From: Paludibacteraceae bacterium
Lineage (GTDB): Bacteria > Bacteroidota > Bacteroidia > Bacteroidales > Paludibacteraceae
Direction: 5' to 3'
Assembly: GCA_017443145.1 (NCBI GenBank)
Contig: JAFSPA010000001.1
Location: 1-64,000, forward strand
DNA: 64,000 bases
The notes beneath the pieces are model-generated. The model did no database searches, was not told the DNA's origin, and saw nothing but the letters and a program-made list of their open reading frames with translations. Position numbers and translations under genes: made by a program. Positions 1 to 64,000 of the stretch are shown piece after piece (position 1 is the first letter of the stretch; every line of letters starts with the position of its first letter).

Positions 1-28
1 ATACCTGTTGTTTGGGATTGCGTAGTAT

Positions 29-45
29 GCGGCTTGGGGAGCCGC
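29..45. other. short GC-rich hairpin at window edge
   Basis: A six-base-pair inverted repeat (GCGGCT at 29-34 with AGCCGC at 40-45) around a five-base loop. No T-tract follows on the plus strand, so it is not a convincing terminator. It may belong to a feature whose start lies left of the window. Nothing else is recognisable in the first 78 bases. Confidence 0.3.
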
Positions 46-78
46 GTAATAATCAAACAAAAAATGTTCAAAAAGCGG

Positions 79-140
79 ACTGCAAAATGACCAATAGACG
101 CAAACCTACATCAAAACAGACTGCATTTTGACCAATAGAC
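79..140. repeat. pair of 21-bp direct repeats, 41 bp apart
   Basis: Copies at 79-99 and 120-140 share ACTGCA, then AAA in one and TTT in the other, then TGACCAATAGAC. The shared 12-base end is identical. The spacing of 41 bp is close to four helical turns, which would place two bound proteins on the same face of the helix. The pair lies about 75 bp upstream of the promoter at 213-244. No gene overlaps it convincingly. Confidence 0.6.
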
Positions 141-212
141 CTTTTTATTTGCATATATTTCACCTCATTTCGCTTGCAAAACGCAGAAAGTTGGTAGTTT
201 TTTGCCAAAATA

Positions 213-244
213 CTTGCACATGTCAGAATTTTGTAGTAATTTTG
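213..244 (+). promoter_or_regulatory. Bacteroidota-type promoter upstream of structured block
   Basis: A -7 box TAATTTTG at 237-244 is preceded by CTTGC at 213-217, which is the -33 position used by the other promoters in the window. No credible reading frame follows before 590, but a self-complementary block does, so the product may be an untranslated RNA or a long leader for the secreted protein at 590. Confidence 0.45.
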
Positions 245-299
245 CAAACAAAATTTGTAAACACAATCAAAGCACATAGTAACAAAAAAGCAACTAACA

Positions 300-532
300 C
301 CCTCGCGTAGGTAACTACGCCGTGGCATAAGGCCACAAGACATACATATAGAAAGCGTTATAAGCCAAACTTGAGTTTTGAAATCTCGACAGTTTCAAAC
401 TTTAATGATGTTCAAGCAAAAGCCTATCGACGCTCGCGCCAACGGCGTGAGCTTTTGCGTAGAATTTGAACATCATAGGTAGTCGAGAACCTCAAAAACT
501 CAAATGAAGCGGACAAAAGTTCACGTTTTTTT
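300..532 (+). ncRNA. candidate structured RNA with long rod-like fold
   Basis: Two small hairpins come first: 305-310/315-320 closed by a GTAA tetraloop, and 322-326/332-336. They are followed by nested pairings forming one long rod: 371-381 with 492-503 (one bulged base), 384-390 with 482-488, 405-415 with 466-476, 416-423 with 451-458, and 434-440 with 444-450. About 44 of 133 positions on each side pair. A 14-by-5-base asymmetric bubble lies at 391-404/477-481. A promoter at 213-244 precedes it and a T-run at 525-532 follows. A rod with a central bubble recalls 6S RNA, but I see no sequence signature that proves this. Strand is inferred from the promoter; the family is unassigned. Confidence 0.45.
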
Positions 533-589
533 GTATGCATATGCCCACAACCTATATAATAATGGTCAACGACTAAAATACTATCTATT

Positions 590-3500
590 ATGAGAACAAG
601 ACATCTCTTTATCACAATGCTTCTCGGACTGCTGATGGCAGTGGCTTTGCAGGCACAAACGTACTGGAACGGTACAGGTAACAAAGTGTTCAGCGGTTCG
701 GGAACACAAGCCGACCCGTACTTGATCTCCACGCCGGAACAGTTAGCCGGTTTGGCAGAGCGAGTGAATACAGACCGTGAGGACTTTGCGGACAAGTACA
801 TCAAATTGACGGCAGATATCTACCTCACTAACTTCAATGACCCTGACACGGCCAACTGGAAAGAATGGACACCTATTTCAGGTGTATTCTGGGGAAACTA
901 TAGCGAAGATGAATTAGGCCAACTAAGCGGTCCAAAAGTGGATAGTATCGCTTTCTGCGGTACTTTCGATGGTGACGGACACACCATATATAATGTCTAT
1001 TATGGTCAAGGAGCCGGATGGGGTGATGGTTTCGACCCGAACGACTTCGATATGGCCGGTTGGGGAAGCAGTTTGATAGACCTTGACTTTTCTGTATGGA
1101 ATAAAGCGCTGTTTGGCCAATTGGTCGGTGGTACCATCAAGAACCTCAATGTAAGCGATGCCCGTATAACCGGCGTTAGCAGTGTTTCTTTGTTAGTGAA
1201 CTTTGTTCGGGAAGGAAGTACTATTTCCAATTGTCATGTCAGCGGCACGACGATGGGTACCGGCGCTACCGGTGGTGGCTTAGTTCGGAGCAATGATGGT
1301 CTCATCGAAAACTGTACGCTCAATATCTCTTCCACCGGTAGAAAGACATCTACTGACCGTGGTATCGATTTCGGAGGATTAACTTTTGAAAATTTTGCGC
1401 ATGGTGTCATTCGGAATTGTACCGTTACGGGTTCGGCTGATAACGGTAGTGGTTTCGTCGGTCAGAACTTCGGTTTGATTGAGAATTGTACAGCATCCGT
1501 GGATATTACATGCGGCTATGGGCGAAAAGCTCCAAATAGCGGTTATGGTTTTGTAGAGCAGAACTTAGGAGTCATTCGTAACTGTGTGGCTACAGGCACA
1601 TTAAGAGGCGTGGGATGGCTTGCCGGTTTCTGCCATGAGAACGAAGGACTCATCGAATCATGCTATGCTACGGGCGACCTCTATAATACGCCACTTCCTG
1701 GCGTAACTTCACACGCCCAAATGGCATTGTTTATTTCGTATAACTGCCGCTTTGGTGTGGGTCGCGAAATGATGGTAGGTGCCGGAACATGTATCAACTG
1801 TTTCGGTGCCGGCAGTTGTCATGTAGAGGATGAGGACTATAATGTCAATAATGCATCGGGTTTTGTTCGGGAATATACCTCATTGCAAAGTGCCGCCAAA
1901 AGTCGTCAGGCGAACTGTTATTGGAACACGGACGGACTGACACATGGCACCAACAAACATTCTTTCCGTTGGGCAGGCACAGCCCTCACAGTTGCGCAGA
2001 TGCAGAGCCAAGCTTTTGTGGACGAACTGAACAAGATGGCTGCCTTGTGCGGGACCAGTACGTGGGAATATCGTCCCGGTCAGTTCCCTCGTGCTACCGG
2101 CGTAAATGCTACCAATATCACAGATTACTTGGGCGGAGGTGACGGAACAGCCGAAAATCCGTACCTAATAAGCAACAAAGAGCAGTTGGAGAACTTCCGT
2201 TGGTTTGTTAACAGAGGCTACGATTTCCGAGGAGAATATCTGTTGCAAACAGCGGATATTGCGTTGAATGCACCTTATGAGCAGTGGGAAGATGAAGCTC
2301 CTACACGTTGGACAGCAATTGCGAACCGACAAAAGAACGCTCATTTTGACGAAGAGCTTGTCAATGCTTTCTGCGGCACGTACAATGGTGGTTTCCATGA
2401 AGTCCAAAACATGTATCTAAGGAGTACGGAAGTCCGCGAAGGCTTTTTCGGTACGCTCGCGGACGGAGCAGTCATCCGAAACCTCGGCGTCACGGGTGCC
2501 TATTTACGCGCAAACAATTATGTCGGTATTCTCGCGGGTGTGACATACAATTGGAATGAAGATATTACTATCTCGCAATGCTGGACATCCGGAGACGTGG
2601 CGTTAGAAAATACATCCGGAGGCAATAACTCATCTGCATTTTTCAATCAGGAGACATCTCACCCCGTGCATGTTTTGAACTGTCGTTCCTCCGCAAAGGG
2701 TGTCGTAGGAGCCATCGATGCCAACGAAGTGGAAACGTATACCAGTTCTACTGCCAACTATCTCTTCACAGGCGTTGCATATTCAAAAACCAGATCAGCG
2801 TATCACCATTTTATCAATGTGTGGTGTGATATTGACGTACTTCATGCGAATGGTATAACTCGTGATGAGATTGGTGCTTCCACTCCCAAAACGACAGTCT
2901 ATTTGCAAAGCAAAGAGGCGGTGAATGAGTTGAACACTTTCGTGCTCGACTGGAATCAGACACACACGGGTGTTGAGGCACTTAATTATTGGTTGTGGCG
3001 TGAGGGACAGTATCCTGTTGTCTCTTCCGATGCTACCTATGAACCGCCTATTACCGTGACGTTCCAAAGCAATGGCGGCAGCGCGGTAAATGCCCTTAAG
3101 ATAGAAACGGGCAGCAAAATAACGCCTCCTGCACGTCCGAAACGGGAGGGATATTTCTTCGTAGCATGGTACACCGACGAAGCACTGACGAATATATTTG
3201 ATTTCGACGATACCATTAGCGAGAACACAACGCTCTATGCCAAATGGATTGTAGATACGACGGATGTCTATGACCTGTCTCTGTTTAACAACGAGTTTGC
3301 CACCAAGTTCAAGATCAAAACCAAACAACAATTGCGTGGATTTGCCATGGCAGCGAATGGTATCTATGACTTCTCGCAAGTGCTGGTAAACAGTGGTGAG
3401 CAACCTGTTGCCATCCAGACCCCGATGGATTTCACGGGAAAAACGGTAACGCTGGAGAACGATATTCTGCTCAACGACACGACTGACTGGCAATTATGGG

Positions 3501-6484
3501 GACATAATGTCTATGCTGAACCATGGTTGCCGATTGGCACCGACCTATCAGATAAGTACGGCTTTAGTGCACATCCCTTCACGGGAACCTTCGACGGACA
3601 GGGACATACCATCAGTGGTCTGTATGTGGAACTGGATGCGGTACCGAGTGCTATGAGCGGAACATGGGGACTGTTCGGTGAATTAGGCAATGGTGCTGTA
3701 GTTAAAAATGTCGGTATAAAAGCGAGTGTACTGAACGGTCAACCCTATGAGAATGGCGCTTTCCGTCCTGCCGGTTATAGCACCCAGAGTCTTTGCCGTC
3801 CGGGATTATTGGCTGGTAAAGCGAACGGAGCCACTGTCACCAACTGTTTCGTACAAGGAAAGATTCTTGTCAGAGAGAAAAACTACACATCTTACGCCGG
3901 TGGTTTAATTGCACAAACCACAGGTAGCACTATAACAAACTGTTTTGCGCGAGTCGATATAGATGAAGAAAACACCTACTACTGCGGTTTGATAGGATCG
4001 AACGAGGGTGGATCAGTTACTAACTGCTATTCGGCGGGACATACTTTCTGGGGTGTCGTTTCGTATAGCTCAGGCGTCACAAGCAGTTACTTCGACAATA
4101 ACTTAACGCCCAATCCAACGGAATTCCCCTATAATAATTATCCGGGTCAATATGGCCGTTCAACCAATCAGATGCACGCCAAGACGACCTTCGTCAATTG
4201 GGATTTTGATTCGATATGGGGACGCCATGATACCATCAATGACGGCTATCCGTATCTGCGTGCGTTCCACATAAACCCACCTGCAGATAGTGAAGATTTC
4301 CCGTTAGTTACCGGAGTTACCATTTCTCCGAGCGACACGGTTGTGCTGGCTGGTTCGCCGGTGCACTTACAAGTAACGATACTGCCCGAAAATGCGGTCA
4401 ATAAGGATTACACGCTAACACTCTCTCCAACTTACATAACCTGGGCAAGCATTGATGAAAATGACGTCTTTAACTCTACTTTGCAGTCACTAACGTCGGC
4501 AACCTATCAGTATTTCACTGTGCAAGCCACGACTGCAGAAGGAGGATACCAAGCCTCTGCTAAAATTACGGTTTGGCAACCTACGATGAGCATTGCTTGG
4601 ATAGATCAAGAGTATCGCGCTGGTAGTAATTATATGCTGACCGTAGAATTCACACCGGAGAATTTAACTCCAAGTGACATCACATGGACTTCTTCCAATA
4701 CCAACGTAGCGGCTATCAATGCCTCTACCGGAGAGCTATCCGCGCTCGCAGAGGGAACAGTCACTATCACGGCTTCGGCCCTAAACGGTCAGCTGCAAGC
4801 GCAAATGGAAATAACCATCTTGCCGGCTCCAATCATTGCGGCTACAGGCGTTAAGATTAACGAGATGACAGATGAGATAGCCTCGTCCGGAAAGACACTC
4901 TATGAAGGAGAAACGTTCCAATTGACTGCAACTGTTCTGCCTGCCAATGCAACGGACAAGACGGTTACATGGCGTTCGAGCAATACCGCGTATGCTACAG
5001 TGGACGAAAATGGTTTGGTTACGGCAGTTAGTGGAACGCCGTCAGGTAACAACGTCTCTATCTATGCGGAAACATCAAATGGACATTCGGCAAGCATGAA
5101 CTTCCATATTAAGCAACCGGCTGTACAGCAGGTCATCTTGAATAGAGACTCCCTCACGTTGCGCGTCGGTGATACGTTCCAGCTGGAGGCTACTGTGCTG
5201 CCGGAGAGTGTGGTAGATAAATCTATCACATGGTCTTCCAAAAACTTTACGATTGCAACTGTAAGTGACGGTTTGGTAACGGCGAAAAAGGTAGGTGTGG
5301 TAAATATCATCGCACGTGCTAATTTTGCGGACGGTGATGTATCGGACACCTGTGTCGTTACGGTTATACCCAAGCCCACTTATTCAATTCGTTTCCTAAA
5401 CTGGGACAATACGGTTCTGCAAACATTGGATGTGGAGGAAGGAAAAGTGCCTGTTTATTCCGGCGCCACACCGACTAGAACGGATGATGAGCAATATAGA
5501 TACACCTTCATCGGCTGGCAAGATGAGAACGAGGTAAGCTACACGTATTCAAACATGCACAACTTGCCTGCAGCTTCTTCTAATATGGACTACACGGCAC
5601 AATATCGTACTATGGAAATTCCCAAACCAAGTTATACGATTAGGTTCTATAACTGGAATGGTGAATTGCTGGAAGAATACATCCTGCAAGAAGGTATCAT
5701 GCCTGTTTATGGCGGCGCAACCCCTACACGGCCGGATGATGAACAGTATACCTACACATTTGATGGCTGGTCACCCGAAATCGTTGAGGTTACAGAAGAT
5801 GCTACCTATACTGCAACGTACACCTCAACCCTGCGTAAGTATATGATTACATTCTTAGACGAAGATGGTACGGTCTTGAGCGCTCAGGAATGGGAATACG
5901 GCGCAATTCCGTCATGCGCCGAACCGACGAAGGCGGAGGATGACCAATATACTTATACCTTTGCTGGCTGGTCTCCCGAAATCGTAGCAGTCACGGAAGA
6001 TGCCGACTACACGGCACATTTCACTGCTACGGCAAAACCGGTTACCCCACCGGAAAAGGACGCTATCACTGTGCGTCTGTACCCGATAAGCGAGTACACG
6101 AACATAAGTGTCTATCTCTACGCATGGACAGGTAACGGCGAGACGCAGCCCTGCGGCGCATGGCCCGGCACTGCTGTTGCAAAAGATGCAGAGGGTTGGT
6201 GGAGTTATACCTTCGACAAGAGCATCCAAGATATCAATATTATCTGGAATGGAAACGGCTATCAGACGGTAGATATTATCGGCGTGACGTCCTCTACCTG
6301 CTACCGATTGATTGAAGATACTCCGAAACTGAATGTACAAGTCATTAATTGCGAAACGCCGGTCAGCACTGGCATCGATAATATTCAGGTCGGAAGCCAT
6401 GTTCGCAAAGTCCTTATCAATAGCATACTCTTCATCGAGCACGACGGCCACCTCTTCAACGCCCAAGGTGCAAGAGTGAGGTAA
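590..6484 (+). CDS. giant secreted modular protein (GLUG, InlB-like, Big_2, CBM26-like)
   Basis: 1964 residues, exported by a signal peptide (about 1-22, ending ALQA before QTYW). Three blocks of GLUG-type beta-helical repeats (roughly 90-420, 505-800 and 900-1230) show the recurrent pattern of hydrophobic strand, G-x-I-x-N-C and S/T-G. A Listeria-Bacteroides InlB-like repeat lies near 818-887 (ends TLYAKW). Big_2-type Ig domains span about 1240-1595, three more InlB/MBG-like repeats about 1598-1812, and a starch-binding CBM26-like module about 1826-1920. The last 39 residues resemble the tail of the leucine-rich-repeat protein at 31750 and may be a sorting signal. Likely a cell-surface glycan-binding or adhesive protein; substrate unknown. 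No catalytic domain recognised. Start chosen because it gives an immediate signal peptide. Confidence 0.9.
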   Translation: MRTRHLFITMLLGLLMAVALQAQTYWNGTGNKVFSGSGTQADPYLISTPEQLAGLAERVNTDREDFADKYIKLTADIYLTNFNDPDTANWKEWTPISGVFWGNYSEDELGQLSGPKVDSIAFCGTFDGDGHTIYNVYYGQGAGWGDGFDPNDFDMAGWGSSLIDLDFSVWNKALFGQLVGGTIKNLNVSDARITGVSSVSLLVNFVREGSTISNCHVSGTTMGTGATGGGLVRSNDGLIENCTLNISSTGRKTSTDRGIDFGGLTFENFAHGVIRNCTVTGSADNGSGFVGQNFGLIENCTASVDITCGYGRKAPNSGYGFVEQNLGVIRNCVATGTLRGVGWLAGFCHENEGLIESCYATGDLYNTPLPGVTSHAQMALFISYNCRFGVGREMMVGAGTCINCFGAGSCHVEDEDYNVNNASGFVREYTSLQSAAKSRQANCYWNTDGLTHGTNKHSFRWAGTALTVAQMQSQAFVDELNKMAALCGTSTWEYRPGQFPRATGVNATNITDYLGGGDGTAENPYLISNKEQLENFRWFVNRGYDFRGEYLLQTADIALNAPYEQWEDEAPTRWTAIANRQKNAHFDEELVNAFCGTYNGGFHEVQNMYLRSTEVREGFFGTLADGAVIRNLGVTGAYLRANNYVGILAGVTYNWNEDITISQCWTSGDVALENTSGGNNSSAFFNQETSHPVHVLNCRSSAKGVVGAIDANEVETYTSSTANYLFTGVAYSKTRSAYHHFINVWCDIDVLHANGITRDEIGASTPKTTVYLQSKEAVNELNTFVLDWNQTHTGVEALNYWLWREGQYPVVSSDATYEPPITVTFQSNGGSAVNALKIETGSKITPPARPKREGYFFVAWYTDEALTNIFDFDDTISENTTLYAKWIVDTTDVYDLSLFNNEFATKFKIKTKQQLRGFAMAANGIYDFSQVLVNSGEQPVAIQTPMDFTGKTVTLENDILLNDTTDWQLWGHNVYAEPWLPIGTDLSDKYGFSAHPFTGTFDGQGHTISGLYVELDAVPSAMSGTWGLFGELGNGAVVKNVGIKASVLNGQPYENGAFRPAGYSTQSLCRPGLLAGKANGATVTNCFVQGKILVREKNYTSYAGGLIAQTTGSTITNCFARVDIDEENTYYCGLIGSNEGGSVTNCYSAGHTFWGVVSYSSGVTSSYFDNNLTPNPTEFPYNNYPGQYGRSTNQMHAKTTFVNWDFDSIWGRHDTINDGYPYLRAFHINPPADSEDFPLVTGVTISPSDTVVLAGSPVHLQVTILPENAVNKDYTLTLSPTYITWASIDENDVFNSTLQSLTSATYQYFTVQATTAEGGYQASAKITVWQPTMSIAWIDQEYRAGSNYMLTVEFTPENLTPSDITWTSSNTNVAAINASTGELSALAEGTVTITASALNGQLQAQMEITILPAPIIAATGVKINEMTDEIASSGKTLYEGETFQLTATVLPANATDKTVTWRSSNTAYATVDENGLVTAVSGTPSGNNVSIYAETSNGHSASMNFHIKQPAVQQVILNRDSLTLRVGDTFQLEATVLPESVVDKSITWSSKNFTIATVSDGLVTAKKVGVVNIIARANFADGDVSDTCVVTVIPKPTYSIRFLNWDNTVLQTLDVEEGKVPVYSGATPTRTDDEQYRYTFIGWQDENEVSYTYSNMHNLPAASSNMDYTAQYRTMEIPKPSYTIRFYNWNGELLEEYILQEGIMPVYGGATPTRPDDEQYTYTFDGWSPEIVEVTEDATYTATYTSTLRKYMITFLDEDGTVLSAQEWEYGAIPSCAEPTKAEDDQYTYTFAGWSPEIVAVTEDADYTAHFTATAKPVTPPEKDAITVRLYPISEYTNISVYLYAWTGNGETQPCGAWPGTAVAKDAEGWWSYTFDKSIQDINIIWNGNGYQTVDIIGVTSSTCYRLIEDTPKLNVQVINCETPVSTGIDNIQVGSHVRKVLINSILFIEHDGHLFNAQGARVR

Positions 6485-6508
6485 TATATTTCTTATGTGT
6501 AAATTAGC

Positions 6509-6539
6509 AAGCAAGGTGGGGACAATCCTCACCTTGCTT
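6509..6539. terminator. strong hairpin after the giant secreted protein
   Basis: A 14-bp stem (6509-6522 with 6526-6539, one G-T pair) with a three-base loop lies 25 bases after the stop codon. Only a short T-run (6543-6546) follows on the plus strand. It sits between two converging units and could stop transcription from either side. Confidence 0.7.
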
Positions 6540-6546
6540 AGGTTTT

Positions 6547-6842
6547 CTAATATAAGAAACCGAATAACCAGAGAGGTATACGATTCTTGTAACCTGTTTC
6601 CGTGTTATCTATAGCCAGAAATGAATTCGCACATCTTTTATTTGTTCAAAGGTTTTGTTTGAACCTCCAACTTCAAATAGATACGTGTTATTAACCATGA
6701 AATCTCCTTTGGCTGGATAGCAAATAGGGAAGACCTCTGATACTTGGTTTAAGAAGAATGTTTCGCGTACTGTGCCTATCTCAATATTCGCGCCCAAAGC
6801 ATACATCAGCTTAGTGTTATGCAGGAATATCTTTTCCGGCAT
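6547..6842 (-). pseudogene. remnant of an AAA/DUF4143 ATPase, C-terminal end with frameshift
   Basis: Read on the minus strand from 6842, about 77 codons match the C-terminal region of AAA_14/DUF4143 ATPases: an LHNTKLMYALG stretch, a TVRETFFLNQV stretch and a FEVGGSNK-like motif. The frame is interrupted near 6620. Shifting one frame restores the family's C-terminus, ending IPLWLFGFLY, with a stop at 6547-6549. Everything N-terminal of the fragment, including the Walker motifs, is missing; the sequence from 6843 rightwards shows no continuation. This is a dead, 5'-truncated, frameshifted gene. Such ATPases are common accessory genes in gut Bacteroidales. Only the last quarter of the gene survives. 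Confidence 0.8.
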
Positions 6843-7031
6843 GTAGATACTAAAAATGGCAAAGAAGCCAACAAAACATAATCAAAAAGGTTTCTATTAT
6901 ACAAGTTCGAGACGATTTTTAGTGTCTGTAGATACCAAACTTTGGGATGGCATCTACCAAGACGAAAAAAAGTTCAGTGCAGTGTAGAGTGTAGAGAAAA
7001 AGTGGCTTTTACACGAAAAAGTCACTTTTTT
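6843..7031. other. intergenic region without a recognisable gene
   Basis: Between the ATPase remnant and the panD promoter I see no coding sequence. An imperfect inverted repeat (AAAAAGTGGC near 6998-7007 against GTCACTTTTT at 7021-7030) may form a hairpin that ends in a T-run, which could stop transcription entering from the left. Confidence 0.5.
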
Positions 7032-7063
7032 CTTGCGTATACGCAAAAAAAGCAGTACCTTTG
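7032..7063 (+). promoter_or_regulatory. panD-tgt-lptG promoter with palindromic -33 region
   Basis: -7 box TACCTTTG at 7056-7063. The -33 region is the 14-bp perfect palindrome TTGCGTATACGCAA (7033-7046), so the -33 element is mirrored eight bases before the -7 box. Transcription should begin near 7068, leaving a leader of only about 15 bases before the ATG at 7084. Confidence 0.75.
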
Positions 7064-7083
7064 CGGCGCTAATTGTGTGAAGT

Positions 7084-7425
7084 ATGTTATTGCATATACT
7101 CAAATCGAAGATCCATCGCGTTCAAGTCACCGAGGCTAACCTCGACTATGTGGGTAGTGTTACCATCGACGAAGCACTCATGGAGGCTGCAAATATCTAC
7201 CCCGGCGAACGGGTGCAGATAGTGGATAATACCAACGGCAGCCGCCTCGAGACTTATGTCATTACGGGTAAACGTAACTCGGGATGTATCTGCATCAACG
7301 GAGCTGCTGCGCACCTCATGCACGTGGGTGATACGGTTATTATCATGGCTTACGCGATGATGACTCCCGACGAAGTGAAGACCTTCAAACCCGCTATCGT
7401 TTTTCCAACGAACAACAGACTATAA
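7084..7425 (+). CDS. panD: aspartate 1-decarboxylase
   Basis: Makes beta-alanine from L-aspartate for pantothenate and coenzyme A. The 113-residue length and the sequence YVGSVTID match PanD pyruvoyl enzymes: the proenzyme cleaves itself between Gly24 and Ser25 and Ser25 becomes the pyruvoyl group. Lys9 and the early KIHR stretch are also in the canonical place. The usual start [11 protein letters not shown] is used, 21 bases after a clear promoter -7 box. Its stop overlaps the start of tgt (TAATG), so the three genes panD-tgt-lptG look like one operon. Cytosolic. Confidence 0.96.
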
Positions 7426-8558
7426 TGGCATTCTTTGACCTCATCCATACAGATACCGCCTCAGCCGCTCGTGCCGGAGTGGTACATACCGATCATGGAG
7501 ATATCATGACTCCTATCTTCATGCCCGTCGGTACCGTTGGTACGGTCAAAGGTGTGCATAAACGCGACTTGATTAGCGATATCCATGCCCAGATTATCTT
7601 AGGCAATACCTACCACCTCTATCTGCGTCCTGGTACGCAGATACTGCGTCAGGCAGGTGGCTTGCATAAATTCGAAGGCTGGGACAAGCCTATTCTGACG
7701 GATTCGGGCGGATATCAGGTATTCTCACTTACGGATATACGTAAGATGACGGAAGAGGGTGTGCGTTTTTCCTCACATATAGACGGCCGCAAGCTTATGT
7801 TCACGCCCGAGTCGGTGATGGATATAGAGCGCGAGATAGGTGCCGACATCATGATGGCCTTCGACGAGTGCTGCCCGGGTACGGCTGACCGCAGTTACGC
7901 CACGGCATCGATGGAGCGGACACACCGCTGGCTCGATCGCTGTATTGCGCGATTCGATTCGACGGAGGATATATACGGTTACAAGCAGCACCTATTCCCT
8001 ATCGTTCAGGGCTGCGTCTATGCCGACCTGCGCCAAGAAGCCGCCAAGCGTCTGCGTGACCTCGACCGCGACGGATACGCCATCGGTGGACTTGCCGTCG
8101 GCGAACCGACCGAACAGATGTACAGCATGATTGAGGTGGTGAACGATATCCTGCCAACCGACAAACCGCGTTACCTCATGGGAGTCGGCACACCGTGGAA
8201 TATCCTCGAGGCTATCGAACGAGGCGTGGATATGTTCGACTGCGTCATGCCGACTCGCAACGGACGAAACGGCATGATTTTCACCCGCCAAGGAGTGATG
8301 AACATGCGCAATAAGAAATGGGAAGATGACTTTACCGAACTCGACCCGACAGGCTCCAGCTACGTGGACCACGAATACACGCGCGCTTACGTCAGACACC
8401 TCATCCACGCCGAAGAGATGCTCGGACTCGAGATACTCAGTATCCATAACCTCTGCTTCTATCTCGACCTCGTGACCGAGGCAAGACAACATATCATTGC
8501 CGGAGACTTTAAGTCCTGGAAAGATACTATCATGCCACAACTGATGCATCGCATGTAA
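7425..8558 (+). CDS. tgt: tRNA-guanine (queuine) transglycosylase
   Basis: Exchanges guanine-34 of GUN-anticodon tRNAs for the queuosine precursor preQ1. 377 residues, normal for the family. The DSGGYQVF motif (Asp93) and FDCVMPTRNGRNG (Asp272 region) hold the catalytic aspartates. The C-terminal zinc site is altered: where E. coli-type enzymes have C-x-C-x2-C, this protein has TGSSYVDH (309-316), and only the histidine of SIHNL (His341) remains. From memory, related Bacteroidota Tgt proteins look similar, so this is probably a lineage trait rather than damage. Starts inside the panD stop codon and its own stop overlaps lptG (TAATG), indicating translational coupling. Confidence 0.95.
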   Translation: MAFFDLIHTDTASAARAGVVHTDHGDIMTPIFMPVGTVGTVKGVHKRDLISDIHAQIILGNTYHLYLRPGTQILRQAGGLHKFEGWDKPILTDSGGYQVFSLTDIRKMTEEGVRFSSHIDGRKLMFTPESVMDIEREIGADIMMAFDECCPGTADRSYATASMERTHRWLDRCIARFDSTEDIYGYKQHLFPIVQGCVYADLRQEAAKRLRDLDRDGYAIGGLAVGEPTEQMYSMIEVVNDILPTDKPRYLMGVGTPWNILEAIERGVDMFDCVMPTRNGRNGMIFTRQGVMNMRNKKWEDDFTELDPTGSSYVDHEYTRAYVRHLIHAEEMLGLEILSIHNLCFYLDLVTEARQHIIAGDFKSWKDTIMPQLMHRM

Positions 8559-9631
8559 TGAAGAAACTGGATTGGTATATTATCAAGAAATTCTTAGGCA
8601 CGTTCTTCTTCTCGATCATGCTTATCCTCTCTATCGCCATTGTCTTTGACATGACGGAAAAGATGGACGACTTCTTCGAGGACCAACTGACGTGGCGAGA
8701 GATAATCCTTGAATACTACATCTACTTCATTCCTTACTATGCGAACATGTTCTCGTCGCTGTTTATCTTTATCTCCGTTATTCTCTTCACCTCTAAGTTA
8801 GCGGGCAACAGCGAGATAATAGCCATCCTGGCGAGCGGTGTGAGCTACGAGCGCTTCCTGATGCCGTATCTCTTCTCGGCGCTGATGCTCTTCGGACTGG
8901 GTGCATATATGGCGGGATACGTTATTCCTCCTGCTTCGCAGCACTTGCTGACTTTTACTGATAAGCACTTCGAGCGTTTCTCGGCCGAGAACACACGTAA
9001 TGTGCAGATGGAGGTAGAGCCCGGAACCATCCTTTATATTGAGTCTTTCCAACGCCGTACCCGCATCGGTTATCGTGCTTCCTTGGAGCATTTCGACGGC
9101 AAGGTGCTTACTTCCCGTGTTACCGCCGAGCGTATTCGTCACGATTCGGCCTACCACTGGCGGATGGAGTCGTATATAAAGCGCGATTTTGACGGTATGC
9201 GCGAGACGCTCACGCGAGGCGAGCGACTCGACACCATCATTCCTATTGAGCCCGACGAACTGTTCATGACCGCCGAGAGTGCGCAGATGATGACCAACCC
9301 CGAGCTGCGGGCGTATATGGAGCGAGCTAATGCGCGCGGATCTGGTAACGTGCAGGCGTTCGAGACCGAGTGGCATAAACGTTGGGCAGGCTCTATCGGA
9401 GCGTTTATCATGACTCTCTTGGGCGTGACGATGAGTAGTAAGAAAGTGCGAGGTGGAATGGGTAAGAACCTCGGAATAGGTATCGTGCTCACGGCATCCT
9501 ATATCCTCTTCTCCACAGTGAGCACCACCTTCTCCGTCAATGGAGTGATGTCGCCCTTCATGGCAGCATGGTTGCCGAATTTAGTCTTCTTGATAGTAGG
9601 GGCAGTCCTATACTTCCGAGTTCGTAGATAA
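8558..9631 (+). CDS. LptF/LptG-family lipopolysaccharide export permease
   Basis: Inner-membrane permease of the YjgP/YjgQ family, which with LptB and LptC extracts lipopolysaccharide and passes it to the periplasmic bridge. 357 residues. N-terminal half has three hydrophobic segments (about 10-30, 50-75, 100-125), then a soluble beta-jellyroll-like domain (about 130-255), then three C-terminal membrane segments (about 275-355), the family's usual arrangement. The DWYIIKKFLGTFF start is typical. Overlaps tgt by one base; its 3' end overlaps the converging gene at 9608 by 24 bases. LptF cannot be told from LptG here. Other Lpt-like genes in the window include the OstA-like protein at 21333. 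Confidence 0.9.
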   Translation: MKKLDWYIIKKFLGTFFFSIMLILSIAIVFDMTEKMDDFFEDQLTWREIILEYYIYFIPYYANMFSSLFIFISVILFTSKLAGNSEIIAILASGVSYERFLMPYLFSALMLFGLGAYMAGYVIPPASQHLLTFTDKHFERFSAENTRNVQMEVEPGTILYIESFQRRTRIGYRASLEHFDGKVLTSRVTAERIRHDSAYHWRMESYIKRDFDGMRETLTRGERLDTIIPIEPDELFMTAESAQMMTNPELRAYMERANARGSGNVQAFETEWHKRWAGSIGAFIMTLLGVTMSSKKVRGGMGKNLGIGIVLTASYILFSTVSTTFSVNGVMSPFMAAWLPNLVFLIVGAVLYFRVRR

Positions 9632-10042
9632 GAGGTCCAAGTATGTCGGAATAGTATCTGCAAAAGCCAATTGCTGTGTCAGCACTTGGCAGACTATCGT
9701 TTGTGGTCCGTTATGCAGCAATAGATACGGCACATGGAGCTTGCGGTTATAGGTCGCAGCCTGGTCGAGTGTTTTTTGCGTGAGGGAGACCGTTTCCGCC
9801 TTGCACTCAATAAGCATGAGCGGTTGCATGGCGCTGTTATAGACAATCGCGTCGCAGCGTTTCTGCACTTCGCCCACTTTAATCGGTGCCTCGACAGCAA
9901 TCAGCGAGGTAGGATAACCAAGTTGCTCCACCAGACGGTGAAGCAACTGTTGTCTAACCCATTCCTCAGGAGTGAGACGCACCCAACGATGACGCCATTC
10001 ACAAAAGATTTGTTCTTTGCCGTTGAAGATGCGGGTTCTCAT
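9608..10042 (-). CDS. PD-(D/E)XK protein, HsdR N-terminal-like
   Basis: 144 residues with the fold of the type I restriction enzyme R-subunit N-terminus (HSDR_N_2 family), but without helicase domains and without hsdM/hsdS neighbours. The core pattern CDAIVYNSAMQPLMLIECKAE-like gives Asp (about 64) and Glu-Cys-Lys (about 79-81), matching the nuclease metal site D...ExK. Free-standing members of this size are common in Bacteroidota beside housekeeping genes; the role is unknown. It is unlikely to be a restriction system on its own. Follows glnS by 3 bases on the same strand, so probably co-transcribed with it. Confidence 0.75.
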   Translation of the reverse strand: MRTRIFNGKEQIFCEWRHRWVRLTPEEWVRQQLLHRLVEQLGYPTSLIAVEAPIKVGEVQKRCDAIVYNSAMQPLMLIECKAETVSLTQKTLDQAATYNRKLHVPYLLLHNGPQTIVCQVLTQQLAFADTIPTYLDLLSTNSEV

Positions 10043-10045
10043 GCT

Positions 10046-11764
10046 TTACTTGAGATAGTTATCTTTGAGCGAGCAAGTGCGGTTAAGCACAAGATGGTCT
10101 GCAGTCGTATCCTCGTCCACTACGAAATAGCCTTGCTTGAGCAACTGATAGTGGTTCTCTTGCGGGATACCGTCCTTGAGCACAGGCGCATGCAACTCGC
10201 TGCGGAGTGAACCTTCCACCTTAATGGTCTTAACCACGAGACTCTCAGGATTGAGCAGGTCACGGAAATCGCACTCTTCAGCAGACGGATTCTCAACAGC
10301 AAAAAGTCGGTCGTACAGACGCACTTCGGCCTCAAGGCAGGACTTGCACTCTACCCAGTTGATGGTAGCCTTGGTCTTGCGGTTACCGCCTTCGGTGCCG
10401 GATTTTGATGTTGGGTCGTACGTAGCGTAAACGGTGGTGATATTTCCTGCCGCATCCTTCTCGCAGCCTGTAGCCTGAATGATATACGCGTTCTTGAGAC
10501 GCACTTCGCGGCCATTCGGTGAGAGGCGGTAGAACTTATTGTCAGCTTCTTCGAGGAAGTCGCCGCGCTCGATATACAGTTCGCGTGCAAAAGGCATCTC
10601 ACGGGTTCCGAGTTCAGGATGTCCGTCGATATTCTCACCGATGAGCGTTTCACCTTCGCCGTCGTAGTTGGTAATAACGAGTTTAACGGGGTCGAAAATA
10701 GCGCATACGCGCGGAGCAGTCTCTTTGAGGTCCTCGCGGATAGTGTGCTCCAGAAGGCCCTGGTCAATCATACCCTCTACCTTAGTGTAACCGATGCGGT
10801 CCATGAAGTTACGAATCGCGGATGGCGTATAACCACGGCGACGCAGACCACAGACTGTCGGCATGCGCGGGTCATCCCAACCTGCTACCAGACCTTCTTG
10901 CACGAGTTGTAACATCTTGCGCTTAGACATCACGGTATAGGTGATATTGAGGCGGTTGAACTCACGCTGTTTCGGACGATAATCAGGGCCGTAAGGCGAC
11001 ATGCCGCAGAAGTTAGGACCTGTTATCTGGTCGAGAAAATAATCGTATAACGGACGATGCACCTCGAACTCCAGCGTGCAGATAGAGTGAGTCACACCCT
11101 CGAAATAGTCGGATTGACCATGTGCAAAATCGTACATTGGATAGACATTCCATTTTCTGCCTGTGCGATGGTGCGGGTGCGAGGTGATGATGCGGTACAT
11201 AATCGGATCGCGGAAGTGCATGTTCGGATGCGCCATGTCAATCTTAGCGCGCAGCACCATCTTGCCTTCCTCTATCTCGCCTGCCTGCATCGCCTCAAAA
11301 AGACGCAGATTCTCCTCAATAGGGCGGTCGCGATAAGGTGAAGCTACACCCGGTTCAGTAGGCGTACCTTTCTGTTCGGCAATCTGTTCAGGTGTTTGCT
11401 CGTCCACATAAGCCTTGCCTTCTTTGATGAAACGAATAGCGAGGTCGTAGAGCTGCTGGAAGTAATCGGAAGCGTAGTAAATCTGTCCCCATTTGAAACC
11501 AAGCCATGCGATATCGCGCTCAATAGTCTCTACGTATTCGGTATCCTCCTTGGCAGGGTTGGTGTCATCAAAACGCAGGTTACATACGCCGTTGTATTTC
11601 TCCGCGATACCGAAATCCATGCAGATAGCTTTCACGTGACCTATATGAAGGTAGCCGTTCGGTTCCGGCGGAAAACGCGTTTGGATACGTCCGTCGTTAA
11701 CACCGTCTTGCAGATCTTTCTCTACTATTTGCTCAATGAAATTGAGACTACGTTCTTCGTCCAT
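10046..11764 (-). CDS. glnS: glutaminyl-tRNA synthetase
   Basis: Charges tRNA-Gln with glutamine. Class I synthetase of 572 residues with RFPPEPNGYLHIGHVKA (HIGH motif, about residues 30-46) and the KMSKS-type loop VMSKRKML (about 277). The C-terminal anticodon-binding beta-barrels are present. The FDDTNPAKE motif is the GlnRS/eukaryotic-like GluRS signature. Sits between the lipid A genes and the HsdR-like gene; the lpxA stop lies one base upstream of its start codon, which suggests one transcription unit running from lpxD through glnS. Confidence 0.97.
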   Translation of the reverse strand: MDEERSLNFIEQIVEKDLQDGVNDGRIQTRFPPEPNGYLHIGHVKAICMDFGIAEKYNGVCNLRFDDTNPAKEDTEYVETIERDIAWLGFKWGQIYYASDYFQQLYDLAIRFIKEGKAYVDEQTPEQIAEQKGTPTEPGVASPYRDRPIEENLRLFEAMQAGEIEEGKMVLRAKIDMAHPNMHFRDPIMYRIITSHPHHRTGRKWNVYPMYDFAHGQSDYFEGVTHSICTLEFEVHRPLYDYFLDQITGPNFCGMSPYGPDYRPKQREFNRLNITYTVMSKRKMLQLVQEGLVAGWDDPRMPTVCGLRRRGYTPSAIRNFMDRIGYTKVEGMIDQGLLEHTIREDLKETAPRVCAIFDPVKLVITNYDGEGETLIGENIDGHPELGTREMPFARELYIERGDFLEEADNKFYRLSPNGREVRLKNAYIIQATGCEKDAAGNITTVYATYDPTSKSGTEGGNRKTKATINWVECKSCLEAEVRLYDRLFAVENPSAEECDFRDLLNPESLVVKTIKVEGSLRSELHAPVLKDGIPQENHYQLLKQGYFVVDEDTTADHLVLNRTCSLKDNYLK

Positions 11765-11765
11765 A

Positions 11766-12539
11766 TTAGATACCTTTTATAACGCCACGTGGCGATGATT
11801 TAATGAAGTTAACTATATAATCGCGATCCTCGGATTGCGGGATGGTCTCGTTAATGAGAGCCAACGCCTGTGAGACGTTGAGGTCGGATTGGAAGATAAT
11901 ACGATAGATAGCATGAATAGCCTCTATGCGCTCGTTGCTGAAACCGCGACGGTGAAGTCCTACAGAGTTAAGACCGCAGTACATGATTGGATCGCGACCT
12001 GCCGTAACGAACGGAGGCACATCCTTCAGCACTTTCGTACCGCCTTGAATCATGACGTACGAGCCAATATGGCTAAACTGATGCGCCAACGTGCCACCAC
12101 CGATGACAGCAAAGTCATCCACGACCACTTCACCCGCAAGTTGGGTGGTGTTGGACATGATGATGTTATTGCCCAGAACGCAGTCGTGCGCTACGTGGCA
12201 GTATGCCATAATGAGGTTATTATTACCGATAACCGTTTTCTCTTTGGAGAAGGTACCGCGGTGAATAGTCACGCACTCGCGCAGGACATTATTGTCGCCG
12301 ATAATGGTGTATGTCAGTTCGTCGTGGAACTTAAGGTCCTGCGGAATAGCACCTATAACAGCCGACGGGAAGATGTGACAGTTCTTGCCAATGCGTGTAT
12401 GTGCGCATATGGTTGCGTTGGCATCCACTACTGTGCCGGCACCTATTTCAACGTCGTCATCAATAAACACGAAAGGTCCAATCTGAGCCGTTTCGTCTAT
12501 TTTTGCGTTCGGGTGAACGCTGGCTAATGGAGATATCAT
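11766..12539 (-). CDS. lpxA: UDP-N-acetylglucosamine O-acyltransferase
   Basis: First enzyme of lipid A synthesis: moves a 3-hydroxyacyl chain from acyl carrier protein to UDP-GlcNAc. 257 residues of left-handed beta-helix built from hexapeptide repeats (recurrent I-G-x-x-x), then a helical C-terminus. The catalytic histidine is in the AYCHVAHDC stretch (about 120). Directly follows lpxC with a 5-base gap, and the junction contains a short 8-base tandem word (12541-12556). Confidence 0.96.
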   Translation of the reverse strand: MISPLASVHPNAKIDETAQIGPFVFIDDDVEIGAGTVVDANATICAHTRIGKNCHIFPSAVIGAIPQDLKFHDELTYTIIGDNNVLRECVTIHRGTFSKEKTVIGNNNLIMAYCHVAHDCVLGNNIIMSNTTQLAGEVVVDDFAVIGGGTLAHQFSHIGSYVMIQGGTKVLKDVPPFVTAGRDPIMYCGLNSVGLHRRGFSNERIEAIHAIYRIIFQSDLNVSQALALINETIPQSEDRDYIVNFIKSSPRGVIKGI

Positions 12540-12544
12540 ATCAT

Positions 12545-13444
12545 TTAGTCATTTAATTTACTTAGTATTTGTTTGGCGCAAGCCGTATTAAAACCGTGTC
12601 CCGGGCAAGTGGCTTCAATGCGTCCGCGAATACGCTTGCCGATAAGGGCCATATCGCCTATGACATCCAGCAGCTTATGGCGTGCCGGTTCATTCTCGTA
12701 CTTGAGAGGACTGAGGTAACCTAGTTTGGATGCATCCAGACGCGGCTGATGGAGTTTGTCCGTCATCGAATCAAGCGAGCGTTGGGACATCAACTTATCA
12801 TAGATAACGAGTGCATTATTCAAGTCACCACCTTTGATAAGCCCGAGACGAAGCAGCCATTTGATTTCGCGCAGGAAACAGAATGTGCGCGCAGCTGCCA
12901 CTTCCGTCGGGAAAGTGCTTAAGTCAGTCAACTCTGCCCGCTGCAGATGCAGTATAGGTGACGGATAATCGACATTAACCACTACCTCATATCGGTCACA
13001 AGGCGTGATAGTCATCTTGCAGCCTTTGCCGTTATCAAAAGATATCGGCTCGGTCACTATCCACTCTTCCGCTTCTGCCTCTTGAGTGAGGATTCCGGCC
13101 TGAAGAACAGCCTCTACAATAGGTTTGGCACTACCGTCCAGAATAGGTACTTCGGGCGCATTGACCTCGATAAGGCAGTTTGTTATTTCTAAAGCATAAA
13201 GCGCAGAAAGCACATGCTCCACGGTTGACACCTTCCATTTACCATTCTCGAGCACCGTGCCACGGCTCGTCTGAGTGACGTAGCACGCAAGGGCAGAGTG
13301 CGTCGGTTGCCCGGGTAAGTCCACACGGCAGATACGAATACCGTGATTCTCAGGCGCAGGACAAAAATGCGCCGTGATGACGATACCCGTGTGAAGGCCT
13401 TTGCCCGAGAGGGTGAAATCCGATTGGATGGTCTGCTGCTTCAT
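12545..13444 (-). CDS. lpxC: UDP-3-O-acyl-GlcNAc deacetylase, stand-alone (no FabZ domain)
   Basis: Committed step of lipid A synthesis, a zinc amidase. 299 residues. Zinc ligands are visible: His77 (STVEHVLSAL) and His256/Asp260 (HKLLD), and the catalytic His283 (GHGFN) lies 23 residues after Asp260 as in E. coli. In most Bacteroidota LpxC is fused at its C-terminus to the dehydratase FabZ (about 460 residues in total). Here the reading frame ends with SKLND right after the deacetylase and lpxA begins 5 bases later, with no FabZ remnant. FabZ must therefore be encoded elsewhere or replaced. Lies between lpxD and lpxA. Confidence 0.96.
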   Translation of the reverse strand: MKQQTIQSDFTLSGKGLHTGIVITAHFCPAPENHGIRICRVDLPGQPTHSALACYVTQTSRGTVLENGKWKVSTVEHVLSALYALEITNCLIEVNAPEVPILDGSAKPIVEAVLQAGILTQEAEAEEWIVTEPISFDNGKGCKMTITPCDRYEVVVNVDYPSPILHLQRAELTDLSTFPTEVAAARTFCFLREIKWLLRLGLIKGGDLNNALVIYDKLMSQRSLDSMTDKLHQPRLDASKLGYLSPLKYENEPARHKLLDVIGDMALIGKRIRGRIEATCPGHGFNTACAKQILSKLND

Positions 13445-13445
13445 C

Positions 13446-14489
13446 TTACTCTTTGTTCTTGAGTTGTTTCTCTATGTCGGACACGCGATGCATCAGGTCA
13501 GGCAGCTGCTTGAAGCCTGCAGTACACTTGCGCCATGCGAGTGCATCAAATGCGGGTGCTCCTTGGTAGAAGCCCGGTTTCTTAGGATTCGAGTGCACAC
13601 CAGCTTTCGCGCCAAAGACGCAGTGGTCTGCAATCTCTATATGTCCGTTCACACCTACTTGACCTGCGAAAATACAGTGGTCGCCAATGGTTGTGGAACC
13701 GGCAATACCTACCTGCGCGCAAAGGAAGCAACTCTCGCCCACAATGACATTATGTGCCACTTGTACGAGGTTATCTATCTTCGCGTTCTTCTTAACGATG
13801 GTCGAACCCATCATTGCACGATCCACAGTGGTGTTAGCGCCTATCTCTACATCATCTTCGATAACCACATTACCAATCTGCGGCAGTTTCTGGTTGACAC
13901 CGTTGGCATCGGGTTCAAAACCGAAGCCGTCACCACCGATAACCACACCTGCATGAAGGATGCAATCCTTACCTATCTCGCAGTTATAGTACACTTTAAC
14001 TCCTGCATAAAGGATGGTGTTGTCGCCAATCTTGACATTATCGCCGATATAGCAGTTCGGGTAGATTTGCACACCCTTACCGAGTTGCACGTTCTTGCCT
14101 ATATACGCGAAAGCGCCTATATACGCATCCTCGGGCACTTGCACACCTTCGGTGATGAAAGACGGCTGTTCGATACCTTGTTTGGCAGGATTGAGCGCCT
14201 TGGCTACGAGTTGTAGTAATTGCCCCATAGCGGCACGTGCATTTTCGACCATAATGATGGTGCAGCGTCCCGTTAGCGTCTCGTTAGCGTCTCGTAAGCC
14301 GCTCGATAAAAGTACTACCGAAGCGTTGGTCGTTTCCAATTGCGGAAGATACTTCTCTTCGCATAAGAAAGAGAGCTGTCCTTCGTGAGCGGACTCAAGC
14401 GGTCCTACGTCCGAAACCTTGCGGTCGGGATCGCCAATAACTTTGCCGCCGAGAAGCGAAGCGATTTGTTGTGCACTAAATTCTATCAT
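13446..14489 (-). CDS. lpxD: UDP-3-O-acylglucosamine N-acyltransferase
   Basis: Third enzyme of lipid A synthesis, adding the amide-linked hydroxyacyl chain. 347 residues: an N-terminal uridine-binding domain (about 1-100), a long hexapeptide-repeat beta-helix (about 100-310) with the catalytic histidine in LVQVAHNVIVG, and a C-terminal helix. Begins inside the end of the HD-domain gene (4-base overlap) and ends one base before lpxC, so lpxD, lpxC and lpxA are co-transcribed in pathway-clustered order. Confidence 0.96.
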   Translation of the reverse strand: MIEFSAQQIASLLGGKVIGDPDRKVSDVGPLESAHEGQLSFLCEEKYLPQLETTNASVVLLSSGLRDANETLTGRCTIIMVENARAAMGQLLQLVAKALNPAKQGIEQPSFITEGVQVPEDAYIGAFAYIGKNVQLGKGVQIYPNCYIGDNVKIGDNTILYAGVKVYYNCEIGKDCILHAGVVIGGDGFGFEPDANGVNQKLPQIGNVVIEDDVEIGANTTVDRAMMGSTIVKKNAKIDNLVQVAHNVIVGESCFLCAQVGIAGSTTIGDHCIFAGQVGVNGHIEIADHCVFGAKAGVHSNPKKPGFYQGAPAFDALAWRKCTAGFKQLPDLMHRVSDIEKQLKNKE

Positions 14490-15739
14490 GCTCTAAACTG
14501 AAATAAGTATAGTTTGTGCGGTTTGCGTGTAAGCGTTTTGAGGTCGAGAATCTCACTTGCCGAAGCAATATCTCGAACGGTTCCGTCGTTGTACAATATG
14601 TCGATGGAGTCGTCCTTCTCGGAATAGGTATTGCTGGTTGACACATGCTCTGAGTAGAAATAATGCGCATCGGCAGCATCGATGCCCAGTACTTGCACAT
14701 AATGGCGTTCGAGCATGGCTTTTTCGCTATCCGTAAGCGGCTCTGCCAGAATACGTCCACGGTAGAGTTGACGATTCGTGAAAGCCGACGAGAGATAAGC
14801 CAACACCTTGTCCTCGCACGACATCCAGGCTTTGATAGCTGATAGTACATCGCTATCATCGAGCAAAGCATACTGTTTCATTGCCTCCGAACCAAGAGCA
14901 AAATCTTTCTTGCCAACATGGTTATAGAGGAAATAATGCAGCGATGGCGCGCAGAACAGTTCGACGCCACGGTCTGCCAACTCTTTGGCGCGAAGCAGAA
15001 TCTTAATCAGCAGTTGTTCCGCTGCCACAGAGGTCTTATGCAGATACACTTGCCAGTACATTAGACGTCGTGCCACAAGGAATTTCTCTACTGAGTAGAT
15101 GCCTTTATATTCAACCACAAGGCGGTCATCCACCACATTGAGCATCTTGAGCAATCGCTCGCTGGCTACGCGACCTTCTTGCACACCCGAGAAGAACGAG
15201 TCACGACACAGATAATCCATCCGATCGACGTCCAACTGGCTGGAGATAAGTTGGTGCAGGAAATGACGTGGATATTGGTCCTTGAAGATGGCTATTGCGA
15301 GGTCCAGCGGACGTTGTGTCCACAGTTGTTGCTCGGACTTTGGCGACAAGTCGTAGTTAATCTGCTCCATCATCAGCAGCGATATCTCTTCGTGAGTAAT
15401 GCCGTCAACTAACGTATGTTCCAGCACGTGCGAGAACGGTCCGTGACCAATATCGTGTAGCAAGATAGCTGCCATCGCACCTGTGGACTCGCCATCCGAG
15501 ATAACGACACCCTTATTGCGCAATGAGTTAATACCCTCTTGCATAAGGTGCATGGCGCCGATAGAGTGCAGAAAACGCGTGTGCATGGCTCCCGGATAGA
15601 CAAAATTACTCAAACCGAGTTGTCTAATGCGAGACAAACGCTGCACGTACGGGTGCTGCAATATATCGAAGAGTAAATCGTTCGGTATAGATAAAAAACC
15701 GAAGACAGGATCGTTGATTATCTTACGCTTGTTTACCAT
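14486..15739 (-). CDS. HD-superfamily phosphohydrolase (dNTPase-like)
   Basis: 417 residues related to the COG1078 HD-domain hydrolases, which include dNTP triphosphohydrolases. Metal-binding residues are seen in TRFLHSIGAMHL (about 53-64) and LLHDIGHGPFSHVLEH (about 93-108), the H...HD motif, with the later LDVDRMDYL giving the final Asp. Substrate cannot be read from sequence. Located between a beta-barrel protein gene and lpxD, overlapping both slightly (7 and 4 bases), a conserved-looking but functionally unexplained link with lipid A synthesis. Confidence 0.88.
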   Translation of the reverse strand: MVNKRKIINDPVFGFLSIPNDLLFDILQHPYVQRLSRIRQLGLSNFVYPGAMHTRFLHSIGAMHLMQEGINSLRNKGVVISDGESTGAMAAILLHDIGHGPFSHVLEHTLVDGITHEEISLLMMEQINYDLSPKSEQQLWTQRPLDLAIAIFKDQYPRHFLHQLISSQLDVDRMDYLCRDSFFSGVQEGRVASERLLKMLNVVDDRLVVEYKGIYSVEKFLVARRLMYWQVYLHKTSVAAEQLLIKILLRAKELADRGVELFCAPSLHYFLYNHVGKKDFALGSEAMKQYALLDDSDVLSAIKAWMSCEDKVLAYLSSAFTNRQLYRGRILAEPLTDSEKAMLERHYVQVLGIDAADAHYFYSEHVSTSNTYSEKDDSIDILYNDGTVRDIASASEILDLKTLTRKPHKLYLFQFRA

Positions 15740-16578
15740 TTACTATGACGGCACACTTCGCAGTTATGCCAGCGATAAGATAATGAAAGACCTATTTGGA
15801 AATAGCCGTCTCCCCATTGGAAGACCGATGTTTTATCAAGAGGCCAAGCATCTAAATTGGCATGTCCCATGTCCAATAATCCTTGATGGACAGCAACCGA
15901 AATACCCAAGAAGATACTGCGTCCTAAGTAGAAGTTATATCCGATTTCCAATGGTAACATCGGTAATACACTAACCGTATTGCCCTTTGGAATTTCCGTT
16001 TTATAAAAGTCGTAGTTGATATAGCTGACTGCTAAACCCAATCCTGCATAGATGTAGAAACCGGCACGAGGGAATGGATAGAACTCAACACCTACGTTGG
16101 CTTCTCCGAAAACACTGTTGAACTTACCTTTGCCGGCAGGGATCTTAAGTCCGTTGTCTTGGATATTGTACCGTGCGCTATCGTTTCCATGCAGGTAACC
16201 TGCTCCGAGCGTGAAACGCCAGTTGCAGAATCGCCCAAGTGGCATCAGATAGCCAAAGTGTAAACCTCCACCAAGAGACAGATTTTGAGGCTGGAAGCCG
16301 TGTACAAAGGCCTGATCGAGCATGTCGACATCGCCGTAGTAGTACATGGCGTTAAAGTTGAGACACAAACCATTGGCAACCGATTTATTACGGATAGTGT
16401 ACAATCCGGTCTGCCGGCTGACTTTCTTTCCCCAAACCGGTTTGTTGTTTTGCGCAGTACGACTGTTCTGCTGTATTTCCGGTTTTTTCTTGTCTGCTGC
16501 AAACGCTGTTGCAGAGGGGCTAAAACTTGCAAGTCCTATCGCAAGGACGAGCGACCATATATAGCGCGTGTACTTCAT
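15733..16578 (-). CDS. outer-membrane beta-barrel protein, PorT/DUF6089-like
   Basis: 281 residues with a signal peptide (ends near SATAFA) and a C-terminal half of alternating aromatic/hydrophobic strands separated by short turns (YYYGDVDM, LGAGYLHG, FYIYAGLGLAVSY, FQIGLSLSYRW), typical of an outer-membrane barrel. The start at 16578 (MKYTRYIWSL) is preferred: an in-frame TTG at 16596 lies inside the promoter -7 box and cannot be translated. Function unknown; the barrel resembles small Bacteroidota OM proteins. First gene of the unit that continues into the HD hydrolase and lipid A genes. Confidence 0.8.
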   Translation of the reverse strand: MKYTRYIWSLVLAIGLASFSPSATAFAADKKKPEIQQNSRTAQNNKPVWGKKVSRQTGLYTIRNKSVANGLCLNFNAMYYYGDVDMLDQAFVHGFQPQNLSLGGGLHFGYLMPLGRFCNWRFTLGAGYLHGNDSARYNIQDNGLKIPAGKGKFNSVFGEANVGVEFYPFPRAGFYIYAGLGLAVSYINYDFYKTEIPKGNTVSVLPMLPLEIGYNFYLGRSIFLGISVAVHQGLLDMGHANLDAWPLDKTSVFQWGDGYFQIGLSLSYRWHNCEVCRHSKW

Positions 16579-16593
16579 ATTCAAATTGGGTCG

Positions 16594-16625
16594 CAAAGAT
16601 ACAACTTTTTTTTCAATGTACCAAA
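16594..16625 (-). promoter_or_regulatory. promoter of the barrel-HD-lpx operon
   Basis: On the minus strand TTTG (16622-16625), 20 bases, then TATCTTTG (16594-16601). The ATG at 16578 follows about 10 bases after the expected start of transcription, so the leader is very short. Confidence 0.75.
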
Positions 16626-16681
16626 TTTTATATTAAAATTCTATCTTTTTTGTAGATTTGACATAAAAAATGCCAAAAATA

Positions 16682-16713
16682 TTTGGTCATATGAAAAAAA
16701 TGTACTACTTTTG
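16682..16713 (+). promoter_or_regulatory. promoter of tRNA-Leu
   Basis: TTTG at 16682-16685, 20 bases, then TACTTTTG at 16706-16713. The mature tRNA begins 33 bases after the -7 box. Confidence 0.75.
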
Positions 16714-16746
16714 CAGCCGGTTTTTACCGATTGTTGCTTGAGCAAT

Positions 16747-16832
16747 GCCGCGGTGGTGGAATCGGTAGACACGAAGGACTTAAAATCCTTTGGCCAGTGA
16801 TGGCTGTGCGGGTTCAAGTCCCGCCCGCGGTA
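16747..16832 (+). tRNA. tRNA-Leu (UAA)
   Basis: 86-base class II tRNA with a long variable arm. The acceptor stem pairs GCCGCGG with CCGCGGT (one G-T pair), the anticodon arm AAGGA/TCCTT encloses a seven-base loop with TAA at 16781-16783, and the T-arm contains GGTTCAAGTCC. CCA is not encoded. It is a single-gene unit with its own promoter and a terminator after it. Confidence 0.97.
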
Positions 16833-16842
16833 CTGAACAAAC

Positions 16843-16884
16843 AAAAAGAATGCCTGCAAGCTCGCTTGTGAGGCATTCTTTTTT
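16843..16884 (+). terminator. terminator after tRNA-Leu
   Basis: AAGAATGCCT pairs with AGGCATTCTT (outer arms within 16847-16880) and is followed by a T-run to 16884. A classical intrinsic terminator; the A-run before the stem may also let it act on the opposite strand for recX readthrough. Confidence 0.85.
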
Positions 16885-16913
16885 GAACTTTTACAAGTGG
16901 TTAGGAATAATAC

Positions 16914-17375
16914 TTACAATGACAGTCCGGCACCAATTATTTCCTCCATGGTGAATCCGCGTTGGGTGAGAAAACGATAGAGCGATGCGAGTTCCTCTCG
17001 AGTGAGTTCTTTTTTCGATTTAACCCGTTGCGATATAAGGTGAGATAAGATGCGAAAATACTCGGTTTCATCGATAGTTTCGAGTGCTGATTGAATGATT
17101 TGCGGAGCGATTTTTTTGGCACGCAGCATATAGGCTATCTTTACCCGTCCCCATCCTTGGTATAACAGTTTATCGTGAACGAAGGCTTTGGCATAGCGCT
17201 CGTCCGAGATATAGTTTTGCTCAATGAGCTGATCGATGATGCTATCTTCCGTTTGAGAGTCACAGTTCCAATGCCGCAGTCTCATACGAGCGTCGGATTC
17301 GCAATGTTCTGCTGCGGCACAGTATGCCTCCAACTTACTCTTTAATTCTGCCGGAGACCATTCTTGGTTTTTCAT
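16914..17375 (-). CDS. recX: RecX-family regulatory protein
   Basis: 153 residues of the helical RecX family, which binds RecA filaments and limits their activity. Recognised by the repeated three-helix pattern, for example ARMRLRHWNC, YISDERYAKAFVHDKL and GWGRVKIAYMLRAK. No recA lies in the window. Its first 41 bases overlap the end of prmC, so the two are translated from one message. Confidence 0.88.
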   Translation of the reverse strand: MKNQEWSPAELKSKLEAYCAAAEHCESDARMRLRHWNCDSQTEDSIIDQLIEQNYISDERYAKAFVHDKLLYQGWGRVKIAYMLRAKKIAPQIIQSALETIDETEYFRILSHLISQRVKSKKELTREELASLYRFLTQRGFTMEEIIGAGLSL

Positions 17376-18138
17376 ATATATCGCGTTTAATTTGTATATC
17401 GTCGTAGCTATGGATACGCAATAGATGCGCTACCTGTTCGGCATAGCGCTCGTTCACTTCGAAAAATACGAATTTTGCCGATTTCATCGAACAAATCCGT
17501 CGGTAAAATCGTAGCGGATCGTCGTCTGGCACAAAAAGTGCAGCATGTGGCTCATAGTCCAAAACATTCGATTCCATCGAGCTTTTTTCCGAATTAAGAA
17601 TATACGGAGGATTCGAGACAATAATATCAAAAGTTCTGGTGAAACCGGAGAAAATATCCTGCTGAAGCCAATGGATATTAACCTTATTACGTATGGCATT
17701 TTGCTTGGCTATATCAAGTGCCTCATGCGAGATATCTAATCCTGTGACTTGCCAATTCGGACGACGCTGTTTGAGTCCGATGGCAATACAACCCGAACCC
17801 GTTCCGACATCAAGAACCGAAAGCGGTTGATTAGATGGCATAGTTTGCAGAACCCAATCAACAAGTTCTGCTGTCTCAGGACGAGGGATTAATGTCGCAG
17901 AATTGACTAATAAATCGAGTCCAAACCACAAAGTATGACCAAAAATATACTGAATTGGCTCTTTTTTTCGTAATCTTTGCAAAATTATTTCGATATTCGA
18001 AATATTTTGTGTATCTTTGCCGGCTGAAATGTGTGCATGTGAAAGCCCAGTGGTCTCTTCGAGTATCCAGAAAGCCAAATCCGTAGCCTCTTGCGGGCTG
18101 TAAAACGGGGCTAATTGGGACTTTATGTAAGTAATCAT
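17335..18138 (-). CDS. prmC: release factor glutamine methyltransferase
   Basis: Methylates the GGQ glutamine of peptide release factors RF1 and RF2. 267 residues from the preferred start MITYIKSQ at 18138; longer in-frame upstream sequence would cross the promoter. An N-terminal helical domain is followed by a Rossmann methyltransferase with VLDVGTGSGCIAIGL (AdoMet binding) and the signature VSNPPYIL. Divergent from ribD with only 28 bases between the two start codons. Confidence 0.93.
   Translation of the reverse strand: MITYIKSQLAPFYSPQEATDLAFWILEETTGLSHAHISAGKDTQNISNIEIILQRLRKKEPIQYIFGHTLWFGLDLLVNSATLIPRPETAELVDWVLQTMPSNQPLSVLDVGTGSGCIAIGLKQRRPNWQVTGLDISHEALDIAKQNAIRNKVNIHWLQQDIFSGFTRTFDIIVSNPPYILNSEKSSMESNVLDYEPHAALFVPDDDPLRFYRRICSMKSAKFVFFEVNERYAEQVAHLLRIHSYDDIQIKRDIYEKPRMVSGRIKE
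17986..18004. promoter_or_regulatory. 19-bp palindrome inside prmC, upstream of ribD
   Basis: TATTTCGA, three bases, TCGAAATA: perfect eight-base arms. It lies within the prmC coding region and just before a plus-strand TATCTTTG (18012-18019) that could be the ribD -7 box, although no good -33 match is found at the right distance. An operator for ribD is possible but unproven; coding sequence could give this by chance. Confidence 0.3.
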
Positions 18139-18151
18139 CTGATTCACGCTG

Positions 18152-18183
18152 CAAAGATACAAAAAAATGTTGGAATACACAAA
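18152..18183 (-). promoter_or_regulatory. prmC-recX promoter, overlapping ribD start
   Basis: Minus strand TTTG (18180-18183), 20 bases, TATCTTTG (18152-18159). The -33 half lies within the first codons of ribD, so the ribD start region is under double constraint. The leader to the prmC ATG is about 10 bases. Confidence 0.75.
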
Positions 18184-19150
18184 ATATATTTCACGTTGTC
18201 TGCAATTAGCGCGTTTAGGGGAGTATTATGTGGCCCCAAATCCGATGGTAGGTGCAGTTTTGGTGTATAGTGGTGAAGGGGTGAATGGATTAATGGGTGA
18301 ACGGATTATCGGTGAGGGATGGCACAAGGAGTATGGCGGGCCACATGCGGAAGTGAATTGTTTTGCGAGTGTACGGGCAGAAGACGAAGAATTGCTAAAG
18401 GATAGCACCCTGTTTGTGAGCTTAGAGCCATGTTCACATTTCGGTAAGACTCCACCTTGTGCGGATTTGATTGTGCGAAAAGGCGTGAAGCGTGTTGTAG
18501 TGGGGATGTTAGACCCTAATCCACAAGTTGCAGGGCAAGGAATCGCGCGCTTGCGTGAGAATGGCATAGAAGTTGTAGTGGGAATATTGGAAGCGGGATG
18601 CCGAGAGTTGAACAAACGTTTTCTGTGTCTGCATGAGAAACATCGTCCGTACGTGATTTTGAAATGGGCACAGACTGCAGATGGGTTTATGGACCGAAAA
18701 CGCCCGATTCCATCGCAGGGACAACTGACCGAAACGCGACCGTTGGTCATATCAACACCATTGAGCAAACGCCTTGTGCATAAGATGCGAGCCGAGAATA
18801 TGGCGATATTGGTGGGATCAAATACGGCATTATTGGATAACCCTAAACTGAAGAATACCCACTGGGTAGGACGAAATCCAATTCGCGTGCTGTTAGACAG
18901 AAGAAAACGTGTGCCGCTCAGTAGTGCTATCTTTTCGGATGATGCACAAACGATAGTGTATAGTGAGAATACCGAGTGGTCTTTTGTGTTGGAGGACTTG
19001 GCCAAACGTGGTATCCATTCCATTCTTGTAGAAGGTGGTGCACAGGTACTGAACCATATTTTGGAGACAGGTATTTATGACGAAATACACGTTGAAACCG
19101 GAGAAATATGCATAGGCGACGGAGTCCTGGCTCCGAAAATATCGAAATGA
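18167..19150 (+). CDS. ribD: bifunctional riboflavin deaminase/reductase
   Basis: Second and third steps of riboflavin synthesis: deaminates the diaminopyrimidine intermediate and reduces the ribosyl group. 327 residues. The N-terminal deaminase has the zinc motif with His60-Ala-Glu62 and Cys89...Cys98 (EPCSHFGKTPPC). The C-terminal reductase domain starts near 150 (PYVILKWAQTADGF) and ends with the LVEGGAQVL stretch. No FMN riboswitch was found upstream. Its stop overlaps the next start (ATGA). Riboflavin synthase lies separately at 49731. Confidence 0.95.
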   Translation: MLEYTKYISRCLQLARLGEYYVAPNPMVGAVLVYSGEGVNGLMGERIIGEGWHKEYGGPHAEVNCFASVRAEDEELLKDSTLFVSLEPCSHFGKTPPCADLIVRKGVKRVVVGMLDPNPQVAGQGIARLRENGIEVVVGILEAGCRELNKRFLCLHEKHRPYVILKWAQTADGFMDRKRPIPSQGQLTETRPLVISTPLSKRLVHKMRAENMAILVGSNTALLDNPKLKNTHWVGRNPIRVLLDRRKRVPLSSAIFSDDAQTIVYSENTEWSFVLEDLAKRGIHSILVEGGAQVLNHILETGIYDEIHVETGEICIGDGVLAPKISK

Positions 19151-20001
19151 ATATGAAGCTGAACAAGGTTATATTTTTATGTATTGCAGCAGGGATGCTT
19201 TGCTCCTGCACGCTCTTTACAAAGAAACATCGCGCTGGAGTCGCGGTGGAAGTGAATGGCCAATATCTGGAATACAGTGAGTTGGACCAGCTGACGGTAG
19301 GTCTATCGGCAGAAGATAGCGCTATCGTGGCAGATCGTTATATCAAGCAATGGGCAACGGAAGTGCTGCTGTATGACAAAGCGCGCAATAAGGTTGATGA
19401 TAAGCATATCGCAGCCTTAGTCGAAGACTATCGTCGCAGTTTGTATGCACACGCTTATGCCGAGCGTCTGCTGCAACGGATGCCGAAAGAGATTGCGCAA
19501 GCCGAGATAGACTCCTTCTATACAAAACACCAGAACCAGTACGTGCTGAAAGATGCGTTAGTGAAAGGCCTGCTGCTGATAGTGCCAAACGGTACTCCTG
19601 ATTTGGAGAAGGTAAAGAAAGAGATGCGTGCATCCAATGAGAACAGTATTGAGTTTATCGAGAAATATGCTTATCGTTATGCAACGGGGTATGAGCTGTT
19701 TACCGATGAGTGGAAGACGTTAAGTCAGTTGTCCGTTTGGGTTCCTATGACCAAAGCGGAGTTGCAGAAACAACTGAAGCCCAATACCTTGGTTACGATG
19801 GCTGATTCGGTATCGACATACGTGCTGCAAGTGAACGATATTCGCGCAGTAGGCACGGCAATGCCGATTGAGTATGCTCGTGTGGAGATTGAACCCATCT
19901 TGCTCCGCGAGAAAGGAACATTGTTATTACAGAATGAGCGCGAGCGTATCTACGAGGACGCTTTGCGTTTTAAGAAGATACATTTATATGAGAAGAAGTA
20001 A
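19147..20001 (+). CDS. lipoprotein, SurA/PpiC-related periplasmic folding factor
   Basis: 284 residues from the ATG overlapping the ribD stop. Signal peptide with a lipobox (GMLCSC) predicts a lipid-anchored periplasmic protein. The body is helical, with a VEVNGQYLEYSELD start like the N-terminus of SurA/PpiC chaperones, and no clear parvulin active site. The following gene is a true SurA, so this looks like an accessory or diverged PPIase-family chaperone for outer-membrane proteins. The end overlaps surA by 14 bases. Confidence 0.78.
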   Translation: MNMKLNKVIFLCIAAGMLCSCTLFTKKHRAGVAVEVNGQYLEYSELDQLTVGLSAEDSAIVADRYIKQWATEVLLYDKARNKVDDKHIAALVEDYRRSLYAHAYAERLLQRMPKEIAQAEIDSFYTKHQNQYVLKDALVKGLLLIVPNGTPDLEKVKKEMRASNENSIEFIEKYAYRYATGYELFTDEWKTLSQLSVWVPMTKAELQKQLKPNTLVTMADSVSTYVLQVNDIRAVGTAMPIEYARVEIEPILLREKGTLLLQNERERIYEDALRFKKIHLYEKK

Positions 20002-21340
20002 GCTTATTTTGGGCGCATTATTACTTGTCTGCGGACAGGTGTTTGCCGACAATATCATTGACGAAGTGATATGGGTTGTTGGCGATGAGGCCATTTTGCG
20101 CAGTGAAGTGGAAGAAGAACGTATCCGTGCGCAGTACGAAGGCCACCATATTCAGGGGGATCCGTATTGTTATATCCCGGAACAATTGGCTATTCAGAAA
20201 TTATTCTTGCATCAGGCAGAGTTGGACTCGGTCGTTGTTAGCGAATCAACGGTAAGTCATCAGGTGGATATGCGTATGGATTATTATATCTCACAGATTG
20301 GCTCAAAGGAGAAGATGGAAGAGTATTTCCGCAAGACCTCGAGCGAAATCCGTGAAGAGATGATGACAGGTGTACGCAATCAGATGATTATTCAGCAGAT
20401 GCAGAGTAAGTTAACGGATCATATCAAGCCGACTCCTGCTGAGATTCGTCGTTATTACAGCACCTTACCTGCTGATTCGATACCTGTTATTCCTGCACAT
20501 GTTGAGGTACAGGTGTTGAGTTTTGAGCCTATCGTACCACAAGCGGAGATAGACCGTATCAAGGGGCAACTCCGTGAATTCACGGACCGTGTAACCAGCG
20601 GAAAGGCCGATTTCTCGATGTTAGCGCGTTTGTATTCAGAAGATACGGAGAGTGCCAAACGAGGTGGTGAATTGGGTTTTGTAGGCAAAGGACAGTTGGT
20701 GAACGAGTTTGCGGAGGTAGCATTTAACTTGAATGACCCCAAGCGCGTTTCGCGTATCGTGCAAACAGAGTATGGTTACCATATTATTCAGCTGTTAGAG
20801 AAAAAAGGAGACCGCATTAATTGCCGGCACATCTTGCTGCGTCCCCGTATATCGGCAACAGATAAGATACGCTCGTTGGAGAAACTGGATTCTATTCGTG
20901 CAATGATTGTAGATAGCGCCAAGTTGACGTTTGAGCAAGCGGTTATTATGTATTCACAGGACAAAAACACCGTGATGAACTCAGGTCTGATGACTAATCA
21001 GTCCACGGGAGGTACTCAGTTTGAGTTCCAGGACTTGCCTTCCGATGTTGCCAAACAAGTCTATACGATGCAGGCAGGGGACGTCTCGAAACCGTTTATT
21101 ATGATGGACCCGATGAAGAATAAAGAGGTGTGTGCGATTGTGAAAGTGAAGAGTAAAACCGATGTGCACAAGGCGAACTTGGTGGATGATTTCCAAGTTA
21201 TTAAAAGCATGCTGGAAGCGCAATTGTCCAAAGAGTTTATTCATAACTGGATATTGAAGAAACAAAAAGAAGTGTACGTCCACATTGATGATAAATGGCG
21301 TGGCTGCGAATTTGTGTATCCCAACTGGATTCATGATTAA
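19988..21340 (+). CDS. surA: SurA-type peptidylprolyl isomerase
   Basis: Periplasmic chaperone that escorts outer-membrane proteins to the Bam complex. 450 residues from MRRSKLILGALL; signal peptide ending VFA. An N-terminal SurA_N helical domain (about 25-160) is followed by two parvulin domains (about 180-280, with the GGELGFVGKGQLVNEF motif, and about 285-395). Preceded by a SurA-like lipoprotein and followed by an OstA-like gene, forming an envelope-biogenesis operon. In E. coli surA likewise neighbours lptD, another LPS transport gene. Confidence 0.92.
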   Translation: MRRSKLILGALLLVCGQVFADNIIDEVIWVVGDEAILRSEVEEERIRAQYEGHHIQGDPYCYIPEQLAIQKLFLHQAELDSVVVSESTVSHQVDMRMDYYISQIGSKEKMEEYFRKTSSEIREEMMTGVRNQMIIQQMQSKLTDHIKPTPAEIRRYYSTLPADSIPVIPAHVEVQVLSFEPIVPQAEIDRIKGQLREFTDRVTSGKADFSMLARLYSEDTESAKRGGELGFVGKGQLVNEFAEVAFNLNDPKRVSRIVQTEYGYHIIQLLEKKGDRINCRHILLRPRISATDKIRSLEKLDSIRAMIVDSAKLTFEQAVIMYSQDKNTVMNSGLMTNQSTGGTQFEFQDLPSDVAKQVYTMQAGDVSKPFIMMDPMKNKEVCAIVKVKSKTDVHKANLVDDFQVIKSMLEAQLSKEFIHNWILKKQKEVYVHIDDKWRGCEFVYPNWIHD

Positions 21341-23084
21341 GGTGAGAAAAATACTATACATAGTACTGCTCGTGTTGCTCGCTGGAATGGTTCAGGCACA
21401 AGATATGGTGTACCTGATTCACTCCAACACGTTGAATTTTGACGAAAAGCGTTTGCCCGATGCGCAGATACTGCGTGGGGATGTGATTTTTCGTCATGAT
21501 TCGGCATTGATGTATTGCGACTCGGCGTATTTCTTTGATAAGCAGAACTCCTTGAACGCGTTTAGCAATGTGCGTTTTGTGCAGGGCGATACGCTATTTG
21601 GCTATGGAGATGCGCTCTATTACGACGGTAACACGAAGATTGCGCGGATACGGAATAATGTGAAACTTGTGCATTTTGAGACGGTCTTGACGACAGATAG
21701 TCTAAACTACGACCGTAATAGAGACTTGGCCTATTACTTCAATCATGGTAAGATTGTGGATAGCCTCAACACCTTAACCTCTGTTTGGGGACAATACCAT
21801 CCTCAGAGTAAGCAAGCGGAATTCAGACATGAGGTGTTATTGGTTAATCCGAACTTCACGCTCACATCCGATACGCTCAAATACAATACCGAAAGTCATA
21901 TCGCGGATATCGTTGGTCCGACTACAATCGTGTACGAGGAAGAGACGACTATTCTATCCACGAACGGGCAATATAATACCGAAACGGAGCAGTCAATGCT
22001 CTATGACCGCTCACAAGTTATCCATGAAGACGGCAAAACAATGACGGGAGATACGATTTACTACGACAAGAAAATCGGTTTTGGTCGCGTGTGGGGCAAT
22101 ATGGAAATGAGCGATACGGTGCAGATGGCTACTCTCTATGGTAACTACGGCGAGATGTATGAAGAAGATAGTCGTGGTTATGCTACCGATTCAGCACTGA
22201 TGATTGATTGGTCGGATGAAGATAATTACGGTTATATGCACGCCGACACATTATTTACGGAGGATGTGCATTACAAATATATTGATACCTTGCGTTTGGA
22301 CTCTGTCGTTATTGATACCGTGTACAAGCGTATTCGTGCACACCACGGAGTTCGCGTCTATCGTAATGACATGCAGGCCGTCTGTGACTCGTTGGTATAT
22401 AATGACTTAGACTCGGTGATGACACTCTACACGGAGCCTGTGTGCTGGAATGAGAACAACCAGATGTCGGCAGACTCCATAGAGATTTTTATGAAGGATG
22501 GCACTATCGATTATGCGAAGGGAACAGGTGCTGCGTTGACCGTTAAGCAAGAAACGGACAAGTATTTCGACCAGTTGAGTGGTAAGGTGATGAAAGCCTA
22601 TATCCGCGATGGTGAGTTGCGGCAAGTGGATGTGAACGGTAATGCCGAGACTATCTTCTATCCAAAAGAGGATAATGGAGAGTTTATCGGTATGAACACC
22701 ACCCAATCGAGTAATGTGCAGATATTCTTTGTGAACGAAGAAGTGGAGCATGTGCTCTTCACCACTGAGAGTAATGGCGTGATGTATCCATTAGACCAGA
22801 TTCCTCCGGGAGCAGATGCCTTGCACGCCTTCTTCTGGGCAACGCAAGAGCGTCCTCTTAAGCCGGGAGATGTGTTTGATAATCCTCCGCGCACACCACG
22901 TCCATCAAGTGCAGTAGTAAGTGCAACAGCGATGGATAAAGATAGTCAGAAGGATCTACCCTCTTCCAACGTGAATCGGACTTTAGGCAATAAGACAAAA
23001 CATAAACTACAAGATAATGAAGAAGTTAATGACAGCGCTGATTCTAAGCGCAATAACAGTAGGCGTCGCGGCGCAAGAAGGTAG
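21333..23084 (+). CDS. OstA/LptA-like lipopolysaccharide transport protein
   Basis: 583 residues, signal peptide to about residue 20 (ends VQAQ). Repetitive beta-strand segments of the OstA type (GDVIFRHDSALMYCDSAYF, SNVRFVQGDTLFGYGDALYY, and later copies) recur through about 30-480, predicting a stacked beta-jellyroll like LptA or the N-terminus of LptD. The C-terminus is low-complexity, Ser/Lys/Arg-rich and overlaps the next gene by 68 bases. Larger OstA-domain proteins are usual in Bacteroidota. Start at 21333 overlaps the surA stop. Likely part of the periplasmic LPS bridge. Confidence 0.85.
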   Translation: MIKVRKILYIVLLVLLAGMVQAQDMVYLIHSNTLNFDEKRLPDAQILRGDVIFRHDSALMYCDSAYFFDKQNSLNAFSNVRFVQGDTLFGYGDALYYDGNTKIARIRNNVKLVHFETVLTTDSLNYDRNRDLAYYFNHGKIVDSLNTLTSVWGQYHPQSKQAEFRHEVLLVNPNFTLTSDTLKYNTESHIADIVGPTTIVYEEETTILSTNGQYNTETEQSMLYDRSQVIHEDGKTMTGDTIYYDKKIGFGRVWGNMEMSDTVQMATLYGNYGEMYEEDSRGYATDSALMIDWSDEDNYGYMHADTLFTEDVHYKYIDTLRLDSVVIDTVYKRIRAHHGVRVYRNDMQAVCDSLVYNDLDSVMTLYTEPVCWNENNQMSADSIEIFMKDGTIDYAKGTGAALTVKQETDKYFDQLSGKVMKAYIRDGELRQVDVNGNAETIFYPKEDNGEFIGMNTTQSSNVQIFFVNEEVEHVLFTTESNGVMYPLDQIPPGADALHAFFWATQERPLKPGDVFDNPPRTPRPSSAVVSATAMDKDSQKDLPSSNVNRTLGNKTKHKLQDNEEVNDSADSKRNNSRRRGARR

Positions 23085-23772
23085 TTCCGCGCTCGGTTTG
23101 CATTTTGGTTTTGCTCAAACAGATTACCGACTGAATAGTTGGGACCCGGAAGCGGATAGCAAAGAACTGAATACCACCATGCTTAATGGTTTCAAGGTTG
23201 GTCTGGTTTGGGATGCTACTTTTGTTAAAGGTTTCGGCTCGACGGTAGGTTTGAACTACACGTTTGGAACACACGATAGCGGTTGGGCTTCTCAGAGTGA
23301 GTTCGCTAAATATCCTCAAGTGAAAGAAAAGGATCTGTATAGCCAATTGGAGCTGTTTGTGGATTGGCAGTATAAGTTCCAGATTGCGGGTAACACGTAT
23401 CTCATCGTCTATACAGGTCCTACGCTGCAATGTCAGTTGGCATTGGTGGCACGAGAGTATGTGCGCAGTTCGCCTGATGATGAACAAGCCCCCAAGGTAA
23501 TCAATCACTTTGACTATGATGATGAGACTATGCACCAAGACTACAAGCGACTGAATGTAACATGGGGTGTGGGAGTCGGTTTCCAGTATGACCGATATTT
23601 TCTGCGTGGAGGGTATGACTTCGGTTTGATGAACCCCTATAAGATGGACAATTTCAACCAAGTAGAATTGTTAGTAAAACAATACGGTGCAGATTATAGC
23701 CGTGCCACTCGCGGAAGACTCGATCAGTGGAGTATCAAATTAGGTATATACTTCTGGCAAAACGATAAATAA
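23017..23772 (+). CDS. outer-membrane beta-barrel protein
   Basis: 251 residues with a clean signal peptide (ends GVAAQ) and alternating strands and turns ending in a strand rich in aromatic residues (WSIKLGIYFW), as expected of an 8- to 10-strand porin-like barrel of the PorT/OmpW-like type common in Bacteroidota. Specific function not recognisable. Starts well inside the OstA-like gene in another frame (68-base overlap) and joins dnaG by TAATG. Confidence 0.78.
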   Translation: MKKLMTALILSAITVGVAAQEGSSALGLHFGFAQTDYRLNSWDPEADSKELNTTMLNGFKVGLVWDATFVKGFGSTVGLNYTFGTHDSGWASQSEFAKYPQVKEKDLYSQLELFVDWQYKFQIAGNTYLIVYTGPTLQCQLALVAREYVRSSPDDEQAPKVINHFDYDDETMHQDYKRLNVTWGVGVGFQYDRYFLRGGYDFGLMNPYKMDNFNQVELLVKQYGADYSRATRGRLDQWSIKLGIYFWQNDK

Positions 23773-25805
23773 TGATTCCACGCGAAACAATAGATAAGGT
23801 TTTTGCTACTGCGAAGATAGAGGAAGTAGTTGGCGATTACGTGAAGCTGAAGCGTCGCGGCGCTAATTATATCGGTTTGTGTCCTTTCCATACGGAGAAA
23901 ACGGGATCGTTTACCGTTTCGCCAAGTAAGAGCCTGTATAAGTGCTTCGGCTGTGGTAAGGCAGGTAATGCCATTGGCTTTGTGATGGAGATAGAGCAAT
24001 GTGGATTTGCTGAGGCTATCAAGCAGGTGGCGAAGAAATACCATATCGAAGTGCAGGAGAAGGAACTAACCGCTGAGGAGCAACAACGACAGGATGATCG
24101 GGAATCGATGTTCGTAGTTAATGAGTTTGCGAATAAGTGGTTCCAAGAGCAGCTATGGGAAACGGACGAGGGTAAGGCCATTGGTTTGAGTTATTTCCGT
24201 CAACGCGGATTGCGAGACGATATCATTCGTAAGTTCCAATTAGGTTATTCGCCCGAAAAAGGTAATCCGTTGGCTGCAGCCCTGAAGAAGAAAGGCTTTG
24301 TCGAGAAATACATTGTTAATGATGTGGAGAGCAAATTAGGAACAGGTCTTTGCGGTAAGGCAGAGGATGGACGTATCTATGACCGATTCCGCGATCGGGT
24401 GATGTTCCCTATTCATACTGTATCGGGTAAACCCGTCGCTTTTGCAGGACGCATACTGAAGAAGAAAGACAATGTCGGCAAGTATGTCAATTCGCCCGAT
24501 TCGATTATCTATTCGAAGACGAACGAGTTGTATGGTATTTATCTTGCGAAGAGCGCCATCGTACGAGAGAACCTGTGCTATATCGTTGAGGGGCAGATGG
24601 ATGTTATATCCATGCACCAGGCGGGAATAGAGAATGTGGTCGCTAATGGTGGTACAGCCTTGACGAAGCCGCAGATTAAACTCATACAGCGCTTTACCAG
24701 TAATATCATCGAGTTATACGACGGTGATGCGGCAGGTATTCATGCGGCTCTGCGCGGTATTGATATGTTCTTGGAGGCAGGGTTTAACGTGAAGATTGTT
24801 TTACTGCCGGAAGGCGAAGACCCAGACTCGTTCGCTAATAGTCATAATGCAGATGAGTTTATTCAGTATATCAAGGATAATCAAGTCGATTTTATTCGCT
24901 TCAAAGCGCAACTGTTACAGAAAGAGGCAAGTAATGATCCGCAGAAACGCGCTGATTTGATTAAGGATATCGTGGAGTCTATTTCCCGTATCCCCGATAT
25001 TATAACCCGTCAGGTTTATATCAAAGATTGCTCGGATCTGTTGCATATTCAGGAACAGTTGCTGACTCGGGAAGTGCGATTCAAACGTCGTGAGAAAGCC
25101 ATTGAGGGTAATGAAGCACGCAAGAAAGAGGAAGAGGATAAACGTGCTCAAGCTTTAGCAGATGAGGCTAAGCAAGCATCCAAAGAGCCACAAGCTGAGG
25201 TTGCTGAACCGCCAGTTAATCCGAAAGTGGCAACGAAGTTAGATGAGAACTTCCGTAACTTATTGCAGGTTATTATCCGTTATGGCGAACGGCCGCTTTA
25301 TCAATTGGATGACGGCAGTTTCATTAATGTGGGCGACTTTATTATTCAGACTTTGCGAGGTGATAGTGTGGAGGCGCCTAATGCTTTGTACCAGAAAGTA
25401 ATCGATGAGTTCATGGCTCATGAGCACGATGCAGATTTTGAGGCGGAACGCTTTTATAAATTCCATGCCGACCCGAATATCATGAACTTAGCCGTGGACT
25501 TGATTGCGGATAAGTACCAACTCAGTACCATTTTTACCAAACAGAGTGTCTCGGAGAATGTGACACGCGAAGTGAAAGTGGCAACGGACGAAGATAAGTT
25601 GCCCGAATTAGTGCCGCAGTTATTGTTAGAGTTGAAGTTCACTATTATCAATCAGCGTATTGAGCAAGCAGCGGAGATGATTCGTAAGGCGGAGAGCGAT
25701 GGTGACTTTGAGTTGTTGCGTGAGTTGTTACGGACTCAAACGACCTTATTGGATATCAAGGGGCAGATTTGTAAGGAATTAGGAAACCGAGTAGTCACGT
25801 TGTAA
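23772..25805 (+). CDS. dnaG: DNA primase
   Basis: Makes RNA primers for replication. 677 residues: a CHC2 zinc domain with Cys37, His40, Cys58 and Cys61, a TOPRIM catalytic core with VEGQMDV (about 276-282) and LYDGDAAG (about 316-323), then a charged linker (about 440-490, Lys/Glu/Ala-rich) and a C-terminal helical helicase-interaction domain. Start overlaps the previous stop (TAATG). It is not in the usual rpsU-dnaG-rpoD arrangement. Confidence 0.97.
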   Translation: MIPRETIDKVFATAKIEEVVGDYVKLKRRGANYIGLCPFHTEKTGSFTVSPSKSLYKCFGCGKAGNAIGFVMEIEQCGFAEAIKQVAKKYHIEVQEKELTAEEQQRQDDRESMFVVNEFANKWFQEQLWETDEGKAIGLSYFRQRGLRDDIIRKFQLGYSPEKGNPLAAALKKKGFVEKYIVNDVESKLGTGLCGKAEDGRIYDRFRDRVMFPIHTVSGKPVAFAGRILKKKDNVGKYVNSPDSIIYSKTNELYGIYLAKSAIVRENLCYIVEGQMDVISMHQAGIENVVANGGTALTKPQIKLIQRFTSNIIELYDGDAAGIHAALRGIDMFLEAGFNVKIVLLPEGEDPDSFANSHNADEFIQYIKDNQVDFIRFKAQLLQKEASNDPQKRADLIKDIVESISRIPDIITRQVYIKDCSDLLHIQEQLLTREVRFKRREKAIEGNEARKKEEEDKRAQALADEAKQASKEPQAEVAEPPVNPKVATKLDENFRNLLQVIIRYGERPLYQLDDGSFINVGDFIIQTLRGDSVEAPNALYQKVIDEFMAHEHDADFEAERFYKFHADPNIMNLAVDLIADKYQLSTIFTKQSVSENVTREVKVATDEDKLPELVPQLLLELKFTIINQRIEQAAEMIRKAESDGDFELLRELLRTQTTLLDIKGQICKELGNRVVTL

Positions 25806-25806
25806 G

Positions 25807-26577
25807 ATGTTATTCGACACAATTATATATGGTCCTATTCACTCGCGCCGTTTGGGTGTTTCGTTAGGTGTTAACCTGATGCCGACGAACCATAAACTAT
25901 GCAGTTTCGATTGTGTATATTGCGAGATTGGTTGGAACACGCCGATTAGTCATCCGCGTTTACCGTCTCGTCAGGAAGTGGCGGCAGAGCTGGAAAGGGC
26001 TTTGAAGCAACTCGAACAGCAGCCTGACGTAATCACGTTTAGCGGCAACGGAGAACCGACAATGCATCCAGAGTTTGAAGGGATCATAGCCGACACGTGT
26101 GCTTTGCGTGACAGGTATTGTCCCAATGCGAAAGTGAGTGTGCTGAGTAACTCAACACAAGTGGTGCGTGAGGATGTTTTTCGGGCGTTGGAGCGATGCG
26201 ATAACCGTATCATGAAGTTAGACAGCGGAATAGATCGCACCATGCGGCTAATAGACAGACCTGTCAATGAGAGTTTGACGGTAGGGAGTATTATTGAGCG
26301 ACTGCAACGCTTTCATGGTGATTTTACGCTACAGACTTGTTTTCTACGCGGTATAGTGCCGGACGGAGATGGACAAGCGCATATTGATAACACTACAGAC
26401 GAGGAGTTAACGGCCTGGTATAAGGCAGTAGATGTGCTGCGGCCCAAGCAGATTATGATTTATGTGATAGACCGTAAGACGCCTTGTGAGACATTGGAAA
26501 AGATACCTCGTGAGAAGATGGAGGAGATAGCTACTCCATTGCGCGAGAAAGGATACGAAGTGATTGTAAGTGCATGA
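25807..26577 (+). CDS. radical SAM protein (COG0731-like)
   Basis: 256 residues. The iron-sulfur cluster motif is Cys32-x3-Cys36-x2-Cys39 (CSFDCVYC), and GNGEPTMHPEF around 80 is the conserved GGEP-like SAM-binding element. The opening GPIHSRRLGVSLGVN is typical of the COG0731 Fe-S oxidoreductases, whose substrates are mostly unknown in bacteria. One base follows the dnaG stop and its end overlaps the glycosyltransferase gene (4 bases). Confidence 0.87.
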   Translation: MLFDTIIYGPIHSRRLGVSLGVNLMPTNHKLCSFDCVYCEIGWNTPISHPRLPSRQEVAAELERALKQLEQQPDVITFSGNGEPTMHPEFEGIIADTCALRDRYCPNAKVSVLSNSTQVVREDVFRALERCDNRIMKLDSGIDRTMRLIDRPVNESLTVGSIIERLQRFHGDFTLQTCFLRGIVPDGDGQAHIDNTTDEELTAWYKAVDVLRPKQIMIYVIDRKTPCETLEKIPREKMEEIATPLREKGYEVIVSA

Positions 26578-27515
26578 GAATACTGATTGTACCATTGAAC
26601 TGGGGATTAGGTCATGCGACCCGTTGTATTCCCGTTATACGTCAGTACCTGGAAGAAGGTGCTGATGTTGTTTTGGGTGGAACGGGTGAGTCGTTGCAGT
26701 TACTGCATAAGCATTTCCCGGAACTGACGACGGTTGAGTTAGCTCCTCTGCGTTTGCGATATAGCAAAGGGCAAAGTCAAGTTTGGGCGATGCTATGTGC
26801 CTTACCTCAAATATTGCGCTTTGCTCGCCGAAATCGCAAGCGGGTAGGCTCTTTGGCTCGTGAGATGGATATAGACTTGATTATCTCCGATAACTGTTTC
26901 GGGGTATGTAGTCCGTTGTGTGAAAATATCTACCTGACTCATCAATTGCATATCTGTCTACCGAAAGGATGGAAGTGGTTAGAACCATTGGCCAGTTGGG
27001 CACATGCGCGATTGTACAAAGACTATGAGCAAGTTTGGGTTCCAGACTATGAGAAAGGTAATATGCTGTCGGGTATATTAGGTCATCCAAAAGAGTTGGA
27101 TAAGCGCGTACAATATGTTGGTCCGTTATCGCGATTTAGTAGTAAGCCGTCGACTGTCAAGAGTTCGCAGTATGATGTGGTGGCGGTATTATCGGGCTTG
27201 GAACCACAACGCAGTATTTTTGAGGAGGAGATAGTTAATCGCTACACCGATAGTGATAAACGGGTATTGATTGTGCGTGGCAAAGTGAGTGAGCCGAACG
27301 TGCGTATTACGCATAATAATATAACGCTGGTGTCGAGTCTTGATGACGAGGCATTACAAAACGTGCTATACGGCGCTGAGCTTATTATTGCTCGTAGCGG
27401 GTATAGCACGATTATGGATTTGTGGGCATTAGGATTACTCGATAAGGCTGAGTTGCATCCTACTCCCGGACAATCGGAGCAAGAGTATCTTGCCCAATTG
27501 CATCAGCATTCTTAG
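26574..27515 (+). CDS. MurG-like glycosyltransferase (GT-B fold)
   Basis: 313 residues. Begins MRILIVPLNWGLGHATRCIPV, the glycine-histidine-rich N-terminal loop of GT28/MurG-type transferases, and ends with SGYSTIMDLWALG, the donor-nucleotide binding region. The length is slightly short for the family and the last helices may be lacking. Related Bacteroidota proteins are annotated only as glycosyltransferases; acceptor and donor unknown. Last gene of the ribD-led plus-strand unit; its end overlaps lemA on the other strand by 4 bases. Confidence 0.8.
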   Translation: MRILIVPLNWGLGHATRCIPVIRQYLEEGADVVLGGTGESLQLLHKHFPELTTVELAPLRLRYSKGQSQVWAMLCALPQILRFARRNRKRVGSLAREMDIDLIISDNCFGVCSPLCENIYLTHQLHICLPKGWKWLEPLASWAHARLYKDYEQVWVPDYEKGNMLSGILGHPKELDKRVQYVGPLSRFSSKPSTVKSSQYDVVAVLSGLEPQRSIFEEEIVNRYTDSDKRVLIVRGKVSEPNVRITHNNITLVSSLDDEALQNVLYGAELIIARSGYSTIMDLWALGLLDKAELHPTPGQSEQEYLAQLHQHS

Positions 27516-28102
27516 AACTCTACTTTCGGAGCTTTTTCAGCACCTTCCTCTGCTTTGAAGTACGGTTTGTATTGGAAGCCGAAGATAGAAGCTACTATAT
27601 TAGCAGGGAACTTGCGAATATAGGTATTGAACTCTTTAGCGGTGTCGTTGAAGGTGTTACGCGCAAAGGTAATGCGGTTCTCCGTTCCTTCGAGTTGGTC
27701 CATCAGCTTACTGAATTCCTCATTTGCTTTCAGTTCAGGATAACGTTCAGCAACAGCGAGGAGTCGTCCTAAAGCTTGTGAGAGTTCGCCTTGTGCATTT
27801 TGATAAGCAGCGAGTTGTTCGGGAGTAGCGTTGGAAGGATCAATCGTTACTTGTGTTGCTTTCGCGCGAGCTTCCATAACACCAGTGTAAGTTTCTTGCT
27901 CGTGTTTAGCATAACCTTTAACGGAAGAAACGAGGTTCGGGATGAGATCCATACGACGTTGGTACTGGTTCTCCACTTGTCCCCAAGCGTTTTCTACATT
28001 CTCTTCCATGGTAACCATGGTGTTGTAACGGCCAATGAGCCAACCTGCGATCATGCCTAATACGGCAATCACGATGACAGTAATCAGAATGTTCTTTTTC
28101 AT
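27512..28102 (-). CDS. LemA family protein
   Basis: 196 residues: an N-terminal membrane segment (about 5-24) and a long helical coiled domain with the family signature NQYQRRMDLIPNLVSSVKGYAKHE. LemA proteins are envelope-associated with an unclear role and very often sit beside a TPM-domain protein, as here. The junction to the TPM gene holds a heptamer repeat. Confidence 0.92.
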   Translation of the reverse strand: MKKNILITVIVIAVLGMIAGWLIGRYNTMVTMEENVENAWGQVENQYQRRMDLIPNLVSSVKGYAKHEQETYTGVMEARAKATQVTIDPSNATPEQLAAYQNAQGELSQALGRLLAVAERYPELKANEEFSKLMDQLEGTENRITFARNTFNDTAKEFNTYIRKFPANIVASIFGFQYKPYFKAEEGAEKAPKVEF

Positions 28103-28125
28103 AATCAGTTAATTTTTATTAGTTA

Positions 28126-28146
28126 GTTATCAGTTTTCAGTTATCA
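28126..28146. repeat. heptamer array between lemA and the TPM gene
   Basis: Three tandem seven-base units on the plus strand (GTTATCA, GTTTTCA, GTTATCA) fill half of the 46-base spacer. The array ends two bases before the TPM stop codon. Confidence 0.75.
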
Positions 28147-28148
28147 GA

Positions 28149-29396
28149 TTAGAAACGTCTACCTGCTCCGCCTCCGGAAGAGTGTCCACCGCCCCAAGAT
28201 CCTCCGCTGGACGACGAAGATCTACTATATCCTCCGCCGGAACTGGACGAAGAAGAACTGTATTCTTTCCTTGGCAGGATGACAGTTTTCTGTATTTGAT
28301 TACCGCAAGCTTGGCAGCAATAGGTGTCAAGTCGTTTACCACTGTTTCTATATGTGGCACTTTCGAGAACAACTCTCCCTATGTTTTTATATGCGCGCGC
28401 GTTACACTTGGGACACACGTCGTATTCTTTATATTTATTTCCCTCATTTTTAATCAATTCCGATTCTCCACAATTCGGGCACTTCCACAAGCTAAACTCG
28501 TAGCTTCCTATTCCTTTTTCAACCAACTGATTTTTAGTCAACTGTCCATCATCCAACTCAACTTGATCCATAGCATGTCCGCATATATTACAATTAGGCG
28601 GTACTATCTCCACGTGCTTGCGCGCGTACCTATAATATAAGTAGAAGAAGACCAGTGGAATCGGGAAGATGAACATCAGACATCCGAGACAGGTTTGTGT
28701 GTCTTTTGATTGGGCCTGAATCTCTTTCTTTGATTGACCAGGTTTTCCGTTTAGTTTCTTGTAGCCGAGGAGAGCGAAAATAATCATCAGTAAAAAGCCG
28801 ATGATGAGGTAAGAGCCCAATGCTTCTGCCTCTTCGGGATCTGCCGGACGCTTACCGGATAAGAGCTCCATACGGTTGTCGGGCTCCATCAGTTTGGTAT
28901 CTATGCTATGAACAATCTTGATAATTCCGCTATCAAACTCATCATTCTTCAAGTACAGAATGGCATCGTCTAATATCTCTCCGCAAGCGGCATCGGTCAT
29001 AATACCTTCTATACCGCTACCCGTAATAATCTCCACTTCACGTGTACGGCGTGCTAAGAACAGCAGTAGTCCTGTATTCTTATCTTTATCGCCGATGCCC
29101 CAGTAGTTAAACAACTTCAGGGCAAAGTCTCTGCCGGTAGCATATAAATTCTCATCGTATTCGTCAATCACCACAACCGCCATCTCAACATCGGTATTTT
29201 GCTGCAGTTCTTTTAGCCTATGATTGAGGAATGTATCCGTTATTAAGTAAATCACGGTGTCTGGATTGGAGACATAGAAGTCTTGTCCATACACTTTAGG
29301 CGAAGGGAGATTTTCTACGGTGTATGGCTCTGCTTGTACTGCGAATGGCAGCGCAATAAACGCTAATAATGCGATGAATCGAGTTAGTTTTTTCAT
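28149..29396 (-). CDS. TPM-domain membrane protein (YgcG-like)
   Basis: 415 residues from MKKLTRFIALL at 29396. A signal peptide (ends VQA) is followed by a TPM domain (about 40-165), a membrane segment (about 190-210), a second hydrophobic stretch and a cytosolic tail with several C-x2-C zinc-ribbon pairs (CNIC, CPNC, CPKC, CQAC), ending in a Ser/Gly-rich low-complexity tail. TPM proteins have been linked to phosphatase activity and photosystem repair elsewhere; the role here is unknown. Pairs with lemA. The zinc ribbons are more elaborate than in YgcG. Confidence 0.85.
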   Translation of the reverse strand: MKKLTRFIALLAFIALPFAVQAEPYTVENLPSPKVYGQDFYVSNPDTVIYLITDTFLNHRLKELQQNTDVEMAVVVIDEYDENLYATGRDFALKLFNYWGIGDKDKNTGLLLFLARRTREVEIITGSGIEGIMTDAACGEILDDAILYLKNDEFDSGIIKIVHSIDTKLMEPDNRMELLSGKRPADPEEAEALGSYLIIGFLLMIIFALLGYKKLNGKPGQSKKEIQAQSKDTQTCLGCLMFIFPIPLVFFYLYYRYARKHVEIVPPNCNICGHAMDQVELDDGQLTKNQLVEKGIGSYEFSLWKCPNCGESELIKNEGNKYKEYDVCPKCNARAYKNIGRVVLESATYRNSGKRLDTYCCQACGNQIQKTVILPRKEYSSSSSSSGGGYSRSSSSSGGSWGGGHSSGGGAGRRF

Positions 29397-29416
29397 TGTG
29401 TGCTCATTTTGCGCTG

Positions 29417-29448
29417 CAAAATTACTACTTTTTTTGCACATGTGCAAA
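29417..29448 (-). promoter_or_regulatory. TPM-lemA promoter with 16-bp palindrome
   Basis: Minus strand TTTG (29445-29448), 20 bases, TAATTTTG (29417-29424). The -33 element is one half of the perfect palindrome TTTGCACATGTGCAAA (29433-29448), with eight bases between palindrome and -7 box, the same geometry as three other promoters here. Confidence 0.8.
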
Positions 29449-29499
29449 TTTTGTGCATAAAAAACGTTTTTTTCTTATATAAAAGGGGAATGTAAGGTC

Positions 29500-29531
29500 T
29501 AAAAAGAAGTACAGGCCATGTGGTCTGTACT
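29500..29531 (-). terminator. terminator of the small lipoprotein gene
   Basis: An AGTACAG/CTGTACT stem extended by CC/GG (29508-29531) is followed on the minus strand by TCTTTTT. It separates the small lipoprotein gene from the TPM promoter. Confidence 0.75.
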
Positions 29532-29577
29532 CTTGCCAATTCCTTTTATGGCGCATGTTTTGCGCCTTAAGTTGGAA

Positions 29578-29772
29578 TTACTCAGCCTCAGCGGGAGCTT
29601 CTACTTCTACAACTGCGGTGTCAGCAGCAGCCTCAGCAGGAGCAGCTTCTTCAGCTACTTGCTCTTGTTGGCAGCATTGTTTTTCTTCACCTTTGCAGCA
29701 TTTGCCATCGGCTTTCTTGCAGCAACCCATTGCGCAGAGAGCAACGATTGCGATAACTAATACTTTCTTCAT
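29578..29772 (-). CDS. small cysteine-rich lipoprotein
   Basis: 64 residues: signal peptide MKKVLVIAIVALCAMG followed by CC at a lipobox-like AMGC, then a Lys/Cys segment with four more cysteines in CC pairs, then an acidic Ala/Glu/Pro tail. Typical small Bacteroidota lipoprotein with no known function; the CC pairs could bind metal. It has a TTTG-N19-TAATTTTG promoter, a 60-base leader and a terminator, which argue that it is a real single-gene unit. Confidence 0.75.
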   Translation of the reverse strand: MKKVLVIAIVALCAMGCCKKADGKCCKGEEKQCCQQEQVAEEAAPAEAAADTAVVEVEAPAEAE

Positions 29773-29833
29773 TTTTTAAAGCTTTAGAATTTGTTTAATT
29801 GTTTCTATTCACGATTTTCTCGCAAATCGGGCG

Positions 29834-29864
29834 CAAAATTAACATAAATTTTGTAACTATCAAA
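29834..29864 (-). promoter_or_regulatory. promoter of the small lipoprotein gene
   Basis: Minus strand TTTG (29861-29864), 19 bases, TAATTTTG (29834-29841). It overlaps the divergent PASTA-gene promoter, so the two may compete for polymerase. Confidence 0.65.
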
Positions 29865-29881
29865 AAAAAAGTGTACTTTTG
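29850..29881 (+). promoter_or_regulatory. promoter of the PASTA protein gene
   Basis: TTTG (29850-29853), 20 bases, TACTTTTG (29874-29881). Interleaved with the divergent promoter of the small lipoprotein gene. Confidence 0.75.
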
Positions 29882-29900
29882 CAGGAAAATTTGCATATTT

Positions 29901-30725
29901 ATGAAGTGGAAGACATTTTTTAACGAGACGAAAGCGGGATTTATTCTTAAAAATGTGTGCTTGGCAGCTGTTATTGGTATTGTGCTGTTAGTCATACTGC
30001 TTGGTTACTTAAAGCGTTATACGGAGCATGGAGTGGAAGTGGTTGTTCCGAGTGTGACAGGCCTGTATTTGGAGGAAGCTAATGCACTTGTGTCTCACGA
30101 AGGTCTGGTATTAGAGGTAGTGGACTCGACGTATAGTAAGAAAGTGCCACTTGGAACCATTGTGGAGCAGACTCCTGTGGCGGAGAGTCATTGCAAGCAC
30201 GGGCGTCCGGTGTATGTGATTATTAACAGCAAGACGGTTCGTCAAGTTCCGTTGCCCGATCTGCATGATATCAGTTATCGTCAAGCGGAAGCAACTCTTC
30301 GGTCGTTGAATATAGAGGTGGCTAATTATATCTATGAACCGTCGGAATATCGTGATTTGGTATTGGATGTTCGTTATCCTGGTGGCGGTTCTATAGCTGC
30401 GGGAACGCGTGTGGACGAAGGCAGTAAGGTTGTTTTGGTAGTAGGACGCGGCAAAGGTGATGCGAAAGTGATAGTTCCGAACCTTATTGGCAAGAAACTA
30501 TCCGAAGCCCGTTCGTTGCTGTTGAGTCGCTATCTGACGGTTGGCTTTACCGAATTTGACGAGCAGCCGACAGAAGAAACCGAGGATTTGTATATCGTAT
30601 ATAAGCAAGAGCCGTCTTCCGGTAACCAGATTATAGAAGGTTCGCGCGTGGATATCTATCTGTCCACGAATATTGAGAAAGCCATGTCGGCACAGAACCA
30701 CTCCGATGAGGATGATTTCTTTTAA
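29901..30725 (+). CDS. PASTA-domain membrane protein
   Basis: 274 residues from MKWKTFFNETK at 29901, the first ATG after the promoter. One membrane segment (about 17-40) followed by three PASTA repeats (about 47-110, 112-185 and 190-260; each with V-P-x-L/V near its start and a V-x-x-x-V/S end). PASTA domains bind cell-wall muropeptides or division proteins in other phyla. There is no kinase domain. In Bacteroidota such kinase-free PASTA proteins usually precede an RluA-family gene, as here. Confidence 0.88.
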   Translation: MKWKTFFNETKAGFILKNVCLAAVIGIVLLVILLGYLKRYTEHGVEVVVPSVTGLYLEEANALVSHEGLVLEVVDSTYSKKVPLGTIVEQTPVAESHCKHGRPVYVIINSKTVRQVPLPDLHDISYRQAEATLRSLNIEVANYIYEPSEYRDLVLDVRYPGGGSIAAGTRVDEGSKVVLVVGRGKGDAKVIVPNLIGKKLSEARSLLLSRYLTVGFTEFDEQPTEETEDLYIVYKQEPSSGNQIIEGSRVDIYLSTNIEKAMSAQNHSDEDDFF

Positions 30726-30731
30726 ACGCGC

Positions 30732-31745
30732 ATGATAGAGGACGAGGAGTTGTGGGAACGCTGGCGTTGTGAGGTTGATAAGGGCCAAATGCCTGTTCGC
30801 GTGGATAAGTACTTGACGGAACATATGTCAGGTACTTCTCGTAATCGCATTCAGAACGCCGCCGATGCAGGTAATATCCTCGTTAACGGTAAACCGGTAA
30901 GCAGTAACCATAAGGTTAAACCGCTTGACGTTATACAGATTCTACTTGACCATGAGCCGCACGATTTCACTATTCAACCTGAGAATATACCGATAGACGT
31001 AGTGTATGAGGATGACGATTTGTTAGTGGTGAATAAGCCTGCAGGCTTGGTTGTTCATCCGGGACATGGGAATTACGAGCACACGTTACTTAATGCGTTG
31101 GCGTTTTATTTTGGCGAAAAGATAGATATCAATAATCCTGATATCGGTTTGGTTCATCGTATAGACAAGGATACGAGTGGATTACTGCTGATTGCTAAGA
31201 CTCCGGAAGCGAAGACAAATCTGGGTCAACAGTTCTTCGACCATACGACGGAGCGAACATATAATGCACTTGTTTGGGGCACATTTTCTGAAGACTCGGG
31301 TACGATAGAAGGTGCTTTGGGCCGTGATAATCGGGATAGAACGATATATCGGATTTGGGACTTGGAAGAAAATCCCAATGCGAAAGAGGCTATCACTCAT
31401 TGGCGCGTGTTGGAGCGTTTTCCGTATGTGACGCTTGTAGAGTGCAAGTTAGAGACAGGACGCACGCATCAGATTCGTGTGCATATGAAGTCTATCGGTC
31501 ATCCGTTGTTCTGCGATGAGAAATACGGCGGAACAGAGATACTCAAAGGTTTGCCGACTCAGAAATACAAGCAATATATCCAGAACTGCTTTGCGTTGTG
31601 TCCGCGTCAAGTATTGCACGCTAAGACATTAGGATTTACGCATCCTCGTACGGGTGAAAGGATGTTTTTTGACAGCGAATGGCCAAAAGATATGTCCGCC
31701 CTTATAGAGAAGTGGCGGACATACCAAATGGGAACACTTTCTTAA
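30732..31745 (+). CDS. RluA/RluD-family pseudouridine synthase
   Basis: 337 residues. S4 RNA-binding domain (about 18-75, VDKYLTEHMSGTSRNRIQ) then the catalytic domain with HRIDKDTSGLLL, whose Asp is the nucleophile, and GRTHQIRVHM. The size and S4 domain favour an RluD-like enzyme modifying 23S rRNA helix 69, but the exact target cannot be read. Starts 6 bases after the PASTA gene; converges on the gene at 31750 with a 4-base gap. Confidence 0.92.
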   Translation: MIEDEELWERWRCEVDKGQMPVRVDKYLTEHMSGTSRNRIQNAADAGNILVNGKPVSSNHKVKPLDVIQILLDHEPHDFTIQPENIPIDVVYEDDDLLVVNKPAGLVVHPGHGNYEHTLLNALAFYFGEKIDINNPDIGLVHRIDKDTSGLLLIAKTPEAKTNLGQQFFDHTTERTYNALVWGTFSEDSGTIEGALGRDNRDRTIYRIWDLEENPNAKEAITHWRVLERFPYVTLVECKLETGRTHQIRVHMKSIGHPLFCDEKYGGTEILKGLPTQKYKQYIQNCFALCPRQVLHAKTLGFTHPRTGERMFFDSEWPKDMSALIEKWRTYQMGTLS

Positions 31746-31749
31746 CAAT

Positions 31750-33870
31750 TTACTCTACACGTATTCCAGTAGCGTTGTACGTTTTGCCGTCACGGATAAT
31801 AAGTAGTTGTCCGTTTTTGAGCAGTTTGGTAGCACTCTGTTTGTCGGTTTGTACGTTATCGATGGCTTGTTTTTTCTCGGTGTAGAAGCGTAAGACTTCG
31901 GACCAATCGCTGTATTCTTCGCCTTGTTTAGCGCGGACTTGCACTTCGTAGTAAACGTTTTTCTTCAGGCCGGTAATGGTGCGGCTCTTGGTAGCGATGT
32001 TCTCTATTACGGTCCACTCTTGTTCAGGATTATCCTCCATGCGGTAGCGCAGTTCGTACTTATCCCCTCGACCTTTCCATACGATGACAGCACCTGTGTT
32101 GCTCACGGTTGAGGTAGCTAAGTCTTTGGCGTACGGATGATAAACAGGGGTGTTGGTGAAGTGTGCATTGACGAGCCATGCCGTATAGGTGAAATCAGGA
32201 GCTATATCTTTTAGATCCATCCAACTGATATCACTACCTCCTGCCATACCCAACCAACGCGCATTGGACGCGTTCACGTCAGACATATAGGATACGGGGA
32301 AAGTCTTGCCGTAATCTTCTCCCGTGTTGCGGAAGAATACCCACAAGTTCTTGCTTTTTTCGTATTCAACGGGATCAATCAGTTCAAACTCACATACGTT
32401 ATTAGCTGTTTGTGGAACAACTGTTTGCGACCACGCTTTTGTGGCATTATTAGGAGTGTTTCCGCCTTTCATAATAACGATTTCGCACTCGCTATTATCC
32501 ATTGCGTAGACAGAGACTTTATCCAGATATTTATCTACAGCCGTATTCGTTGGAATCTTTATTCCCCAGTAACTTCCTTCCGACAGCTCTCCTGAGCCGG
32601 CGAACGTGTTGGTACCGTAGTAAACCCAGCCGTTCTCTACCGTAGGCATTGTTTGTTCAGCAGGAACATCGGCTGTTGTGAACGTGAAGACAGCTGAGTT
32701 GGCACTCAACGTATCGCTATCGATTGTTGTTCCGCAAATGCCATATACGATTACGTCATACGAGGTTTTGGGTTCAAGCGGAGAAAGAATAACGGCACTT
32801 TCGGCTTTCGGGATACGATTAGGATATTCGATGTACTTCGAATCAGACGATTTCTTATAACGAACGCCGAAATAGTTCTGATTGCCTGCTGTCCACGCCA
32901 CCTTGGTTTGTGAATAACCTGCCTCACCATCTACATGGATATTCGTCGGTACATCGCAATCGGGGTCTATATAATCCGGGAAGTCTTTCTCTACGTAATT
33001 GGTAAACTTACTCCATCCGGGCGCTGCTTTGTACGCCGCTGTCTTGCCGGTAGGAACAGTAATCGTGGCAGAAGATTTCATTTCATAGAAAGATGATTCT
33101 GTAGCCACTGGAGGCACTTTTGCTGCGCAAGTAATAGATGTTATTTCATAACAAGACAAACCGTTGCCCTCAATTTCCTTAAGTGTTCTCGGCAACTCAA
33201 TCGAAGTCAATTGACAAACATAATAAGTACCCGGCTTAAAAGCATAATGGCCAATCTTGGTCACACCATCCGGTACCACATAGGAGGTGCGCCCTTTAGC
33301 ATCTCCCATAGGGAAGGCTATCACTTCAGTCATGCTTTTATTATATAGCACGCCATCTACCGATGTAAAATATGGGTTGGAAGAGGAAACCGTGAAGTTG
33401 GCTAGTTTCCTGCAGCCATAAAAAGCCTCACGTCCTAATGATTTAACTTTCGATCCAAGATACACGCTGGTAATGTTCGTTGATGCAAAAGCTAAATCAC
33501 CTATTGTTTGTAGATTATCCGGCAAAGTAATATTCTTTGACTCAAAACTACAGCTTATAAAAGCATATTCTCCAATGGAAGTAAGAGATGTTGGGAAGTT
33601 GAACGATTTAAGCCAAGATCCATAAAAGGCATTATTTCCAATTGTTGTTATGCCATCAGCCAGTTCGTAGTAATAGGGATTAACAAACCACCATGGCGGC
33701 TGATTGGTGGACAGCTCGTAATCGTACATCGGACCGTAGCCGGTAAAACGTACCAACTGTTTGGTGTCGGTATACCACCATTGGATATTAGGACCAACAT
33801 TGTCCCCATCCGCAATGACATAACTCGTCGCGCAAATAATTGCAACTAAAGATAGAAGAACTTTTTTCAT
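31750..33870 (-). CDS. BspA-type leucine-rich repeat and fibronectin III surface protein
   Basis: 706 residues from MKKVLLSLV; an ATG two codons earlier is also possible. Signal peptide, then BspA-like leucine-rich repeats (about 60-290: NAFYGSWLKSFNFPTSLTSI and similar, with I-x-x-x-A/F spacing), a fibronectin III domain (about 310-405), a middle domain of unknown type (about 415-600) and a second fibronectin III domain (about 605-670). The last 37 residues resemble the tail of the 1964-residue protein at 590 and may be a type IX-like sorting tail. Probably a surface adhesin. Divergent from porX. Confidence 0.87.
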   Translation of the reverse strand: MKKVLLSLVAIICATSYVIADGDNVGPNIQWWYTDTKQLVRFTGYGPMYDYELSTNQPPWWFVNPYYYELADGITTIGNNAFYGSWLKSFNFPTSLTSIGEYAFISCSFESKNITLPDNLQTIGDLAFASTNITSVYLGSKVKSLGREAFYGCRKLANFTVSSSNPYFTSVDGVLYNKSMTEVIAFPMGDAKGRTSYVVPDGVTKIGHYAFKPGTYYVCQLTSIELPRTLKEIEGNGLSCYEITSITCAAKVPPVATESSFYEMKSSATITVPTGKTAAYKAAPGWSKFTNYVEKDFPDYIDPDCDVPTNIHVDGEAGYSQTKVAWTAGNQNYFGVRYKKSSDSKYIEYPNRIPKAESAVILSPLEPKTSYDVIVYGICGTTIDSDTLSANSAVFTFTTADVPAEQTMPTVENGWVYYGTNTFAGSGELSEGSYWGIKIPTNTAVDKYLDKVSVYAMDNSECEIVIMKGGNTPNNATKAWSQTVVPQTANNVCEFELIDPVEYEKSKNLWVFFRNTGEDYGKTFPVSYMSDVNASNARWLGMAGGSDISWMDLKDIAPDFTYTAWLVNAHFTNTPVYHPYAKDLATSTVSNTGAVIVWKGRGDKYELRYRMEDNPEQEWTVIENIATKSRTITGLKKNVYYEVQVRAKQGEEYSDWSEVLRFYTEKKQAIDNVQTDKQSATKLLKNGQLLIIRDGKTYNATGIRVE

Positions 33871-33937
33871 ATACATATTGTTTTAATGGTTATAGCTTTT
33901 TTCCGTCTGTGGAGACCGCTCCACTCAATTAGGGCTG

Positions 33938-33969
33938 CAAAGATACAACAATTTTTGCATGTATGCAAA
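33938..33969 (-). promoter_or_regulatory. promoter of the LRR surface protein, palindromic
   Basis: Minus strand TTTG (33966-33969), 20 bases, TATCTTTG (33938-33945). TTTGCAT and ATGCAAA arms (33954-33969) form a palindrome ending eight bases from the -7 box. Confidence 0.8.
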
Positions 33970-33985
33970 TAAAAATGGCACAATT

Positions 33986-34017
33986 CTTGCATAATTGACA
34001 AAAAAGCAGTATCTTTG
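33986..34017 (+). promoter_or_regulatory. porX promoter
   Basis: CTTG (33986-33989), 20 bases, TATCTTTG (34010-34017). Only 16 bases separate its -33 from that of the divergent surface-protein promoter. The leader to porX is about 200 bases and almost entirely repetitive. Confidence 0.7.
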
Positions 34018-34032
34018 CAGCCGGAAAATAGG

Positions 34033-34087
34033 ATTGAGTAGGTTTTGAATTGGCTTTGAATTGGTTTTGAATTGGCTTTGAGTTATA
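34033..34087. repeat. 11-bp tandem repeat in the porX leader (TTTGAATTGGY)
   Basis: Three clear units of 11 bp (34044-34054, 34055-34065, 34066-34076) flanked by one diverged unit on each side in the same register. Confidence 0.85.
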
Positions 34088-34099
34088 CTATGATCCCGT

Positions 34100-34154
34100 T
34101 GAGCATACATTGAGCATACATTGAGCATATATTGAGCATATATTGAGCATATAT
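34100..34154. repeat. 11-bp tandem repeat x5 in the porX leader (TGAGCATAYAT)
   Basis: Five head-to-tail units with only C/T variation at one position: two with C, then three with T. Too short and without spacers to be a CRISPR. Confidence 0.95.
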
Positions 34155-34158
34155 TGCG

Positions 34159-34211
34159 AACGGGAGGCAAACGGGAGGCTAAAGGTTATAGGTTAGAGGT
34201 TAAAGGTTATA
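34159..34211. repeat. 11-bp x2 and 7-bp x4 tandem repeats before porX start
   Basis: AACGGGAGGCA/T twice (34159-34180), then GGTTATA, GGTTAGA, GGTTAAA, GGTTATA (34184-34211). The porX ATG follows 14 bases later. Any ribosome entry site for porX must lie in or next to this array. Confidence 0.9.
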
Positions 34212-34225
34212 GTTAATAAAGGATT

Positions 34226-35764
34226 ATGAATACAATATTGTGGGCAGATGACGAGATGGAGTTGTTGAAGCCTTATGTCATCTACTTGAAAGAGAAAGGC
34301 TATGAGGTTTTGTCTGCGACAAACGGTCAAGACGCGATAGATTTGTTCCGTAAAGAGGCGGTGGATATTGTGTTTCTGGATGAGAACATGCCGGGATTGA
34401 GCGGTTTGGAGACACTGGAAACGATGAAGTCTCTTCGGGCAGATGTTCCGGTAGTGATGATAACGAAGAGCGAAGAGGAACGGATCATGGAGCAAGCTAT
34501 TGGTGCAAAGATAGCGGATTATCTGATTAAGCCGGTTAATCCGAGTCAGATATTGCTGTGTTTGAAGAAGCATGTTCATCAGCGAGAGATCGTGGAGAAA
34601 CATACGAATAAGGGCTATCAAGAGGAGTTTGGAGATATTGGGTTCATGATTGATACGGCAAAGACGCTGGACGAGTGGATAGCGGTTTACAAGACTTTGT
34701 CGCGTTGGGATATTGAATTGCAGGATGTGGATTCGGCGATGCGTGAGATGCTGCATATGCAGAGTCAACAAGCGAATGCGGCTTTTGCGAAGTTTGTGAG
34801 CCGGAATTACGAGGAATGGTTTGCAGATGGTGCGCAACGGCCGTTGATGTCGCCGGATATTTTTAAGAATGTGCTGTTTCCGATGCTGGACAAAGGCGAG
34901 AAGCTGTTCTTTTTGGTGATAGATAATTTCCGCTACGACCAGTGGAAGACGATACAGCCGCTGTTGAGCGAGTTCTTTACGACGACGGAAGAAAGCTGCT
35001 ATTCGTCTATTTTGCCTACGGCAACACAGTATGCTCGGAATGCTATTTTCTCGGGATTGATGCCGTTGCAGATACAGGAGATGTTCCCCGATTTGTGGGT
35101 TGAGGAAGATGAGGAAGAAGGCAAGAACTTGAACGAGAAAGAGCTGATACAGACGCAGTTAGAGCGTTTCCGCAAGCATTACGGGTTTAGTTATTTCAAG
35201 ATTAACGAGAGCGATTTCTGCGAGAAAGTGATTCGACAGTTGAAGGGATTGCAGACTCCGTTGAATGTGATTGTGCTGAATTTTATTGATATGCTTTCTC
35301 ACTCGCGGACGGACAGTAAGATGATGCGGGAGTTGTGTAATGACGAGGCGGCATATCGTAGTCTGACACTCAGTTGGTTCAAGCATTCTCCGACGTATGA
35401 GTTGTTTAGACGTATTGCTTCGCTCGGGTATAAGGTGATATTGACGACGGATCACGGAACTATTCGCGTGCAGAATCCGGTGCAGATAATTGGCGATAAG
35501 AACACAAACACGAACTTACGGTACAAGGTGGGAAAGTCGCTTAACTGCCAGAGTAAGAACGTGTTAGAGGTGACACATCCGAAGCAGATTGGTTTGCCGT
35601 GTCCGAATATCAGCAGCAGTTATGTGTTCTGCAGCGGCGAGGATTTCTTTGCGTATCCGAATAACTTCAATTACTATGCGCAGTACTACCGGAATACGTT
35701 CCAACATGGCGGAATTTCGATGGAGGAAATGCTGATACCGCTTGTGACATTGGATCCGAAATGA
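34226..35764 (+). CDS. porX: PorX response regulator with PglZ domain
   Basis: 512 residues. Receiver domain (about 1-120) with the acidic pocket Asp8-Asp9, phospho-acceptor Asp52 (VFLDENMPG) and Lys near 103 (YLIKP), a short helical linker, and a PglZ/alkaline-phosphatase-fold domain (about 200-510) with IDNFRYDQW and TTDHGTIRV metal-site motifs. This architecture is that of PorX, which with the kinase PorY and sigma factor SigP controls type IX secretion genes in Porphyromonas. No porY or secretion structural genes are in the window. Long repetitive leader. Its stop overlaps the next start (ATGA). Confidence 0.92.
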   Translation: MNTILWADDEMELLKPYVIYLKEKGYEVLSATNGQDAIDLFRKEAVDIVFLDENMPGLSGLETLETMKSLRADVPVVMITKSEEERIMEQAIGAKIADYLIKPVNPSQILLCLKKHVHQREIVEKHTNKGYQEEFGDIGFMIDTAKTLDEWIAVYKTLSRWDIELQDVDSAMREMLHMQSQQANAAFAKFVSRNYEEWFADGAQRPLMSPDIFKNVLFPMLDKGEKLFFLVIDNFRYDQWKTIQPLLSEFFTTTEESCYSSILPTATQYARNAIFSGLMPLQIQEMFPDLWVEEDEEEGKNLNEKELIQTQLERFRKHYGFSYFKINESDFCEKVIRQLKGLQTPLNVIVLNFIDMLSHSRTDSKMMRELCNDEAAYRSLTLSWFKHSPTYELFRRIASLGYKVILTTDHGTIRVQNPVQIIGDKNTNTNLRYKVGKSLNCQSKNVLEVTHPKQIGLPCPNISSSYVFCSGEDFFAYPNNFNYYAQYYRNTFQHGGISMEEMLIPLVTLDPK

Positions 35765-36663
35765 TGGCAAAGAAGAAGAAATATAAGCGGATAGTGATGC
35801 TGGTGTTGCTGCTGCCGATTGTATTGGCGGTTGTATGGGCAGCGTTATTGCTTTTCTCTCATGGTAGTCCGGAGGATGGTTATAGCCATCATTTGTCCGT
35901 TCTGACGTATAACACGCACCAGATGGGGATGTATGAAAAAGCGTACCAGAATCGCGTGATACGGTATTTGCAGCGGCAAGATGCGGATATTGTGTGCCTG
36001 CAGGAAGTGGATGTGTACAAGAACGATAAGTATCTGACTTTGCCGGAATTGCGTAAGGCGCTGGAGAAATATCCGTACACGTATTTTGATTTTAAGGTAT
36101 ATAATAAGCGGCATCAGTACGGTTTGGCGGTATTTAGTAAGTATCCGCTGAGTAATAAGAACACTATTCGTTATTCGTCGCGCGGGAATATATCCGATTA
36201 TTGCGATGTGGCGGTGGGAAAAGATACGTTTAGGCTGTTTAATAACCACTTGGAGTCCAATCGGCTAGTAGTGAAGGACTTGCCTGATTCGATAGAGGGT
36301 ACGGCATTAAGGGAGTCTGTGCATCGGATATCGGATAAGTTGGAGTCTGCGCGTAAGATTCGTCAAATGCAGGCAAAAGCTATTCGTGCGGAGATATCGA
36401 AGTCGCCGTATCCTGTTATTGTGGCTGGAGATTTCAATGTGACGCCGCTGTCTTACACCTATTTGAAGATACGTGGAGGCGAGTTGCGCGACAGCTTTTT
36501 GGCAACGAGTTGGGGCAGATGGGGTGCGACGGTGGTTAAACGGCATATAGGTGCGCGCATAGACTATATCCTATGCGGCAGAGAGTTGCATCCTGTTGCA
36601 ACTCGTATAGACCATCTCAATTGTTCTGACCATTACCCGATGACGACGGTGTTAGGCTGGTAG
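35761..36663 (+). CDS. endonuclease/exonuclease/phosphatase family protein
   Basis: 300 residues. One N-terminal membrane segment (about 9-30) anchors a periplasmic EEP-fold hydrolase: LSVLTYNTHQ at the start of the fold, CLQEVD (metal-binding Glu), NNHLES, AGDFNVTP and the final SDHYPM catalytic His. Could be a nuclease or a lipid/inositol phosphatase; sequence alone does not decide. Translationally coupled to porX (ATGA). Confidence 0.87.
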   Translation: MMAKKKKYKRIVMLVLLLPIVLAVVWAALLLFSHGSPEDGYSHHLSVLTYNTHQMGMYEKAYQNRVIRYLQRQDADIVCLQEVDVYKNDKYLTLPELRKALEKYPYTYFDFKVYNKRHQYGLAVFSKYPLSNKNTIRYSSRGNISDYCDVAVGKDTFRLFNNHLESNRLVVKDLPDSIEGTALRESVHRISDKLESARKIRQMQAKAIRAEISKSPYPVIVAGDFNVTPLSYTYLKIRGGELRDSFLATSWGRWGATVVKRHIGARIDYILCGRELHPVATRIDHLNCSDHYPMTTVLGW

Positions 36664-36664
36664 C

Positions 36665-37420
36665 TTAGAGCGAACGGTGGTAGTGGTAGTCTGAATAATC
36701 CTTGTCTTTGGCGTTATCAACGGATTCGTTTCGATGGAAGAGGCGGAAAGGCCATTTGTCCTTGAGTTTGTAGCACCATTTTTGTCCGTACGTCCACCAA
36801 AGTAGCGGGAAGAGTCCGAAGAGCATACCTCCCAAGTGCGCGAAGTGTGCGACGTTGTCTCCACTCATGTTGACAAGGCCTGCAAAGAGTTCGATGACTG
36901 CATATATAATAACGAATATGCGCGCGCGTATGGGTATGGGGATGAAGATGATGAACATCGGAACATTTGGGAAGAGCCATCCGAAGGCCAGTAATATGCC
37001 GAAGACAGCGCCGGAAGCACCAATAGTGATGACCATGTTGACATAGTTCTCCATGACGGAAGCAGGATTATAGATGGTCATGAGATGGTCGATGCGCAAC
37101 ATCCAGACGAGTTCTTGTGCTACAGCGGCACCAATTCCGCAGAGGAGGTAGTAGAAGATGAACTTCTTTGTGCCCCATTCTTGCTCGAGAACCGGTCCGA
37201 ACATGAGGACGGCGAACATATTAAAGAATAGGTGCGAGAAGTTGGCGTGCATGAACATATAGGTGATTGGTTGCCACCAATGAAAACCATCGGCTGTGAT
37301 GTAATGTAAGCCGAGAATCTGTGTGAGTTGGATGCCGTATTTGACGAGCACCATATCTAAAAGCCAGAAGACTAAGTTGGCCAATAAGAGGCTTTTTGTA
37401 ACAATCGGTAAATTTCTCAT
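36665..37420 (-). CDS. rhomboid family intramembrane serine protease
   Basis: 251 residues from MRNLPIVTKS at 37420. About six membrane segments; the catalytic serine is Ser136 in GASG and the histidine His195 in HFAHLGG. The HANFSHLFFNMFA stretch in helix 2 is the family's hallmark. Substrate unknown. A -7 box TACTTTTG lies at 37429-37436 on the minus strand, nine bases before the start codon, but no well-spaced -33 element is seen. Converges with the EEP gene with one base between them. Confidence 0.93.
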   Translation of the reverse strand: MRNLPIVTKSLLLANLVFWLLDMVLVKYGIQLTQILGLHYITADGFHWWQPITYMFMHANFSHLFFNMFAVLMFGPVLEQEWGTKKFIFYYLLCGIGAAVAQELVWMLRIDHLMTIYNPASVMENYVNMVITIGASGAVFGILLAFGWLFPNVPMFIIFIPIPIRARIFVIIYAVIELFAGLVNMSGDNVAHFAHLGGMLFGLFPLLWWTYGQKWCYKLKDKWPFRLFHRNESVDNAKDKDYSDYHYHRSL

Positions 37421-37528
37421 ATCGGGTGCAAAAGTACTATAATTTTCCCATATATACGTACAAAAATCGTGCTTTTTCGTGTAAAAATGACAAAAAACGC
37501 ATTTTTTCTTCATTTTTTCGTGAAAATG

Positions 37529-37560
37529 TTTGGTAGAATGGGAAAAGTTTTGTAATTTTG
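37529..37560 (+). promoter_or_regulatory. promoter of the HU gene
   Basis: TTTG (37529-37532), 20 bases, TAATTTTG (37553-37560), giving a leader of about 65 bases. Confidence 0.75.
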
Positions 37561-37632
37561 CGGTGCAATTCGCTTCAAGACAAGAAAGTGAAGTAAATTA
37601 AACGTTTAATTAATAACTAAAAACACAAGAGT

Positions 37633-37896
37633 ATGAATAAAGCTGAACTCGTAGCTGCCGTTGCAGCTAAGGCTGCAGTTTCGAAAGCAGAAGCTGCTAA
37701 AGTTATTGATGCTGCTGTAGAAGCTGCTGCAGAAGCACTGAAGAAAGGTGAGAACGTACAACTGATCGGTTTCGGAACCTTGGCAGTTGTTAAGAAAGCT
37801 GCTCGCAAAGGTATCAACCCTGCAACGAAAGCTGTCATTAACATCCCAGCTAAGAAAGTGGTTAAATTCCGCGCTGGAGCTAAACTTGCTCTCTAA
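37633..37896 (+). CDS. HU-family nucleoid protein
   Basis: 87 residues, alanine- and lysine-rich: helical dimerisation half (MNKAELVAAVAAKAAVSKAEA), GFGTLAV, then the beta-arm AARKGINPATKAVINIPAKK and a final KFRAGAKL, as in HU. Bends and compacts DNA as a dimer. Its own promoter and terminator make it a single-gene unit. Codon use is strongly biased, consistent with high expression. Confidence 0.95.
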   Translation: MNKAELVAAVAAKAAVSKAEAAKVIDAAVEAAAEALKKGENVQLIGFGTLAVVKKAARKGINPATKAVINIPAKKVVKFRAGAKLAL

Positions 37897-37914
37897 TTCT
37901 GAGAAAAGTTAGAC

Positions 37915-37946
37915 AATCGAGTTGCTCTCACGGGCAACTCGATTTT
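37915..37946 (+). terminator. terminator after the HU gene
   Basis: An 11-bp stem (37915-37925 with 37934-37944) with an eight-base loop, then TTTTG. Intrinsic terminator between hup and adk. Confidence 0.88.
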
Positions 37947-37981
37947 GTTAGAAACCCTTTAGATACCTAAATAATCGTACT

Positions 37982-38557
37982 ATGTTAAATATTATACTTG
38001 GCGGCGCTCCGGGCAGCGGCAAAGGGACATTGTCGGATATTATTGTGAAGAACTATGGCCTTCAGCATCTGAGTACAGGTGATGTGCTGCGCGCCGAAAT
38101 AGCATCGGGGAGCAAATTGGGACAAGAGATAAACGATATTATCTCGCTCGGAAACCTTATACCCGATGCGCAGATGATTCAACTGCTCAAGAACTATATA
38201 GCAAGCCTTCCGGCCGACTGCAAGGGCGTTATCTTTGACGGTTTCCCTCGTACGGTGGATCAGGCACACGCGCTGACACAGATGCTGGACGAGCATCATA
38301 TGGAGGCGTATATGCTGGATTTATGGGCCGAAGAGGATGTGATTATCGAGCGTTTGCTCAACCGCGGTAAGATTAGTGGCAGAGCGGATGATAACCTCGA
38401 GACCATTAAGAAAAGGCTGCGTATTTACAACGAAACAACCCGTCCGATAAGTGATTACTACTTACGGAAACACAAATATTTTTTGATTAATAGCAATATC
38501 AATCCTGAATGCACTTGGTCGCAGATGGAAGTGATATTGAAACAACTTGCGCAATAA
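37982..38557 (+). CDS. adk: adenylate kinase
   Basis: Interconverts ATP, AMP and ADP. 191 residues, the short form without a zinc-binding LID domain. P-loop [10 protein letters not shown] (6-15), [12 protein letters not shown] (AMP binding), [10 protein letters not shown] and GKISGRADD. Joined to obgE by TAATG. Confidence 0.96.
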
Positions 38558-39732
38558 TGCCATCAAGCAATTTCATCGATTACGTGAAGATTTATTGCCG
38601 TTCGGGCAAGGGAGGTGCAGGTTGTATGCACCTTCATCGCGCCAAATATGTGCCCAAAGGCGGTCCGGACGGAGGTGATGGAGGCCGTGGAGGACATATT
38701 ATCCTGCAGGGCAATCGTAATCTGTGGACGCTGCTGCATCTGAAATACCAGAAACATATCATGGCAACGGACGGTGGTCGTGGAGGCGAGAGTCGCAGTT
38801 TCGGTAAGGATGGCGAGGATAAGATTATTGAAGTGCCTTGCGGTACGGTCGTTTACGACGGCGATACGGGCGAGTTCTTGACCGAAGTGAAAGAGCATGG
38901 TCAGCGAATCGTGCTGCTGAAAGGCGGTCGCGGCGGTTTGGGAAACTGGCACTTCCGTTCGGCAACTAATCAGACACCGCGTTATGCGCAGCCCGGCGAG
39001 CCGTGTCAGGAGAAGAATGTGATATTACAGTTGAAGGTCTTGGCGGATGTGGGATTGGTTGGTTTCCCTAATGCGGGCAAATCGACGCTATTGTCTGTGG
39101 TATCGGCAGCGAAGCCTGAGATAGCGGATTATCCGTTCACGACGCTTGTGCCGAATCTGGGTATTGTGAGTTACCGTGACGGGCAATCGTTCTGTATGGC
39201 AGACATTCCGGGTATCATCGAAGGTGCCAGCGAAGGAAAGGGACTCGGATTGCGGTTCTTGCGGCATATCGAGCGCAATGCGGTGCTGCTGTTCCTTGTT
39301 CCCGCGACGAGTGAGGATATAGAGAAAGAGTACGGCATTTTGCTTGCTGAACTGGAGAAATATAACCCGGAGCTGCTTAGTAAGGCTCGGTTGTTGGGTA
39401 TATCGAAATGCGATGTGCTCACGGACGAAGAACTGGCTAAGTTGCAGAAGAAAGTGGATAAGTTAGCCGCGAAACTTGAGGTGCCGGTACTGCTGTTCTC
39501 CAGTATAAGCGGACTGGGTATCAATGAACTCAAAGATGCGCTTTGGACCGAACTGAACAAGGAGCAGAATCAAGTGATAGAGATTTCTCACGCGCCGATA
39601 GATGTGACCGTGCGCGAGAAAGGCGAAGAACCCGAGGAAGAGGAAGAAGAGGGCACCATCTATCTCAACGAAGTGGAAGAAGAGTGGGATCTTTCTAAAT
39701 ATCGCGGAATAGGTTGGGATGAACAAAACTAA
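38557..39732 (+). CDS. obgE: Obg family GTPase
   Basis: Ribosome-associated GTPase for large-subunit assembly. 391 residues from [12 protein letters not shown] at 38557, overlapping the adk stop. Glycine-rich Obg fold (about 1-157), then the G domain with GFPNAGKST (G1), [10 protein letters not shown] (G3) and a degenerate SKCD (G4). A C-terminal extension is highly acidic (about 355-370, Glu runs) and ends [15 protein letters not shown]-like, a tail seen in Bacteroidota Obg. Confidence 0.96.
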
Positions 39733-41500
39733 ACCCCTATATGAGCGACTAATCGATTGGCGGGAGAAGCACATCAGCGAAAAACAGCTGATTTTGATTC
39801 TCAGTTTCTTTGTAGGCGCACTCTCGGCTTTCGCAGCATATATCCTTAAGTCTTTTATTCATCTTATTCGTTATTTTATTGATTACTACCTCGTTGCAGG
39901 CAGCCATCCGCTGTGGTATATGGTCTGTCCGATGATCGGTATCGCACTCGCGGCACTGTTTGTGCACTATGTTGTTAAGGACGATATCTCGCACGGAATA
40001 ACGAAGATTCTCTACGCTATCTCGCAGCGCAAATCGATTATCAAGGCGCATAATATGTGGTCATCGATTGTCGGTTCGGGCTTGACAATTGGTTTTGGTG
40101 GTTCGGTTGGTGCCGAGGCGCCTATTGTGCTCACCGGTGCGGCCATAGGTAGTAACTTAGCCAAGCTGTTTCGCCTTGACCAAAAGACGATGATGCTGAT
40201 GATTGGCTGTGGTGCTGCAGGTGCTATCGGTGGTATCTTTGAAGCACCAATCGCAGGTCTTGTCTTTACGCTGGAAGTGCTGATGATGGATCTGACAATG
40301 GCTTCTGTGGCGCCGTTGCTTATATCGTCTGTTACGGCAACGACTATTTCGTATATGTTCAACGGCACGGACCCGATGTTCATGCTGCAGACCATAGAAC
40401 CGTTCGCGATCTCGCGTATTCCGTGGTATATCCTGTTAGGCGTTGTCTGCGGCTTTGCGTCGTTGTATTTCACGCGAGGCATGAACTTTTTGGAACAGTG
40501 GTTCAAGACCAATATTCGCTCTATCGGGGTGAAGATATTAGTTGGCGGCGTGTCACTGGGCGTGCTCGTTTACCTTTTCCCGCCTTTGTACGGCGAGGGA
40601 TACGATGTGATAGCGGAACTGATTAACGGCGAGTCGCAATCGGCGATGCAGTATAGTCCGCTCGCCGGTTTAGGTGACTCGAGTTGGATACTTATCGGAT
40701 ACTTTGTGGCGATCATTCTGCTTAAGATAGTGGCTTCTGTTGCGACCAATGGTGGTGGCGGTGTCGGTGGTATCTTCGCGCCTTCGCTATTCATGGGAGC
40801 TTTGGTAGGGTTTGTGACAGGACGGATTCTTAATATGGTAGGTGTTGAAGTACCGGAGAGTAATTTCGCCCTCATAGGCATGGCAGGTCTGATGTCCGGC
40901 GTGATGCACGCACCGTTGACAGGAATCTTCCTTGTCGGCGAACTGACGGGTGGTTACCACCTTTTCCTGCCGCTGATGATTGTATCTGTTTCTTCGTTCC
41001 TGATTATCAAAATCTTCGAGCAGCATAGTCTTTACGCGATGCGTTTGGCGAAGAAAGGTGAACTGCTTACGCACAACAAAGACCGCTCCATCTTGACGCT
41101 GCTGAAGATGGATAATGTGCTCGAGACCGATTTGAAGATTGTTCCACCCGATATGACTTTGGGCGAACTGGTGAAGTGTATTGCCGCCAGCAACCGTAAT
41201 ATCTTTCCAGTGGTGGATGGCAAAGGTGTGCTAAAGGGGATAGTATCACTGGATGAAGTGCGCAATATCATGTTCCAGCCGCGGTTGTACGACCGTTTCA
41301 CGGTCAAGGACCTCATGAACTCTCCGCAAGCACTGATATATGATGATATGCCGATGGAGAAAGTGATGGAAATCTTCGAGGATACCGGCGCATGGAATCT
41401 TCCCGTCGTGAATAGACAAAAGAAATATCTTGGCTTTGTTTCCAAGTCCAAGATATTCGAGTCGTATCGTCACGTGTTAGTTCACTTCTCCGACGAGTAA
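39719..41500 (+). CDS. ClC-family chloride channel or transporter with CBS domains
   Basis: 593 residues. About ten to twelve membrane helices (about 22-440) with ClC pore motifs [17 protein letters not shown], where the Glu matches the gating glutamate of E. coli ClC, and [15 protein letters not shown]. Two C-terminal CBS domains (about 455-585) probably sense adenine nucleotides. Whether it is a channel or a Cl-/H+ exchanger cannot be decided here. Starts 14 bases inside obgE; the 3' end overlaps xseB by 19 bases. Confidence 0.92.
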
Positions 41501-41643
41501 GCGTCTAACTGCTTTGCGCAGAAATCGAGCAAGTCTTTCGCCTCCTTCGCTTTCGCGTTATATACTTCCATCGAAAGGGCTTCCGTTTGCTCTAATTCCT
41601 TGACAATGGCTTCTACTTTTGCTATGGCTTCGTCGTATGTCAT
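41482..41643 (-). CDS. xseB: exodeoxyribonuclease VII small subunit
   Basis: A 53-residue protein beginning MTYDEAIAKVEAIVKELEQ, with the family pattern Y-x-E-A-x-x-x-L/V-E-x-I-V-x-x-L-E, then an amphipathic helix (SMEVYNAKAKEAKDLLDFC) and a short end. It is shorter than the usual 60-80 residues. XseB binds the large subunit XseA to form exonuclease VII; no xseA is adjacent, so the two genes are separated. It overlaps the end of the ClC gene on the other strand by 19 bases and begins one base after the sugar-transferase stop. Confidence 0.85.
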   Translation of the reverse strand: MTYDEAIAKVEAIVKELEQTEALSMEVYNAKAKEAKDLLDFCAKQLDAYSSEK

Positions 41644-41644
41644 G

Positions 41645-42886
41645 TTATTGTCCTTTTCCATCCACTAAAACACCTATGGTGCGCAGTAAAATCTTTATAT
41701 CTAATGATAGCGACATGTTTTCCGTGTAGGTGATATCGTACGTTAATCGTTGAAGCATCTTGTCCATGGTATCGGTATAACCGACTTTGACAGGTCCCCA
41801 ACTCGTTAAACCCGGACGAACTTTGTACAGCAGACAGTAGTAGGGGGCTTTCTCCATAATCTGTTTCACGAAATACGGCCGTTCGGGACGAGGACCGACA
41901 ATGGTCATTTCGCCGCGGAGAATATTCCACAACTGTGGCAGTTCATCCAGACGATACTTTCGCAAGAAACGTCCTACCTTTGTGATACGAGCGTCATCCA
42001 CCTTGGACAGTAGCGGCGTGTCTGCCTCGGCATCGATATACATACTGCGGAACTTGAGAATATTAAACGTCTGTCCGCGGAAACCGACGCGCTCTTGTTT
42101 ATATAGAACAGGTCCTGGACTGTCAAAATGGACTAACAGTGCAATAATAAGGAAGAGTGGGGATAGCAACACTAAACCAATAGCTGCTACGCACACATCG
42201 AACGTGTGCTTCACCACTAATTCCCAATCTGCCATCTTCGGGTCGCTGATCATGATAAGCGGTGACTCGTCGATATGAATAATGCGCGCAGCGCCCGTGA
42301 ACACATCAAACAAACGAGGCTCGATAGCAATATCCTTACCGGACAAGAACAGTGTATTGATTTGTTCGTATAAGTCATTCTCTGTCATTCCATCGGTCAT
42401 ACTGATAATAACCCGCTCCCGACGAGAACGTTGCTGTACCGTATAGTACAAGACCAAACGAGGAATCAGAATAACAATGAATTGCAGCAATACCAGCGCG
42501 CCGAAGGACTTGTAGTAACGAATGGCATCTACAATATCCACGTCATCTAAGATAATGAGGAAAAACGCGCCAGTAGCTATAATCACCGCACCGGCAAAGG
42601 TGTTCCATATTAACTGAGCGAGACGCTGCTTGCCCGGACGCAGGTAGTAACCTAAGAAATAGTATATCACCCAGCAGCCCAACGGATACATCAAAGCGGG
42701 GAAATACGTTCCCGAGAGGGAGAAATCGAACGCCGGAGCCCAAAAAGTGTCCCAGCCCGACACTTTCTCGTCTAATACTTGCCAACGGAAGAACAGAAAT
42801 GCGAACCAAACTAATTCGGCGGCTATTCCATCTACCAGCACGTAGAGGAGTTGCATTAACCTATGTCGCATCATGCGTTTCTTCAT
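41645..42886 (-). CDS. polyprenyl-phosphate sugar phosphotransferase
   Basis: Starts surface glycan chains by moving a sugar-phosphate to undecaprenyl phosphate. 413 residues: four or five N-terminal membrane segments (about 8-140), a degenerate nucleotide-binding-like middle, and a C-terminal bacterial sugar transferase domain (about 210-413: KHTFDVCVAAIGLVLLSPLF, FKFRSM-like ILKFRSMY, DELPQLWNILRGEM, GPRPERPYF). Related to WcaJ/WbaP. The sugar is not predictable. Overlaps the tsaC-like gene by 4 bases. Confidence 0.9.
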   Translation of the reverse strand: MKKRMMRHRLMQLLYVLVDGIAAELVWFAFLFFRWQVLDEKVSGWDTFWAPAFDFSLSGTYFPALMYPLGCWVIYYFLGYYLRPGKQRLAQLIWNTFAGAVIIATGAFFLIILDDVDIVDAIRYYKSFGALVLLQFIVILIPRLVLYYTVQQRSRRERVIISMTDGMTENDLYEQINTLFLSGKDIAIEPRLFDVFTGAARIIHIDESPLIMISDPKMADWELVVKHTFDVCVAAIGLVLLSPLFLIIALLVHFDSPGPVLYKQERVGFRGQTFNILKFRSMYIDAEADTPLLSKVDDARITKVGRFLRKYRLDELPQLWNILRGEMTIVGPRPERPYFVKQIMEKAPYYCLLYKVRPGLTSWGPVKVGYTDTMDKMLQRLTYDITYTENMSLSLDIKILLRTIGVLVDGKGQ

Positions 42887-43464
42887 TGACGTATAATAAC
42901 AAAACGATTGTCTGTCTCTATTTTTATTATCGAGGACGGTTGCTTGGGCGTTATATCACTCTGTCTATATCGGCAGATATAGTCCACTCCCGCCTTAATC
43001 TCATTGCTTATCTGCCCGAAAAATGCTGCTGCAGGCTCACCGCTTATATTTGCGCTGGTCGATACCAGCGGCTTGCCCAATTGCGCGCATAAGGCTTGCG
43101 AGAAAGGCTCAAGCGATATGCGAATCCCCAAACTACCATCTTCTGCAATCAACTCTGGCGCTACACCTGCTGCGTTCGGATAGATAATTGTTAGCGGACG
43201 AGACGCGTCATTCACTTCTAAAAGTTGCCGCGCCGCTTCCGGCACATCCACATAGCGCTCTAACTTATCCGCCGAATCTAATAGCACCAACATCGACTTG
43301 CTGTCTTGGCGACGCTTGAGCGCGAAAATCTTCTGCACCGCCTTACTGTTCGTTGCGTCACAGCCTATTCCCCACACCGTATCCGTAGGATACAAAATGA
43401 TTCCGCCAGCACGTAACACACGCACAGCTTCACGCAAATCGTCCGTTTCAAACCCATTTTTCAT
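42883..43464 (-). CDS. tsaC: L-threonylcarbamoyladenylate synthase
   Basis: Makes threonylcarbamoyl-AMP for the t6A37 modification of ANN-decoding tRNAs. 193 residues of the YrdC/Sua5 fold: GGIILYPTDTVWGIGCDA, KRRQDSKSM, SRPLTIIYP, and GKPLVSTSANISGEP. The start is taken at 43464; the in-frame TTG upstream (43476) is part of the -7 box. It is the YrdC-only form without a Sua5 domain. Confidence 0.92.
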   Translation of the reverse strand: MKNGFETDDLREAVRVLRAGGIILYPTDTVWGIGCDATNSKAVQKIFALKRRQDSKSMLVLLDSADKLERYVDVPEAARQLLEVNDASRPLTIIYPNAAGVAPELIAEDGSLGIRISLEPFSQALCAQLGKPLVSTSANISGEPAAAFFGQISNEIKAGVDYICRYRQSDITPKQPSSIIKIETDNRFVIIRQ

Positions 43465-43473
43465 TTCGGGCTG

Positions 43474-43505
43474 CAAAAGTACAAAAAAGTTTGCAAATAC
43501 GCAAA
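43474..43505 (-). promoter_or_regulatory. tsaC promoter with palindromic -33 region
   Basis: Minus strand TTTGC (43501-43505), six bases, GCAAA (43490-43494), eight bases, TACTTTTG (43474-43481). The distal end overlaps the T-tract of the terminator of the small RNA just upstream. Confidence 0.8.
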
Positions 43506-43579
43506 AAAAAAAAGAAGGATTGTCTCACGACAACCCAATCTTTACTTAACCTTAAATCTAATACCATGAAAAACACGGT
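43503..43579 (-). ncRNA. candidate small RNA between pckA and tsaC
   Basis: About 75 bases on the minus strand. A full promoter precedes it (43581-43612). The RNA would begin with a hairpin (ACCGTG at 43574-43579 pairing with CATGGT at 43563-43568 around five U), continue with an unpaired A/U-rich linker containing AGGTTAAG, and end in an intrinsic terminator: an eight-base-pair stem closed by a GTGA tetraloop (43517-43536) and an uninterrupted run of T (43503-43513). No reading frame is present. Its organisation, promoter at one end and terminator at the other, fits the description of the Bacteroidales-1 RNA motif, but I cannot confirm membership. Confidence 0.7.
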
Positions 43580-43580
43580 G

Positions 43581-43612
43581 CAAAAGTACTGCTTTTTCAC
43601 TACCGCACCAAA
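43581..43612 (-). promoter_or_regulatory. promoter of the small RNA
   Basis: Minus strand TTTG (43609-43612), 20 bases, TACTTTTG (43581-43588). Confidence 0.75.
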
Positions 43613-43710
43613 TATTTTCCAATAAAAATATGTTGTAAAGCATGTTTTTCTCTTTTTTGTAATGCGCAAATAACAAAAAATAGACTTTTTATCAAAAAAT
43701 AGTACAAAAA

Positions 43711-43742
43711 TTTGGTCAGTTTAAAAAAAAGTATTACCTTTG
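43711..43742 (+). promoter_or_regulatory. pckA promoter
   Basis: TTTG (43711-43714), 20 bases, TACCTTTG (43735-43742). Leader of about 57 bases. Confidence 0.8.
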
Positions 43743-43803
43743 TAGCCGCTAAAGTAGGCACATTTTTATTTGGCACAAATAAATATCTTAAAAATATACA
43801 ATT

Positions 43804-45504
43804 ATGGCAGCAAAAAAACTTGATTTAACCCAGTACGGTATCACAGGTGCAACTGTGAAGGCCCACAATCCGTCGTACGACTATTTGTTTAAAGAGGAGA
43901 CCAATCCCGCTTTGACAGGCTATGAGAAAGGTCAAGAGACCGAACTCGGTGCTGTTAACGTAATGACCGGTATCTACACCGGCCGTTCGCCTAAAGACAA
44001 ATACATCGTTATGGATGCAAACTCGAAAGACACCGTATGGTGGACTTCCGACGAGTACAAGAACGACAACCACCCGATGTCCGAGGAAGTTTGGGCAAAA
44101 GTGAAAGAGATGGCAGTGAAAGAGCTCAGCAACAAGGAACTCTACGTAGTAGATGCTTTCTGCGGCGCAAATGCTGACACTCGTATGGCTGTTCGTTTCA
44201 TCGTTGAGGTGGCTTGGCAAGCTCACTTTGTGAAGAACATGTTCATCCAACCGACAGCTGAGGAACTGAAGAACTTCAAGCCCGATTTCGTTATCTACAA
44301 CGCTTCTCTGGCAAAAGTTGACAACTACAAAGAGCTCGGTCTCAACTCCGAGACTTGCGTTGCATTCAACACCACCAGCCGCGAGCAAGTGATTCTCAAC
44401 ACCTGGTATGGTGGTGAGATGAAGAAAGGTATGTTCTCCATGATGAACTACTACCTGCCGCTGAAGGGTATCGCTTCTATGCACTGCTCCGCTAATACGG
44501 ATATGAAGGGCAAGAACACCGCTATTTTCTTTGGTCTGTCCGGAACAGGTAAGACCACTTTGAGTACCGATCCGAAGCGTTTGCTTATCGGTGATGATGA
44601 GCACGGATGGGACGATAACGGCGTGTTCAACTTCGAAGGTGGTTGCTATGCAAAGGTTATCAAACTCGACAAAGAGTCTGAGCCCGATATCTACAACGCT
44701 ATCCGTCGCGATGCATTGCTGGAGAACGTAACTGTGGACGAGAAGGGTGTTATCGATTTCAACGATAAATCCGTGACCGAGAACACACGTGTTTCGTACC
44801 CGATTAACCATATCGAGAAGATTGTTAAACCTATTTCTGCAGGTCCTGCAGCTAAGAACGTTATCTTCCTTAGCGCAGATGCCTTTGGTGTATTGCCTCC
44901 AGTAAGTATCCTGACTCCGGAACAAACGAAGTATTATTTCCTCTCTGGTTTCACCGCTAAATTGGCTGGTACAGAGCGCGGTATCACCGAGCCGACTCCA
45001 ACCTTCTCCGCTTGCTTTGGACAAGCATTCTTGGAGCTCCATCCGACCAAATATGCTGAGGAACTCGTTAAACGCATGGAGAAGAGTGGCGCAAAGGCTT
45101 ACCTCGTTAACACCGGTTGGAACGGTACAGGCAAACGTATCTCTATCCGCGACACACGTGGTATCATTGACGCTATCCTTGACGGTTCTATCCTCAAAGC
45201 CGAGACGAAGACTATTCCGTTCTTCAACTTCGAGGTTCCGACCGCTCTGCCGGGCGTAGATCCTGCTATTCTTGATCCTCGCGACACGTATAAAGATGCT
45301 GCGGAGTGGGAAGCAAAAGCTAAAGATTTGGCAGGCCGTTTCATTAAGAACTTTGCTAAATACGAAGGCAATGCCGCTGGTAAAGCACTTGTAGCTGCCG
45401 GTCCGGCTCTGCCTGCAGAAGCACCGAAAGCTGCTCCAAAGGCTGAGGCTCCGAAAGAAGAGAAAAAAGTTTGCTGGCTCAAACGTCTGTTTGGCTGCAA
45501 ATAA
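43804..45504 (+). CDS. pckA: phosphoenolpyruvate carboxykinase (ATP)
   Basis: Interconverts oxaloacetate and PEP; in gut Bacteroidales it mainly fixes CO2 toward succinate and propionate. 566 residues. ATP-type motifs: [14 protein letters not shown], the P-loop [16 protein letters not shown] (about 239-254), GDDEHGW and the adenine-binding region near the end. After the usual end (about 530) comes an extra Ala/Pro/Lys-rich linker and a final [13 protein letters not shown], two cysteines in a cationic amphipathic end, not part of the catalytic fold. Codon use is strongly biased, as for a highly expressed gene. Monocistronic. Confidence 0.97.
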
Positions 45505-45523
45505 GTCTCTTCCAATCAACACA

Positions 45524-45567
45524 AAACCTGCTTGCTCAAGTAATCTTGGACAAGCAGGTTTTTGTTT
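45524..45567 (+). terminator. terminator after pckA
   Basis: An 11-bp stem AAACCTGCTTG (45524-45534) with CAAGCAGGTTT (45551-45561), enlarged by inner TCAAG/CTTGG pairing, followed by TTTTG. It lies immediately before the converging tRNA-Ser gene. Confidence 0.88.
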
Positions 45568-45568
45568 G

Positions 45569-45653
45569 CGGAAAGAGAGGGATTCGAACCCCCGGACCCT
45601 CTCAGGTCAACGGTTTTCAAGACCGCCGCGTTAGACCACTCCGCCATCTTTCC
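45569..45653 (-). tRNA. tRNA-Ser (UGA)
   Basis: 85-base class II tRNA on the minus strand with a long variable arm. Acceptor stem GGAAAGA/TCTTTCC with discriminator G, anticodon arm CGGTC/ACCG-type around CTTGAAA (anticodon TGA) and a GGTTCGAATCC T-arm. CCA not encoded. Confidence 0.97.
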
Positions 45654-45679
45654 AATGCTTTATCTTTCAAAAGCGGCTA

Positions 45680-45710
45680 CAAAAGTACTGCTTTTTTTTG
45701 AACTGACAAA
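45680..45710 (-). promoter_or_regulatory. promoter of tRNA-Ser
   Basis: Minus strand TTTG (45707-45710), 19 bases, TACTTTTG (45680-45687); the mature tRNA begins 27 bases downstream. Confidence 0.75.
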
Positions 45711-45735
45711 ATATTTCAGCAAAAAAGTGCAAAAA

Positions 45736-46464
45736 TTATGCAAAAGTAGGGTATTCTATCTTTGTGAGATACAATCCTGCCGCCAGAACAGATTGTCCCG
45801 CGCTGCAGCGATTTTTGTTGGCAATCACGCCTTGAAACTCCTCCAAACTCATCCGTGCTCGTCCTACTTCGAATAGTGTTCCTACTACCGCACGAACCAT
45901 ATTGCGTAAGAATCGATCGGCTGTAATCGTAAACACATTGTCCTTCCACTCCGCATAACTTACCGTGCAAATAGTGGTCTTTACGTCGGTATGTACTTTG
46001 CAGAACGATGCAAAATCCTGTGTACCCAGTAATAACTGTGCCGCCTTATTCATCGCTTCAAAATTCAATCCGGACGCCACACGTGTCACTAAATCCTGTC
46101 TAAACGGATCTTTTTCGGTCGTTATCCGATATTCATACGTGCGAGATAAAGCCGAGAATCGCGCATGCAAATCATCTGGTACAGGAAAAATGCGATGTAT
46201 TGCGATCATTGCCGGCAATAATGAGTTCAATCTTTCCTGTAATCCCTCATCCGTAACCGGTAACTCATCTACGTCAAAATGCGCAAACATATGTTCGGCA
46301 TGCACTCCTGCATCTGTCCTACCCGCAAAAGTAAGTGCCACAGGCTTGCGAAGAATAGTCGCAAAAGCCTCTTCCATCACCTCCTGCACGGTTATACCAT
46401 TAGGCTGCCTTTGCGAACCGTGATAAGCCGAACCGTTATATGCAAAATCAACGAAGTAACGCAT
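45736..46464 (-). CDS. truA: tRNA pseudouridine(38-40) synthase
   Basis: 242 residues from [11 protein letters not shown]. Catalytic Asp51 lies in [11 protein letters not shown]; the C-terminal [17 protein letters not shown] stretch is conserved in TruA. Modifies positions 38-40 of the tRNA anticodon arm. Starts 17 bases inside the flippase gene upstream. Confidence 0.95.
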
Positions 46465-47935
46465 TTCGAACCATTTGTTCCAATTCGGGAGATAAGTGTA
46501 ACTTATAGGCTGACAACACGCCCACACCACCGATAATAACCGTGCGAGCAATACTGTCCACCCAGATATTCATACTCGGAATATACCGCAACCACAGCTG
46601 ATTGAGTGCAAAAAGCCAAACGATAATCAGCAACGACCACATGTGCTTTTGGGTAAATGGTTGAATCTTCAGTGCCCAGCATGTGATAATAACTACCGGT
46701 ACAAAATAAATCATATCGCTCAATGCCGTTGCCAATGCGGCTCCCGTCATGCCATAACGGGGAATAAGCGCGTTGTTCAGTAGTAATGCCGAACCCGTCA
46801 GAATAAACGAATTAAGCAGCGAGAAAGCGTAATACTTTGAGTAACTAAGGGCAGGATTGAAGACGGAGAACGTCGCCATCAATAGCTGCCCAAAACCTAA
46901 TAGTAACACCACGTACTTCGCTGTCGCATATGTCTCGCCATTGGGCAAGATATGGAAGATGAGGTCGATGTTAATCCAGATAGCTAAGAAGATAAACCCG
47001 CCGACGAGTAGCAGATTCGTACTGGCCTGCCCGATAAGGCGTGCCGTATTGGCGCTGTCCTTGTCCTTGATGGTCTGCGCCAGTTCGGGTTGTGTAATCG
47101 CTACCAACGAACGGTATGGAATAGACACCATCACCGCAATATAGGTCGCAATCGCAAAAATACCCGTATACTGCAAACCCATCTGCGCCGTAATAAAGAA
47201 CGATGATAAGGTGGGAGCCAAAACGGAAGTCAGAGCCGACACAATCAAGAAACCTGTGTACAGCAGATACGACTTAGCCAAGTCCTTGTTCGCACGGATA
47301 AACGCGAAGTCTGGCTTAAGGCTTATTCGTTGCAACGAAAAGACGTAAATAATATTGATCAGTGCCGCAATCGCGTACGTTGAACACAATGCAATAACGA
47401 ACCCGTCCATCGACAGTATCCCGCACGCGTATAATATATAGGAGATAAGCAAACCAACTCGCACCGCTACCTCGCGAACTGCCCGTGGTACAACAATGCG
47501 CATCAGCACATTCGAGTTCGTCTCAAAAATACTCTGATAGAGCATAAAGAACGCCATCGGCAGAACAAAATAGTAGTAGTCCACGAACAACGGCGACTTG
47601 TCTCCAAACCATGCACTCAGCGGCACGCGGCACGCCCAGTAGATAAGAGCAAAAATCACAAAACCGATAAACGGCACAGCGATCGTCCAGAAGAAAAAAC
47701 CGTGATTCTTTTGCTCATCCTTAAAATACGGAAAGAAACGAATAATACTTGACCCTGTTCCTAATTGCGCAAGCCCTACAAACAGAACCGCTGCGTCAAT
47801 CAGTACACGAGCTAAACCGATTTCTTCCGCCGTAAGAAAGCGTGTAATAACGAAAAAAGTCGTCACGAAGCCTACCGCCACTCCAAGATAAGTGACGATA
47901 GTACCTCGCAACGATTGTTTCGCTATTTGACCCAT
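46448..47935 (-). CDS. oligosaccharide flippase (Wzx/MATE-like)
   Basis: 495 residues, mostly hydrophobic, with about 14 predicted membrane segments and the opening QSLRGTIVTYLGVAVGFVTTFFV typical of polysaccharide-biosynthesis flippases, which turn lipid-linked oligosaccharides across the inner membrane. Substrate unknown; could export the glycan begun by the sugar transferase at 41645 but they are not adjacent. A second paralogue lies at 50311. Two bases separate it from the FKBP gene upstream. Confidence 0.87.
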   Translation of the reverse strand: MGQIAKQSLRGTIVTYLGVAVGFVTTFFVITRFLTAEEIGLARVLIDAAVLFVGLAQLGTGSSIIRFFPYFKDEQKNHGFFFWTIAVPFIGFVIFALIYWACRVPLSAWFGDKSPLFVDYYYFVLPMAFFMLYQSIFETNSNVLMRIVVPRAVREVAVRVGLLISYILYACGILSMDGFVIALCSTYAIAALINIIYVFSLQRISLKPDFAFIRANKDLAKSYLLYTGFLIVSALTSVLAPTLSSFFITAQMGLQYTGIFAIATYIAVMVSIPYRSLVAITQPELAQTIKDKDSANTARLIGQASTNLLLVGGFIFLAIWINIDLIFHILPNGETYATAKYVVLLLGFGQLLMATFSVFNPALSYSKYYAFSLLNSFILTGSALLLNNALIPRYGMTGAALATALSDMIYFVPVVIITCWALKIQPFTQKHMWSLLIIVWLFALNQLWLRYIPSMNIWVDSIARTVIIGGVGVLSAYKLHLSPELEQMVRNALLR

Positions 47936-47937
47936 GC

Positions 47938-49185
47938 TTACTTAATTGCGTGCAACTCTACATCAAAGATGAGTGTCGAGTACGGAGGAATTGAACCTGC
48001 ATTTTGTCCGCCGTAACCCAGTTCTTGCGGGATATAGAAACGGAACTTCGAACCAACAGGCATGAGTTGCAAGCCTTCGGTCCAACCTTTGATAACGCCA
48101 TTAAGCGGGAACTCAATAGGCTCGCCACGCTCATAACTGCTGTCAAATACAGTACCATCAATCAGTTTACCTTCGTAGTCCACTTTCACGGTGCTTTCAG
48201 CAGTCGGCTTCGGACCTTTACCCATTCTCAATACTTCGTACTGCAAACCGGATTCGGTTACTTTAACGCCTTGTTTAAGTGCGTTCTCGGCGAGGAACTG
48301 CTCACCTTTCTCCTTGTTATCACCGTATTGGATATTACCAAGCGTATTCTGAATATACATACCTGCAGCCATCGGCTCCCACATCTCGTGGTACTCGTAT
48401 AAGCCGTTTACGAAACCTTGTTTAATCAACTCAAAGTCAGTAACCAGACTCGGCTCGCCAATCAGACCAACAGCCTCTTGCTCCTTAATCGTCTTACCGA
48501 TCTGTTCTCCCATTTGTACAAGCTGCGGATTAAGATAACCTTTCTTCATGCCGGCATTTACGTTAGCAATAAACTCTTTCGCCATATCACCGGTCGAGTC
48601 GTTCGCCAGCACATATGCCTTCACTTCGCTACCGTTCAGCAGACCAAAGGCATAGTTAATTGAGTCTATCTTGCTCACGAGCTTAATTGTTTTCGTGCTC
48701 TTTGGGCATGTGCCTTTAATTGCCTTGCCGGCCTTGGTTTCCTCGGCGCGTGATTCTACGTAAGCATTCTGGAAATACGCTTTAGCTATGTCAATCTCCA
48801 TAACTGATTGGTCGCCGTAGATACCGTTTACCAGACCTTGGAAGAAAATCTTCTCATTAATCGTCCAAGCTGGATTCTCTGCCAAACCCTTAGTCTCGCA
48901 AGCCTTAGTAGCCATACCAACATTCTGCGCAATAGATGCTACATCTGACAGCTCTTCTACTTTGCCGTCATAGCCGCGTTGCATTGCGTTGATAAACTCC
49001 GCAACAGCCTGATCCGAACTGTCGTTACGCAGTTGCTGCATCTTTACGTTTGCTCCATTAACCAAACCAATGGCGTAGTTCATGGAGTCATTCATGTTCG
49101 TTAACTCAATCGTTTTAGCGGTGTAAGTGTTACCGCAAGAAATAAGTGCAGTTGCTACAACTGCCAAAATAGCTAATTTTCTCAT
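47938..49185 (-). CDS. lipoprotein FKBP-type peptidylprolyl isomerase with duplicated N-terminal module
   Basis: 415 residues. Lipoprotein signal peptide (ATALISC). Two tandem copies of an about 120-residue helical module (about 24-150 and 158-285), each starting with I-x-L-x-x-x-x-D-S-x-N-Y-A-x-G-L and ending with a FxQGxVNGxY-like stretch, then a catalytic FKBP domain (about 315-415: [24 protein letters not shown]..., [20 protein letters not shown]). The N-terminal modules resemble the Mip/FkpA dimerisation region. Acts in the periplasm as a folding catalyst. Followed on the strand by the flippase, preceded by another FKBP gene. Confidence 0.9.
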   Translation of the reverse strand: MRKLAILAVVATALISCGNTYTAKTIELTNMNDSMNYAIGLVNGANVKMQQLRNDSSDQAVAEFINAMQRGYDGKVEELSDVASIAQNVGMATKACETKGLAENPAWTINEKIFFQGLVNGIYGDQSVMEIDIAKAYFQNAYVESRAEETKAGKAIKGTCPKSTKTIKLVSKIDSINYAFGLLNGSEVKAYVLANDSTGDMAKEFIANVNAGMKKGYLNPQLVQMGEQIGKTIKEQEAVGLIGEPSLVTDFELIKQGFVNGLYEYHEMWEPMAAGMYIQNTLGNIQYGDNKEKGEQFLAENALKQGVKVTESGLQYEVLRMGKGPKPTAESTVKVDYEGKLIDGTVFDSSYERGEPIEFPLNGVIKGWTEGLQLMPVGSKFRFYIPQELGYGGQNAGSIPPYSTLIFDVELHAIK

Positions 49186-49195
49186 AATTCAATAT

Positions 49196-49714
49196 TTATT
49201 TTTCAATACCTAATAATTCAACGGTGAATATCAGCGCTGCGTACGGAGGAATGGAACCACCTGCGCCCTGTGCGCCATATGCCAAATCGTACGGGATATA
49301 CAGCTTGTACTTACTGCCAACCGACATCAGCTGCAATCCTTCCGTCCAGCCCTTAATAACTTGGTTCAAACCGAACGTAATCGATTCGCCACGCTTGTAA
49401 CTACTGTCAAAAACTGTGCCGTCAATCAGCGTACCTTCGTAGTGCACACGCACTTTGTCGGTGGCACTCGGCTTTTGACCCAACGTCGATTCAATCACTT
49501 CATACTGCAAACCCGAAGCAGTCGTCTTTACACCTTCGCGCTTGGCATTCTCTGCAAGGAATTTCTCGCCTTCCTCTTTGGCTTTCTTCGAGGCGTCCAT
49601 CACAAATGCGATACCTGCCTTGAACTCGTCATAATTGAGTTCTTTCTGTCCGTACTGCATCAAATATTGTGCCACGGATGTTCCTAACTGGAACGATAAA
49701 CTGTTTGTATTCAT
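49196..49714 (-). CDS. FKBP-type peptidylprolyl isomerase
   Basis: 172 residues: a short helical N-terminal region (about 1-60) and an FKBP catalytic domain (about 75-172, with [14 protein letters not shown] and [20 protein letters not shown]). No signal peptide, so the protein is probably cytosolic, unlike its larger neighbour. Shares much of the catalytic domain with that neighbour, indicating tandem duplication followed by divergence in location. Confidence 0.9.
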
Positions 49715-49719
49715 ACTAT

Positions 49720-49741
49720 TTTTTCACTTTTCAATTTTTCA
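49720..49741. repeat. heptamer-like repeat between ribE and the FKBP gene
   Basis: TTTTTCA, CTTTTCA, ATTTTTCA in tandem. The ribE stop codon (TCA on the plus strand, 49731-49733) is part of the second unit. Confidence 0.55.
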
Positions 49742-50351
49742 AAATCGCGTTATACCTTGCCAGGTACTTGCCGATGATATCAAACTCGATATTCACAATC
49801 GTGCCCGGCTGAATATACTTGAAGTTTGTATTCTCGTACGTATAAGGAATAATGCAAACGCTTACGTAACCCTTGTTGCCTTGAATATCCGGTTCGCAAA
49901 CCGTCAGACTTACGCCGTTAATGGTTACGCTACCCTTGTCTACGCAGAAATAGCCGCGTTCAATCATCTCCTTCGTCGTCTCATACTCAAAACGGTAGTA
50001 CCAACTGCCGTCGGTCTCTTTCACCTCTATGCATACAGCCGTTTGATCCACATGACCTTGTACAATATGCCCGTCCAAACGACCTCCTATCTGCATCGCA
50101 CGCTCCAGATTGACATAGTCGCCCTCTTTTACCACACCAAGATTCGTGCGGTTCAGCGTCTCTTGCATGGCCGTAACGGTATATAAATCGCCTTCATGAC
50201 GCACTACCGTCAGGCACACGCCGTTATGCGCGATACTCTGATCGATACTCGTTCCTTCCTGAAACGGATTACGCAGCGTGAAATGTTTATTCCCCTGCTC
50301 GGTCTCAATCTTAACTATTGGCGTTAACGCCTCTACGATACCTGAAAACAT
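49731..50351 (-). CDS. ribE: riboflavin synthase alpha chain
   Basis: Dismutates two lumazine molecules to riboflavin. 206 residues from the usual MFSGIVEAL; an upstream in-frame TTG is rejected. Two lumazine-binding barrels (about 1-97 and 98-190), the second with the GSVTINGVSLTV motif, the first with SIAHNGVCLTV. Overlaps the end of the flippase upstream by 41 bases. Confidence 0.95.
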   Translation of the reverse strand: MFSGIVEALTPIVKIETEQGNKHFTLRNPFQEGTSIDQSIAHNGVCLTVVRHEGDLYTVTAMQETLNRTNLGVVKEGDYVNLERAMQIGGRLDGHIVQGHVDQTAVCIEVKETDGSWYYRFEYETTKEMIERGYFCVDKGSVTINGVSLTVCEPDIQGNKGYVSVCIIPYTYENTNFKYIQPGTIVNIEFDIIGKYLARYNAILKN

Positions 50352-51747
50352 TAAAATCAAATTTAATCAATATTCCACAATAAATCAGCAGCAACACGGT
50401 TCCGATACCCATCATCGCCCACATATTGCTGATATAATACAGCCGCAGTGCATAGTACACCGCCAGCAAACCAACTGTCAACACCGTATACATACCTATA
50501 CGCTTGATATCGTACGGTATAGGTGCTTTCTTTTGCCCGATGAAATAGCTGAGCAGCATAATCGTGAGGTAGCATACCAAACTACTTCCGCAGCTTGCCC
50601 AATAGCCGATCTTCGGTACAAACACCACTTGCAGCACAAACGTAATCACCAAACCAATAAGCGAGAACCATGCGCCCCATTTGGTCTCATCCGTCAGCTT
50701 GTACCAGAAACTCAGATTGAAGTACACTCCTTGGAAAATGTACGTCCACAGCACAACCGGCACGATCTTCAGTCCTTCCCAATAACTGTCCGCAATGATA
50801 TAGCGGAAGATATCCAGGTAGAAGATGACTATCATCATGATCATAAACGAGAAGAGGATGTAGTACTTCATCGCGTCCGCATAGGCCTCTACCGACTGCC
50901 GGTCCTTATGTTTGGCGAACACGAACGGCTCATACGCATAACGAAACGCTTGCGTGAACATCATCATCACCATAGCCACCTTAAAGCATGCTCCGTAAAT
51001 ACCTAATTGCGCATCCGCATCGTCGTACGGATAGAGGTATGGAAACAGTATTCTGTCCAGTGTCTGGTTCATGATACCCGCAACTCCCAGTACCAACAAC
51101 GGCAATGAGTACCGCAGCATCTCTTTCAACACCGGCCATGAGAACCGTGCCCCACGAGGCAAACAGAACGGCAACAGACATAGTGTTTGAATAGTGGTGG
51201 CAAGGATGTTGCTGATAAACACATACACCACGTCGTTCTTTTTTAGTACCACAAGGAACAGCAAGTTAAACGCGATATTTAACACCACAAACAGCAGCTT
51301 CAGTGCCGCAAACAGTAACGGCCGCTTCTGATACCGTAAGTACGCAAACGGAATACATGCAAACGCATCCAAGGCTACCGTCACCGCCATCATCGCAATA
51401 AACTCCGAGTGGTCGGCATAGCCCAGGAAATTCGCTATCGGGTGCTGGAATGCAACACATAGTACTGCAAAGATAGTACTCGTCGTCAGCAGTGCTACAA
51501 AAGCCGTGCGATACACTTGCTTCGGGTCATAGTCCTCACGATTGGCAAAACGGAAGAATCCCGTCTCCATGCCATACGTCAGAATAACCAGCAGCAAGGC
51601 CGTCCACGCATATAGGTTCGTCACGATACCGTAGTCTGCCGTGCGTGCCAGCACATACGTATACAGCGGTACCAGCAAGTAGTTCAAGAACTTACCGATA
51701 ATAGACGAAAGGCCGTAAATGGCGGTCTCTTTCGCCAGCACTTTCAT
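50311..51747 (-). CDS. oligosaccharide flippase (Wzx/MATE-like), second copy
   Basis: 478 residues from MKVLAKETAIYGL at 51747, one base after the rsmI stop; an ATG six codons earlier (51765) is possible. About 12-14 membrane segments; begins with the family-like KETAIYGLSSIIGKFLNYLLVPLY. Distantly related to the flippase at 46448. Probably exports a lipid-linked glycan precursor. Overlaps ribE. Confidence 0.86.
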   Translation of the reverse strand: MKVLAKETAIYGLSSIIGKFLNYLLVPLYTYVLARTADYGIVTNLYAWTALLLVILTYGMETGFFRFANREDYDPKQVYRTAFVALLTTSTIFAVLCVAFQHPIANFLGYADHSEFIAMMAVTVALDAFACIPFAYLRYQKRPLLFAALKLLFVVLNIAFNLLFLVVLKKNDVVYVFISNILATTIQTLCLLPFCLPRGARFSWPVLKEMLRYSLPLLVLGVAGIMNQTLDRILFPYLYPYDDADAQLGIYGACFKVAMVMMMFTQAFRYAYEPFVFAKHKDRQSVEAYADAMKYYILFSFMIMMIVIFYLDIFRYIIADSYWEGLKIVPVVLWTYIFQGVYFNLSFWYKLTDETKWGAWFSLIGLVITFVLQVVFVPKIGYWASCGSSLVCYLTIMLLSYFIGQKKAPIPYDIKRIGMYTVLTVGLLAVYYALRLYYISNMWAMMGIGTVLLLIYCGILIKFDFNVFRYRRGVNANS

Positions 51748-51748
51748 A

Positions 51749-52417
51749 TTACTCGTGTTTGCCATCGACAATAATCACTATTTCTCCCTTTGCGGGACGT
51801 TCCTTAAATGATTGCACCAACTCTGCCAGACTTCCGCGTCTCGTCTCTTCGTGCACCTTGCTGATCTCTCGACTCACGGACGCCAAGCGTTCTTTTCCGA
51901 GATACTCAGCCAGTTGCTCCAGTGTCTTTACCAAGCGGAAGGGTGACTCGTAGATAATCATTGTGTGTTCCTGCTCCGCAAGTTTCATCAGGTGCGTCTG
52001 ACGACCTTTTTTCTGTGGCAAAAAGCCCTCGAAATAGAATCGGTCACAAGGCAGCCCGCTGTCCACCAACGCCGGTACAAAAGCCGTTGCTCCCGGCAAA
52101 CACTGCACCTCTACACCGCGTTCTACGCACGCTCGCACCAACATAAAGCCCGGATCACTGATACCCGGCGTGCCCGCGTCCGAGATAAGCGCAACATTCA
52201 GTCCACTACGAATCCGCTCCGCCATATCATCACTCGTCTCGTGCTCGTTGAACTTATGGTGGCTCTTGAGCGGCGTATGGATATCATAATGCTTAAGCAA
52301 CACAGACGACGTCCTGGTATCTTCGGCCAGAATCAAATCCACCTCTTTGAGCACACGTAGCGCACGAAGCGTGATATCCTCAAGGTTGCCTACCGGTGTC
52401 GGAACAACGTACAGCAT
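51749..52417 (-). CDS. rsmI: 16S rRNA 2'-O-methyltransferase (C1402)
   Basis: 222 residues. Opens LYVVPTPVGNLEDITLRALR and contains LAEDTRTSSVLL and SDAGTPGISDPG, all characteristic of RsmI. The C-terminal extension of E. coli RsmI is absent, giving a shorter protein usual in Bacteroidota. Start overlaps the previous stop by one base. Confidence 0.94.
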   Translation of the reverse strand: MLYVVPTPVGNLEDITLRALRVLKEVDLILAEDTRTSSVLLKHYDIHTPLKSHHKFNEHETSDDMAERIRSGLNVALISDAGTPGISDPGFMLVRACVERGVEVQCLPGATAFVPALVDSGLPCDRFYFEGFLPQKKGRQTHLMKLAEQEHTMIIYESPFRLVKTLEQLAEYLGKERLASVSREISKVHEETRRGSLAELVQSFKERPAKGEIVIIVDGKHE

Positions 52418-52956
52418 TATCCAAATCTGCGGTGCAAAACATTAATAAACAGCTCGTACGTCGGACTCTCTTTGTCCCACTGCGGGAATTTACGATCTAG
52501 ATAATCCACGGCTGCGTTAAAGTCCGATTGCTTGTTCAGCTCTTCCAGCGTCTTTTGCATCAATTCGCCGTTCTGTCCGAATAGCTCACGTTGGAACAAA
52601 AACCGGTCACCTAACGAAATCGCTTGCTTGAGATCCTCAACACGTTTGCCCACCGGCTTAGCAGGAGCCGCTTTAACTTCCGGCTCAGGCTCAACATTAG
52701 GTTCCGGTTGGGTAACCACGGGCTGCTTGACCACCGGTGCTTCTTCAACCACTTCCTCTTCCTCCATATCCATCTCATCGTCCAGACGAGCATTAACTTC
52801 TGCGAGCGCAGCACCTAATGCATTCAGCTTAGACGCTGTGTCTTCTTCTGCTTCTGCACTACGCTGCATCATGATATCATAGCGCTGCTCCAAGTCTGCA
52901 ATACGCGCTTCCAGACTCTCCAGATACTCCGCTAATTGAATCAGTTCGTTCTTCAT
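52417..52956 (-). CDS. conserved Bacteroidales protein with coiled coil and acidic linker
   Basis: 179 residues in three parts: an N-terminal coiled coil (about 1-60), an acidic Glu/Val/Pro linker (about 61-100) and a C-terminal helical domain (about 105-179) containing ISLGDRFLFQRELFGQNG and YLDRKFPQWD. The C-terminal part resembles a small domain I recall from other Bacteroidales hypothetical proteins. Function unknown. Precedes rsmI (TAATG overlap). Confidence 0.8.
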   Translation of the reverse strand: MKNELIQLAEYLESLEARIADLEQRYDIMMQRSAEAEEDTASKLNALGAALAEVNARLDDEMDMEEEEVVEEAPVVKQPVVTQPEPNVEPEPEVKAAPAKPVGKRVEDLKQAISLGDRFLFQRELFGQNGELMQKTLEELNKQSDFNAAVDYLDRKFPQWDKESPTYELFINVLHRRFG

Positions 52957-52967
52957 ATCTTTTCAAA

Positions 52968-54542
52968 TTAACATGCTACTTTTTCTAACCACTTAACCAT
53001 GCCTAACATCACCGTCATCGATACGAGGCAGATGCCGAAGAACACAGCCCAGCAATACTGAATCGGCCATGCGTTATACATCACCGGACCAACCCAGATA
53101 AACAGGTTGCCGATAGCTGTCGCGCCGAGCCATAGACCTTGGCACAGGCCCACCATGTGACGCGGAGCCACTTTGCTTACGAATGACAATCCTAACGGCG
53201 AGATAAACAACTCGGCCACTGTCAGGAAGAAATAGGTTACGAGCAGTACCCACGGACCTTCTTTTGCCAAACCGGCTGCAGATAACTCATCAGCATTCAA
53301 ACCGCGGAACACTTCGCCCGAAGGATAGTTGTTCATCATCGACACAACCATTAGGAATAAGTACGCACAACCAGCAATCGCCATACCGATAGCTATCTTA
53401 CGCGGCGTCGAAATAGCCTTGCCCTTGCGAGCCAGTGCGCCGAAGATCCACATCACAATCGGTGTGAGCACAATAACGAAGAACGGATTGAGCGCTTGCC
53501 AGATCTCAGGTGCTATACTATCCGTGCGAATGAAGTCACGCGCAAAAACGGACAGCGATTGACCGTTCTGGTGGAACGACAGCCAGAAGAAAATAGCAAT
53601 ACCCAGCACGGCAAACAATGCTGCCATACGTTGCTTAATCTCCGTAGCCATCGCCTCGCGCTCTTGCTTCGTGTACTCCACAACTGCCTTATCCTCTTTC
53701 TTCGCAGGCTGTGGGAACATACGCTTCGTCGCAAGGAAAATAACCAGCGACACCAGCATAGCTACCACCGACGCAATAAACGAGTAGTGAATACCCTGAT
53801 TGAACACCGTGATATAGTCTTGGCAGAATGTCACATGGTCCACAAAATTATAACTTGCCTGAATAGAAGCGTCCAGCGTCTCTTGGAACTTCTGCGACAG
53901 CACACCGTCTGCCAAATGTTGGTGAGCCAGCGAAGCCATATCCGAGTTATATACGAAGTGATGCTTATTCAGCCACCACTGACGCAGCAACGGCGCTACA
54001 AAAGGAGCCGCCAAACCGCCGATATTGATGAACACGTAGAAGATTTGGAAACCCGAGTCGCGCTTGTCTTGCGCCATCTTCAATGCCTCAGGACCTTTTT
54101 TCGCAGCCTCTGCCTCGAACTCATCATACATCTTACCCACGATTGCTTGCAGGTTGCCTTTGAACAAACCGTTACCGAACGCAATCATCAGCAGCGCCAA
54201 GCACGTGAAGATCAATATGCTCCACCACTCAGGACCACCATTCAAGTCCGGAGAAAATACCGGTAATGCCAAGCACACGTAACCCAGCGACATAATAATC
54301 AAACCCCACTGGATAGTCTTGTTGTAGTTCTGCGTCTTGTCGGCAATAATACCGCCAATCAAACTCAGAACGTAGATACCAAAGTAAAAGACAGCGTAAA
54401 TGACTCCTGCTACTCCGTCGTCCAAGCCGAACTTAGATACCAAGAATAACAGCAATACGGCATTCATGATGTAGTAGCCGAAACGTTCGCCCATATTCGC
54501 CAGGGCCGCGGGAATTAATCCTTTTGGATGATTCTTAAACAT
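52968..54542 (-). CDS. POT/PTR-family peptide transporter
   Basis: 524 residues with about 14 membrane segments. The first helix holds the family's proton-coupling motif in the form ANMGERFGYYIM (E-R-F-x-Y-Y), and the GNGLFKGNLQAIVGKMY region matches the second POT signature. Imports di- and tripeptides with protons. A large inserted periplasmic/cytosolic segment lies at about 175-235. The ilvE gene precedes it with a heptamer array between. Confidence 0.9.
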   Translation of the reverse strand: MFKNHPKGLIPAALANMGERFGYYIMNAVLLLFLVSKFGLDDGVAGVIYAVFYFGIYVLSLIGGIIADKTQNYNKTIQWGLIIMSLGYVCLALPVFSPDLNGGPEWWSILIFTCLALLMIAFGNGLFKGNLQAIVGKMYDEFEAEAAKKGPEALKMAQDKRDSGFQIFYVFINIGGLAAPFVAPLLRQWWLNKHHFVYNSDMASLAHQHLADGVLSQKFQETLDASIQASYNFVDHVTFCQDYITVFNQGIHYSFIASVVAMLVSLVIFLATKRMFPQPAKKEDKAVVEYTKQEREAMATEIKQRMAALFAVLGIAIFFWLSFHQNGQSLSVFARDFIRTDSIAPEIWQALNPFFVIVLTPIVMWIFGALARKGKAISTPRKIAIGMAIAGCAYLFLMVVSMMNNYPSGEVFRGLNADELSAAGLAKEGPWVLLVTYFFLTVAELFISPLGLSFVSKVAPRHMVGLCQGLWLGATAIGNLFIWVGPVMYNAWPIQYCWAVFFGICLVSMTVMLGMVKWLEKVAC

Positions 54543-54551
54543 AAAATATCT

Positions 54552-54579
54552 CTTTAAACTTTAAACCTTCAACATTCAA
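54552..54579. repeat. heptamer array at the ilvE-transporter junction
   Basis: CTTTAAA, CTTTAAA, CCTTCAA, CATTCAA in tandem. The ilvE stop codon and its last two or three codons are inside the array. Confidence 0.8.
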
Positions 54580-55579
54580 CAATCTCGCACCAGCCGTGCA
54601 CATCGGCTGTGCGACCAAACTGTATATCTTGCAGCGCGTTGTATAACTTCGTCACGATCGGACCCGGTTCGTCGCTAATGGTGTATGTCACGCCTTTGTC
54701 CGGGTCAATCACCTTATCAATCGGTGACAGTACACAAGCCGTGCCACAAGCAGCAGCTTCGTCCAGCGTTGCCAACTCCTCCACCGGTATATGTCTGCGC
54801 GTCACTTTCATTCCCATCTCCTTCGCAAGAACCGTTAGAGATTCGTTAGTTATACTCGGAAGGATAGCGGTAGAGCGAGGAGTTAAATACTCATTTCCCC
54901 TAATGCCAATAAAGTTCGCTGCCGAACACTCGTCAATATACTTATGTGTCTTCGCGTCCGTAAACAGACAATCGTATCCCATCGCATGAGCCGCTTCTGT
55001 TCCTCTAAACGATGCCGCGTAGTTGCCACCAACCTTAAACTGTCCCGTTCCTTGCGGTGCGGCTCTATCAATATGACGATTGACGATAAACGTTGTGCAA
55101 TGGAACTTACCGGGGTAATACGGACCTATAGGCGACGGAATAATAATCAACTCGAAGTCCCGTCCCGGACCAACGCCCAAGCGCGGAGTCGTACCTATCA
55201 GCAGCGGACGGAAATACAGTGTCGCTCCCGTTCCGTACGGTGGCACAAAGCATATGTTCTTGCGCAGTGCCAATCGTATAGCTTCGCCAAATAACTCTGT
55301 TGGCGGTTGAGCCATATAAAGCGCCTCGGCACTCCGCTGCATCCTCTTTGCATTCTCTTGCCAACGGAAGATACGTATCTTACCGTCCACTCCGCGGAAC
55401 GCTTTCAATCCCTCAAACGCTTCTTGGCCGTACTGCAGACACGTCGCACTCACATGCAGATGCAAGTACTTATCCTCCGTCGCGTAAGGTTCTCCCCACA
55501 CGCCGTCATGACACTCCGCACGGACTATATAATCCGGTTCCGTGTAATGAAATCCTAAACTGTCCCACTTAACATTCAT
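54569..55579 (-). CDS. ilvE: branched-chain amino acid aminotransferase
   Basis: Last step in valine, leucine and isoleucine synthesis. 336 residues of fold-type IV PLP enzyme: YGQEAFEGLKAFRG, RPLLIGTTPRLGVGPG, the PLP lysine in KVGGNYAASF region followed by DAKTHKYIDECSAANF, and AACGTACVLSPI near the C-terminus. Start ATG at 55579; TTG one codon earlier rejected. Its last codons lie in a heptamer array and its start overlaps the wbqC-like gene by 11 bases. Confidence 0.94.
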   Translation of the reverse strand: MNVKWDSLGFHYTEPDYIVRAECHDGVWGEPYATEDKYLHLHVSATCLQYGQEAFEGLKAFRGVDGKIRIFRWQENAKRMQRSAEALYMAQPPTELFGEAIRLALRKNICFVPPYGTGATLYFRPLLIGTTPRLGVGPGRDFELIIIPSPIGPYYPGKFHCTTFIVNRHIDRAAPQGTGQFKVGGNYAASFRGTEAAHAMGYDCLFTDAKTHKYIDECSAANFIGIRGNEYLTPRSTAILPSITNESLTVLAKEMGMKVTRRHIPVEELATLDEAAACGTACVLSPIDKVIDPDKGVTYTISDEPGPIVTKLYNALQDIQFGRTADVHGWCEIVEC

Positions 55580-56081
55580 CAAATAGCGTATCTAATATAC
55601 TTATCTCCGTTTGCCACGGATGTTTATCTGTCCAAGTCAATCCGCTCCACTCGTTTGTAGCGTATCTTAAGCGTATCTTAAGCGTATCCGGTCGTTCTTT
55701 TTTCAGCAGCGAAACAATCGTTTCTGTCAGTTCTGCGTTTAGGTCCACAAGCCACTTATATTGCTTCTCATAGAACGGCCGCAGGTAGTCTGCGAAATAG
55801 ATAAAATACGGCTTGTGTCTATACGCACTCTCTATCGCAATCCAGTGCTGGTGTTGCCACTTACTCTGATAACTAATCGCTATATCGCGTGTCAACTGTT
55901 TATGTTCCACCTTTCCCACCGGCACGGTCAGTCGGATTATCTCGCCCTTCGGGTCACGAATCAGACACCGGTTCCGAAACGTCTGTTTCTCAAAACTCTC
56001 CATCACCTCAATCGTCGCAGCCTCACTCATCAAGGCATCAAAATACGATTTCGGTGGGCAATATGCCGTTGGCAAAATCAT
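55569..56081 (-). CDS. WbqC-like family protein
   Basis: 170 residues. Begins LPTAYCPPKSYF and contains FRNRCLIRDPKGEIIRLTVPVG and KWQHQHWIAIESAYRHKPYF, the hallmark of the WbqC family. Family members occur in O-antigen loci but biochemical function is unproven. A 12-base word is repeated within the gene (55664-55687, CGTATCTTAAG), in frame. Overlaps ilvE by 11 bases; its start codon lies in a heptamer array. Confidence 0.88.
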   Translation of the reverse strand: MILPTAYCPPKSYFDALMSEAATIEVMESFEKQTFRNRCLIRDPKGEIIRLTVPVGKVEHKQLTRDIAISYQSKWQHQHWIAIESAYRHKPYFIYFADYLRPFYEKQYKWLVDLNAELTETIVSLLKKERPDTLKIRLRYATNEWSGLTWTDKHPWQTEISILDTLFDEC

Positions 56082-56104
56082 AAATCATCAATCATAAATC
56101 ATCA
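56077..56104. repeat. heptamer array at the wbqC-lepB junction
   Basis: Four perfect alternating units: ATCATAA, ATCATCA, ATCATAA, ATCATCA. The wbqC-like start codon (CAT, 56079-56081) is in the first unit and the lepB stop (TCA, 56102-56104) is in the last, so the 20-base spacer is exactly the array. Confidence 0.95.
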
Positions 56105-57481
56105 ATCGCTGGCTCGCTTGCCCAAGCGAGTCCAACGTATATGTCCTTTAAACCACGGTTTATCTTTCTCCACACTCAACCAAATAAAGACAGGTCGTCC
56201 TACAACATGATCTTCAGGCACAAAGCCCCAGTACCTACTATCCGCACTGTTGTGACGGTTATCGCCTTGCATCCAGTAGTAATCCATCGCGAACTCGTAC
56301 TCTTCGCCTATAGCCATTGGCTTATGCTCATACGCTTGCGCAATGCGGCGATATATCGGATAGTTCTCCTCCGTAATCATCAGCTTATCCCCCTTGCGCG
56401 GAATATAAATCGGTCCGTAGTTATCACGTGTCCAACTCGTCGCACCCAGCGGATACACATCGCCACCGGCTGCTTCCGGCTCCACATCTATCGATACCAC
56501 ATGCGGATTCTTAGCCAGGTTCTCATGCATCGCTTCCGTCATGGGGAAATGATATACTCCCGGCTCTATCACATGCTGATCGTCATGACTCACGCCCAGT
56601 TTATCCAAATACGTCCGCGTCAGCAAATGTCCATCCGTCCGTACGATATAATTCAACTGCACACCTTTTCGTGTCGGTTCTTCTTTCCAATCTTCGTTCG
56701 TCTTCGTATAAACGACATTGTTGATTACCCGCAAACTGTCACCCGGCTCACCCACGCAACGTTTCACATAATTCTCGCGTCTATCCACAGGCCGCACAAC
56801 AATATCGCCGAACACATCTTTTCGCGCCTCAACGACCTGCTTACCGTAGTAGTGGCACAGCGTATAGTAATCGGGATTCTGCATTTTCAGGCACACCGTA
56901 TCACCTGCCGGAAAATTAAACACCACAATATCGCCCTTCTTCGGCGTATCCCAACCGCGCAGACGTTTGTACGGCCACTGTGGTTTGTCCCAATAACTCT
57001 TTCCTCCACCGAACGCGGCAGGCCAACTGTGTTGCATCAGCGGCATCGACAACGGCGTGTTCGGTACGCGAGCACCGTAACTCATCTTGCTCACGAACAA
57101 GAAATCCCCCACGCGCAGACTCTTCTCCAGACTCGAACTCGGAATCTGGTAGTTCTGGAACATATAGAGGTTAATGAAATACACCGCCACGAGTGCAAAC
57201 GCTATCGCATCTATCCACGAGCACAAGGTGTAGAGTCCTGGCTTGGCTTGCGGATTAGCAGGTTCATCCTTACCGGCAGGCTTATACTTTTTCCACCAGC
57301 TCCAGTTGATAAACTTCGTCGTAAACGCATCCACAATCACCGGCAGCAGTAACAGCCACCACAGCGACTTTGGGTCATCCCAGGCCAGCCAGATAATGAA
57401 TGCGATATAGAGTGCACTCCAGCACCCTGCTGCTATCCACCCTTTGGTGGTTACTTTCTGTAATCGTTCTCTAATAGTCAT
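56102..57481 (-). CDS. lepB: signal peptidase I
   Basis: Cleaves signal peptides from secreted proteins. 459 residues, long as usual in Bacteroidota. N-terminal membrane segments (about 15-60 and 88-108), then the S26 domain with the catalytic serine Ser117 in IPSSSLEKSLRVGDFLFV and the general-base lysine in NYVKRCVGEPGD (about 218). A further conserved box is GDNRHNSADSRYWGFVPEDHVVG. Large insertions between boxes give the extra length. Bounded on both sides by heptamer arrays. Confidence 0.95.
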   Translation of the reverse strand: MTIRERLQKVTTKGWIAAGCWSALYIAFIIWLAWDDPKSLWWLLLLPVIVDAFTTKFINWSWWKKYKPAGKDEPANPQAKPGLYTLCSWIDAIAFALVAVYFINLYMFQNYQIPSSSLEKSLRVGDFLFVSKMSYGARVPNTPLSMPLMQHSWPAAFGGGKSYWDKPQWPYKRLRGWDTPKKGDIVVFNFPAGDTVCLKMQNPDYYTLCHYYGKQVVEARKDVFGDIVVRPVDRRENYVKRCVGEPGDSLRVINNVVYTKTNEDWKEEPTRKGVQLNYIVRTDGHLLTRTYLDKLGVSHDDQHVIEPGVYHFPMTEAMHENLAKNPHVVSIDVEPEAAGGDVYPLGATSWTRDNYGPIYIPRKGDKLMITEENYPIYRRIAQAYEHKPMAIGEEYEFAMDYYWMQGDNRHNSADSRYWGFVPEDHVVGRPVFIWLSVEKDKPWFKGHIRWTRLGKRASD

Positions 57482-57486
57482 TTTTC

Positions 57487-57514
57487 GTTTAGCGTTTAGG
57501 GTTTAGCGTTTAGG
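57487..57514. repeat. heptamer array at the lepB-dapB junction
   Basis: GTTTAGC, GTTTAGG, GTTTAGC, GTTTAGG in tandem, followed by a partial unit. The dapB stop codon (57496-57498) and its last six codons lie inside the array. Confidence 0.95.
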
Positions 57515-58134
57515 GATTCGGCGGCAAGGACAGCACCTAAGGCAAAGCCCTCGCGTCCTTTCGCCATATGGGAAATAACAATGGTATCTTCGGGGCTATC
57601 CCAAATGACGGAGTGGTTACCCGGTATCTCTCCCTCGCGCACCGACTCAATCTCAGAATCCTTTAGCCCATAACCTTTAGCCCTTAGCCCATCCGCCAGA
57701 GTCCTGGCGGTTCCGGAAGGTTTATCGAGTTTGTGGATATGGTGTTCCTCGTAGATATGCGGACTATATTGCGGATAATCGCGCAACTTCTCTGCCAGCC
57801 ACTTGTTCAGGTCGAAGAAAATATTCACCCCGACTGAAAAATTACTTTTCCAAACCAAGCCGGGTGTATTGGGTTCGTCCATCAACGCTTCGGCTTTCCA
57901 ACCTGTTGTACCGCAGACCACAGGCACACCTTGCGCCCAGGCTTTCCTTACATTCGCTTCAGCTGTCTGAGGCGTCGTGAACTCAATCGCCACGTCCGCA
58001 CTGCGAAAAGCTTCACTCTCGAACTTTGCTTCGTCACCCACATCAATAGTGCACACGATCTCATGCCCACGCAACAGCGCTATCTGCTCAATCATATGCC
58101 CCATCTTGCCATATCCAATTAATGCAATCTTCAT
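57496..58134 (-). CDS. dapB: 4-hydroxy-tetrahydrodipicolinate reductase, shortened
   Basis: Lysine and diaminopimelate pathway. 212 residues from the ATG at 58134, against about 240-270 in most bacteria. The NAD(P)H-binding start MKIALIGYGKMG, CGTTGW, and the catalytic HHIHKLDKPSGTA (about 131-143) are intact. Two regions are reduced: the variable loop after the catalytic motif (about 147-158), which here is encoded by five tandem heptamers, and the C-terminal tail, which ends SLNAKP encoded by another heptamer array. Probably still active since all catalytic residues remain, but the tetramer contacts may be altered. Confidence 0.92.
   Translation of the reverse strand: MKIALIGYGKMGHMIEQIALLRGHEIVCTIDVGDEAKFESEAFRSADVAIEFTTPQTAEANVRKAWAQGVPVVCGTTGWKAEALMDEPNTPGLVWKSNFSVGVNIFFDLNKWLAEKLRDYPQYSPHIYEEHHIHKLDKPSGTARTLADGLRAKGYGLKDSEIESVREGEIPGNHSVIWDSPEDTIVISHMAKGREGFALGAVLAAESLNAKP
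57660..57694. repeat. heptamer array inside dapB
   Basis: CCTTTAG, CCCATAA, CCTTTAG, CCCTTAG, CCCATCC in tandem on the plus strand, within the coding region and reading through without a stop in the dapB frame. Confidence 0.9.
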
Positions 58135-58153
58135 ATTCCGCACATTTAGCGCG

Positions 58154-58185
58154 CAAAATTACTACAAATATCTGACATAGACAAA
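58154..58185 (-). promoter_or_regulatory. dapB promoter
   Basis: Minus strand TTTG (58182-58185), 20 bases, TAATTTTG (58154-58161). It probably drives dapB, lepB and following genes. Confidence 0.75.
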
Positions 58186-58230
58186 TAAATTGGAAAAAAA
58201 ATATAATTTATTTTATTTTTTTAACAAATT

Positions 58231-58300
58231 GTTTGGATATACCCCAAACTACGCGAACGTATGTTCGGGGGAATTGCCGCAGGCAAGGCAGATGTCCGAA
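58231..58300. other. GC-richer hairpin block upstream of umuD, with LexA-box-like palindrome
   Basis: In an AT-rich spacer, three inverted repeats lie side by side: GTTTGG/CCAAAC (58231-58249), CGAAC-GTAT-GTTCG (58254-58267), and TTGCC/GGCAA (58274-58286) enclosed by TTCGG/CCGAA (58264-58300). The middle one fits the LexA box of Gram-positive bacteria (CGAAC-N4-GTTCG). It lies 88 bases from the umuD promoter -33, far for a repressor site. The block might instead be a structured RNA on either strand. The rest of 58135-58406 holds only the two divergent promoters. Confidence 0.4.
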
Positions 58301-58354
58301 ATTACTATATTCCATACAAAATAAAGCAATTTTTGACGACATTTTTCATGTTTT

Positions 58355-58386
58355 TTTGCTCATTTCATAAAAAAGTACTACCTTTG
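58355..58386 (+). promoter_or_regulatory. umuDC promoter
   Basis: TTTG (58355-58358), 20 bases, TACCTTTG (58379-58386); leader about 15 bases. Confidence 0.8.
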
Positions 58387-58406
58387 CAGCGCAAAAATGG
58401 ACATAT

Positions 58407-58841
58407 ATGGCTAAAATTACTGATTTAACCCAAGCTGAAGAGAGCGCACTCGCGTTGGAGTTCGCAGAGTCAATACATGCCGGTTTCCCTTCTCCTGCTG
58501 CTGACCATACAGGCGAGCGTATCGATATGACGCACGAGATGACCCCCAACCCGGACACTACCTTCTACGCTCGCGTCGAAGGCGATTCGATGCGTGATGC
58601 CGGCATCTTAGATGGCGATGTGGTGGTTGTGGACCGCAGTCTGGAGCCAAAAAACGGCGACTTCATCATCGCCTATATTGACGACGAATACACCCTCAAA
58701 GAGTTCAAATTAGACCCTGCCAATGATTGCGCATGGCTTATTCCGCATAACCCCGATTTTCAGCCCATCCGCGTTGACAAATCTGCTAATTTTCAAGTCT
58801 GGGGCGTCGTTACATACGCCATCCATCGCGTTCACCACTAA
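58407..58841 (+). CDS. umuD: UmuD-like S24 self-cleaving protein
   Basis: 144 residues. Cleavage site Ala25-Gly26 in [10 protein letters not shown], nucleophile Ser61 (GDSMRDAG) and Lys98 (YTLKEF), the Ser-Lys dyad of LexA/UmuD peptidases. After RecA-stimulated self-cleavage UmuD' joins UmuC as error-prone polymerase V. No DNA-binding domain, so it is UmuD rather than LexA. Followed by umuC after 23 bases of heptamer-like spacer. Confidence 0.94.
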
Positions 58842-58866
58842 CCTATAACCTCTCGCCATTACCCAT
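58839..58866. repeat. heptamer-like junction between umuD and umuC
   Basis: TAACCTA, TAACCTC, TCGCCAT, TACCCAT: two clear and two diverged units running exactly from the umuD stop into the umuC start. Confidence 0.55.
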
Positions 58867-60127
58867 GTTCGCCCTGTGTGATTGTAATAACTTCTTCGTG
58901 TCTTGCGAGCGCGTTTTTCGCCCCGATTTAGAGGGAAAACCGGTCGTCGTACTGTCGGGTAACGACGGCTGTGTGGTCTCGCGCTCCAACGAAGCCAAAG
59001 CACTGGGCATTCCAATGGGAGCTCCCCTCTATCAGATTCGCTCCATCGTGGACCAAGCGGGCGTGGTATGCTTCTCTTCCAATTTCTCGTTGTACGGCGA
59101 TTTATCCGACCGTGTGATGTCCATTCTGCGGCAGCACACTATGCGGTTTGAGCAGTACTCCATTGACGAAGGTTTTATCACGATTGACCACATCCCCGCT
59201 GCGGAGCAGAAAACTTACTGCGAGCGTATCGTACGCGCAATTAAACAAGGTGTCGGAGTCCCTGTGTCTATGGGCATCGCGCCAACCAAGACCTTGGCCA
59301 AAGTGGCGAGTAAATATGCAAAGAAATTCAAAGGCTATCATGGCGTGTGCGTCATCCGAACCGACGAGCAGCGCGTCAAAGCCCTGCACGACTTCGAAAT
59401 CGGTGACGTCTGGGGCATCGGCCGCAAGGCTAAAGCTAAGCTTCTATCGGCAGGTATAACTACCGCCTTGCAGTTTGCCGAGCGACCTGCCGCTTTTGCG
59501 CAAAACCTGCTGCATAAACCTGGACTCCTGACGTGGCAAGAATTGCATGGACAAGACGTGATTGATATCACGCAACTGCCTATGAAACAGTCAATTACGA
59601 CTTCGCGTACATTTGCCCATGCCCTCACTGAACAGAGTGTTCTGGAGGAACAAATAGCGAACTTCTGCGCGCATTGTGCTCGGCAGTTACGAACCCAACA
59701 TTCGGCATGCCAGCAGCTGCTCGTTTATGCCCACACATCTTCCTTTCGTTCGGATATAACTCAGCATTATCTCAACGAGATTGTTACACTCCCGGTCGCC
59801 ACGGCCAATACGCCCGAATTAGTCAATTATGCCCTTGCGGCACTACGTCGCGCATATCGACCCGGGGCTCTCTACAAAAAGGCCGGTGTCGTGCTGCTGA
59901 AAATTATCCCAGATTCGGCCGTCGTTCCGGATCTTTTCGACACCAAAGACCGAGAAAAAGACAGCCGTCTGCAGCGGGTTCTGGACCATATAGACGACCG
60001 TCATGGCAAGCGCGCCATCCTCCTCGGCGCACAACTGCCTTCCGATGCCGAGGTCTATAAAACGGAACATAAAAGTCCGCTCTATACCACCGACCTGCGA
60101 GACATCATCACCGTCAAGGCGCAATAA
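58865..60127 (+). CDS. umuC: Y-family translesion DNA polymerase (Pol V catalytic subunit)
   Basis: 420 residues: palm/finger motifs [18 protein letters not shown] with the first metal Asp, [22 protein letters not shown] with the second acidic pair, [21 protein letters not shown], then thumb ([10 protein letters not shown]) and little-finger domain. Copies past damaged bases with low fidelity. Forms an operon with umuD. Confidence 0.95.
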
Positions 60128-60219
60128 TCCTATTGACACTAAGATTTCCCTCGCTCGACGATTTTTATGAGCATTTTATGCCCATTTTTGTCAAAATTGC
60201 ATAAAAAATTGCAAATTTA

Positions 60220-60251
60220 TTTGTGTATTCCATTTTTTTGTAGTACTTTTG
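60220..60251 (+). promoter_or_regulatory. promoter of the second giant secreted protein
   Basis: TTTG (60220-60223), 20 bases, TACTTTTG (60244-60251). The 80-base leader contains an imperfect hairpin (GTGTG at 60262-60266 against CACAC near 60292-60296). Between the umuC stop and this promoter there is only AT-rich sequence. Confidence 0.75.
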
Positions 60252-60335
60252 CCGCTTAAATTGTGTGCGTATGCCCGCAACGCTCGCATGCCACACGCTT
60301 GTAATAATGAATATTAACTATTAAATTTTGTGATA

Positions 60336-63300
60336 ATGAAACTAAAACAATCATTCAAATCATTAGCCCTACTACTTGTCGCAGTATTTGCTAGTACAAA
60401 CTTCATCTGGGCACAAGAACCAAGTGGCCAAACGGTTTATCTGGCTGCATTCAAAGCTCAAACTGCTGGTGAGTCTTCCGGGTCCGGAACTGTCAAGTTG
60501 ACATGGGTGGACGCACAAGGTCAACTCTTTGACAATGCTGCTGTGTCTTTCCTTAATACCGCTATGCCTTATGCTACGGGAAACCCATCAAATGGTGATG
60601 CCTTTGCCTCTACGGCGATGGTAATAGGTGCTACGTTAACTGCAACGGAAAGTATAGAGAATTCTGATCCTGAAAGTACGGTAAATAAGGTGTTGCGTAA
60701 CATGATGTTTAATGCAGGTGCTGATTCCAGCCATCTTTTCATGACCCCTTTCGCATACTTTAAAGCGGATGCTCAAGGTGATGCGGGTTCGTACTTTGCT
60801 GGATGGACATTTAACGATGCAAGAGTTTGGCAACAGGATACAGCAATGGACAAGTCTGCACCTGCGAGTGCTTATTTTAAAGTATTACCGCAACCCGCCA
60901 ATGTGTTCTACATGGCTCCTCCATCTTCTGTATCTGGTTTGGAGACTGCATATGCTGGTGCGGTATCATCTCCGAACAATATCTATGCCGTATTTAACAA
61001 ATACCTCCTTTCTAATCCTACTGCAACCAGTGCCCAGTTAGAGGCAGTTGGAGGTGCAACTACTACGCTCGATGTCTCTATTGATGTGGAGGGAGATATC
61101 TTGCAATATAAAGAGTATTATGCGGATTTTGTCTTCCCATCAATGCCGGGTACCGTTTTCTATGAGGATACTTATGGAACTTGGTCATGGAATCTGGCTC
61201 GTGAACCTTATGCTGTTGGTCCTACGACAATGAGAGCAGAGGTCACAGTTACCTACATCGCCAAAGATGGTATCACACCAGGTACGCATACTACTAGTAT
61301 TACGGTAAGCATGGCGGGTTCAAAACCCTCTTCACTCATCATCCCACTGTCTGTTAATGCATTGGATCCTGCTCGTCCAGAGGCACTGTTGTTGGACGGC
61401 AAGTCAGAACAGAATTCTGGAACATTGGCGGCAATGTTGGCTGCCGACCTCAGTGGTTATACCAATCCGATTATCAAACTCAATAAGCAACATAGCGACG
61501 CAATTACTTTGCCGAGCAAGAACTTCACTTTTGATTTGAACGGTAATGAGGCTGGTGCTATCACAATCGCTGGTGGCAATGTTACTATCGCCTATAGTAA
61601 GTATGGCGGTTCTGCTACCTCGTTGACAGTCAATGGAGGTAAGGCTATCCTTAATGGTGGTACATTCGGCACTCTTACAATTACTAATAGTACCGTAGAG
61701 CAAAATGGTGCGACAGTTACTGGCGCTGCCACCAATGCTGGTACGTTGACTACTACGGCCGGAATATTCAACGGTGGCTTGACTTCTTCTAATGGTACAC
61801 TCACGCTGAATGGTGGTACATTTAATGGTACTAACGCTGTACAAGTTACAGGTGGTACTGCTTATATTAATCGCGGTACACTCAATGGTACATCCTGCGG
61901 TTTGCTCGTATCCGGTGGAACAGCAACTACAAAGAAACTCGCTGTTATTAATAGCGATGGTTCGTATTCTGCACAGCGTACGGGTGGCACATTGAATGTG
62001 GAATGTGGTAAATTTGGCAAACCGCTCAATGGTACGATTAACTTCACTTCCGGTTATTTCAAAAATCAAAACTATGGAGTACCTACGGAAGGGAAAACTG
62101 AAATGCTTATTTCTACCGGTGTGGAATATAACGAAGGCTATCGCTATTTCTTAGGAACAAACGAATCGGCATCGGCTAATGGCGTTGGCGTTTGCCGTAT
62201 CGGTACAACTTCATATGCTAAACTTGAAGACGCTCTTGCTTACGCAAACAACAACCCAAGCGAAGAATTGGTTATCTTCATGACCAATAACTATGTACTT
62301 CCTGCTGGTTACTACACATTGCCCGCAAAAGCGACATTGGTTGTTCCGATGAGTGACGAGCAGGCAAAAGAAGTAAATAAAACCGCTCCGCGTTTAGTAT
62401 TTAATGATGTTCAAAATGCACCTGAAAACAGTTATGCCCAAAATCCTCTTGTTGAATTCCGTCGTCTAACTTTTGCTTCTGGCGTTAATATGGATGTGTT
62501 TGGTGCTATTGAAATGACGGGTACCCAATACTCCACAAATGAAGCTTATACCAGCCAACCTGTAGGCCCTTATGGTCATCTGGTAATGGAGGAAGGCAGT
62601 CACATAACCCTGCAGTCTGGCGCAGAAATTCGTGCGTGGGGATTTATGACCGGTAAGGGTGAAACCGATGCTCGCCGTGGTTCAACCGTTCGCGAAATGT
62701 TCCAAATGGGTGACTGGAAAGGAGCAATGACATCCGTGAAAATCACCGGTATGGTTCCTTCTGATTTCCCATTGCAAATTGACGATGATAGTGATAAAAA
62801 GATATTCCCTGTAACTCAATACTTTATCCAAAATATTGAATCCCCTGTCAAGTATCATCCCGGGGCTCTCCTTTCTACCTCCGCTGCTGTTTCAGAAGGT
62901 CTTTCTGCATTAGGAAGTGTGTCTATGACCGCTACGGATATCGCAATCGTAGGCGTTGATGGGGTACACACAGCTATTTTCTTAATGGACAACGAGGCGG
63001 ATGCCGATAATACATGGGTTCGTAAGTGGTATGACGTAGAAAACGATGTGCAAACCTACGACATTAATAGCGGTGCGCATATTGGCTCTATGGAGTTGAA
63101 TCTGGGAAGCATTTCCTTAATGGGCTATACTTTGCCGGTACGCCTTAATTCGGCTAAATTCGATTTGCCGCTTACCTGTAACTTTAAAATTCACCTTCTT
63201 TCTGGTTCTATGGACTTTAAACAAAACACATGTCTTCTGCCTGGTGCTGAAGTGGAAGTAGATAAGGAATCAACTGTTAGCGTTGCCATGGATAATACTG

Positions 63301-64000
63301 AAAAAGCTGCATATGAGGCATGGGTTGAAGGTGGTAAAACTGGAGATGAACCTATCTCCTACACTGGTGCGCTCTATGTCTATGATGCTGCAGAGTGGGA
63401 TAAATATGCATATTGTAATGAGTATAATGGCTCAACTTTTGTAAACGGAACTGCATATACTAAAACGGTGCGATACGCGCCGAGTTGGAACGGCAGTCCT
63501 ACTAAACGTGCCGAGCAAACAAAACCTGCTTCGGCTGCTATCAATGTGCATGGAACATTCCAAACGGCTTCTGGCTTTGTATATACATCTGAACATGGTG
63601 CTAATATCTTCTCTTCCAACGAAGATGCCGGTACATTCATCTTCAACGATGATGCCGTTAATGCTGGCACAAGAGACGTGTACAACGTCAAAAGTGTAGG
63701 AACGTACGAAAAGCGTACTTTCTATCCTGCTCGCTTAAAGAATGGTAATAATACGTATGAGAATACGGATGAGGCCGTCAAAGACTTGGCGTATTGCTAC
63801 CAGAACAACAAATGGTCCACGATGACTCAAGATGGCTGCTTCATGAAAGAGAATCGTGGAGGAGTTGATATCTATTATGCTAAACCTGCTGAGTATGTAG
63901 CTTTGGCGAATGGTAAGACGGAGAATGCTGACCACACCTATAGCGATGCAGATGGTGCAGGAAGACTGTTTATCTTGATGGAAGATGACTGCCAATGGTG
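60336..64000 (+). CDS. second giant secreted protein, N-terminal 1221 residues (partial)
   Basis: An open frame from the ATG at 60336 that runs without a stop to the window edge. Signal peptide MKLKQSFKSLALLLVAVFAST... ends near WAQ. The first 340 residues are a Ser/Thr/Gly-rich beta region; about 430-570 carries beta-helix-like repeats with recurring L-N-G-G-T-F-N/G units (LNGGTFGTLTI, LNGGTFNGTNAV), like autotransporter or pectate-lyase folds. The rest is unassigned, with isolated cysteines. Probably a surface or extracellular structural protein; no catalytic motif seen. The C-terminus, and any sorting tail, lies outside the window. Confidence 0.88.
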   Translation, partial: MKLKQSFKSLALLLVAVFASTNFIWAQEPSGQTVYLAAFKAQTAGESSGSGTVKLTWVDAQGQLFDNAAVSFLNTAMPYATGNPSNGDAFASTAMVIGATLTATESIENSDPESTVNKVLRNMMFNAGADSSHLFMTPFAYFKADAQGDAGSYFAGWTFNDARVWQQDTAMDKSAPASAYFKVLPQPANVFYMAPPSSVSGLETAYAGAVSSPNNIYAVFNKYLLSNPTATSAQLEAVGGATTTLDVSIDVEGDILQYKEYYADFVFPSMPGTVFYEDTYGTWSWNLAREPYAVGPTTMRAEVTVTYIAKDGITPGTHTTSITVSMAGSKPSSLIIPLSVNALDPARPEALLLDGKSEQNSGTLAAMLAADLSGYTNPIIKLNKQHSDAITLPSKNFTFDLNGNEAGAITIAGGNVTIAYSKYGGSATSLTVNGGKAILNGGTFGTLTITNSTVEQNGATVTGAATNAGTLTTTAGIFNGGLTSSNGTLTLNGGTFNGTNAVQVTGGTAYINRGTLNGTSCGLLVSGGTATTKKLAVINSDGSYSAQRTGGTLNVECGKFGKPLNGTINFTSGYFKNQNYGVPTEGKTEMLISTGVEYNEGYRYFLGTNESASANGVGVCRIGTTSYAKLEDALAYANNNPSEELVIFMTNNYVLPAGYYTLPAKATLVVPMSDEQAKEVNKTAPRLVFNDVQNAPENSYAQNPLVEFRRLTFASGVNMDVFGAIEMTGTQYSTNEAYTSQPVGPYGHLVMEEGSHITLQSGAEIRAWGFMTGKGETDARRGSTVREMFQMGDWKGAMTSVKITGMVPSDFPLQIDDDSDKKIFPVTQYFIQNIESPVKYHPGALLSTSAAVSEGLSALGSVSMTATDIAIVGVDGVHTAIFLMDNEADADNTWVRKWYDVENDVQTYDINSGAHIGSMELNLGSISLMGYTLPVRLNSAKFDLPLTCNFKIHLLSGSMDFKQNTCLLPGAEVEVDKESTVSVAMDNTEKAAYEAWVEGGKTGDEPISYTGALYVYDAAEWDKYAYCNEYNGSTFVNGTAYTKTVRYAPSWNGSPTKRAEQTKPASAAINVHGTFQTASGFVYTSEHGANIFSSNEDAGTFIFNDDAVNAGTRDVYNVKSVGTYEKRTFYPARLKNGNNTYENTDEAVKDLAYCYQNNKWSTMTQDGCFMKENRGGVDIYYAKPAEYVALANGKTENADHTYSDADGAGRLFILMEDDCQW

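Follow-up and report, generated by a model that had tools for sequence, protein, structure and literature searches.

Tandem 11-bp repeats in a Paludibacteraceae porX leader as a candidate solo copy of a dispersed, gene-linked module

Layout of the porX leader and its length in sister species

The window (the whole stretch of 64,000 nucleotides that was analyzed) comes from a Paludibacteraceae bacterium and contains a gene for a response regulator with a PglZ domain, a porX-type protein, as the original prediction had held. Between this gene and an rluD-type gene, a gene for a BspA-type leucine-rich repeat protein is located on the minus strand (31750-33876). The same placement was seen in two sister species; in relatives, porX often directly follows the synthase gene. 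The porX region comprises the following features.

33987..34017, plus strand: probable porX promoter, with TTG at 33987 and TATCTTTG at 34010-34017
34034..34081, plus strand: left 11-bp array of the GGYTTTGAATT type, from repeat finding and sister comparison
34080..34098, plus strand: left shoulder of the dispersed module, GAGTTATACTATGATCCCG; similar shoulders are found at C13:86232 of the same genome and at sister loci
34099..34153, plus strand: core array of five TTGAGCATAYA units, from repeat finding, genome copies and sister comparison
34154..34179, plus strand: right module shoulder, two G-rich 11-mers of the AACGGGAGGCA type, from repeat finding and other copies
34183..34212, plus strand: 7-bp array, AGGTTAT, from repeat finding and sister comparison
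34226..35764, plus strand: porX, response regulator and PglZ, from domain content

Bacteroidetes promoters follow the consensus TTG / TAnnTTTG. Judged by this consensus, 33987..34017 is probably a Bacteroidetes-type promoter of porX, and TACTTTTG is kept at its position in both sister species. The arrays lie between this promoter and the porX start codon at 34226, as had been claimed. Since the promoter is upstream of them, they are probably transcribed.

Tandem Repeats Finder reported four arrays in the leader: 34034-34081 (period 11, with 22 also reported; 3.5 copies of the 11-mer), 34099-34156 (period 11, 5.3 copies, score 102), 34159-34179 (period 11, 1.9 copies) and 34183-34212 (period 7, 4.3 copies). 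Of the 193 bases between 34033 and the first base of porX, 157 lie within tandem repeats. The arrays are thus real, and the earlier figure of 180 of roughly 200 leader bases was slightly high. In 300 dinucleotide shuffles of the leader, the mean cover was 1.6 bases and the maximum 41, and the top repeat score was 52, compared with 157 bases and a score of 102 in the real leader. The core array is bracketed by CCCGTT (34095-34100) and AACGGG (34159-34164), and a copy in C20 of the same genome by CCCGCTG and CAGCGGG. Folding of the bracketing sequences at the core array was no better than that of shuffles.

The module is also present at the porX position in two related species, RUG437 and SRR873603 bin.104. 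In comparison to both, the left array of the genome under study is longer by 33 bp (3 units). The core array has five units here and in RUG437, and six in bin.104 (+11 bp). The 7-bp AGGTTAT array has no counterpart at porX in either sister. Orthologous arrays elsewhere comprise 9, 5 and 6 units at the C20 locus, 7 and 5 at the C4 locus, and 6 and 4 at L149/L142; two further orthologous pairs have equal numbers, 5 and 5. Change of unit number between species is real. At the remaining porX loci read, the module was not found, and the porX start often coincides with the end of the upstream pseudouridine synthase gene. One genome, G002, has a different 11-bp array approximately 110-160 bases 5' of porX.

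Dispersal of the module and its linkage to a small gene

The leader, used as a query against its own genome, gave further matches. The 22-base repeat pattern occurs at five places in this genome, in C4, C13 (two), C17 and C20, and the middle array at porX (34099-34156) is one of these five copies. The copies have the core and the shoulders in common, not the 11-mer alone: the left shoulder ends with ATGRTCCCG or a similar sequence, and the right shoulder consists of G-rich 11-mers. Within the genus, 101 genomes were sampled, and 25 of them have the module. An order-wide sample gave matches in 3 of 393 genomes, namely the genome under study, one other of the genus, and one outside it, the last being a weak, single hit with one mismatch. 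A scan of named-species genomes yielded 86 stretches, nearly all of them from Paludibacteraceae or Bacteroidales and many from ruminants; L134, L147, L181 and L198 are stretches under other titles. A rumen habitat is inferred for the genome under study. None of the 130 pattern stretches in viral contigs was confirmed, and the phages and plasmids searched gave no match.

The gene context was determined for 89 distinct arrays using a simple ORF caller, with the following result.

Both neighbors on the opposite strand: 20/89
Between convergent genes: 16/89
Between divergent genes: 13/89
Both neighbors on the strand of the array: 13/89
ORF called across the array: 18/89, these ORFs being mostly short and probably spurious
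Contig end: 9/89

The module is found in all gene contexts and is not a leader element.

Reading of the array neighbors revealed a recurrent ORF of approximately 118 codons just 5' of arrays and on the same strand. An 11-bp array (score of at least 24/33 at lag 11) was detected within 260 bp 3' of the stop codon for 54 of the 58 unique gene hits with enough sequence, some of which had been found via the array. The same score was reached by 1.4% of 3000 random windows of the genome under study. The four genes without it are L246, a 42-aa fragment, and L247, L249 and L250, which are partial or weak. Among 30 loci found by protein alone, the sole miss was L228, where the sequence continues for 91 nt past the stop codon. 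In a second protein search, filtered for non-fragments with E <= 1e-9 and at least 150 nt downstream, arrays followed 14 of 15 genes (the exception is L328); three of these 14, L320, L326 and L336, were loci seen before.

Gene and array also go together at the level of genomes. A protein search (E <= 0.001) detected the gene in 32 of 61 genomes of the genus: 13 of the 14 array-bearing genomes versus 19 of the 47 array-free ones (Fisher p 5.7e-4). When all 25 array-bearing genomes were considered, 23 had a gene match, two of them weak. In G062, what look like two gene copies are a single stretch that the assembly contains twice.

The 11-mer differs between lineages, and the 11-bp period is constant. 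Units linked to the gene include TTGAGCATAYA, TTGAGCATCCA, ATGAGCACCCG, ATCAGGTTCCA and AGGTCAGTATC, and the gene at C22:158865 of the genome under study is linked to TTGAGCAGCCA. Paralogues within one genome have different units, for example L182 versus L245 in bin.104. Unit distance was correlated with protein distance (Mantel r 0.59, reached in 0 of 2000 permutations; 53 copies, with a few units, e.g., those of L216, L228 and L238, taken from a neighboring repeat instead of the core). This co-variation is no proof of recognition, because physical linkage alone could yield it. An automatic label of array orientation, which varies with the unit chosen as reference, was left out of the results.

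Relative to the gene, the module of L072, L174 and L200 has the opposite orientation to that of L201, and ATTCTT/AAGAAT is found where the inversion breaks. A function at the RNA level was considered and rejected, since inverted arrays of this kind are present in L072/L174/L200, L227 and L241 and since no significant folding of the modules was found. According to the sequence reading, these inversions argue for a role at the DNA level. In folding analyses, six of seven modules were no better than shuffles, and the sequence of the seventh also takes in a separate hairpin that resembles a terminator. Such a hairpin follows the copy beside trxB (L002:1540-1690; C13 near 86232) within approximately 30 bases on its 3' side, and similar hairpins are found shortly downstream at L138, L161 and L180. 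Some arrays may therefore be transcribed as short RNAs.

Cassette edges and the linked protein

Sharp edges were found in clade B of the gene (L218-L222, L235, L238-L240). At the left edge, mean pairwise identity is 0.96 from the ATG onward versus 0.25-0.37 before it (10-bp bins, 36 pairs). Several pairs align from the ATG to just past the array, and in most pairs the fetched flanks are without homology. It looks like a unit that was placed next to different genes. The remaining clades share a promoter, so not every copy is promoterless. In L220 and L238, the ATG of the cassette overlaps the stop codon of the upstream gene (ATGA), which suggests coupled translation; by eye, the end of this upstream gene resembles that of what is presumably a type IX secreted protein.

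At the pfkB junction, 30 loci were read by eye, one of which (L374) has 53 upstream bases only. Two species (L345 and L346) have a full cassette. Two others (L347 and L349), whose upstream genes differ, have a 5' fragment that begins with the ATG, and L350 has short remnant-like matches. In 11 of the 30 loci the junction is direct and cassette-free. Since the insert exceeds one cassette, this is presence and absence and not precise excision. The loci compared yielded no precise empty site for any solo array, a point against the cassette explanation. Several candidate empty sites were rejected. For the array beside trxB, the trxB flank aligns in G113, G076, G104 and G049 to query positions 689-733 and the array at 795-905 is unaligned in all four, but the second flank is located elsewhere. 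At the gene locus of two sisters, the flanks are rearranged in the genome under study. At L149/L142, this genome is without the array but has 5.9 kb of other DNA there, and at the RUG437 array the left flank differs.

The linked protein is small and basic, with a median pI of 9.8 in 53 copies. Six such proteins, one of them a distant relative, were scanned with Pfam: no family reached the cut-off, and neither a recombinase or transposase signature nor a Y1 (HUH) transposase identity was found, which is another point against a cassette. NCBIfam gave no convincing match, and a sequence search of the PDB gave nothing credible. PHROG 7060 matched one of two proteins (E 8e-4). The predicted structure is middling (pLDDT 71.7, pTM 0.50), and its N-terminal part is poor. 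Foldseek against PDB and BFVD returned nothing at E below 0.3, and the best fold comparison (VIA Z 3.8, 69 residues, rmsd 4.8), made with this model, was with a protein of unknown function.

A wider superfamily of the protein was detected in 12 of 295 genomes of the order. Of the distant relatives read outside the genus, L255, L256 and L257 are followed by an 11-bp array and the others are not, which also counts against the cassette explanation. At C20:1-1978 of the genome under study (L264), three short ORFs in a row all match this superfamily; no array was seen after the first of them, and C20:242 has none. A distant relative at C19:12634-13005 (L095; HMM E 4.3e-7) is preceded on the 5' side by an 11-bp array (ACGAAAACGAG) at C19:12534-12593, and a comparable upstream array accompanies a relative in G113 (L337). 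Further, an 11-bp array (AACCTACGAAT) at C17:194695-194756 (L106:648-709) lies 5' of a 180-aa ORF, which may belong to the superfamily (weak evidence). Its unit AACCTACGAAT recurs at L097:5899-5981.

Interpretation and alternatives

We propose that the core of the porX leader (approximately 34080-34179) is a solo copy of a module that is dispersed and restricted to the genus, in which conserved shoulders flank a series of 11-bp direct repeats. In its gene-linked form, the module would be the 3' part of a cassette, in which an ORF of approximately 118 codons is followed within approximately 200 bp by the array, and both cassettes and solo arrays would spread between intergenic sites. Our best guess for the mechanism is binding of the repeats by the linked protein, with one molecule at each helical turn and all on one face of the DNA. 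The array would then be the cis-acting site of the linked protein, within a unit that spreads or maintains itself. The copy at porX is probably a passenger, now forming part of the 5' untranslated region and perhaps neutral there, that grows and shrinks by whole 11-bp units. As an explanation of the leader core, we somewhat favor this reading, with the array as a solo copy from a cassette of gene and repeats that spreads.

Parallels exist in known systems. An integron gene cassette is a promoterless ORF with a downstream site, moving as a unit, and attC sites fold as hairpins. Clade B may be similar in that an ORF without a conserved promoter is followed by a conserved site and seems to behave as a unit; in contrast to integrons, the modules lack a foldable site of the attC type, as judged by the six of seven that folded no better than shuffles. 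The repeat of R1 parC is 11 bp long. In the parts of the sources consulted, StbA/stbDR and ParR/parC each combine a small DNA-binding protein with adjacent direct repeats of about one helical turn (PMC3098194, PMC4949242). The stbDRs of R388 are sets of five 9-bp repeats with two-base spacing, that is, an 11-bp period (PMC3098194), and a 22-bp fragment of R1 parC holds two iterons, consistent with an 11-bp repeat (PMC4949242). Here, too, direct repeats of about 11 bp accompany the gene of a small basic protein, but these arrays are chromosomal, dispersed and 3' of the gene, and no relation in sequence or fold was found to the systems as described there. REPs, according to the sections seen of PMC3116915, are scattered between genes and linked to a gene family with which co-evolution has been proposed; they are palindromic and form hairpins, and the RAYT gene encodes a Y1-type transposase. 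The present module is likewise dispersed and linked to a gene family. It differs from REPIN/RAYT as presented there in that its repeats are direct, hairpin folding is absent in six of seven modules, and the protein matches no transposase family.

Alternatively, the arrays could be elements of a regulon, bound by a transcription factor (perhaps the linked protein) that regulates porX and other neighbors. Direct repeats at helical pitch would suit cooperative binding, and the arrays located between divergent genes or between two genes on their own strand (13/89 each) are placed accordingly. However, arrays occur in all orientations, 16 of the 89 being between convergent genes, and an unsystematic look at the neighbors revealed no common function. 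We consider a regulon unlikely.

Ordinary minisatellites, with 7- and 11-bp arrays produced by slippage and a merely coincidental association with the small gene, would not explain why shoulders on both sides are common to unrelated sites or why 54 of 58 genes are linked to an array at a background of 1.4%; neither is expected from slippage. The genome under study is nevertheless rich in such arrays, with 38 of the period-11 family and 38 of the period-7 family in 464 kb. The corresponding numbers are 10 and 5 in 200 kb in relatives and 3 and 4 in 200 kb in other families, and the shuffled genome has 3 arrays per set at any period. Period-11 arrays of other sequences are common in this genome, mostly without such a gene nearby, and some may therefore come from slippage alone. 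As the account of the porX module, minisatellites appear quite unlikely. The window itself has further 11-bp arrays inside called coding regions (14264-14305, 55659-55688) and period-7 arrays at 56075-56107 (AAATCAT) and 57486-57515 (CGTTTAG), which are part of the genome-wide 7-bp excess.

The original prediction had proposed a phase-variable leader, in which slippage changes the unit number and thereby tunes porX and, with it, type IX secretion. Part of this idea held up: the repeats are placed between promoter and start, the leaders of the three species are apart by exactly 33 and 11 bp, and orthologous arrays vary elsewhere, as at the locus with 9, 5 and 6 units. No support was found for a device designed around porX or type IX secretion. 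The module is dispersed, with four other sites in the same genome and, across the 89 arrays from all genomes, every gene orientation, and the remaining porX loci read are without it. A tuning device at porX is quite unlikely. In phase-variable genes of Moraxella catarrhalis, a repeat tract between promoter and start codon is described in the excerpted text of PMC4679880. The porX leader repeats share this position, but their unit is a dispersed element, and their variation is known here from comparison between species. The same source, in the part seen, reports intergenic heptamers such as TAACTGA in Beggiatoaceae, Cyanobacteria and some Bacteroidetes, close to start codons on the 5' side (PMC4679880). 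Like these, the AGGTTAT array consists of short tandem repeats near a start codon; it is a different 7-mer, and the 11-bp module is not leader-specific. In the literature library searched, we found nothing on 11-bp tandem repeats in Bacteroidetes, or on tandem repeats together with Paludibacteraceae or porX.

Finally, a ParR/StbA-type system for chromosomal segregation or nucleoid positioning, with the arrays as centromere-like sites, is very improbable: a small basic protein plus direct repeats fits in geometry and the stbDRs of R388 likewise have an 11-bp period (PMC3098194, as excerpted), but no plasmid or phage match was obtained, genomes have several diverged gene copies, and the middling model reached a VIA Z of 3.8 at best.

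Taken beyond porX, the solo-copy explanation would imply a type of mobile cassette in rumen Bacteroidales, in which a small basic protein and the 11-bp array it recognizes spread between genes without a known transposase, arrays turn over at a fixed period, and solo arrays end up in leaders such as that of porX. We put this generalization forward only tentatively. If true, it would account for long repeats in leaders like that of porX, and a leader repeat should then be checked for the status of an interspersed element before it is called a phase switch. It would also add a system of dispersed repeats without palindromes or a known transposase and offer a natural series of protein/repeat pairs for studies of recognition. 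Moreover, an uncharacterized gene family of uncultured rumen Bacteroidales would gain a concrete partner, its own 11-bp array.
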